From Verrucomicrobiota bacterium (GTDB taxonomy: Bacteria > Verrucomicrobiota > Verrucomicrobiia > Verrucomicrobiales > Verrucomicrobiaceae), in assembly GCA_026397605.1 (NCBI GenBank), contig JAPLUM010000770.1:1-40603 (forward strand): a DNA stretch of 40,603 nucleotides, read 5' to 3'. The notes under the pieces are model-generated. The model made no database searches, had not been told where the DNA came from, and saw nothing but the letters and a program-made list of their open reading frames with translations. This document shows, in pieces, positions 1 to 40,603 of the stretch. A program made the translations under genes and the position numbers. Every line of letters starts with the position of its first letter. Within the stretch, counting starts at the first letter, position 1.

Positions 1-13
1 GTAGCGGCCATTT

Positions 14-898
<885 letters not shown>

Positions 899-906
899 GA
901 TGATGA

Positions 907-938
907 AATGACGAATTCAGAATGAGGAATGACGAATT
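907..938. repeat. Short direct repeat AATGACGAATT x2 (21-bp spacing) upstream of the isomerase start
   Basis: AATGACGAATT at 907-917 and again at 928-938. Confidence 0.6.
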
Positions 939-1053
939 AAAAGACCACCTGCAATCGCAGAAGCCACGTCAAAGTGTGTGTGATGTGCGACACGAGGCTG
1001 GCGGCATGTGTACGCATGATGAAGGCGTCGCCACTCAGCGGCAAAACCTCATT

Positions 1054-3645
1054 TCACTTTTTGTCCTTCTCTTCGATGAGAGAACCCGTGATGAAGAGCA
1101 GCCGCGAAACGCCTTCGGAAGGCTGGGAGCCCAAAACAACGGTCTGACCGTCCGGGATGGTGACGGAGGTGGAAATGCCGCTGGAGGGGTTTTGATCCTG
1201 CGAGGGCGTGCGAATGATCAGCTCGATGGTGTTTCCGTCGGGGCTGATCATGGGCTCGACTTTCATCTCCTGACCTCCCATGGCGGCGGGGAGGACATAC
1301 ATTTGTGAATTCGGATTGGGCTTCAGAGATTCCAGCTTGCCATCGGGATCGGCGGCGTAGCGCTTCATTGCCCTTACGAATTGAGGATCAGTGAAGATGC
1401 CAGTCACGGTGAACTGCCGCCGCACAGCGAGTGGCGGCGGCTCGCTCGCTGCAGGCGTTTGGATGGCGTCCACCTTTTCGGTCGAAGGTTGCAGCCAGTC
1501 ACTCATCAGCTTCACAAGGTCGCCTTTCATCTCGACGACTTTCACGCTGAGATGCACGCTCTTTTTGACCTCGCGATAAATCATCGCATCGATCCACGCC
1601 TGAATCAGCTCTAGGTTGGCTTTGGTGTTCCGCACGATGAGTTTTCCATCCTTGAGCGACGCGTCCGCGCCTTTTGGGAAGGCGATGCCAGCGGCTTTGA
1701 GAAGCTCGATAGGCGTTATGTCCTTCGGAAAGCTTTTGGGAAGCTTGTAAACACGTACAGCCCACTCGCTGGCGGCTTTGTCAGGCACATCGACACCAGT
1801 GCTGGAGGGTTGCATGGTGGCGGTGGATTCAAAGCTGATGGCTTTCTGGCCTTGCGGATTCAGCGCCTCGGCGGTGATGAGCACGGTGACGGGTTTTTTG
1901 GCACCAGGCAGATGCAGGACGAGCGTTTCGCCACTCGCGAGCACGGCCTTGGAGGAGACGCTGAGGGTTTGCACGCGGGTCCAGTCCGGCTGGGCATCCT
2001 TTTTTGGCAGCCACGGACGTTCGGCATCAGGATCGATGCCGAGATCGACTTTGGCCTCGATGCTCGCTTTTCCATCCGCCGCCGGATTGGCAACGAGTTT
2101 GATGCTCGGGCCGATGAATTTGGCCTCGATTACGATGCCTTTCGACTCCGGCTTCTCGGGGAGAACCTCGCGCACGACCTCGACGGTGGCTCCTTGGCCC
2201 ATCTTGGTGGTGACACGCGGAGCGCTCAGCAGATCGACGCCTTTCCTCTGAGAATTCTCCTTCCACAGTTTTTCGGCTTCATCGGATTGTAGAATGCTTT
2301 CATGACTGCCGATGTGCTGGTCGGCCTGAATGAGTTTGCACTGAAAATACACCTGCGGGAGACGGTGATGCAGGCGGTCGATGATGGCCTCGATTTGGTC
2401 GATAGCGACACGCGTATGGCGCACAATCAATTGCGAGGTGGCGTACTGAAAAAGAGCGCGGGAACCTTCCGGGAAGGTGATGCCGTTCTTTTCCAGAACC
2501 TGCTGCGCTGTCATGCTCGCCGGTGGAGGTTCTCCGGCAAATGGGTCTCTCTGTTCTTGGCCGAGGGTCAGGAAACCCGGCTCGACTCGGTAGATCCGCG
2601 TGAACATCGTCTTGTCCTTGGGATCTGCTTTTGCTGCCTCCTGCGCAGCCACGGTGGCGATTCCGAAGGAAGCCGCGAAGAAGGGCGCGAGCATGGCGAA
2701 GGCCGCGCAGCCGAGCACAAACAACGCGCCGAGCTTCTTCCGCACGCCACGGGCCTCCATCAGTGCCACGAGACGATCCTGGAGCCGACGAGCTGGACGT
2801 GAGCGAGCAATCGACATCGCAAAACGCGAGGGCGATGGCTTGGACGCCCAGCTGAGCAGGAAGTCGATGTAGGATGACTGATCCGGCTCTTCTTCGACGG
2901 CGGCCGCGTCACAGGCCTCCTCGCGGGCGCGGGAAAATTCCTCGATGAGGGCATAGGCGAAGGGATTCCACCACAGGAAGGCGAGGGCGGTGTTTTGCAG
3001 CAGCACCGCCACGGTGTCGTGCATCCGCAGGTGCTCTCTCTCATGCCGGATGAGCCAGCGCCATTGCGGTGGTGTTAGTTCTTGAAATGCGGAGGCAGGC
3101 ACCGCGATGATGGGAAAGAACCAGCCAGCGACGCAAGGCGTGCAACTGGCGTCAGACACCGAAAGACGTTCAAAAGGCAGATCCCGAGGCAGCGTGTTGA
3201 TTTCCGCCTGCGTCAGGTCCCGCAGACCCCATGCCCAGCGCTGAAGGCGGACACTTTGAACCAGCAATCGCAGGAGCAAAAGAGCGGTGACGAGCCACGA
3301 GAGGCGGTGCAGCCATTTGACGCTGTCGTTCCAATCCCATGGTGAAGCGACCGCTGGAGCCACTGTCGGGGACGCGATGCCTTTTTGCGGCTCCACCTTC
3401 ACCCGCCAGTCGTGCTCGAACGTCTCGCGAATCGGTGTGAGGACAGGGACGTGCTGCTTCGTCGGAAAAAGATCCCGCATCGAGATGTCGAACGGGCTGT
3501 AGAGGCACATCAGCACCGCGAGATTGGCGAGGATGCATCGGCGCAGGGCATCGCGAATGACGAAACGCACCAGCAGCCAGGCGGCCGCGCCGATGACGAG
3601 GCTGTGAACCAGGAAATTGATGAAGGTGATGGTTTCCGTGCTCAT
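1054..3645 (-). CDS. M56-family (BlaR1-like) membrane metallopeptidase with two repeated periplasmic domains
   Basis: N-terminal TM segments; HEREH zinc motif in IRHEREHLRMHD; downstream REEACDAAAV; overlaps the BlaI-like gene by 4 bp. Two similar C-terminal modules (LIVRHTRVAIDQIEAIID / LIVRNTKANLELIQAWID). Confidence 0.9.
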   Translation of the reverse strand: MSTETITFINFLVHSLVIGAAAWLLVRFVIRDALRRCILANLAVLMCLYSPFDISMRDLFPTKQHVPVLTPIRETFEHDWRVKVEPQKGIASPTVAPAVASPWDWNDSVKWLHRLSWLVTALLLLRLLVQSVRLQRWAWGLRDLTQAEINTLPRDLPFERLSVSDASCTPCVAGWFFPIIAVPASAFQELTPPQWRWLIRHEREHLRMHDTVAVLLQNTALAFLWWNPFAYALIEEFSRAREEACDAAAVEEEPDQSSYIDFLLSWASKPSPSRFAMSIARSRPARRLQDRLVALMEARGVRKKLGALFVLGCAAFAMLAPFFAASFGIATVAAQEAAKADPKDKTMFTRIYRVEPGFLTLGQEQRDPFAGEPPPASMTAQQVLEKNGITFPEGSRALFQYATSQLIVRHTRVAIDQIEAIIDRLHHRLPQVYFQCKLIQADQHIGSHESILQSDEAEKLWKENSQRKGVDLLSAPRVTTKMGQGATVEVVREVLPEKPESKGIVIEAKFIGPSIKLVANPAADGKASIEAKVDLGIDPDAERPWLPKKDAQPDWTRVQTLSVSSKAVLASGETLVLHLPGAKKPVTVLITAEALNPQGQKAISFESTATMQPSSTGVDVPDKAASEWAVRVYKLPKSFPKDITPIELLKAAGIAFPKGADASLKDGKLIVRNTKANLELIQAWIDAMIYREVKKSVHLSVKVVEMKGDLVKLMSDWLQPSTEKVDAIQTPAASEPPPLAVRRQFTVTGIFTDPQFVRAMKRYAADPDGKLESLKPNPNSQMYVLPAAMGGQEMKVEPMISPDGNTIELIIRTPSQDQNPSSGISTSVTIPDGQTVVLGSQPSEGVSRLLFITGSLIEEKDKK

Positions 3646-4040
3646 GACTCGGCTCCTCCTTTCCTGCCTAGGACGAGCTTGCGCAGCTCCGCCAGTTCCT
3701 CTTCGGTGATCTCGCCGCTCTCGACAAGGCAGCGCACGAGGGCGAGGCCGCTGCCGCCAAAGAGTCGCTGCTTCAGCTCGGTGAGCACGCTGGTGCGGCC
3801 GCGCTGCTCCGGCACGGCGGGCTCGTAGGCATGGCTGCGGCTGGAATCATCGCGCACGATCCAGCCCTTGGTTTCGAGCCGGGTGAGCTGGGTTTGGAGC
3901 GTGTTGCGAGTCACCGGCTCGTCACGACCTTGATTGACGGCCTCCAGCAGCTCCAAAACGGACGCGGGATGCTTTTTCCAAAGGATGTCCATGAGTGCCT
4001 GCTCGGCGGCGGAGAGAGGTGGGAGAGCTTTTTTCGCCAT
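3642..4040 (-). CDS. BlaI/MecI/CopY family transcriptional repressor
   Basis: LSAAEQALMDILWKKHPASVLELLEAVNQG...VTRNTLQTQLTRLETKGWIVRD winged helix. The track ORF starts at a TTG (4061), but ATG at 4040 (MAKKALPP) is preferred because the TTG lies inside the operator. Confidence 0.93.
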   Translation of the reverse strand: MAKKALPPLSAAEQALMDILWKKHPASVLELLEAVNQGRDEPVTRNTLQTQLTRLETKGWIVRDDSSRSHAYEPAVPEQRGRTSVLTELKQRLFGGSGLALVRCLVESGEITEEELAELRKLVLGRKGGAES

Positions 4041-4054
4041 AATTTGCGAGTTTG

Positions 4055-4101
4055 CCGACAAGTGTCGGATTTGTCGAGAAAAATGTCCGACAGATGTCGG
4101 A
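4055..4101. promoter_or_regulatory. Tandem BlaI-type operator: CCGACA-N2-TGTCGG x2
   Basis: CCGACAAGTGTCGG (4055-4068) and TCCGACAGATGTCGGA (4086-4101), with centres 32 bp apart, immediately upstream of blaI. Confidence 0.8.
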
Positions 4102-4154
4102 TAATGCAGCTCGCAGGAAGGCAGCAGACTTTGGGCATGACCCGCTTCAACGGT

Positions 4155-4958
4155 TCACTCACGTTTCGTCGGAATCGTACTCGCGTCCTTCGGCGGATTG
4201 CGGCCGATGAAGGGATACTGCTCCAGATCGAAGACCTGGCCGCTGATGGGCCCGCATTCGTCGGCGAGGAGCCAGGCGGCGCAGGCGGCGATTTCTTCGG
4301 GCCAGAGGATGCGGCCGGCGGGGGCATAGACCTTCGGCAAGTCGGCATACCAGTCGTCTTTGAGGCCGTGGGAGCGCTTTCTTTTCGCCTCGTTCTCGGT
4401 CAGCACCCATCCGGGGTTGATTTGATTCACACGCACGCCGTCCTCGCGCATGAGCGTGTCGCCCAGATTTCGCGTGAGGGTCATGAGAGCACCCTTAGAG
4501 ACGCTGTAGGGCATCAAATTCGGCTCGCCGCTGTAGGCATTGACGCTGCCGATGTTGATGATGCTGCCGCGTGTCTCACGGAGATGCGGCAAAGCAGCGC
4601 GGATGATCAGGTAGGGCACCACGCAGTTAATATCGAGCATGCGTCGGAACCATTTGGCATCCGTGTCGTGGATGTTGCCGACACCGACCTGCGCGGCGTT
4701 GTTCACGACAGCGTCGAGTTTACCAAAGGTCTTGATGGCTGTTTGGACGAGCCGTTGGGGTGCATCCTCTTCGGCGAGATCCTGAATGATCAGGACCGCA
4801 TTTTCAGTCCCAAGTTCAGCCAAGGTTTGATCACCCAGATCCTGTTCCAAGCCATGAATCACTACCTTGGCACCCTCAGCCACGCATCGCTTGGCGATGG
4901 CCTTGCCGATGCCTGTGACGCTGCCGGTGATGAGGATGACTTTATTATCGAGTCGCAT
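4155..4958 (-). CDS. SDR family oxidoreductase
   Basis: ITGSVTGIGKAIA Rossmann motif, NNAAQVG, INIGSVNAYSG, YSVSKGAL (YxxxK). Confidence 0.94.
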   Translation of the reverse strand: MRLDNKVILITGSVTGIGKAIAKRCVAEGAKVVIHGLEQDLGDQTLAELGTENAVLIIQDLAEEDAPQRLVQTAIKTFGKLDAVVNNAAQVGVGNIHDTDAKWFRRMLDINCVVPYLIIRAALPHLRETRGSIINIGSVNAYSGEPNLMPYSVSKGALMTLTRNLGDTLMREDGVRVNQINPGWVLTENEAKRKRSHGLKDDWYADLPKVYAPAGRILWPEEIAACAAWLLADECGPISGQVFDLEQYPFIGRNPPKDASTIPTKRE

Positions 4959-5031
4959 GATGGGAGGCGGAATGGGATGAATTTTTCTTTATGGCGGGAA
5001 GCGGCACAGGCTCAAGGGAGCATCTGCTGAT

Positions 5032-5895
5032 TCAGCGACTCTTGCCCTTCACTTTCCTCACAAATTCCTCCAGCGCTTGTGTCGTTGCATCACCTTCAGT
5101 GCCGATGAGGGCATTGATCTTTGAGTGATTTGTCTCCTTGCCGCCAAATATGGTCACTGGGATCTCTGCTGGTTTCAAAGCTGCCTCGAACCGCTTGGCC
5201 TGGATGGAGTTGTCTGGATGATCCGCCACATGGATGATCAAGAATGGCGGGATGTTTTTCCCCTTGGCCACATGTGTCACGGCGGAAAAATCGATGTGTT
5301 TCGCTGGGTCGTTACCGAACTTCAGACGATGTCCATATTTAGGCATCGGCATTCCATGCACACGCAGCCGCGTCTCCGCCGTCTCAATGATCGCGGGGAT
5401 GTCGTAGGTATCGCCATCCACCGGCACACAGCCGATGAGATCTTTAAACGACACGCCTTCCGCCTTTAAATAACGGTCATCGGTGCAGATCAGCGTCGCC
5501 AGCTGGGCCCCGGAGGAGTGTCCGCCGACAAGCACACGCTGCGGATCGCCGCCATACTCTGCGATGTGCTTGTGCATCCAGCCAAAGGCCTTCGCCACGT
5601 CTCTCACCAGCACGTCCATCTCCACCTCTGGCAGCAAGCGATGATTGATCGATACAAACACAAAACCCTTCTTCGTAAACCACGCAGGTTTCTCCTGCAC
5701 ATTCGCCTTGTCCCCCGATTGCCAGCCGCCGCCGTGAATCCAAAACACCACGGGCAGGTTCTTCGCGTTTGCTGGCGAGTAAACATCCAGTACATGCCGC
5801 TCATGACCGTTTTCCACATAGGGGATGCTGCGTTTCATCTCCTGAGCCATGGCAGCCACCATGAGCAGAAGGCTGGTAAAAAGAATGAATTTCAT
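5032..5895 (-). CDS. Alpha/beta hydrolase (BD-FAE/esterase-lipase type), secreted
   Basis: [15 protein letters not shown] oxyanion motif, [11 protein letters not shown] nucleophile elbow (GHSSG). Signal-peptide-like start [18 protein letters not shown] at 5895. Confidence 0.92.
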
Positions 5896-5923
5896 GAGCT
5901 GAGCAATACGTAGCAACTTGCGC

Positions 5924-6667
5924 TTACTTCAGGTATTTTGCCAGATCCCGCATCGAGATCACCGTGCAGCCTTCGTCTTTGAGATGCTGCATGTAGCTCT
6001 CAAACTTCGCCGGATCAGTGTTCACCCATGGGTGCTTGATGTCCGGCACGCCGTGAAAGGTCATCACCGCGATCTTCCCATCCTTCGCCTCTGCCACTGC
6101 GGCCTTGAACTGCTCCAGCGTGCTCTCCGGCTTGCCATCAAAAGCCTGCGGCATCAGCAAAGGCTCATCACTTGCTGGATCGAAGACCTTCGCACCTCCC
6201 GCCCGCGCGAACTGATAACCCCTCTCGCTCAGCAGCTTCACAGCCGCCTCGCTCGTCGCATACCCAGGGTAGCAAAAGCTCACTGGCTTCGTGATACCGT
6301 ATTTCTCACACTGCTGCTCGATGTGCTCCACATCTGCCGCTAGCTGCTCCAGTTTCTGCTTCGCCACAGCCGCGTGTTTTCGCGTGTGATTGCCAATCTC
6401 AAATCCATCTACATGCAGCGCCTGGATCTGCTCCCAGGTCATGTAGTGAGTCTTATCCACGAGGAACTCAAAGCCCTCCGTGATGAAGAACGTGGCTCCA
6501 AACCCATGCTTCTTCAGCAGCGGTGCCACATAGTTCGCCTGACTCACCACCGAATCATCAAACGTGAGCACCACCAGCTTATCCGGCACCGGTTCGGCGG
6601 CAAACAAACGCCAACAAAGAACCAAGGTAATGCAGGCGAAGGACATAGCGGCAGAAAAGGCTTTCAT
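5924..6667 (-). CDS. Polysaccharide deacetylase family protein
   Basis: [30 protein letters not shown]...[10 protein letters not shown] (NodB domain). Start [10 protein letters not shown] preferred. Confidence 0.93.
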
Positions 6668-6708
6668 AGTGAGTGAACGAGCATGTCGATACCATTCGTG
6701 CGAACGAA

Positions 6709-7833
6709 TCACTCAGCTTCTTCTTCGTCATCACAAACAAAGACCGTCTTCGCATGTTCCTGACCTACCAGTCGAGTTTCTCCAAAACGCATGGTCAGTG
6801 GCCTCACCTTCACCTGGCAACGCTCAGCCACGGCTTCACAAAGCGCCTGCGAGTGGGAGACGATGATGATTTGAGAATGCTCCGATGCCGTGGCGATCAG
6901 ATCGGCCAAGGCTGGCAACACGGATTCGTTCAGGCTCGTCTCAGGCTCATTGAGAACGAGCAGCGGCGGTGGTCGTGGACTGCACAGCACGGCAGCGAGG
7001 CAGATAAATTGCAAAGTGCCGTCGGACAGCTCGTGACCCTGCAAAGGACGCGGCAGCGAGTGCGCATGAAACTCAAGGCTGAACCACTCACCGCACTCGA
7101 TCCGAAGATGCGCATCAGGAAATGCTTTTTCCAGGGCATCGTGAAAAACCACCTTCAGATCAGACTCGTTGATGGTCTGAATTACCGCAGGCAGATTGGA
7201 TGCGCGCTCATCCAGCACGGGCGACCAATAACCACGCACGGGTTTCCTTGCAGGTGCGTCTGCGTCGGTGCGCATCGTGTGATAGAAGCGCCAGCGCTCC
7301 AGGCTGAGTCGTGCATTGAGAATCTGCGGACAGCTCTGCAAATCCCGCACCAGCGTCAGCATGGACTCAGACGCTCCTGGCGGCTCAGCGATTAGGCGCA
7401 TGACTCCTTTGGTGTCAGCCACGCGCACTTGGTTTCGAGTACGTTTGGCCAGAAGCCTTCTGCCGTAGCGTAGCTCTTCCGTTTTGATATCGGGGTCGAG
7501 CTTGAATGCGGTATCATCGGTGGGCCCGGACGGCATGAGGCCGCATTCAAAGGCATAACCGAAGGCTTCAGACTCAATTTCGGCCGAGAAAGTCGTTAGC
7601 CGCACATGCTCATGATTGCCGGTCCAAAGAAGGCTCGTCATTCCGCCTTCGTTGGCCACAGCTTCAGTGAATCCTCCACGCGCCATGGATGAAACCAATC
7701 TCAGGGCGCGATAGATGTTGGTCTTGCCCACGCCATTCGCACCATTCAAAAGCGTGACACGACCTAAACGTAAGCGCAGATCGCGCAGCGAACGATAGCC
7801 AGATAGACGCAGGGATTGAATCATGCCGTGCAT
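6709..7833 (-). CDS. AAA family ATPase (RecF/SMC-like, AAA_21 type)
   Basis: Walker A NGANGVGKTN; signature-like LSDGTLQFICLAA; Walker B-like LLVLNEPETS; IIIVSHSQALCEAVAE. Confidence 0.9.
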   Translation of the reverse strand: MHGMIQSLRLSGYRSLRDLRLRLGRVTLLNGANGVGKTNIYRALRLVSSMARGGFTEAVANEGGMTSLLWTGNHEHVRLTTFSAEIESEAFGYAFECGLMPSGPTDDTAFKLDPDIKTEELRYGRRLLAKRTRNQVRVADTKGVMRLIAEPPGASESMLTLVRDLQSCPQILNARLSLERWRFYHTMRTDADAPARKPVRGYWSPVLDERASNLPAVIQTINESDLKVVFHDALEKAFPDAHLRIECGEWFSLEFHAHSLPRPLQGHELSDGTLQFICLAAVLCSPRPPPLLVLNEPETSLNESVLPALADLIATASEHSQIIIVSHSQALCEAVAERCQVKVRPLTMRFGETRLVGQEHAKTVFVCDDEEEAE

Positions 7834-7948
7834 TCAAGCGGATGAGCATGCCGCTGTCCAGCAGTTGCCATTCGCCATGTTCCGAAAACACATTCTTCCA
7901 GGGAGCCCTCAGGCTTGACTCCATCAGGAATGGGATCAACTTAGCCAA

Positions 7949-8608
7949 ATGAAGTCCGCGATCCTCGAAGCCATGCTGGATGCTCCTGACCTGCCGGAAT
8001 TGATCGGCGAGGCCCAACGCGCCTTGAGCCAGGAACAAAAATTGCGTGAGAAGTTTTATGCCGACATCACGCCCGAGCATAAATGGGAGTTCATTCAGGG
8101 AGACGTCATCATGCATTCCCCAGCCCTGAATCGCCACCTCATCGCCAGCCAGAGGCTCTACGATTTAGTGAGTGGCTATGTGCGTGTGCGTCGTCTCGGT
8201 CAGGTGCGTCATGAAAAAGCTATGACCAGCTTTCCCCGCAATGATTACGAACCTGATGTGATGTTCTTTGGCCCTGCGAAAGCCGCGCTCATTGACCCCG
8301 ACACGCTAAAGTTTCCCGTGCCGGATTTCATCGCTGAAGTGCTCAGCCCATCAACGGAGAAGCGTGATCGTGGCATCAAATTCCGCGACTACGCGCTGCA
8401 TGGCGTGGCAGAATACTGGATCATCGACACTGTGGCCGAGACGGTAGAATGCTACCGCCTCGCCGACGGTGATTATCCACCTGTGGAGCCCCAAGCTGAC
8501 GGCACCATCATCAGCGATGTCGTCCCTGGTTTTGAAATGCCAGTGCGGGCTCTTTTTGATGAAGCCGAAAACATGCGCGTGCTTCGCAGCATCTGGGGCG
8601 GGGAGTGA
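7949..8608 (+). CDS. Uma2 family endonuclease-like protein (DUF820)
   Basis: YEPDVMFFGPAK...VPDFIAEVLSPSTEKRDRGIKFRDYALHGVAEYWIIDTVAETVECYRL. Confidence 0.92.
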   Translation: MKSAILEAMLDAPDLPELIGEAQRALSQEQKLREKFYADITPEHKWEFIQGDVIMHSPALNRHLIASQRLYDLVSGYVRVRRLGQVRHEKAMTSFPRNDYEPDVMFFGPAKAALIDPDTLKFPVPDFIAEVLSPSTEKRDRGIKFRDYALHGVAEYWIIDTVAETVECYRLADGDYPPVEPQADGTIISDVVPGFEMPVRALFDEAENMRVLRSIWGGE

Positions 8609-8640
8609 ATGGAAGCCGTCGGGTAATCCTTGTCGGGACG

Positions 8641-9492
8641 TTACTTCTTGGGATTCAACTTGGCTTTCTCCGCAGCGGCTTTGGCGCGGGCTTCTGCCTG
8701 CTTCTTCGCCTGCTCCGAAGCGGCGGCTTCAAGCGCGGGCCAGACGGCTTTTGCTTTGTCGAGTTCGGCTTCGCTCAGGCCAAAAGCCTTCAACACGCCG
8801 ATGGCCATGAGCTTGTTACCCTCGGTATTCATGTGCACGCCGTCGCTGGTGAGCACTTTGGCATTCGGTTTGTTCTCTGCTTTGAGGCGTTCTTCAAACA
8901 TCGCAAACAGGTCGGCCATCGGCAGCTGCTTCTCCTTTGCGAGCTGGCGGAGGAAGTCGTTGTAGGGAGCGAGAAGACCATTTTCTTTGCTGGCGAGGTC
9001 CTCATGAATCACCGTGGCGGTCAGCATCACGGGCTTCACGCCTGCGGCAGTCGCCTGATCGATGATGGCGGTGATGTTCTTTTGGTAGGTACCGCGTGAG
9101 GCCGCTTTCTCATCGTAGGTGCCGCTTTTCGCCATGGCGTCATTCAGAGGCACGCCGCGCGGGCCATGCCATACGTCATTGACACCGCAGCTCAGGGTCA
9201 TCCACTGCGGTTTTTTGCTCAGCACATCCTTGTCGAGCCGGGCAAGCATTTGGTCCGACTTATGTCCGCTGATGCCAGCGGGAACGGGCTCGGCCTTGAT
9301 GCCATTGGCTTCCAAACCAGCGATGACGAGCCGCACGTATCCTGCTGGATTTCCCCAGCCTCCCTGAGTGATCGAGTCACCGAGAAACGCGATCTTTTCG
9401 CCGCTCTTCACCGCGATTTCGGCGTGGGTCGCGGTGGATGAAATGAATGTGGCAGTGAGGATGGGGAGAATGCGGAGAGTGCGTCGGTCCAT
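8641..9492 (-). CDS. SGNH/GDSL hydrolase family protein, secreted
   Basis: IAFLGDSITQGGWG, LSCGVNDVWHG, DGVHMNTEGNKLMA. Start MDRRTLRILP with signal peptide preferred over the longer ORF. Confidence 0.92.
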   Translation of the reverse strand: MDRRTLRILPILTATFISSTATHAEIAVKSGEKIAFLGDSITQGGWGNPAGYVRLVIAGLEANGIKAEPVPAGISGHKSDQMLARLDKDVLSKKPQWMTLSCGVNDVWHGPRGVPLNDAMAKSGTYDEKAASRGTYQKNITAIIDQATAAGVKPVMLTATVIHEDLASKENGLLAPYNDFLRQLAKEKQLPMADLFAMFEERLKAENKPNAKVLTSDGVHMNTEGNKLMAIGVLKAFGLSEAELDKAKAVWPALEAAASEQAKKQAEARAKAAAEKAKLNPKK

Positions 9493-9601
9493 GGTGAAGG
9501 AAGGTAAACGAGACTCTGCATCCATCCTTTCACTCTTAGCGTCTCTGTCTACGCAGCACCTCCGGTTGCCATGGGAGAAAAGCATTCCACAATGAGGCTT
9601 A

Positions 9602-10948
9602 GTGAAGCACGTTCAACCTATCCGACCTAAATTGCTTTTTCTCGCGATGAGTGGTGTGCGCGTCTATGATCAGGAGCTGCTCAGCATTGGTCTGACGCTT
9701 CCAGGTTTTGTGGAGAGAAGCCGCGTGATCGCCTCTTTGCCAAGCTTGGGCCTGCTGACCCTCGCCGCGCATACACCGGAGCATTGGGAGATCGAGTATC
9801 GGGAGTATGACGAACTGCCGACCGACTCCGCTGATCAGATCTGCCAACAAGGATTTGGCGTGGTCGCCATCTCTGCGCTCACCGCAAGAATTGATGAGGC
9901 CTATGCTCTGAGCGCTGAACTGCGTGCCAGAGGCATGCTCGTGATCCTGGGTGGACTTCATGTGAGCGCGATGCCGGACGAGGCGGCCAGTCATGCTGAC
10001 ATCATTGTCAAAGGTGAGGGTGAGCGCGCCTGGGCACAGCTGCTTTCAGATCTGGAGCGCGGCTGCCACCACTCCATTTATGATTCGTCAGTCCTTGCTG
10101 CGGAGTCGCACTTCCACCAGGAGCATCCCGTGCCGAGGTATGACCTGCTGGATCTGGACCGCTACAACCGCCTGACACTTCAAACAACGCGCGGCTGCCC
10201 TCTGCACTGCTCCTTTTGTGCGGCCTCACGCACCATCAGCCCTTACCGGAAGAAGTCCCTCTTGCAGGTTCGCCGTGAGCTGGAAGCGATCCTGAAATTA
10301 TGGCCAAGGCCATTCATCGAACTGGCAGACGACAACACCTTTGTGGATAAACGCTGGTCTCGAGAACTCGTTGCCCTGTTGTCTGAGTATCCGCTCAAAT
10401 GGTTCACCGAATCTGACATTTCTCTGGCTGATGATGAGACATTGCTGAAGCTTCTGGCCAAGTCAGGCTGTGCTCAGGTTTTGATTGGTCTGGAGTCTGC
10501 CGCATCAGAGTCCATGACTGGCTTGGACACCCAGGGTTGGAAGTCGCGACGACATCGAGATTATGCTGAGAAGGTCCGAAAAATTCAGGACCATGGAATC
10601 TCGGTCAACGGCTGCTTCATCCTGGGCTTCGATCAGGATGGGCCTGACATTTTCGCGAGAACGCTGGATTACATCGAGTCTCTACAGCTCGCCGAAGTGC
10701 AGATCACGTTGCTGACACCTTTCCCAGGCACAAGCCTGCGCCAGCAGTTGTTGGAGGAGGGTCGCTTCTTACCTGGGGTGACATGGAGTCAGTACACTCT
10801 TTTTGATCTGACTTTCCGTCCCGCACGAATGTCCGAAGATGCGATGAGATCTGGCTTTCATGAATTGATGAAGTCCGTCTATTCTGAAGAACGGGTCAAT
10901 GCTCGCCGCAAAATTTTTCAAACCTGTATTCGCCAAAGCCGATCATGA
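9602..10948 (+). CDS. B12-binding domain radical SAM protein
   Basis: RGCPLHCSFCAAS (CxxxCxxC); N-terminal B12-binding-like fold (GFGVVAISALTARIDEAYALSAELRARGMLVILGG). GTG start at 9602. Confidence 0.92.
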   Translation: MKHVQPIRPKLLFLAMSGVRVYDQELLSIGLTLPGFVERSRVIASLPSLGLLTLAAHTPEHWEIEYREYDELPTDSADQICQQGFGVVAISALTARIDEAYALSAELRARGMLVILGGLHVSAMPDEAASHADIIVKGEGERAWAQLLSDLERGCHHSIYDSSVLAAESHFHQEHPVPRYDLLDLDRYNRLTLQTTRGCPLHCSFCAASRTISPYRKKSLLQVRRELEAILKLWPRPFIELADDNTFVDKRWSRELVALLSEYPLKWFTESDISLADDETLLKLLAKSGCAQVLIGLESAASESMTGLDTQGWKSRRHRDYAEKVRKIQDHGISVNGCFILGFDQDGPDIFARTLDYIESLQLAEVQITLLTPFPGTSLRQQLLEEGRFLPGVTWSQYTLFDLTFRPARMSEDAMRSGFHELMKSVYSEERVNARRKIFQTCIRQSRS

Positions 10949-11637
10949 ACTCTGAATCATCTCTCCTCAAGTTGTGGGCACGTCTTTTGACCTTTCGTGC
11001 CCGTTTAGATGATTATCAGTCACTCGGCAGCCGACAGCTTATCATGGGGCTTATTGTCTGCTGGATTGTTGGCATGGGCAGATACTGGGATGATCCACGT
11101 GCGATCCTGCTTCAGAAAACAGGGATAGGTTCAGTCATCTATGTTTTTGCACTTGCAGCACTGCTTTGGTTGACGGTGAAACCCATCGATCCGGAACGCT
11201 TCAGTTATGTCGGTATCCTAACCTTTGTGACGATGACGTCACCCCCTGCGATACTGTATGCCATCCCTGTTGAGAAGTGGATGACGCTTGAAGCAGCCAA
11301 TGAGATGAATCTGTATTTCCTCGGCATCGTCGCGCTTTGGCGGCTCGGCTTGTGGGTTCACTATCTGAGACGCTACGGACTTTTCAGTGGAGCCGCGACA
11401 TTTGTGGCTGCCACTTTACCATTGGCATTCATCTTCATTGCTCTGGTCGAAATGAATCTTCACCACGTCGTGTTTAACATCATGGGTGGCATTCGTGATG
11501 CTGATCATTCATCACAAGATATGGCTTACAGCGTCTTATGGCTTCTAAGCCTCTTGGCGTTGCCAGTCTCCTGCTTTGCTGGGCTCGGGTGGTTTGCACT
11601 CGTCTTACAAAGCAGGCGTGACCGTAGGCACCAGTAA
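10945..11637 (+). CDS. Multi-pass membrane protein of unknown function (Yip1-like topology)
   Basis: 230 aa with several hydrophobic segments; ATGA overlap with the radical SAM gene suggests coupling. Confidence 0.8.
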   Translation: MNSESSLLKLWARLLTFRARLDDYQSLGSRQLIMGLIVCWIVGMGRYWDDPRAILLQKTGIGSVIYVFALAALLWLTVKPIDPERFSYVGILTFVTMTSPPAILYAIPVEKWMTLEAANEMNLYFLGIVALWRLGLWVHYLRRYGLFSGAATFVAATLPLAFIFIALVEMNLHHVVFNIMGGIRDADHSSQDMAYSVLWLLSLLALPVSCFAGLGWFALVLQSRRDRRHQ

Positions 11638-11686
11638 TTCATGTTTACGTCGCCGTTATGGATGATGCGTTTGCTTTCGTGACGGT

Positions 11687-12058
11687 TTACGTGGCAGTCA
11701 TTAGACCCGCCCGCGTGCCTTTTTCCCAAGTGAGCCCCCAATCCTTCATGGCTTTTACGATGGGAAGCAGTGCATGGCCTTTCTCGGTGAGTTGATAGGC
11801 GAGATGTTTGCTGCTCTCACTAGAGCTGACTTGGGTGACAATGCTGCGCTCTAGCAGACGCTTCAGCCGATCTGTGAGGATGTTGGTGGGGATGCCTTCG
11901 GGGGAGGCGAGGAAGTCTTTGAAGCGGTTCCTGCCAAGGATGAGATCGCGAATGACGAGCAGCGTCCAGCGGTCGCCGAAGATGTCGAGCGCGCAGGAGA
12001 CTGGGCAAGGTGAGCGGCGCGATGATGGCTTAGCGGTTTTGATGGCAGGCTTTGGCAT
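11687..12058 (-). CDS. HxlR family winged-helix transcriptional regulator
   Basis: CPVSCALDIFGDRWTLLVIRDLILGRNRFKDFLASPEGIPTNILTDRLKRLLE is the characteristic HxlR pattern. Confidence 0.95.
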   Translation of the reverse strand: MPKPAIKTAKPSSRRSPCPVSCALDIFGDRWTLLVIRDLILGRNRFKDFLASPEGIPTNILTDRLKRLLERSIVTQVSSSESSKHLAYQLTEKGHALLPIVKAMKDWGLTWEKGTRAGLMTAT

Positions 12059-12080
12059 GTTTTAATTTGCCAAATTATTC

Positions 12081-12119
12081 ACTTGCAATCAACAAGTAAA
12101 TCACTTGCATAGTGCAAGT
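12081..12119. promoter_or_regulatory. Two palindromic operators ACTTG-N7-CAAGT in the divergent hxlR/DinB-like promoter
   Basis: ACTTGCAATCAACAAGT (12081-12097) and ACTTGCATAGTGCAAGT (12103-12119), with centres 22 bp apart. Confidence 0.75.
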
Positions 12120-12692
12120 ATGAATCCAACACCTAAACTCGCTGCTCCCGGCGCTGGTCTGCCAATGATCGAGCGCTTCTTTGCCAACCTCATGATCCAC
12201 TGGAAGGCGAAGCGGACTAACCGTGAGGCCGCAGCAGCCACCTTCGCCACCGAACGAGATGCCATTCTCAAGCTGCTACACACCACACCAGCGGAGCGCC
12301 TGACGACGCCTGTATTGATCAAGCGTCTGCGAGGCTTGGAGGACAGCAGCCGCCACTGGTCTCTAGTCATGACAGCAGATCATCTGCGCATCGTGAATGA
12401 TCAACTCACTGGCGTGATCGCCAGTCTTTGTGCTGGCAAAATTCCACCAGGAGTAGCCAGCACCGCCGCAGTAAAACCGAGTCAACAGGTGGATGCTACC
12501 ATGATCGCCGCCTTTGAGAAAAGCTGTGCTGACTTCGAACAAACCGTATCCACACAGAGTGATTTGCAAACCAGCCTAAAGTTCCCACATCCTTGGTTCG
12601 GCCCCATGAATGCCGCTGCCTGGCACTTTATGACCGGCTTCCATATGCAGCTACATCGGAAGCAGATGGAGCTTATCCTGGCGAGCTTTTAA
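12120..12692 (+). CDS. DinB-like (DUF1569-type) four-helix protein
   Basis: SSRHWSLVMTADHLRIVNDQ...WHFMTGFHMQLHRKQMELIL, His positions consistent with a DinB/YfiT metal site. ATG at 12120 preferred over TTG at 12105. Confidence 0.65.
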   Translation: MNPTPKLAAPGAGLPMIERFFANLMIHWKAKRTNREAAAATFATERDAILKLLHTTPAERLTTPVLIKRLRGLEDSSRHWSLVMTADHLRIVNDQLTGVIASLCAGKIPPGVASTAAVKPSQQVDATMIAAFEKSCADFEQTVSTQSDLQTSLKFPHPWFGPMNAAAWHFMTGFHMQLHRKQMELILASF

Positions 12693-12744
12693 GAATGAGC
12701 TTCGACGGAGTTTGACGAGTCCATATCTCATGGCTTCGTAATGG

Positions 12745-13509
12745 ATGAGCTTGGGCGTTTCACATTTTTTGCATTCGATCCGGTTAAATCGTGACCGCGT
12801 GGTGAGTTTTGAAGAGCATCCGTTTTCGGTCCCAGCGATCAGGCATCTCAGAGAGCTTGAGTTTCACCCCAAGGTGACTTTCTTCGTGGGAGAGAATGGC
12901 TCGGGTAAATCGACTCTGCTGGAAGGCATTGCCGAAAAGATGGGTTTTAGCATTGAGGGTGGCACAAAAAACACCAACATGGCCATGCATGAATACAGCT
13001 CCGTGCTGACTTCGGCTATGACGCTAGCGAGGACGCATCTACGTCCCATGGATGGCTTCTTCCTACGTGCTGAGAGTTACTATAACTTCGCGACTTATCT
13101 GGATGAAATCAGCCCTGGTGGCACTTGGTGTTATGGTGGGAAAAGCCTGCATGAGCAGTCTCATGGAGAATCTTTCTTTGCGACGCTAACACATCGTTTG
13201 GGCGGTCAGGGTGTGTATCTGTTTGATGAGCCTGAGGCAGCATTGTCTCCGCAGCGTCAGCTTGAATTACTGGTGCGAATGCATGAGCTTATCGGTGATT
13301 TTTCACAGTTCGTGATTGCCACACATTCGCCCATTCTCATGGCTTACCCCGATGCCTGGATCTATCAATTCGGCCCTGACGGAATAGAACGCGTGCAGTA
13401 CGAAGACACCGACCATTATGTCATCACGCGCCGGTTCCTCCAAGATCACCGGAGCATGCTGAAAAAATTGCAGATCGAACCATATTTATCAAAACAGATT
13501 AAACCGTAG
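12745..13509 (+). CDS. AAA/ABC-type ATPase (COG3910-like predicted ATPase)
   Basis: VTFFVGENGSGKSTLLEGIA Walker A; YLFDEPEAALSPQRQLELL Walker B; FVIATHSPILMAYPDAWIYQF. Confidence 0.92.
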   Translation: MSLGVSHFLHSIRLNRDRVVSFEEHPFSVPAIRHLRELEFHPKVTFFVGENGSGKSTLLEGIAEKMGFSIEGGTKNTNMAMHEYSSVLTSAMTLARTHLRPMDGFFLRAESYYNFATYLDEISPGGTWCYGGKSLHEQSHGESFFATLTHRLGGQGVYLFDEPEAALSPQRQLELLVRMHELIGDFSQFVIATHSPILMAYPDAWIYQFGPDGIERVQYEDTDHYVITRRFLQDHRSMLKKLQIEPYLSKQIKP

Positions 13510-13628
13510 GATATGCGGTAATCCAGATGAGTCGGATCAAAATATTTGGCCACTTTACTGAACAAGGTTGGACAAGGAATTGCTTTGATCTTAAAAGAGG
13601 TGGCGTTAGCCCCTTAATATACACTCAC

Positions 13629-14003
13629 ATGAAAAACAAGATCCTGTCCCTACTATTACTAACGAGTCCACTCTATTTGGCCAACTGTGCTGCTATCTGC
13701 TGTGGCACAAAACAAGGGGTTCAGATCAATAGTCAGCCTCCTGGCGCGGCTGTGAAAATCAACGGAGTTGATGCGGGGATCACGCCAACCAAAGCGCAGT
13801 TAGTGCGTAAAGAAACCCATCGCGTGGGTCTATCGCTCGCTGGATACAAGCCAAAAGAAGTCGTTCTTGAGCCAGGTTTCAATCCAGTGGTTCTGGGTAA
13901 CATCCTAATCGGTGGCTTAGTCGGCCTAGTCGTGGACGGCTGCACTGGCGCTTGGTGCAAGCTGAATCCAGGTGAGGTGGAAGCTGTGCTGGAAAAACAG
14001 TAA
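13629..14003 (+). CDS. PEGA domain-containing putative lipoprotein
   Basis: VQINSQPPGAAVKINGVDAGITPTKAQLVRKETHRVGLSLAGYKPKEV (PEGA). Signal start MKNKILSLLLLTSPLYLANC at 13629. Confidence 0.8.
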   Translation: MKNKILSLLLLTSPLYLANCAAICCGTKQGVQINSQPPGAAVKINGVDAGITPTKAQLVRKETHRVGLSLAGYKPKEVVLEPGFNPVVLGNILIGGLVGLVVDGCTGAWCKLNPGEVEAVLEKQ

Positions 14004-14014
14004 ACAACCCAGAT

Positions 14015-14386
14015 TTAATCTGCGTCAGTCCAGCGAATTTCTCGACGAACGCCGACGACATGAAAATGGTCGTCGGCGTTTTTGATGTAGCCTTTGGCAT
14101 CAATGGATAGGCCTTCGACCTGAAGTCGGGCTTGTTGCACGGATGCGATTTCTATCGGCATGTTTTGACTGATCCGCGCATTGGTGCTGACGACGCGGTG
14201 CCATGGTAATGTGGCCGATTCCTCTTCCGTCAGGCGGCTGATCACGGTGGCTACATGACGTGGCACCACGTTCATGTGAATGGCGATGCTACCGTAGGTG
14301 GTGAATTTTCCCACAGGGATCAGCGACACGAGCCGGATGACTTCGGCACGGATGCGTGTGAATGTCTGTGATTTCTGTTTTGGCAT
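14015..14386 (-). CDS. Alkyltransferase-like protein (MGMT family; catalytic Cys replaced by Trp)
   Basis: IPVGKFTTYGSIA...LPWHRVVSTNARIS; the MGMT active-site PCHR(V/I) motif reads PWHRV, as in ATL proteins. Confidence 0.88.
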   Translation of the reverse strand: MPKQKSQTFTRIRAEVIRLVSLIPVGKFTTYGSIAIHMNVVPRHVATVISRLTEEESATLPWHRVVSTNARISQNMPIEIASVQQARLQVEGLSIDAKGYIKNADDHFHVVGVRREIRWTDAD

Positions 14387-14393
14387 CAATAGG

Positions 14394-15281
14394 CTAGAGA
14401 TGGTGGTCGGCCTCATTGGGCAGCTGAACGATGAGCGTGGCGATGAAGATGGCTGCGGCTCCTACCCAGCCAATAGGTGGCAGGGTTTCATTCATGAAGA
14501 GAAAGGCCGCCAGTGCGGCAAAGAGGGACTCGGTAGATACGATGACAGCAGCTTCCGCAGGCTTGGTTGCTCGAAGCGCCACGGAGAGCAGTGTGAAGGT
14601 CAAGGCACTGGAAAGAATCCCAACGTACAAAACATCTGGCACTACTCGCAGGATGGCTGCTAGCTCGATGGGTTCCCGCAAAGCCGCAAGACTGGCTAAA
14701 AGTCCGACCACCGCAAATTGGGCGGCGCTGAAGGACGCGGAGAGGTGAAAGCTGGCGGCGTATCCGACAAGGACGACATGCAGCGCCCACAGAATGGCGG
14801 AGAGTGCGACGAGAAGATCCCCATGGGAGAGCATTGTCAGTGAACCTCCACCGAGTAGCCAGGTGCCGACAAAAGAAAGTGCCGCGCCTACCCAAACCCA
14901 GCGACTGGGCCGATGCTTCATGAACAACCAGGAAAAGAGGGGAGTAATGACGACATACAAGGCCGTCAGAAATCCTGAGTTTGTGACGGTGGAGGTGATC
15001 AGGCCCATTTGCTGCAAAGCCGCAGCGCCAAAGAACGCCACACCTGCATAACAGGCTAGTCGGAGTAAAGATCCCCGTTGGTCTTGACTCACCGCCGTCT
15101 TCAACTCCCGCCTGACGAGTGGGTAGAGTGCCAGACAGGCTAACCATGATCGCAGGGCAATGAACAAAAACGGCCCGATGTGCAACATGGCCCGTTTTTG
15201 AAAAAGAAACGCGACTCCCCAAACAGCCGCACAAGCTAATAGGGTGAGGTCAGCGCGAAGTCGTGTCATGAATGTCGTCAT
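14394..15281 (-). CDS. DMT/EamA family transporter
   Basis: About 10 TM segments; LACAAVWGVAFLFQKRAM...LYVVITPLFSWLFMKHRPSRWVWVGAALSFVGTWLL. Confidence 0.92.
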   Translation of the reverse strand: MTTFMTRLRADLTLLACAAVWGVAFLFQKRAMLHIGPFLFIALRSWLACLALYPLVRRELKTAVSQDQRGSLLRLACYAGVAFFGAAALQQMGLITSTVTNSGFLTALYVVITPLFSWLFMKHRPSRWVWVGAALSFVGTWLLGGGSLTMLSHGDLLVALSAILWALHVVLVGYAASFHLSASFSAAQFAVVGLLASLAALREPIELAAILRVVPDVLYVGILSSALTFTLLSVALRATKPAEAAVIVSTESLFAALAAFLFMNETLPPIGWVGAAAIFIATLIVQLPNEADHHL

Positions 15282-15382
15282 AACGGAGGAAACCTAGCCT
15301 GACAAATTGGATGAGTGATTTCAATGATACTGACGACTTTAAGTTTGCGTGTGTAGGGACTCTGACCCACTCTGAAGGTAAT

Positions 15383-16399
15383 ATGCAAAATTGGTTTTAT
15401 ACAAACAAGGGTGAGCGGCAAGGCCCTGTTCCCTTGGTTGAACTGGAAGCGATGGCTGTCCGCGGTAAGCTTGATCCTCAAAAGGACATGGTCTGGACTG
15501 ACGGCATGCCTGATTGGAAACTCGGCGCTGAGGTCGAAGGCTTATTCAAGGAGCCTTCTGCAAACAGTGAAGAAAGTTTTAATCCTTATGCTGCCCCCCT
15601 CACTCCAGCAAATGATCTCCTCGCTTCGGCATCTAGCCAGATCCGTGAGATTGAGCCCGGTTCAGCGAATCTGGATGCTATGGTCATCGCCAAACGTGCC
15701 TTTGAACTCACCAAACGTAACTTTGGATCTCTGCTCAGCATTGGCATCGTCTATCTCGTGTTGGTGATGGGTGTGGAATTTGGTATTTTTGCAATCGAAA
15801 GGGCTGCCGGCTGGACCACAATGGGGCTTTTTGCAGGCGGCATTGGAGCTGAAATACCAGGCGCCACAGAGCAGCACAGCATCGCAGGTTTTGTGGTCTC
15901 GACTGCCTTTTCGATGTTTCTAGGATTGGGTTTAGCGCGAAGTGCTTTGAGCATTGCCTCAGGAGATCAGGCAAGTGTGGCCACGCTTTTCAGTCAAGGT
16001 CCTAAACTGATCAACACTGCCTTGGCGTCCATTTTATATTTCCTCACGGTTTTTGCCGGCTTGCTCCTCTTCATCGTTCCTGGCATCATTCTCATGCTAC
16101 GCTACTCCATGTTCCAGGAGGCCATCATCGACCGTAATCTTGGGGTGCTCGAGTCTCTGAAATACAGTGCCCAACTCACGCAGAACAACCGCTTAAACAT
16201 CTTCGGTCTCGTAGTGCTAAGTGTCCTCATCATGCTTGCAGGCGCGCTAGCTTTGCTTGTCGGAATGATCTTTGCCATTCCGATGGTCATGCTGATGACT
16301 CCCCTAGCTTATCGTTTCCTTCAATACGGTCCTCCTGCGCTCACTGACCAACCGGGCACCGAGACTCCATCCCTTCGTGGTGTTTGCCCGAATGACTGA
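15383..16399 (+). CDS. GYF_2 (DUF4339) domain membrane protein
   Basis: WFYTNKGERQGPVPLVELEAMAVRGKLDPQKDMVWTDGMPDWKLGAEVEGLF is a canonical DUF4339 domain, followed by TM segments. Confidence 0.88.
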   Translation: MQNWFYTNKGERQGPVPLVELEAMAVRGKLDPQKDMVWTDGMPDWKLGAEVEGLFKEPSANSEESFNPYAAPLTPANDLLASASSQIREIEPGSANLDAMVIAKRAFELTKRNFGSLLSIGIVYLVLVMGVEFGIFAIERAAGWTTMGLFAGGIGAEIPGATEQHSIAGFVVSTAFSMFLGLGLARSALSIASGDQASVATLFSQGPKLINTALASILYFLTVFAGLLLFIVPGIILMLRYSMFQEAIIDRNLGVLESLKYSAQLTQNNRLNIFGLVVLSVLIMLAGALALLVGMIFAIPMVMLMTPLAYRFLQYGPPALTDQPGTETPSLRGVCPND

Positions 16400-16475
16400 T
16401 GGCCAAGATTTGAAGCTTGAGGCTCTGGCTGTAAGAAAGGGTATGGGGTAGATTCGCTCCCCTATCTTCTCACAC

Positions 16476-17231
16476 ATGTCACTCCTCCCCATCGCCCTAG
16501 ACGCAGCCACACAGGCAGGTCTGCTCATCAAAAGTAATTTTGGCTCCGATCTCACGGTTAATGAGATGCAGCGTCATGACATCAAGCTGGAGCTGGATGT
16601 GCGCAGCCAAAAGCTCATCACAGAAATCATTCTGAAAAATGACCCTACGCATGCCATCCTCGGCGAGGAAGAGGGCGACATCGGCGGAGATGGTGATGTG
16701 GAGTGGATTGTCGATCCCATCGATGGCACAGTGAACTATTATTTTAATATCCCGCACTTCTGTGTCTCTATTGCAGCGCGGAATCGGCAGACCAAGGAAA
16801 TGATCCTCGGTGTGATCCATGATCCGATGATGAATGAAACCTGGAGCGTGGTGAAGGGCGGCCCGCCAATGCTCAATGGCAAACCCATCTCCGTGAGCCC
16901 CCGTGAGACAATGGCTGAAGCTGTGGTCACCGTCGGCTTTTCGAAGAGCAAATCAGCCCTGGACGCAGGTTTCGAGCGCTACAAACGCATTGCTTATGAT
17001 GTGCGGAAAACGCGCATGCTCGGCAGTGCTGCCCTTGCTTTGGCTTACATTGCCTGTGGCCGCCTTGATGCGTATGTGGAGGAGCAAATCAGCCTCTGGG
17101 ACATCGCCGCAGGCGTCATGCTTGTGGAAGCAGCAGGTGGCAAAGTCAGCACCTCCCCGAGCACGGTCAAACCAGGCACCATGTTCATCTGCGCTTCAAA
17201 CGGTAAGCTGCCGATTGAACCCTACCTGTAG
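16476..17231 (+). CDS. Inositol monophosphatase family protein
   Basis: LGEEEGD, EWIVDPIDGTVNYYFNIPHFCVSIA, ISLWDIAAGVMLVEAAGGKVS. Confidence 0.94.
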   Translation: MSLLPIALDAATQAGLLIKSNFGSDLTVNEMQRHDIKLELDVRSQKLITEIILKNDPTHAILGEEEGDIGGDGDVEWIVDPIDGTVNYYFNIPHFCVSIAARNRQTKEMILGVIHDPMMNETWSVVKGGPPMLNGKPISVSPRETMAEAVVTVGFSKSKSALDAGFERYKRIAYDVRKTRMLGSAALALAYIACGRLDAYVEEQISLWDIAAGVMLVEAAGGKVSTSPSTVKPGTMFICASNGKLPIEPYL

Positions 17232-17239
17232 GGGGACGG

Positions 17240-17343
17240 GAGCCGTTTACCATTGTTGACTGTGGTTCACGATAGTTGACCGTTGTTTGCAGAGGCTCCT
17301 GTCTTTCAAACCATCGTCAACAACAGTCAACCACTGTAAACAA
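17240..17343. repeat. Inverted array of degenerate 10-bp repeats (GTTnACnnTn) in a convergent intergenic gap
   Basis: Plus strand 17246-17291: GTTTACCATT|GTTGACTGTG|GTTCACGATA|GTTGACCGTT|GTTTGC. Reverse complement of the 3' arm: GTTTACAGTG|GTTGACTGTT|GTTGACGATG|GTTTG. GGAGCC (17240-17245) also pairs with GGCTCC (17295-17300). Confidence 0.8.
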
Positions 17344-17353
17344 CACCCACTTC

Positions 17354-17941
17354 CTATCCTTTCTTCCTCAGTACCCGCAGCCGTTCTCTACCGACACGGC
17401 CATCATAGCCGACATCAGGCACGCGGTCTTCGATGACCTGCCAGCGTGATTCGTCAAAAAGCGTGCTGAGTTCAGAGACTGAGATGCCAAAGGGCGGGCC
17501 GCTTTCGTCGGGGTCCATCTCGGGATTGATGAACCAGATGCCGACGATCTGACCGCCGGGCTTCAGGAGCTGATGGGCCGCAGTTTCATAACGCGTGCGC
17601 CATTCGGGCGGCAGTGCGCAAAGGCAGGTGTGCTCAAAGATAAAATCAAAGCTTACCTGCCACTCCGCAGAGGTCGCAAAAAGGTCACCCAGGACAAAGC
17701 GGTTCTTTTGATCAGGATAAGCCGCATGGGCCATGGCAATAGCCGTCGGAGCAATGTCTAGACCATAGGCATCAAGACCTTTTTCCACCAGCATGGCCAC
17801 ATCATGCCCGACGCCGCAGCCAGGAATCAGGGCGCGACCTTGAGGGCGGTTTTGCAGAACCCACTCGAGCATGGGTGGGGATGGCAGTCCTTTATTCCAG
17901 GGGGTGTGGCCGTCTTGATAGTTTTGTTCCCAATCGGTCAT
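17354..17941 (-). CDS. SAM-dependent methyltransferase, thiopurine methyltransferase (TPMT)-like
   Basis: NYQDGHTPWNKGLPSPPM...RALIPGCGVGHDVAMLVEKGLDAYGLDIAPTAIAMA. Confidence 0.92.
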   Translation of the reverse strand: MTDWEQNYQDGHTPWNKGLPSPPMLEWVLQNRPQGRALIPGCGVGHDVAMLVEKGLDAYGLDIAPTAIAMAHAAYPDQKNRFVLGDLFATSAEWQVSFDFIFEHTCLCALPPEWRTRYETAAHQLLKPGGQIVGIWFINPEMDPDESGPPFGISVSELSTLFDESRWQVIEDRVPDVGYDGRVGRERLRVLRKKG

Positions 17942-20415
17942 GCGTTTTGGGTTGGTTGCAGAGTGAGTGGCATCAGGAAATGATCGTCGGTAAGTGACAG
18001 GGAGTTTGCGTTGAGCAGCTCTTGCAGGGCGACCTGATCCACAGCACCAGGCAAAAGATGACCGAGCGAAGATGCACGGTGACCGACCTGATTGCCCTCT
18101 TCGCCGGCTGGCATGATCGGATCAGGCACACTCGCGGTGATGAATGCGCCGTTGTTAGTGTCGATGAGGCCACGATAGACTCCTCCAGTCTCAGGTGTTG
18201 CTACATCGACCCCATCCCAGCACATGGCAAAACGGCCCACACGCGCCCAGTCGGGAATGGTTGGGACCTTACTCATGTCAGCGGCATTGCCGATGGCGAT
18301 CACACTGCTCTGGGCACAGGCGGCGACTGCTTCCATCGTCATCACCATGTGGATATCGGATTTGATTCTGGCATACGCCGTCAGGGTCTGGTGAATCGGG
18401 CTGCCAGCTACTGCAAGACAGAGCAGCGTGTCTCCCGTACGTGCCCACTCGATCTCCATCAGGCGCAGGGCATTGGCCGTGGCCTGTGGCACAGCATTGG
18501 GCACCGCAGAGTAGGCCTGGGCGCGGGAATCCAGCGCAGCGACAGTCAGATCAAACCATTGTCCGCGCACAGCCTCGACCGTGGCCGCACGAGCATCGAG
18601 CGGCACACCGAAATGCACGCTGACGGGATAGCGCAGGCTCTTGGGCCATTTTTTGAAGAACGTGCCGCCTTCAAAGGAAAAGATGGAGCCATAAATGCCC
18701 TCGAGATAAACCGGCACCACCTGTGCATCTCCCTGACGAGCCATTAGCTCAAAGCCTTTACGCAGCTCATTAAACATGCCGTGTCGGGTGATCTGGCCCT
18801 CAGGGAAAAGGCAGACGATCTGCCCCTCTTTCAAAGCCGCACCGACACTGCGGATGGCATCTTTTGCCCGTGTGGCTGAAATGGGCACAGTACCGACGAT
18901 GCGCAGGAACCAGGTGAGCCACTTGATGTTATAAAGCACGTCCCACATGACGAAGCGCACTTTTCGGTCACAGGCCGCTCCAATGAGTAGCGCATCGACA
19001 TAACTGACATGATTGGGCAGGAGCAAGACGCCTCCTGTTTTAGGCACTTGGGAGAGATTCACCGCCTTCACATCATAAGCAGAGCGGACGATGGTCAGCA
19101 GCACGAAGCGCAGGAAATCCTGACTCAAGAGTCGCGTCATGTAAACAGCAGCGACAATCGCCAAGGGCGCCAGCACAATCAGCTGCGTGGTGGCGGGCAC
19201 CTTCATAAGCAGCATCACTTTGACGACCGCGAGATTGGCCACGATGGACGCAATGCAGTCCATCAGATTCATAGCAGAAAGCACGCGTGCCAGTTCCTCA
19301 GGGGCACAGCGATTCTGCACAAAGGCATACAGAGGCGTCATAAAGGCACCGCCGGAAAAACCAATGCCTACCATGGCCAAATAAACCATCGGTCCCTGAT
19401 GCGGAGAAAGTCCGGCGGCGAGTGTGGCCAAGGCCATGCCGATGCCAGCAATCGGTACGATCCCGAGCTCGATCTTCCGCCTTGAGGCCAGGGAAGCCAC
19501 TGCGCTGCCGAGGATCACACCCAGGCCGAGCATGGCGGCCATGGTCGAAAGGGCAGACGATGCTGCTGCTGCGTTACCGACATGCCGCTCGTGACTCAAT
19601 GTTACTAGGATGGAGCCGACGGCATTCGACATGAACCAAAAGTAACTGACGCCAATAGCCGCCAATTTGATGGGGCGATTGCCGAACACCAATTTCAAAT
19701 GCGTGAAGTGCTCAAACAAGACACCATTGTGAAACTTCACCGCTGCATGTTCTGGGGTGCGCTGCACGGCGAGTGCACCGGGAATTTGCAGCAGCGCTAA
19801 TCCACTGACCACCAGCATCGGCACCCAAACAGCAGACCAGGGATCATTCAGCTCTGCCAACCGCTGACCAAACCAACTACCCCCAGCCCACATGCCACTG
19901 AGGATGCCAAGAAACATGGTCATCTGCAGCATCCCATTCGCTGAACCTAGACGACGATCGCCGACCAGTTCCTTGATAATGCCCATCTTCGCAGGGCTGA
20001 AAAACGCAGCTTGAGTGGCCAATAAAAAGAACGCTAACAAACTCAGCCAGAGAGTAAGCTTGGCTTCATGCAGCGCAATCGCGGCGATGAAAGCAGCAAA
20101 GACAATCACCTGCGCGATCTGCATCCAGACGATCACGCGTTGCTTTGAGTAATGATCGCTGAGCCAACCGGCCAGCGGCGCAAAGAAGATATAGGGCACG
20201 GAAAATATGGCTCCGAGATACACCTGCATTGAGTCACCCAAGTCCGTGCCATGAGCCACCGCGCCAGCAAAGGCGATGAGCAGCATCTTTACAAAGTTAT
20301 CATTAAAAGCATTCAGCGACTGCACGCCCAGCACGAGCCAGAGAGACCGCCGATTCTGTGGCGGCAGTTCTGGCAGATCATTCAGCGATACGGTTTCAGC
20401 GGGAATTTCAGACAT
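17938..20415 (-). CDS. MFS transporter fused to PlsC-type acyltransferase (LplT/Aas-like) with about 190-aa C-terminal region
   Basis: N-terminal 12-TM MFS; PlsC motifs NHVSYVDALL (HX4D) and FPEGQIT. ATG at 20415 preferred over the TTG start of the track ORF. Confidence 0.9.
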   Translation of the reverse strand: MSEIPAETVSLNDLPELPPQNRRSLWLVLGVQSLNAFNDNFVKMLLIAFAGAVAHGTDLGDSMQVYLGAIFSVPYIFFAPLAGWLSDHYSKQRVIVWMQIAQVIVFAAFIAAIALHEAKLTLWLSLLAFFLLATQAAFFSPAKMGIIKELVGDRRLGSANGMLQMTMFLGILSGMWAGGSWFGQRLAELNDPWSAVWVPMLVVSGLALLQIPGALAVQRTPEHAAVKFHNGVLFEHFTHLKLVFGNRPIKLAAIGVSYFWFMSNAVGSILVTLSHERHVGNAAAASSALSTMAAMLGLGVILGSAVASLASRRKIELGIVPIAGIGMALATLAAGLSPHQGPMVYLAMVGIGFSGGAFMTPLYAFVQNRCAPEELARVLSAMNLMDCIASIVANLAVVKVMLLMKVPATTQLIVLAPLAIVAAVYMTRLLSQDFLRFVLLTIVRSAYDVKAVNLSQVPKTGGVLLLPNHVSYVDALLIGAACDRKVRFVMWDVLYNIKWLTWFLRIVGTVPISATRAKDAIRSVGAALKEGQIVCLFPEGQITRHGMFNELRKGFELMARQGDAQVVPVYLEGIYGSIFSFEGGTFFKKWPKSLRYPVSVHFGVPLDARAATVEAVRGQWFDLTVAALDSRAQAYSAVPNAVPQATANALRLMEIEWARTGDTLLCLAVAGSPIHQTLTAYARIKSDIHMVMTMEAVAACAQSSVIAIGNAADMSKVPTIPDWARVGRFAMCWDGVDVATPETGGVYRGLIDTNNGAFITASVPDPIMPAGEEGNQVGHRASSLGHLLPGAVDQVALQELLNANSLSLTDDHFLMPLTLQPTQNA

Positions 20416-20573
20416 TCCCGCTAAATGAGGCAGAGGATGGGCCAAGTTTCCAGATGAAAGACTCAATCTTCTTGCCTCTAGCCTGCGACACTGGAAGATA
20501 AACCCTCATTTATACCAGTTTCGCCTGCTAGGAAAAGCAGCCAAAAAACTCTAACCCTCGTTCAAGCGCCACG

Positions 20574-21005
20574 ATGAAAGAAACGGACCTCCTCGAAAAA
20601 CTCAGGAAGATCGAGCGGCTCTATGCTGGGGCGGCAACCGCTGGTGAAAAAGAAGCTGCTGCCGAGGCTATGAACCGAATCAGGAATCGGTTGGGGGAAG
20701 TGGCTAAGGTGGATAAACCCATTGAGTTCAAATTCACGCTCATGGACGGCTGGGCAAAGAAGCTCTTCATCGCCCTGCTTCGGCGTTACGATCTAAAACC
20801 GTACCGTTACTCTAGGCAACGCCGCAATACCGTCATGGTGCGGGTGCCGCGCAGCTTTGTAAATGAGACCCTGTGGCCAGAGTTTCTGGAACTCAGTGCG
20901 GTGCTCAAAACTTACCTCGAAGACGTCACCAACCGCGTCATTGCTGACGTCATCCATGAAGATACAGGGGATGAGGAAGTGGTGGCAGGAGAATATTTAG
21001 AGTGA
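20574..21005 (+). CDS. Conserved hypothetical protein (weak resemblance to DUF2786-type N-terminus)
   Basis: 143-aa ORF with a coherent protein: LLEKLRKIERLYAGAATAGEKEAAAEAMNRIRNRLGE. Confidence 0.75.
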   Translation: MKETDLLEKLRKIERLYAGAATAGEKEAAAEAMNRIRNRLGEVAKVDKPIEFKFTLMDGWAKKLFIALLRRYDLKPYRYSRQRRNTVMVRVPRSFVNETLWPEFLELSAVLKTYLEDVTNRVIADVIHEDTGDEEVVAGEYLE

Positions 21006-21036
21006 TCAAGAAAAACACTCGTCATCGTCATCTGGG

Positions 21037-22032
21037 ATGCTAGCGTTCTCACTCAAAATGAAATTTGGCATAACCTTGATGGGGACGGCACTCGCTGGGT
21101 GCTTCAGTAGTGTGATCGCGGTGGATGCACCAGACACACGGCGTGTGGTTTTTAAAAATGGCACGGAAATGCGTGGTCAGCTGCTTCGAGAGCGTGATGA
21201 TGCCGTGCTGGTCGACCTCGGCTTCACCGTGCTGAGCGTCCCGCGTGCAGAGATCGCCTCTCTAGAAAAGGTGGCTGATGCACAGGCTTTGGTGGCCTCG
21301 GCAGCCACGGGAGAAGACATTTATTTTGTCGAGCCAGGTCGTGAGCCTCTAGCGGTGGAAAAGAATGTGGAGCGTGTGGCAGAGGCTGTGGTGCAGATCC
21401 AGACGGCTTCAGGGCTGGGCTCGGGCTTCATCATCAATAAACTCGGCTACGTGATTACCAATCAGCACGTCATCGCCGGTGAACGTGAGATCACCGTGAT
21501 GGTCTATCGGAAGCGGCCAGGCGGGCTGGAGAAGCAGGTCTTCACGAAGGTCAAAATCATTGCCATGAACGGTTTCCTGGATCTGGCCATCCTGCAAATC
21601 GATGATCCAGCTGCCGAATCCCTACCCTTCGTGCCCATGGGCGATTCAGATGCTCTCACACAGGGTCAGCATGTCTTTGCCATTGGCAGTCCACTGGGGC
21701 TGGAGCGCACCGTTTCTCAAGGCATCGTCAGCATCAAAGCCCGCGAAAGCGGAGGCCGCTGGTACATCCAGAGCACCACGCAGATCAATCCTGGCAACTC
21801 CGGTGGACCGCTCTTCAATAGCCGTGGTGAAGTAGTGGGCGTGAACAACATGAAGTCCGCAGGCATTGGTGTCGAAGGGCTGGGCTTCTCCATCCCAGCC
21901 AACGTTTTGAAGCTCTTCCTGAAGAACCGAGACGCCTTTGCCTTTGATCCGCGCAATCCCAATGCGGGCTTCCGCTATCTGCCACCACCTGCCACGGCGG
22001 AAGCTAAACCTGAAACTCCCAAAGAACCCTAA
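21037..22032 (+). CDS. Secreted trypsin-like (S1C/DegP-type) serine protease
   Basis: Catalytic triad VITNQHVI / FLDLAILQID / INPGNSGGPLFN. Start could be 21037 or ATG at 21058. Confidence 0.93.
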   Translation: MLAFSLKMKFGITLMGTALAGCFSSVIAVDAPDTRRVVFKNGTEMRGQLLRERDDAVLVDLGFTVLSVPRAEIASLEKVADAQALVASAATGEDIYFVEPGREPLAVEKNVERVAEAVVQIQTASGLGSGFIINKLGYVITNQHVIAGEREITVMVYRKRPGGLEKQVFTKVKIIAMNGFLDLAILQIDDPAAESLPFVPMGDSDALTQGQHVFAIGSPLGLERTVSQGIVSIKARESGGRWYIQSTTQINPGNSGGPLFNSRGEVVGVNNMKSAGIGVEGLGFSIPANVLKLFLKNRDAFAFDPRNPNAGFRYLPPPATAEAKPETPKEP

Positions 22033-22055
22033 TCGACCTTCACCACCTATTTTTC

Positions 22056-23873
22056 ATGAAAACAATCGCCCTCACCTTCCTCACCGCCCTTGCCTTTGTC
22101 CTGCCTGCTCGTGCAGATAAGCTGGATCAATGGTACAAACTGCTGCCGAAAAACACACTCGGGGTCATTTCCATCAAAGATGCCCGGGAATTAACCGCCG
22201 ACTGGCAGAAGGGCGGCTTTGCCAAAATGATGGAAGATCCTGAATTTAAAAAATGGGTGGCTCCTGGCATGAAGGATGGCGAGTTGGCGTTTGAGAAAGG
22301 CTTCAAAGAAGATGTCGGAGAAAGCATGGGCGACTTTTTGAAGCGCTTTCAAGGCTCGGTCATGATCGCCATCGCAGCGGATTCACCCGAAGACTTTAAA
22401 GATGTTGGCGGACCTGCTGTGGCACTCATCGAGGTGGGTGATCAAGAGGCTAAGATCGATGAACTCTGGCAGCATAACTTTGAAAGTGAGATCCAGAGAA
22501 ACAGCGCCTTGAAGAAAATCACCAAGGACATCGGCGGCGCAACCGTGCAGATTTTAGCCGAGTCAGACGCTCCCGATGCAGAGTGGAAACTGGCCCACAC
22601 CTTTGTGGATGGAGTCATGATTTTAGGAGTCCGCGAATCAATGTTTGAGCACTTCATCCCCGCTCTAAAAACGGGCACAGCTGACAGCTCAGAAGTCGTC
22701 ACGGGTCATCTCACCCGCCTCGCTGAGCAGAGCGAGGGAAATGCCGACATCACGATCTATGCCAATGCAGAGACCCTCATGAAGTGGATGGAAAACAGCC
22801 TCAGCGAGGCAACCAAGAACGGCCAAAAAGCGGCCATGCCAATCGATCCCAGCATGATCATCAGCGCTCTGGGAGTGGCCGAATTCCAATCCCTCGGCTT
22901 CATGATCGATTTTTCAGAGACGCAATCCCGAGTGGACATGGCCATCCTGCATCCAGAAAAGCTAGAAGGCATTTTGTCTCTCATGCAGGGCGGCAGCACC
23001 GAAGTAAATCTGCCCGCCTTCATTCCTGCAGATGCCCTCAGCGGGCAAGTCACCAACCAGAGCCTGGGTGCCATCTATGACGGACTCTTGGCCATGGTCG
23101 GTAAGCTTGGCCCCATGGCCATGATGGCCACCATGCAGATCTCCCAGATGGAGCAGCAGCTGGGCTTCAAAATCAAAGAAGACCTCTTCGCGAGCTTGGA
23201 AGAGGAGAACGTCCAAATCGTGGATGGTAGCGCCTTAGACCAAAGGCAAGTCATCGGCTTGAAAGTCAAAGACCGTGCCCGTCTCGGTGGAGCTTTGGAT
23301 GGCCTGAAGCGCTTCATTGGTCAAGGCTTTGGCGCTTTTGAAGACTCCGAATTCCTTGGACACACCATCAGCCTCTTCAAAGCCACAGCCGCTCAGGCTG
23401 CCCCCGGCGCTAAGTCCACAGAGATCGCTTACTGTCTGACGGATGACTATTTGTTCTTCAGCATCGGTCAGCAAGATCTGCTGAAGAAAGTGCTCACCCG
23501 CTTGAAAGAAGCTGGTGAACCAAGCATCTGGGATGCCCCACGCACCCAGGAACTCATGGCCATGATGCCCAAAGGCTACAGTAGCGTAGGAGTGTCTGAT
23601 GCTAGCAAGCAGATCAACCTGATCCTAGAGGCTATGAGCACCGTGCAAAAACAAACCGGTGGCAGCAAAAAGAAACCAAGCGCCAGCAAAAGCAAAGGCC
23701 CGAAAGGCGAAGGCTTTGCTTTACCTGAAGCAGATAGCTTCTTTGATTCAAAAGCCCAACCATCCGAGGAGATGTTCAAGAAATACTTCGGCACAGTGGT
23801 CAGCGGTGGCTACGCCAAACCTGGAGCCTTGCATTGGCGCATGCTTTCAAAGCCCGTCGAAGCTGCTCAGTAG
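22056..23873 (+). CDS. Secreted conserved hypothetical protein
   Basis: 605 aa, signal peptide MKTIALTFLTALAFVLPARA, no recognised domain; 24 bp from the next gene. Confidence 0.85.
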   Translation: MKTIALTFLTALAFVLPARADKLDQWYKLLPKNTLGVISIKDARELTADWQKGGFAKMMEDPEFKKWVAPGMKDGELAFEKGFKEDVGESMGDFLKRFQGSVMIAIAADSPEDFKDVGGPAVALIEVGDQEAKIDELWQHNFESEIQRNSALKKITKDIGGATVQILAESDAPDAEWKLAHTFVDGVMILGVRESMFEHFIPALKTGTADSSEVVTGHLTRLAEQSEGNADITIYANAETLMKWMENSLSEATKNGQKAAMPIDPSMIISALGVAEFQSLGFMIDFSETQSRVDMAILHPEKLEGILSLMQGGSTEVNLPAFIPADALSGQVTNQSLGAIYDGLLAMVGKLGPMAMMATMQISQMEQQLGFKIKEDLFASLEEENVQIVDGSALDQRQVIGLKVKDRARLGGALDGLKRFIGQGFGAFEDSEFLGHTISLFKATAAQAAPGAKSTEIAYCLTDDYLFFSIGQQDLLKKVLTRLKEAGEPSIWDAPRTQELMAMMPKGYSSVGVSDASKQINLILEAMSTVQKQTGGSKKKPSASKSKGPKGEGFALPEADSFFDSKAQPSEEMFKKYFGTVVSGGYAKPGALHWRMLSKPVEAAQ

Positions 23874-23897
23874 TCTTTCATTCCTTAAAATCATCTC

Positions 23898-26147
23898 ATG
23901 CGCTCACTTGCTTTCCTGGTTCTCACAGCCAGCGCCTTTGCTGCTGATCCCTTGTATTTTGACGGCCCCGAAGTCGTGAAGCTGGACTGGAACACGATCT
24001 GTCCACGCACGGGTGACTTCAATGGAGATGGCTTAGCCGACATCGTGGTCATCAATCAAGATCGTGCCAGGATCGAATTTCTGCTTCAGCGTAAAGACGG
24101 CATCCGGCCTGGCGATGCTGAGCGCAGCTCACGCACCGACCGTTGGAATCCGATCCTGGAAGTGTCCCGCTTTGATAAGCAGCCACTTGTGATCAGTCAC
24201 AGCGCCTTTGCGCTCACGGTGGGTGATTGGAATGGCGATAAGCGCCCTGACATCGCCTACATCAGTGACGAAGAAAAGCTCGTGCTCCGCACCCAAGGCA
24301 GCAAGCCTGGGGACTGGGCACAGAAGAAAGAATTTGTCTTGGATTCCACCTCTGAAGATAGCGAGTCCCTGACCGCTGCCGATCTGAATGGTGACGGCAA
24401 AGCAGATCTCTCACTGCTAACCAAAACGCGCCTGATGGTCTGGCTGCAAACCAAGGAAGGCTGGGCCGAACCAAAGACTTACGTGCTCGGAGAACCTGAC
24501 TGTGGTGGTCTGCGCTGCACTGATCTGAATGGCGATAGCAAACCAGATCTCTTCTACACCGCCCCTGACGCAGATGCCCTCATGGTGCGCTTACAACAAG
24601 ACGGTTCCTTTGGCGAAGAGTGGCGTCTGGAGATCCCCAAGAGCCGCTGCTGGGTTCATCCGATCAAGCTTGGCAAGGATGCAGGTGTCGCCTGGATTCA
24701 CAATGCCACCAGCATGACAGAAATCGCCAAGCTGGCCACAGCAGAGGCCGAGCCCAATGCGGATCTCGCCTCAAGTATCCGCTACGCCATGCCTGCTAGC
24801 GATGCTAAAGGCGGCGCAGTCGCTTATGGTGACCTCAATGGCGATGCTATCTCTGACGTGATTTTGACAGAGGCCAAGAACGCGCGCCTCTGGTTCTTTG
24901 TCGGAGTCAAAGGTGGCTCCTTCCGCGAAGGGCGTGAGTTCCCTGCCCTCAGCGGCATTGAGTCCCTCGCCATCGCGGATGTGGATGGCGACTCGAAGAA
25001 CGAGCTGCTCGTGCTCAGCCCCGCCGAAAAATCCATCGGCATCGCTCGCTGGCAGAAGGACCGACTGGCCTATCCAGAAGTGATTCACCAGAGCACAGAT
25101 ACTCTTTTAACCCTGACCACAGGCAACATCACCGCTGACAAAAGCACGCACGTTTTTTGCCTGACCGAGCTAAAGAATAAAGTCTCTCTGCTCACCCTGA
25201 CCTGGATCGCAGGTGAAAAGAAATTTAAGTCCAGCAGCCAAGAACTGCCCAGCGCGCCAGCTAAACCCAATGCCCTGCGCATTGTTGATGCCAATCAAGA
25301 TGGACGCGGCGACTTGGCCTTGTTTGCCGCTCTCGCCCCCATGCAGATTCTGCTCAGTCAAACGGATGCTAAAGTGCCCTTTAAACGCGTAGAAGGATTG
25401 CCTGACACACTCGTCAATAAACTCAGCCCGCTAGCCTTCACCAGCGCCGATCTCAATGATGACGGCAAGGCGGAGATCATCATCGCCAAGGACCAACTCG
25501 CCCGCGCTTTTAAAGTCGGTGCAGACGGCAAAGCGGTGACGGTGGAGCAATTCAATGCCCCTGATTCCAGCGCCCAGCTCAGCGCCGTGTTCGTGAGAAA
25601 AAAGGAAGGCAAACTGCAAGTCCTCCTGGCAGATAGCAGCCAACAAAAGCTCCATGAAATGAGCGCAGGCACCGATGGTGTTTTCCGCGTATCTCATACC
25701 CATGCTTTGTCTTCCCTCTCGGCAGATCAAAGCCATTTGCTCGGAGATCGTCTGCTCATGATCGGAAAGACCAGCTTCGAACTCACACCACTGTCCGGCT
25801 CCTCAATGAAGCTAGAAACCGTGGTCTCTTTTGACAGTGAACTCAAGGACACCCAGCCCTCCGATCTCATCCCCGCAGCCTTTTCAGGAATGCCAAACGA
25901 TGACTTAGCGCTTGTCGATTTCAGCAAAAGCCGTGTCCTAGAAATCTTCCAACCCAGCGACAAAGCCCCGCCCGCTTGGAACAGCTCGATGTACTTCCGC
26001 ATCTTCGAAATCGACCCACATTTCCGAGGCAAAAGCGGTCTCGAAAACGAACCGCATGACTATGCCGCCATGGACCTCAACCAAGACGGCAAACTCGACC
26101 TCGCCTTATTGGTGCACGACCGCCTGCTCATTTACCTGCGGAAGTGA
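23898..26147 (+). CDS. FG-GAP/VCBS repeat protein, secreted
   Basis: Repeated Dx(D/N)xDGxxD motifs: DFNGDGLADI, DWNGDKRPDI, DLNGDGKADL, DLNGDSKPDL, DLNGDAISDV, DVDGDSKNEL, DANQDGRGDL, DLNDDGKAEI, DLNQDGKLDL. Confidence 0.93.
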   Translation: MRSLAFLVLTASAFAADPLYFDGPEVVKLDWNTICPRTGDFNGDGLADIVVINQDRARIEFLLQRKDGIRPGDAERSSRTDRWNPILEVSRFDKQPLVISHSAFALTVGDWNGDKRPDIAYISDEEKLVLRTQGSKPGDWAQKKEFVLDSTSEDSESLTAADLNGDGKADLSLLTKTRLMVWLQTKEGWAEPKTYVLGEPDCGGLRCTDLNGDSKPDLFYTAPDADALMVRLQQDGSFGEEWRLEIPKSRCWVHPIKLGKDAGVAWIHNATSMTEIAKLATAEAEPNADLASSIRYAMPASDAKGGAVAYGDLNGDAISDVILTEAKNARLWFFVGVKGGSFREGREFPALSGIESLAIADVDGDSKNELLVLSPAEKSIGIARWQKDRLAYPEVIHQSTDTLLTLTTGNITADKSTHVFCLTELKNKVSLLTLTWIAGEKKFKSSSQELPSAPAKPNALRIVDANQDGRGDLALFAALAPMQILLSQTDAKVPFKRVEGLPDTLVNKLSPLAFTSADLNDDGKAEIIIAKDQLARAFKVGADGKAVTVEQFNAPDSSAQLSAVFVRKKEGKLQVLLADSSQQKLHEMSAGTDGVFRVSHTHALSSLSADQSHLLGDRLLMIGKTSFELTPLSGSSMKLETVVSFDSELKDTQPSDLIPAAFSGMPNDDLALVDFSKSRVLEIFQPSDKAPPAWNSSMYFRIFEIDPHFRGKSGLENEPHDYAAMDLNQDGKLDLALLVHDRLLIYLRK

Positions 26148-26225
26148 GCGTGGTGGGTGGCGATAGAGATAGCTGAGGCTACTTGGTAGTTGCGCGCTTT
26201 CATGAAGCCGCCACGATGCAGGTTC

Positions 26226-27773
26226 ATGCCGGATATCGTTCTCGCCACGCTTAATGCTAAGTACATTCACGCTTCCTTCGGGCTTCGCTACCTCATGGCG
26301 AATCTAGGGGATCTGCGGGAGCGGGCGTGCATGGCGGAGTTCATCATCAATCAGCAACCGCTGGAGATCGTGGAAGCGGTGCTGGCGCATGAACCGCGCA
26401 TTGTTGGCTTTGGCGTTTATATTTGGAATGTGGAGCAGACGACAGAGGTGGTGGCACTGCTGAAACGTATCCGACCTGAGTTAATCATCATCCTGGGTGG
26501 GCCGGAGGTTTCTTATGAAACAGAAGAACAGGAGATCGTGGCTCTAGCAGATTATGTGATCACAGGTGAGGCAGATGTGAAGTTCGCCGAGGTATGTCGA
26601 GGGCTTCTGAATGGCGAATCAAGCCCAGAGCCCGATAGTCATTCGTCATCTCCAAAGATCGTCGCGGCTGAATTACCGGCGCTGAACAATTTAGCGTCTC
26701 CCTATGAACTCTATACGGATGATGACCTCAAAAACCGCGTCATCTATGTGGAAGCATCACGTGGCTGCCCGTTCACTTGCGAGTTCTGTTTGTCGTCTCT
26801 CGACATCCCTGTGAGAGCCTTTAATACAGAGGCTTTTTTAGCGTCGATGCAGCGCCTTTTAGATCGTGGGGTGAAGCAGTTCAAGTTTGTGGATCGCACC
26901 TTCAATCTTCATCTGCCGACGAGCATGGGCATTTTGCAATTCTTCCTGGATCGCTGGCATGAAGGCTTATTCCTGCACTTTGAAATGGTGCCTGATCGTC
27001 TGCCTGAGCAGCTGCGCGCCCTGATCAAACAATTCCCGCCGGGAGTGGTGCAGTTTGAAGTCGGCATCCAGACCTTTGATGATGCGACATCCAAGAACAT
27101 CAGTCGCCGACAGAACCTAGATCGGATGGCGGACAACTTTCGCTTTTTGCGTGAAGAGACTGGAGTCCACATCCATGCAGATCTCATCGTGGGGCTGCCT
27201 GGGGAAGACGTGGAAAGCTTTGGGCGCGGTTTTGATCGGCTGGTGCGGATGAATCCGCAGGAGATCCAAGTCGGCATCCTGAAACGACTGCGTGGCACGC
27301 CAATCATACGACATGATGCTGAATACCACATGGTCTATGCGCCACATCCACCGTATGAGATCCTCTCTACACGGGATATTTCTTTTCCAGAGATGCAGCG
27401 TATGAGACGCTTTGCCCGCTACTGGGATCTAGTGGCAAACAGCGGTAACTTCACCGGCACGCTACAGCTTCTTTGGCGGGATGAAGCATCTCCATTCACC
27501 GAGTTTATGCGCTTTAGCGACTGGCTACACACGACTCTTCGGCGCACGCACATGATCGCCCTGCACGTCATCGCTCAGAGCTTGTTTGATTTTTTGATTC
27601 AGGAAAGCGGTGTGGATCTTGAACTAGCAGCGACGACTTTGGAGGCTGACTGGCATCGCACACCGAGCCGCGAGGCGCTGAGCCTGCGTGGCAAAGTGGC
27701 CTCTGCTGAAAAACCTGCTGCTCTGCGTGCAGCACGTCGTCAGGCACGACATGCTCAGCTAGGCAGTGCTTGA
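26226..27773 (+). CDS. B12-binding radical SAM protein (DUF4080-type)
   Basis: [22 protein letters not shown]-terminus; [13 protein letters not shown] (CxxxCxxC); [21 protein letters not shown] at 26226 preferred. Confidence 0.92.
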
Positions 27774-27799
27774 AAACTCCAGGTGTCTTGATAGGGCGA

Positions 27800-27930
27800 A
27801 GCAAAGTATTCCTCTCGCTCCGCGAGAGGCTCTTTGAGCTCGGCTAAATCGAATGCCTTCATTGTTTGGTCGTGGGCTCGTTTATCGACATCAAAAGGCT
27901 CATCTTGCGGAGCAAGATGGCTACTTTGCT
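27800..27930. repeat. BIME-like inverted pair of REP-type hairpins
   Basis: Plus: AGCAAAGTATTCCTCTCGC-TCC-GCGAGAGG (27800-27829). Minus: AGCAAAGTAGCCATCTTGC-TCC-GCAAGATG (27930-27901). Each has an 8-bp perfect stem; the copies match at 24/30 positions, with paired (compensatory) stem changes. Confidence 0.85.
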
Positions 27931-27973
27931 GGCGCATCATCCATACCTCTGATGAAATGTCACTGAAGGGTGT

Positions 27974-28909
27974 TCAGGGAAAATCTGGTAGAAAAGTGCC
28001 GCGCAATGGATCGCCCTCAGGTGGTCGGCCTCCAGGTCCGCCTCGGCGTCCAGGACCACCAGGAGGGCCGCCTCCATGTTTGGCAAAGCTTTGATCAGGA
28101 ACACCTTTCCATTGGCGTGGCACAAAAGGAAACTCGGGCGTGAGACAATAATAGTATGTGCCTTCTGGATACTCCGGCGTGATCCCGATGCGCCCGTTGG
28201 TTTCATCCAAATCTCCACTGCCTGCCACATACTCCCAATCCTGTGTGAAACGACCATCATAATTGCCACCAGGACCACCCGCTTGCGCGGGCCTTGAGCC
28301 AGCTTTCAGTGTGTAGCTAGATTTCATCACACGAATCACGCTTTTGGCGTCACTGGCTATGTCATACGCTTTGCTTGTGTAAATCGGGAAGCCATCGGCT
28401 GCGTAACCGATCAGCAACATCTTCTGATCATCCCCACCGAGCCGCTCTACCAGGCTCACAGGCATGGCATGATAATGATAGGCGCCTGTGGGCTGGACAT
28501 GAGCATTGTGTTCGTCCAGGCCGAGATTTAAAAAGCCCGTGGCTGCTTCGTAGCGCCAGCCTGATTGAGGATTGTTTTGCCATGTCTCCGCCGTGCCTGG
28601 TTCAAAAGGCACACCATTGAGCGCTACACCCCACCAGCCGAAAACGCGGGATGGCTCTGTGGCCAATGTTGGTTTCAGAGGCACGCGAAAGGTGTAGCTT
28701 TGCGGGCTAGCACTGTTCGGATTGCCCTTGCGCGGGAACTGCCCAGGCTCATGGTCCGGCCAGCCATTGGACTTGATGAAACGATAGTCACCATCCGTGG
28801 TGATACTGACCTGATGCTGGGTGGAAGGAGCCACCGCATAACTCAAGCTTAACGCTACAAAACATGGCAAACAGAGTGCACGGAAATGGTTGAGGCGAGA
28901 TGTGTTCAT
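27974..28909 (-). CDS. YHYH protein, secreted, with Gly/Pro/Arg-rich C-terminus
   Basis: GVALNGVPFEPGTAETW, GAYHYHAMP, LIGYAADGFPIYTSKAY; tail HGGGPPGGPGRRGGPGGRPPEGDPLRG. Confidence 0.93.
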   Translation of the reverse strand: MNTSRLNHFRALCLPCFVALSLSYAVAPSTQHQVSITTDGDYRFIKSNGWPDHEPGQFPRKGNPNSASPQSYTFRVPLKPTLATEPSRVFGWWGVALNGVPFEPGTAETWQNNPQSGWRYEAATGFLNLGLDEHNAHVQPTGAYHYHAMPVSLVERLGGDDQKMLLIGYAADGFPIYTSKAYDIASDAKSVIRVMKSSYTLKAGSRPAQAGGPGGNYDGRFTQDWEYVAGSGDLDETNGRIGITPEYPEGTYYYCLTPEFPFVPRQWKGVPDQSFAKHGGGPPGGPGRRGGPGGRPPEGDPLRGTFLPDFP

Positions 28910-29050
28910 GGTGTTGAAAAGTGAGTTGATGGCATCAGATGAGATCGAACATCAAGAGTAAACCTTAAGCCAAGATGAAATTGAAGAATTTATCTGTCTC
29001 AAGAGGTGTAATGATAACGGTGGGGCTCTCGCGGCGTGTCGTGACGACGT

Positions 29051-29860
29051 TTATAAAATCCGTTCTGGATGCGTATAGACATTCATCGTCTGACCACGCA
29101 AAAAACCAACCAGCGTCTGACCACTGCTTTCGGCAAACTGCACCGCCAGACTGCTGGGCGCTGAAATAGCAGCGACAATCGGAACACCAGCGGCGAGGGC
29201 CTTTTGCATCAGCTCAAAAGAAACACGGCCACTAACGAGCAGAATGTGTCGGCTATAGGGCAAGCGGTCTGCTTTTAAACCATGACCTAGCACTTTATCC
29301 AGGGCATTGTGGCGTCCTACATCTTCCCGCAGCACCAGCATTTCACCCTGCTCATCAAAGATGGCACTGGCGTGCAGGCCACCCGTTTGGGAAAAAGTCT
29401 CCTGAGCCGCGCGGAGCTTGGCCGGCAGAGTCGTTAGGAGTTCGGGCCTCACACGTAGATCCGACGTCACCGACGGAAAACTCATGAACACACTCTCAAT
29501 GCTCGTCTTCCCGCAGATACCACAACTCGAAGCACTAAACACATGGCGGGTCAGGTTCTCCCAGTTCACGACGGCTCCGCCAAGTAGCACATCCACGACA
29601 TTGCCATGCGTATTGCCTGTGCTGGGACATTGGCTGATTTCTAAAATATCCCGTGCGTTTTTTACCACTCCTTCACTGACTAGAAAGCCAGCGACGAGCT
29701 CTTCGTCGTGGCCCGGTGTGCGCATGACGACGGCCACGCTGCGACCTTCGACGCGGATCTCCAAAGGCTCTTCACTGGCGGTGACATCCTGCGCACTCAT
29801 CACGCCATCCGGCAGGCTGATGCGTTGCACGGTCACGGGATAAGTAGCCAGATCACTCAT
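29051..29860 (-). CDS. fdhD: Formate dehydrogenase accessory sulfurtransferase FdhD
   Basis: FSASSCGICGKTSIES (CxxC), TGGLHASAIFDEQGEMLVLREDVGRHNALDKVLG. Confidence 0.96.
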   Translation of the reverse strand: MSDLATYPVTVQRISLPDGVMSAQDVTASEEPLEIRVEGRSVAVVMRTPGHDEELVAGFLVSEGVVKNARDILEISQCPSTGNTHGNVVDVLLGGAVVNWENLTRHVFSASSCGICGKTSIESVFMSFPSVTSDLRVRPELLTTLPAKLRAAQETFSQTGGLHASAIFDEQGEMLVLREDVGRHNALDKVLGHGLKADRLPYSRHILLVSGRVSFELMQKALAAGVPIVAAISAPSSLAVQFAESSGQTLVGFLRGQTMNVYTHPERIL

Positions 29861-31008
29861 ACTTTCCGCTTCCGAGGAGTAAGCAGGCCCACGAGCAGGC
29901 GCTCCAACACGACTTTGTTGTCCAGCTGACTGGTGACGAGTTTTGAGTTGGCCGTGAGGCAGGCATCCAATCCGTTATGCAGTTCATCGAGCGTGAAGCG
30001 GCTAGCTTCTCCCAGAGCCAAGAAAAGTGGGTATGCATTAAAACCCGTGCCATCTTTCTTGCGCGGCAAATGGGAGGTGGCGCTCGGTGGTAGGTTATCT
30101 AGACTCAGAGTGAAGCTAGAGTAACTGTTACTGCTGACGCGGTGCTTGCTGGCCAATTCTTTGACAATGAGTAAATTTCTCACTCTTGGGACGATGGCGG
30201 CGAGGAGGATGCCAATCGCGTTTTGACCCTGATACATCAGCACGCCGAGTAACTCCAAAGCGCGCTGAAGATCCCGAGTGCCGATGGCATTACCGATCTC
30301 CCAAACGACGCCAGCACGGCTCATGGAGACGAGTGCACGCACGGTATTGATACCACAGCGGCGGCGCTCACCGAGATAAAGATCGATCTTTTCAATCTCG
30401 TTTTCCAGCTGGCGGGTATCGTCCCCAGCCATCTGCACGAGCAGATCCAAAGCACCGGTTTCAAAGCTCAGCCCCAGCTCACGGGCCTTCGCATTGGCAT
30501 GGGCCATCACGGCACCTTCCCAGCCAGCCTTGCTGGTGTCAGGTTTATCAAAGATTTCAAAGTTAGCCAGCTTTGAAAGGCGCTTGTAAGATGTGCGGCG
30601 CTTATCGATGACATTGGCACTGAGGACAAACTGCACCTCGGCTCCCAGACCTGCCTCCAGCACATCGAGAATGTTTTCAAAGCCCTGAACGGCAGCCTGG
30701 GCTTTGCCCGTCTGGGTATCTCCCAAGAAATTCGCGGCTTTGAGCCAGACAATTTTAGCTCCACCAAAAAACGGCATCGTCTGCAATGCCTGAATGACAT
30801 TGGAGCAAATTTGGCCAGCATGCTCTGCGTTGTCAGCCTGACCTTCGACAATCTCATTGGCAAAGTCACCCGCATCTGGCGGCGTGAGCTTTTGGACCAT
30901 CCGCATGGCAGCTTCTTTCACCCGCGCATCATCCGTGCCGAGGACGACATGGACCTGGCTTGAGGTAGGGGCGGGGGCTTTCTTTGGCGGCGGCATGTGA
31001 GGCTGCAT
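29857..31008 (-). CDS. holA: DNA polymerase III subunit delta
   Basis: HolA-like organisation: VLGTDDARVKEAAMRMV, FFGGAKIVWLKAANFL, LLVQMAGDDTRQLENEIEKIDLYLGERR. ATGA overlap with fdhD; track ORF begins at a GTG, ATG at 31008 preferred. Confidence 0.9.
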   Translation of the reverse strand: MQPHMPPPKKAPAPTSSQVHVVLGTDDARVKEAAMRMVQKLTPPDAGDFANEIVEGQADNAEHAGQICSNVIQALQTMPFFGGAKIVWLKAANFLGDTQTGKAQAAVQGFENILDVLEAGLGAEVQFVLSANVIDKRRTSYKRLSKLANFEIFDKPDTSKAGWEGAVMAHANAKARELGLSFETGALDLLVQMAGDDTRQLENEIEKIDLYLGERRRCGINTVRALVSMSRAGVVWEIGNAIGTRDLQRALELLGVLMYQGQNAIGILLAAIVPRVRNLLIVKELASKHRVSSNSYSSFTLSLDNLPPSATSHLPRKKDGTGFNAYPLFLALGEASRFTLDELHNGLDACLTANSKLVTSQLDNKVVLERLLVGLLTPRKRKV

Positions 31009-31094
31009 GTTTGAACCAAAACGCGGCAGTGAGCAAGTGATGGTCTTCACAGGCTTGCACCTGACGTGGGCAGCCGCTATGAATCGCGTTTCTT

Positions 31095-31601
31095 ATGGCA
31101 AAGATTCGCATCAAAAACATCGGCAAGGTCATCGCACTGATCATGCGCGGCATTGGCGCGACGCTGCGCTTTGAAGTCGTGGATAAAGCAGGCGCTTTCG
31201 ATAGTTCCCGCACGGGCTGGATTTGGGCCTTTTGGCACAATCGCATGTTCGTGATCCCTTACATTCATGATCAATGGTTCGCGCATATCCCAGGGGCCAT
31301 TTTGAGCAGTCCCAGCGGGGATGGACAAATCATCGCCGATGTGTGCGCTACCTTCGGTTTCGAAGCAGCACGCGGATCGAGCTCAAAGCCAATGAAGGGC
31401 CTGAGCGCGCTCATCATGATGGCAGATAAGGTCAAAGAAGGCCGCGATGTCGGTATCACCCCTGATGGTCCGCGTGGGCCAAAGTACGAGCTGCAGCCGG
31501 GCATCATCAAGCTGCTGGTCAACGATGGTATGGTTGCCCCACTTTCAGTGAGAAAGCTCGATGTTATCAATCAACCGCGCCTTATCAAAAAACACCGCTA
31601 G
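31095..31601 (+). CDS. DUF374-type lysophospholipid acyltransferase family protein, apparently C-terminally truncated
   Basis: WIWAFWHNRMFVIPY, SSPSGDGQIIADVCATFGFEAARGSSSKPMKGLSALIMMADKVKEGRDVGITPDGPRGPKYELQPGIIKL; ends about 20 residues later inside the convergent panC. Confidence 0.8.
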   Translation: MAKIRIKNIGKVIALIMRGIGATLRFEVVDKAGAFDSSRTGWIWAFWHNRMFVIPYIHDQWFAHIPGAILSSPSGDGQIIADVCATFGFEAARGSSSKPMKGLSALIMMADKVKEGRDVGITPDGPRGPKYELQPGIIKLLVNDGMVAPLSVRKLDVINQPRLIKKHR

Positions 31602-32390
31602 CGCGATCAAGCTATGCTCATGCGCTATCGTGAGCGGCTGCAAGGTCTGCTGATCCACCAAAGTGATGTAATCTGGCCGACCAAGACTGGCCTGACTAGC
31701 CAACACAGCACGGATCGTTTCAATCAACCTCTGTGAGCCAGTGACACCACCTAGCCAAGCTTCCTTGGCCTGCATCAGAGCTGCACGCAAAGCTGGGGCC
31801 TGTGCCCGCTCAGCCGCGCTTAGATAGCGATTCCGTGAGCTCATGGCTAGACCATCCGATTCACGCACGGTCTCAATACCGTGAACCAGCACAGGGATAT
31901 CCAGATCACGAACCAACCGACGGATGATGGCGAGCTGCTGATAGTCTTTTTTACCAAACACGGCCTCATCCGGCTGCATCAAATTAAAGAGCTTTGCCAC
32001 CACCGTGCAGACACCATCAAAGTGACCTGGCCGACTGGCACCACAGAGAACATGGGAAAGGCTACTCTCCCGTATCTGAATGCTGCGATCCGCGTGATAG
32101 ACTTCCTGCACACTCGGAGCAAAGACCATGTCGGCGCCAGCCTCAGCGCACATCGCTAAATCTTGATCCAAAGTACGCGGATAGCGATCAAAGTCCTCGT
32201 TAGGCCCGAATTGAAGCGGGTTCACAAAGATGCTGGCAGCCACCTTAGCCTCAGATCCAGCAAAGAGACGCGCTTCACGAACCAACGTGGCGTGCCCCTC
32301 ATGCAGAGCGCCCATGGTGGGCACAAAAACCAAATGACCAGCGCTCTTTCTCCAAGCGCGGAGTTCTTTCACAGTTTCGATCAGAGTCAT
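31545..32390 (-). CDS. panC: Pantothenate synthetase (pantoate--beta-alanine ligase)
   Basis: FVPTMGALHEGHATLVREAR, FVNPLQFGPNEDFDRYPRTLDQD, FGKKDYQQLAIIRRLVRDL, SRNRYLSAAER, RLIDNIEL C-terminus. Confidence 0.97.
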   Translation of the reverse strand: MTLIETVKELRAWRKSAGHLVFVPTMGALHEGHATLVREARLFAGSEAKVAASIFVNPLQFGPNEDFDRYPRTLDQDLAMCAEAGADMVFAPSVQEVYHADRSIQIRESSLSHVLCGASRPGHFDGVCTVVAKLFNLMQPDEAVFGKKDYQQLAIIRRLVRDLDIPVLVHGIETVRESDGLAMSSRNRYLSAAERAQAPALRAALMQAKEAWLGGVTGSQRLIETIRAVLASQASLGRPDYITLVDQQTLQPLTIAHEHSLIALAVFFDKARLIDNIELSH

Positions 32391-33235
32391 GATTTCAGAT
32401 CACGTGATTCAAAGACGGCAATACCGACGATAAGGCAGGAAAGACACACGGCACCCAAGGCCGTGTAATCACGGATAATGATCGGCCACGGAATGTCCTC
32501 GACCAGCAATCGCGTCCAACTGACGATGTGCTTGGTGAGAAGCAGATGGTCATAATTGTCCATGAAACCGGTTTCCTTGAGAATACGGTCAATGATGAAA
32601 TAAGATAGTGCACCAATGGTCGCTGCAGCAGGCTTGATCGGAAAGCAGGAGAGCAGAAACGCGATGCTGCTGATCGTCATCATACTCAAGGAAAGAAAGA
32701 CGGAAGCTATGGCAAAGCGTTGCAGGCCAAAGCCCCATTCATAAAAAGAAAGCAGTCCAATCTCAGGTGCCATGACGAAAAACCCACCACCCCAACCTTT
32801 GAGGGTTAAACCTAGCACAAACGAAGACCAGGTGATGAACTGCACCAGTGCAAAAGTATAACCGATACAAGTCAGGTATTTGATCAGCAACATCCGGGCG
32901 CGGCTGATGGGCCTGACCAGCAGTAATCGGTAATGACCATCCTCGCCTTCTTTGGCCACGATGTCTCCTGCCACGAGCGCCAAATAAATCGCTCCCAGGA
33001 GAACGACGGAAATACCCATGATCATGAAGGCTAGAGTGAGAGCCGAATAATACTGCTCAAAGGCCATGCCTTGACGTGAAATCATGCGTTCAAACACTCG
33101 CTCCACGCCTTTCAGCCGAAAGATAATCAAGATCGCAACTTCAAGCGCCAAGAAAGCTCCGAAGCCAATGTAGGTGCGACGACGTGCAAAGAGTTTTAGC
33201 AGTTCACCCTGCCATTGACGGAAAAAGAGAATCAT
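32387..33235 (-). CDS. ABC transporter permease (ABC-2 type)
   Basis: Multi-TM; DIVAKEGEDGHYRLLLVRPISRARMLLIKYL; 4-bp overlaps with panC and the ATPase gene. Confidence 0.9.
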   Translation of the reverse strand: MILFFRQWQGELLKLFARRRTYIGFGAFLALEVAILIIFRLKGVERVFERMISRQGMAFEQYYSALTLAFMIMGISVVLLGAIYLALVAGDIVAKEGEDGHYRLLLVRPISRARMLLIKYLTCIGYTFALVQFITWSSFVLGLTLKGWGGGFFVMAPEIGLLSFYEWGFGLQRFAIASVFLSLSMMTISSIAFLLSCFPIKPAAATIGALSYFIIDRILKETGFMDNYDHLLLTKHIVSWTRLLVEDIPWPIIIRDYTALGAVCLSCLIVGIAVFESRDLKS

Positions 33236-34125
33236 ACGCCTGTCATTCCGAGATAAAATTCTTCCAAAGTCGGTTTATGTGGCTGCCAGGAGTCCACTCG
33301 CACGCCCGCATCTACGAGCAGCTTTAGCATTTCATGACCGACCGTGTGGCTGGGGAGTTCCACTCTGCTGGTCACTGGATCTAAAATAGCACCCGCACCT
33401 GATATCACTTCACGGGATCTGACGATGTCCCGTGTTTGCAGGATGAAGGACGACTGGCTTTTCTCCTGAGACGGCACGGGTCCCTCATACATCTTGCGGC
33501 CCTGTTTTAAGATGACGCAGCGATCACACATCAGCTCCACCTCACCAAGCAGATGGGAATTGATCAGAATCGTCATGCCAAAATCAGAGCGCAGCTTCAT
33601 AACAAATTCGCGGAATTCACGAATGCCCTCGGGGTCCAGCCCGTCTGTGGGCTCGTCGAGCAGCAAGCATTTCGGCAGCGGCAACAAAGCCTGCGCCAAA
33701 GCCAGCCGCTGTCTCATGCCGTGGCTGTAAGTCTTGGTCTTATGGTTCGCTCGTTCACCCAGATTCACGAGCTTCAGGATGCGTCGGGCTTCCTCCTCAT
33801 CCCACCAGCCGGAGAGTGAGCAGAGCACTTGTAAATTTTGCCAACCTGTCAGGTAATCATAAAAATGCGCAGCCTCATAAATCGCCCCCACATGACTCAG
33901 TGCTCGTGCCCGATTCTGTTGAACAGAGTCTCCACAGATGCGCACCTCCCCTGCATCTGGCCGCACCATGCCAAGGGTAATCCCCAGCACCGTGCTCTTC
34001 CCTGCCCCATTATGACCCAGCAGTCCCAGGATCTCTCCCTGCCGCAGATCAAAGCTCACGTCATCCAGCGCCAAGCGATCATTGCGCCAGCGTTTGGTGA
34101 GATTTCGAACTTCGAGGAGAGCCAT
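33232..34125 (-). CDS. ABC transporter ATP-binding protein
   Basis: LLGHNGAGKST, YSHGMRQRLALAQALL, CLLLDEPTDGLDPEG. Confidence 0.96.
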   Translation of the reverse strand: MALLEVRNLTKRWRNDRLALDDVSFDLRQGEILGLLGHNGAGKSTVLGITLGMVRPDAGEVRICGDSVQQNRARALSHVGAIYEAAHFYDYLTGWQNLQVLCSLSGWWDEEEARRILKLVNLGERANHKTKTYSHGMRQRLALAQALLPLPKCLLLDEPTDGLDPEGIREFREFVMKLRSDFGMTILINSHLLGEVELMCDRCVILKQGRKMYEGPVPSQEKSQSSFILQTRDIVRSREVISGAGAILDPVTSRVELPSHTVGHEMLKLLVDAGVRVDSWQPHKPTLEEFYLGMTGV

Positions 34126-34188
34126 TGGTGGATAGTGCAAAGCGACTTGGGAACAATCAACCCAAAGCCTCAGGCCATCAGGAAAAGA

Positions 34189-34341
34189 TCAATACAGCTG
34201 AAAATACACAGCTGCCCAAATAAGAAGGCCAAAGACGATAACAATGACCGCCAGCGGCATTCTGAAAAACAAGCTTTGGATGCCGGAATGGATCGCCATC
34301 TGCACAAGACGCTGGATAAAAGAACGGAGTTCAGGAGTCAT
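34189..34341 (-). CDS. Putative 50-aa single-TM membrane protein (absent from the supplied ORF track)
   Basis: Manual translation of the minus strand: MTPELRSFIQRLVQMAIHSGIQSLFFRMPLAVIVIVFGLLIWAAVYFQLY*. Lies upstream of, and in the same direction as, the ABC genes. Confidence 0.5.
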   Translation of the reverse strand: MTPELRSFIQRLVQMAIHSGIQSLFFRMPLAVIVIVFGLLIWAAVYFQLY

Positions 34342-34468
34342 CGGCTATAAGGGAGAGAATATGAGACCATTGATAGCCATGGGAAGTGAAGATGCAAAGA
34401 GCCGAATCTTGAGAAGTTATGAATTCCGCTTTCCATTTTTTAAGGCTCATGTCAGCATCTCTTCGATC

Positions 34469-35566
34469 ATGAAGTATTCTCTCAGCATTGCTCTTCTGTT
34501 TTTATCCGCCGCATTTCCCGTATTTTCGCAGAAAGGTGGGCCTTTGATCTCACCTGAGATACATAGCGATCAAAGTATAACTTTCCGCCTTCGCACGCCA
34601 AAAGCTCAAAGTGTGGCCATTCGTGGTCAATGGGACAAAAAGGAAGTCAGCATGACTCTGGACCCCGACAAGATGTGGAGCATCACCGTGCCAAGCATCC
34701 CGTCTGGAGTTTGGGAATACAGCTTCATCGTTGATGGTCTCACAGTCATTGATCCTGCCAATCCAGCAATCAAACCACAGCGTAATCCCAATACCAGCAT
34801 CCTGCATATCCCAGGCACGCCCCCAAATCCTTGGGACTTTCAGGACGTCCCGCACGGCACGGTGCATCAGCATGCCTATCTATCCAAAGCTCTCGACAAA
34901 CAGCGCAGCGCTTGGGTTTACACGCCGCCAGGCTACGAGGCAGACACGACCACGAAGTATCCACTCCTCGTTCTTCAGCATGGCTCTGGAGATCGCCACG
35001 AAACCTGGGTGGCCCATGGGAAAGCGCACTGGATTCTAGATAACCTGATTGCTGCGGGCAAAGCCAAACCAATGATCGTCCTCATGCTGGACGGCCATCC
35101 AATGGGTCAAATCCCTCGTGAAATGGCTGACAAACGCAGCGAATCTCTGATAGCCTTTAAAAACGAGCTTTTTAATGATGGCCTGCCATTGGTGGAGAAG
35201 CTCTACCGCGTCTCCCCTGACCGCGAACAGCGCGCGATCACCGGCCTCAGCATGGGTGGTTGGCAGTCGCTCAGCATAGGCATGACCAATCTCGACCGCT
35301 TTGCCTGGGTAGGTTCCTTTAGCGGTGCCGTGGATGAAAACGAGATCAAGACTGCACTGGATAACGCCAGCGACAGCAATGCAAAGCTGAAACTACTCTG
35401 GCTCGCCTGTGGAGAAAAAGACTTCCTGCTTGATCGTAACAATCAACTCATCACGACCCTCAAAACTCGCGGTGTGAATCACGAATGGCACCTCACTCCT
35501 GGAGATCACTCCTGGCCGATCTGGCGAGATTACCTTGCCCAGTTTGCGCCAAAGCTGTTTCGTTGA
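34469..35566 (+). CDS. Secreted esterase (CE1/enterochelin esterase-like) with N-terminal E-set domain
   Basis: Signal MKYSLSIALLFLSAAFPVFS; TFRLRTPKAQSVAIRGQWD E-set; YPLLVLQHGSGDRHETW; ITGLSMGGWQSL (GLSMGG); TPGDHSWPIWRDYL. Confidence 0.93.
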   Translation: MKYSLSIALLFLSAAFPVFSQKGGPLISPEIHSDQSITFRLRTPKAQSVAIRGQWDKKEVSMTLDPDKMWSITVPSIPSGVWEYSFIVDGLTVIDPANPAIKPQRNPNTSILHIPGTPPNPWDFQDVPHGTVHQHAYLSKALDKQRSAWVYTPPGYEADTTTKYPLLVLQHGSGDRHETWVAHGKAHWILDNLIAAGKAKPMIVLMLDGHPMGQIPREMADKRSESLIAFKNELFNDGLPLVEKLYRVSPDREQRAITGLSMGGWQSLSIGMTNLDRFAWVGSFSGAVDENEIKTALDNASDSNAKLKLLWLACGEKDFLLDRNNQLITTLKTRGVNHEWHLTPGDHSWPIWRDYLAQFAPKLFR

Positions 35567-35570
35567 GGTT

Positions 35571-35960
35571 ATGGGGAGACTTCCTTGGCGCCAAGAACTT
35601 GCATTCCGAATGCTTTCCCTTGGGGCAATATTCCCAGGGATATTACTTTACGGCTGGATTGAAAGGGATTGGCGGATTATTTCTTGGAATGATTTACCGC
35701 TAATCGGGTTGTTACTTTTCATTGCATTGTTTTGCGGTTACAAGGTGATACAGATCGTCGTGCTGGAGTATCGGCCGAAGGTCTTAAACCCAGCTGAAAT
35801 ACGCATGAATCAGCTTCTTGCTGTCTGCGATAGCGTGGATGGTTTGCCGAAGGCCTTTAAGTCCTTCAATCAGTTTTGTGATCATATTTCAGACCTTCAA
35901 ACGCGACGGCTTTTACATCAACTTCACCAGATTCGTCCTGGTTTAGATGCGGGGCGCTGA
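35571..35960 (+). CDS. Small membrane protein of unknown function
   Basis: ATG at 35571; two hydrophobic segments (MLSLGAIFPGILLYGWI, LPLIGLLLFIALFCGYKVIQIVVL). Confidence 0.65.
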   Translation: MGRLPWRQELAFRMLSLGAIFPGILLYGWIERDWRIISWNDLPLIGLLLFIALFCGYKVIQIVVLEYRPKVLNPAEIRMNQLLAVCDSVDGLPKAFKSFNQFCDHISDLQTRRLLHQLHQIRPGLDAGR

Positions 35961-35990
35961 GGATGATTGCGTTGGTAGCGATGCAGAGAA

Positions 35991-36086
35991 GTAGTCACGG
36001 GCTTCAGCCCGTGAGATATCTTTTTGCTCCCATAATCACGCCCCATTCTTTTGAGTCGGCTTGGGCGGACTAAAGTCCGGAACTAC
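35991..36086. repeat. BIME-like inverted REP pair with 5' GTAG tetranucleotide
   Basis: Plus: GTAGTCACGGGCTTCAGCCCGTG (35991-36013). Minus: GTAGTTCCGGACTTTAGTCCG (36086-36066). Confidence 0.85.
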
Positions 36087-36160
36087 TTTTGGCCAGCTCA
36101 ACCAGCGTCTTTCCATCGAAGTCTGATACTAATGGGACGCGGACGATTTATATGGACATG

Positions 36161-36196
36161 AAAAGCCCTGTGAGGATTGCTCCCCACAGGGCTTTT
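36161..36196. terminator. Bidirectional Rho-independent terminator
   Basis: AAAAGCCCTGTG-N12-CACAGGGCTTTT, perfect 12-bp stem with A/T flanks, between convergent gene ends. Confidence 0.85.
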
Positions 36197-36200
36197 GAGA

Positions 36201-36241
36201 GGTGAATTACTTCACCGTAGTGGCGATCTCAGAGAGATCGC
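36201..36241. other. Two further perfect hairpins between the PPDK stop codon and the terminator
   Basis: GGTGAA-TTAC-TTCACC (36201-36216) and GCGATCTC-AGA-GAGATCGC (36223-36241). Confidence 0.6.
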
Positions 36242-36246
36242 ACGCA

Positions 36247-36378
36247 TTATTTTTTCTTAGCAGCAGCTTTTTTGGCTGGAGCAGCCTTCTTGGCTGGAGC
36301 AGCTTTCTTGGCTGGAGCAGCAGCTTTCTTAGCTGGAGCGGCTTTCTTGACGGCTTTTTTTGCAGCTTTCTTGGCCAT
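36247..36378 (-). CDS. Possible nested in-frame ORF: 43-aa histone H1-like peptide
   Basis: ATG at 36378 preceded on the minus strand by AAAAAAAGGAAATAATACT (SD-like AAGGA); [43 protein letters not shown]. Confidence 0.35.
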
Positions 36379-39216
36379 AGTATTATTTCCTTTTTTTGTT
36401 GTTGTTGGTTGCTTTGCTTTTTTTGCCGGAGCAGCACTTTTGGCACTGCTACGGACAGTTTTTTCAGCGGGCTTTGCAGCAGCACGCTTTTCCTCGATCG
36501 CAGCCTGTGCAGCAGCAAGGCGGGCGACGGGAACACGGAAAGGACTACAGCTGACATAGGAAAGACCCACCTCGTGGCAGAACTTCACGCTGTCAGGATC
36601 ACCACCGTGTTCACCGCAGATGCCCAGCTTGATGTCTGGATTGGTCTTGCGGCCTTTTTCGATGGCGATTTTGATAAGCTGGCCGACGCCGGTAGTGTCG
36701 AGCGTAGCGAAAGGATTCTTCTTGAAGATTTCAGCCTCTGTATAAGGCATGAGGAAGGCACCCATGTCGTCACGGCTGATGCCGAGAGCGGTCTGAGTGA
36801 GATCGTTCGTGCCGAAGGAGAAGAACTGAGCGGTCTGAGCGATTTCGTCTGCGGTGAGGGCACCACGTGGGACTTCGATCATGGTTCCGACCAGGTAATC
36901 AAATTTGATCTTCTTCTCGGCCATCACTTCTTTAGCGACGCGATTGACGATTTCAACTTGGAGATCAAGCTCGCGCTTGAATCCGACAAGTGGGATCATG
37001 ACTTCGGGTTTCACCTTGATCTTCTTCTTGGAGACGTCAGCTGCGGCTTCAAAGATAGCGCGTGCCTGCATCTCAGTGATCTCAGGATAGGCGATGCCGA
37101 GACGGCAACCGCGGTGACCGAGCATCGGGTTGAACTCATGCAGAGATTCGACGCGATGTGCGATCTTCTCGACAGTGATACCGAGTTTCTTGGCGAGATC
37201 CTTCTGCTGAGCTTCCGTGTGAGGGAGGAACTCATGAAGAGGTGGGTCAAGGAGACGGATGGTTGCTGGCAGGCCTTTGAGGGCTTCAAAGATGCCAGTG
37301 AAGTCTTCACGCTGGTATGGGAGAAGCTTACCGAGTGCTGCACGACGATCTGCCTCTGTGGTGGCAAGGATCATTTCACGCATGGCGTCGATACGGTCAC
37401 CTTCAAAGAACATGTGTTCTGTGCGGGTAAGGCCGATGCCTTGGGCACCGAAAGCGATGGCGTTCTGGGTCTGCTCTGGATTATCCGCATTGGTGCGGAC
37501 CTGCATGCGAGTGGCCTTTGCACACCATGCCATGAGCTGATTGAAGCTTTTGAACTTCTCGGTGGCTTGAGCCACTTTATCACCATGGATCATGCCAGTG
37601 ATGATCTCAGAAGGCGCTGTCTTCAACTGACCACCATAAACGATACCGCTGGTACCTTCGATGGAGAGGAAGTCGCCTTCTTTGAAAGTCTGACCAGAAA
37701 CGGAAACCGTCTTCTTGTCATAGTTGATGTCCAGTGCAGCGGCACCGCAGATGCAAACTTTACCCATCTGACGAGCCACGAGAGCTGCGTGAGAAGAGAC
37801 ACCACCGCGAGCGGTGAGGATGCCTTCAGCAGCGATCATGCCGCGAAGATCTTCAGGGCTGGTTTCGTTACGGACGAGGAGAACTTTTTCACCGCGTGCT
37901 TCGGCCAAGACGGCACGGTCAGCATTGAGATAGATTTTACCACAAGCAGCACCAGGACCCGCAGGCAGACCTGAAGCGATGGCTTTAGCTTTCTTCACGT
38001 CTGCGATGTCAAAGATCGGAGCCAGGAGCTGGTCGAGCTGATCGGCTGGATTGCGCAAGATGGCAGTTTCCCAGTCGATGAGTTTTTCTTTCACCATGTC
38101 GATGGAGAACTTCAGAGCAGCAGCAGCTGTGCGCTTGCCGTTACGAGTCTGGAGCATGAAGAGTTTACCCTGTTGGATGGTGAACTCGACGTCTTGCACA
38201 TCTTTGAAGTGCTTCTCCAGAGTGGCGCGCACTTTGAGAAGTTCTGCATAGGACTTCGGCATCTGCTTCTTGAGCTCGATCACTGGCTCTGGCGTGCGAA
38301 CACCGGCGACGACGTCTTCACCTTGAGCATTGATGAGGAACTCACCGTAGAATTCGTTGACACCGTTGGCTGGGTTACGAGTGAAGGCCACGCCTGAACC
38401 GGAATCGTTGCCCGTGTTACCATAGACCATGGCCTGCACGTTGACGGCGGTACCCCACTCAGCTGGGATGTTGTATTTGCGACGATAAACAATCGCGCGG
38501 TCATTCATCCATGAACCGAAGACGGCGCCGGCAGCACCACGGAGCTGGTCCCAGGCATCATTTGGGAAAACTTTACCTGTGCGGTCTTTCACTAGAGCTT
38601 TGAAGAGCTTCACGAGTTCCATCTGGTCAGCAGCGGTGAGGTCGCTGTCCACGATGTCTTTCCCATACTTCTCGTGCTTGAACTCTTCGATGATGGTTTC
38701 AAAAGGCTCATGGTCTTCACCTTCGCGCTTTTGAACGCCGAGAACGACGTCACCATACATCTGAACGAAACGGCGATAGCAATCCCAAGCGAAACGCTCG
38801 TTCTTGGTTGCTGCAGCCAGAGCTAGAACGGTCTGATCATTCAGACCAAGATTCAAGATGGTGTCCATCATGCCAGGCATGGAGTCACGGGCACCGGAAC
38901 GAACGGCAACGAGGAGTGGCATGCCTTTAGCATCACCAAACTTGCAGTTCATGATTTTTTCCATCGACTTAACACCAGCTTCCATCTGGCCCTGAAGGCT
39001 TACTGGATAGGTGCGCTTGTTGTCATAAAAGTAAGTGCAGACTTCTGTCGTGATCGTGAATCCAGGAGGGACAGGAAGACCAATACGGCTCATTTCTGCC
39101 AAGTTCGCTCCTTTACCTCCGAGCAATGCTTTCATGGTACCACCGCCATCGGCTTTTCCGTCGCCGAAGGAATAAACATATTTTGTCTTGCTGCTGTTGC
39201 TCGCTGTCTTTGCCAT
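36247..39216 (-). CDS. ppdK: Pyruvate, phosphate dikinase with Lys/Ala/Pro-rich (histone H1-like) C-terminal extension
   Basis: [104 protein letters not shown]; the tail after [13 protein letters not shown] is K/A/P-rich. Start ATG 39216 preferred. Confidence 0.96.
36274..36348. repeat. Tandem 18-bp coding repeat (AAKKAP-type hexapeptide)
   Basis: GGCTGGAGCAGCCTTCTT / GGCTGGAGCAGCTTTCTT / GGCTGGAGCAGCAGCTTTCTT / AGCTGGAGCGGCTTTCTT in register. Confidence 0.8.
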
Positions 39217-39285
39217 AGATGTTGCCGTTTTAATCGGAGTGTGTTTGTGAATGTTATTGGACTGAGTTCCGATAATTAACATTTG

Positions 39286-39313
39286 ATAATAGGATGCAAG
39301 CATAAGTTGACAA
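39286..39313 (-). promoter_or_regulatory. Candidate sigma70-type promoter for ppdK
   Basis: Minus strand: TTGTCA (39313-39308), 16-bp spacer, TATTAT (39291-39286), about 70 bp upstream of the preferred start. Confidence 0.45.
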
Positions 39314-39551
39314 CGAAAACTTAGAGTCGCTCTGCTTCCACGCGGTATGATGATGCTGCGCCTGAAGACTCTTTGTTTTGAAACCAATAAAACTCATGTT
39401 GGTGGAAGGCTCATGAATTCAAGGAAGCCGAAGATTCCTATCCAAAAGTATCGAATGGAAATCTGCGCTGTTGTTAGCTCGTAAGAATGCGAATCATCGC
39501 AAAAAATATTTTATGCATCAGTGTCTCCAATGCACTTTTGACCACTCTTGA

Positions 39552-40603
39552 TCACTGTCCGCTTGATGCTCGGATGAATTTGGCGAGGTCTGTTTTCTGT
39601 TTTTTGAGATCTGGAATGTTGAGATACATCATGTGTCCAGCAGTGTAATCATCATGCGTGATGTTCTTGTTCAGATCGGGATGCACGATGAGATGATTGA
39701 AGGTGTAGCGACTGGCAAAGTAAGGTGTGGCCATGTCATAGTAACCATTGGAGACATGCACTTTCAAAAACGGATTGGTGGACATGCTTTCAGCCAGGGT
39801 TTCTGAGACATCAGCAAACTCATTCTCCGCATCCCAGTTCCATTTGCCGACACTGGCCAGGATGTTGTACGGGCGATCATCTTCAAACTTGAGGTCATTG
39901 CGGATGTAGTGATTGAAGGTGGAAGCGTAGGCGCTGAAGATGGCGTCGGCACTAGGATCGCGCTCAGCTCCATCCCCAAGAGGATCGCGCACGGCGCTGG
40001 TGTAGCGGCTGTCGAAGCGACCGACAACCAACCTTTGATCTCGGAGTAACTCAGCATTAAACCGGCTCATGGAGACGCGGAGATTTGCCCCATCAATGTA
40101 GGCTTCTGATAGACCGATGAGGCGTGCCATCTTCTTCACGATGGCAGCACGCTGGTCTGCTGGCAGTGAGCCCCCCATGAGAAGTGCGCGATTGTAATCT
40201 CCACTGGCAAAGGTCTCTGCTTCTGCCAGCACTTCCGGCAGCGCTTTCTTTTGTAGATCTGCAGGCAGCTTTTTATGATACCAGGCTGTGGCAGAAAAAC
40301 TCGGAAGATAAAGCACATGCGGCAGATCATTGCCTGAGCCACCCCAGAGCGTTTGGAAATTCAGCACCGTAGAAACCAGCATGATGCCATTGAGGTTCAT
40401 GCGGTGGGCACGGAGAAGTTCACCACTCAGGGCGGCAGCACGTGTGGTGCCGTAGCTTTCACCGATGAGAAACTTGGGTGAAGGCCAGCGGGAGTGCTTA
40501 GTCACATAGAGACGAATGAACTCGCCGATGCTTTTTGCATCTTCATTGAGGCCGTAGAAGTTTTTGGCATCCTCAGGTTTCGCTGCGCGACTGTACCCAG
40601 TGC
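39552..40603 (-). CDS. S10-type serine carboxypeptidase-like peptidase, 5' end beyond window
   Basis: FLIGESYGTTRAAALSG (GESYG nucleophile), HVSNGYYDMATPYFASRYT, GHMMYL. The frame stays open to the window edge (manual translation TGYSRAAKPEDAKNFYGLNEDAKSIGEFIRLYVTKHSR). Confidence 0.9.
   Translation of the reverse strand, partial: TGYSRAAKPEDAKNFYGLNEDAKSIGEFIRLYVTKHSRWPSPKFLIGESYGTTRAAALSGELLRAHRMNLNGIMLVSTVLNFQTLWGGSGNDLPHVLYLPSFSATAWYHKKLPADLQKKALPEVLAEAETFASGDYNRALLMGGSLPADQRAAIVKKMARLIGLSEAYIDGANLRVSMSRFNAELLRDQRLVVGRFDSRYTSAVRDPLGDGAERDPSADAIFSAYASTFNHYIRNDLKFEDDRPYNILASVGKWNWDAENEFADVSETLAESMSTNPFLKVHVSNGYYDMATPYFASRYTFNHLIVHPDLNKNITHDDYTAGHMMYLNIPDLKKQKTDLAKFIRASSGQ

Follow-up and report, generated by a model that had tools for sequence, protein, structure and literature searches.

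Inverted decamer arrays between genes of Verrucomicrobiaceae and their link to S23/IVP genes

The window analyzed here, a whole stretch of 40,603 nucleotides from a member of the Verrucomicrobiaceae, contains an inverted pair of arrays of a degenerate 10-bp unit. On one side the pair faces the stop codon of a gene of the inositol monophosphatase family, and on the other that of a TPMT-like methyltransferase gene (gaps of 13 and 12 bp, respectively). What kind of element is this? A sequence-only reading of the locus had offered a protein-binding array, a terminator, or a mobile repeat. We consider it probable that the copy in the window belongs, as an ORF-less (MITE-like) member, to a family of IVS-like selfish elements, and it looks like the solo ends of one of them, either left over or stripped down. 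The locus is organized as follows:

16476-17231, plus strand: flanking gene of the inositol monophosphatase family (PF00459, 3e-52), stop 13 bp before the left array
17238-17244, plus strand: GGGAGCC ahead of the left array; Brevifollis arrays are also commonly preceded by GGGAGCC
17245-17290, plus strand: left array, four decamers and GTTTGC (GTTTACCATT/GTTGACTGTG/GTTCACGATA/GTTGACCGTT/GTTTGC)
17291-17306, no strand: apex between the arrays, 16 bp, holding GAGGCTCC, able to pair with GGAGCC at 17239-17244
17307-17341, minus strand: right array, three decamers and GTTTG (read from 17341 to 17307: GTTTACAGTG/GTTGACTGTT/GTTGACGATG/GTTTG)
17354-17941, minus strand: flanking gene of a TPMT-like methyltransferase (PF05724, 1e-28), stop 12 bp from the right array

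Both arms read as the sequence-only reading had described them, and the decamer array is real and no product of chance. With up to one mismatch, a two-unit pattern matches the whole window seven times, six of them in the array, where 0.22 matches are expected; none of 100 dinucleotide shuffles of the window reached seven. A lone two-unit match (GTTGGCGTTTGTTTGC, 6600-6615, minus strand) lies near a gene start and may be chance or a remnant. The long imperfect hairpin that had been proposed is feasible both as DNA and as RNA (-40.6 and -48.8 kcal/mol, z -3.0 and -4.4 on the two strands), and the competing GGAGCC/GGCTCC pair was likewise found (17235-17244 / 17294-17303).

A family of arrays in short intercistronic spacers

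The sequence-only reading had hinged on further arrays and a retained 10-bp phase, and both are present: arrays of the consensus GTTKRCNRTK form at least 17 clusters in the window's own genome, and the phase is kept across the many arrays found elsewhere. Arrays of three units (with the A/G pattern at position 5) were sought in 142 genomes of the order, a sample composed of drafts and metagenome assemblies; 26 genomes carry them, every one from a single family, and 0 of 99 genomes from the order's other families do. The positive genera are that of the window and three others of the same family (Prosthecobacter/Brevifollis group), with records that include Prosthecobacter, Brevifollis gellanilyticus and Verrucomicrobiaceae; the few single matches in unrelated phyla are roughly at chance level. 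Array counts were controlled by dinucleotide shuffles and the control counts of the genome search, as reversed sequence is unusable because the consensus read backwards again resembles the unit. Curated RNA families in Rfam gave only chance-level matches outside the array, and a literature search that covered few subscription journals found neither decamer arrays in Verrucomicrobia nor arrays flanking four-helix-bundle genes.

Most of the 259 distinct arrays have four to five units, the fifth often being a GTTT half unit of the apex. Their polarity is inward: an opposed partner array within 150 bp lies downstream (convergent) 154 times and upstream (divergent) twice. Across the genus, positions 1-3, 6 and 9 of the decamer are near-invariant, as the sequence-only reading had stated, whereas position 5, which it had counted among them, is A or G, with most elements carrying one flavor across both arms; position 4 is T or G, and positions 7, 8 and 10 vary. 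Class A comprises inverted copies as in the window, filling short spacers, and class B comprises single arrays (Brevifollis) in long spacers. Behind many of these single GTTKRC arrays stands a second decamer array, GATCCGAGTC AATCCGACTG GATCCGACCT (L121, L122, L133, L137 and other Brevifollis loci in G005).

Several variations were seen. A module, TTCGTCCTTCGCAGAATGCTTCGGAGAATGGATT, interrupts decamer arrays at four loci (L038, L125, L130, L132), and inverted arrays of another decamer, CATTCGTGTT, adjoin a D-Tyr-tRNA deacylase gene about 200 bp apart (L375:510-540 and 738-768). Adjacent units differ from each other above shuffled-order expectation at positions 4, 7, 8 and 10 (z about -2.5 to -5), while units two apart are more alike. 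Long runs of about ten or more near-identical decamers (G019:C5:465938-466023, G019:C16:19000-19110, L382:1024-1183) resemble slippage expansions. Not all copies are intergenic, since some arrays fall inside long reading frames (L033:316-365, L035:1568-1617, L378:1535-1574).

The inverted copies sit flush in short intercistronic spacers, mostly between co-directional genes. Counted with a simple purpose-made gene caller and once per species for orthologous junctions, so that some are repeated, class A neighbors are co-directional in 54 cases, convergent in 9 and divergent in 8. A marker of convergent genes, put forward for checking by the sequence-only reading, is thereby rejected as a rule. 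Gaps of up to 250 bp hold 55 of 71 inverted copies vs 19 of 81 single arrays (Fisher 2.5e-11, shared ancestry ignored). In 69% of cases, the spacer exceeds the element by no more than 60 bp, while gaps that short hold only 4.6% of intergenic bp, and between co-directional genes the element begins a median of 8 bp after the stop and ends 12 bp before the start.

Sites are gained or lost. A given junction is occupied in up to eight species, and at the pgk-tpiA and dapB-folK junctions (which we take to be these genes from reading the encoded proteins) some species carry the element, others have a spacer of 9-44 bp, and still others retain just one unit or a single arm. At the window's own junction, one relative (G003) retains about one unit and another (G010) none, with phosphatases that are 97-98% identical. 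Comparison of window positions 16476-17941 with L279 and L281 shows an odd contrast, the phosphatase being 97-98% identical between species and the methyltransferase only 67-82%. Inherited copies also drop whole units (20 bp in G013 vs G002) or add them, as at G000:C762 with its run of at least eight identical units. The movement of ORF-less copies was not directly caught, because no target-site duplication was recognized by eye in filled vs empty sites, whose spacers are too diverged, and the ORF-less copies included none that were identical and recent.

Constraint on the unit and on the fold

Among inherited copies, motif positions change about three to five times less often than variable ones. 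Between orthologues identified via the neighboring gene, the rate of change was 0.04 at positions 1-3, 6 and 9 vs 0.21 at positions 4, 7, 8 and 10, in counts that enter each orthologue pair in both directions and in which the use of positions 1-3, 5 and 6 for finding units lowers their rate up to twofold. Position 9, which played no part in picking units, changed in 1 of 65 cases vs 50 of 195 at positions 7, 8 and 10. One orthologous pair (L164:1086-1237 and L235:3834-3972) has switched flavor in nearly all units (position 5 going from A to G in the left arm and from T to C in the right arm) with the order of position 4 in the left arm retained, i.e., a concerted change.

No in-register covariation of the arms was found at positions 4, 7, 8 and 10, and a hairpin kept by compensatory change was rejected on these negative tests. 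Apparent covariation at position 5 reflects the element-wide flavor and is present in slipped registers too, and the apex half-units may have inflated an inner-anchored signal (z 2.9). The fold tests reveal no selection for a particular RNA stem over and above the effect of the shared motif: in 53 co-directional copies the sense transcript folds worse than the antisense (-41.2 vs -45.0, p 0.002), sense wobbles are not clearly in excess among discordant pairs (18 vs 12 at position 5, with the opposite trend at 7 and 8), and permuting units leaves fold energy unchanged (p 0.34). The terminator of the sequence-only reading was not borne out, as an intrinsic terminator is rejected by a stem without a T tract and neither folding nor wobble shows a sense-strand bias.

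Class B arrays retain the motif without an inverted partner. This, together with the absence of RNA-stem selection in the fold tests, favors recognition of the unit itself, although recent common origin could mimic part of the pattern. The protein-binding array that had been left as a possibility is compatible with a constrained motif that single unpaired arrays keep and with arms that do not covary in register.

S23/IVP genes between inverted arrays

We know of no function for S23/IVP proteins, which to our knowledge are usually discussed only for rRNA inserts. Where two GTTKRC arrays lie 0.5 kb apart, the reading frame between them is a clear member of PF05635 (2.5e-33), with 2gsc as the closest solved structure (2e-21). 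Such a frame is absent from the window copy with its 16-bp apex and present between GTTKRC arrays elsewhere, including the window's own genome (G000:C885). PF05635 genes as such were found in all 23 genomes searched within the family, and array type is tied to one IVP subfamily: GTTKRC arrays bracket 20 of 20 genes of at least 68% identity, 19 with both arms above threshold, and 0 of 6 more distant relatives (43-60% identity). In two genomes (G018 and G047), the IVP arrays are built of a drifted unit of the form GTTGAGC, and weak arm scores suggest a similar drift in a third (G051). Of 32 array-positive genomes, 20 hold the subfamily, vs 0 of 17 array-free ones (Fisher 9e-6, shared ancestry ignored), which leaves 12 array-positive genomes without it.

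Nineteen of the 20 genes follow one isomerase-like gene (PF01261) at a single orthologous junction, and for the GTTKRC type the IVP link may therefore be one old event. The twentieth unit (L485, in another genus, g16) is at a second, non-orthologous junction, flush between another gene and what we take, from reading the protein, to be a dapL-like gene; a stop codon interrupts the frame of this copy.

PF05635 genes outside this subfamily have, in these genomes, inverted arrays of different short repeats on their flanks (for example GAGACAATGA, AAGTTTC, GTTCTTG, GTGGGACAGT and GTCTTAATCCGT). Judged against dinucleotide shuffles, inverted flanks occur at 37 of 48 IVP loci, chosen as the best-scoring ones, and at 5 of 98 ordinary genes; Y1 transposases likewise show them (11 of 19) via their own terminal repeats, and a phylum sample outside the family has them at 17 of 26 IVP loci. 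At non-orthologous loci, arm type follows IVP clade (Mantel rho 0.30 vs a maximum of 0.17 in 300 permutations). At two loci of one genome (G016), the array-IVP-array core reaches 93-100% identity, against only 68-78% in the paralogous genes on either side, as expected if an array-IVP-array unit had moved or been converted. Filled and empty orthologous sites and the tie to PF05635 genes support the mobile repeat that the sequence-only reading had listed among its options.

Competing explanations and known systems

The reading that we favor, an ORF-less member of an IVS-like selfish element family, takes the following form. A complete member consists of an array of about four 10-bp units, an S23/IVP gene (PF05635) and a second, inverted array, about 500-620 bp in all and flush between cistrons; gene-less copies of about 90-140 bp far outnumber complete ones and occupy similar places. 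The association and the turnover are observations; beyond them, we infer that the machinery of the element, perhaps the IVP protein, recognizes the decamers as phased sites (10 bp, one helical face), and that ORF-less copies either spread in trans or arose via internal deletion. In the transcript, the arms could pair into a long hairpin with interruptions, which may be cleaved, much as RNase III cleaves rRNA IVSs, or may be tolerated. The single class B arrays with their different right flank misfit this two-arm plan.

It seems unlikely that these are instead REP/ERIC-like interspersed palindromes unrelated to IVP, propagated by the host or by themselves, and that one IVP gene landed once within such a palindrome at the isomerase junction and was then inherited along with it. 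Such a history would account for the 19 of 20 IVP cases at one junction, for arrays far more numerous than the IVP gene and for the 12 genomes that hold arrays without a gene of the subfamily, but not for the whole unit at the second junction, nor for other IVP clades carrying their own inverted arrays of a type that tracks the clade. We think it improbable that the element is an RNA hairpin beneficial to the host (a terminator, mRNA end protector or processing site selected between cistrons): both strands fold well and the location is flush between cistrons, with a given junction filled in up to eight species, yet empty sites are frequent, the T tract is absent, the sense strand folds worse without a clear wobble excess, the fold is indifferent to unit order and the arms do not covary in register.

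More improbable still is a double-stranded DNA array bound by a nucleoid or regulatory protein of the host. The 10-bp phase, the near-invariant and constrained positions and the motif of unpartnered single arrays would suit it, whereas AC and GC flavors share one genome, whole elements switch in situ (L164 vs L235), copies are freely lost, and the IVP link would be left unexplained. A MITE of a Y1 (RAYT/TIRYT) transposase is very unlikely. Although the genus has many Y1 transposases and RAYT/TIRYT elements are considered to mobilize palindromes elsewhere (PMC3733652), we rejected this candidate because a decamer array was present within about 1.5 kb at 0 of 20 Y1 loci, the four loci inspected have their own, different inverted repeats, and counts do not track arrays (27 Y1 matches and no arrays in G011).

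Beyond this family, we tentatively entertain, as a possibility rather than an expectation, that S23/IVP four-helix-bundle proteins are sequence-specific partners of very widespread small mobile elements ended by inverted arrays of short degenerate tandem repeats, with a clade-specific unit, and that many anonymous intergenic short-repeat arrays of environmental bacteria are their solo ends. If so, S23/IVP proteins would gain a DNA or RNA target, a common and so far unexplained type of intergenic repeat would be explained, and a class of mobile elements would be defined that occupies intercistronic spacers and lacks an obvious transposase.

Among known systems, MITEs are similarly short and gene-less with inverted ends and a larger gene-bearing relative, unlike the decamer elements, for which both a transposase and a target-site duplication are unseen. 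BIME and ERIC sequences occur as many short extragenic imperfect palindromes per genome whose presence varies between species. The same likeness holds for REP and REPIN-RAYT palindromes (PMC3733652, PMC3116915). These palindromes differ from the arrays here, which are inverted 10-bp units in diverged rather than near-identical copies, were free of RAYT association at the Y1 loci examined (0 of 20 flanked) and, in their consensus, carry neither GTAG nor CGTC as a fixed tag.

The closest known kind is the IVS of 23S rRNA, which has complementary ends and, in many cases, an S23 frame and is excised by RNase III, e.g., the 428-444 nt IVS of Coxiella burnetii (PMC4990558). We do not claim membership, since the location differs: the window copy and its complete relatives lie between protein-coding cistrons instead of inside 23S rRNA. 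Most copies here are ORF-less, including that of the window, and they end in phased arrays whose repeats are short and degenerate, unlike the one nearly perfect repeat of IVS ends. What the two share is a PF05635 gene between inverted repeats in the complete relatives, a similar size (about 500-620 bp here) and inverted terminal repeats able to form a long stem.
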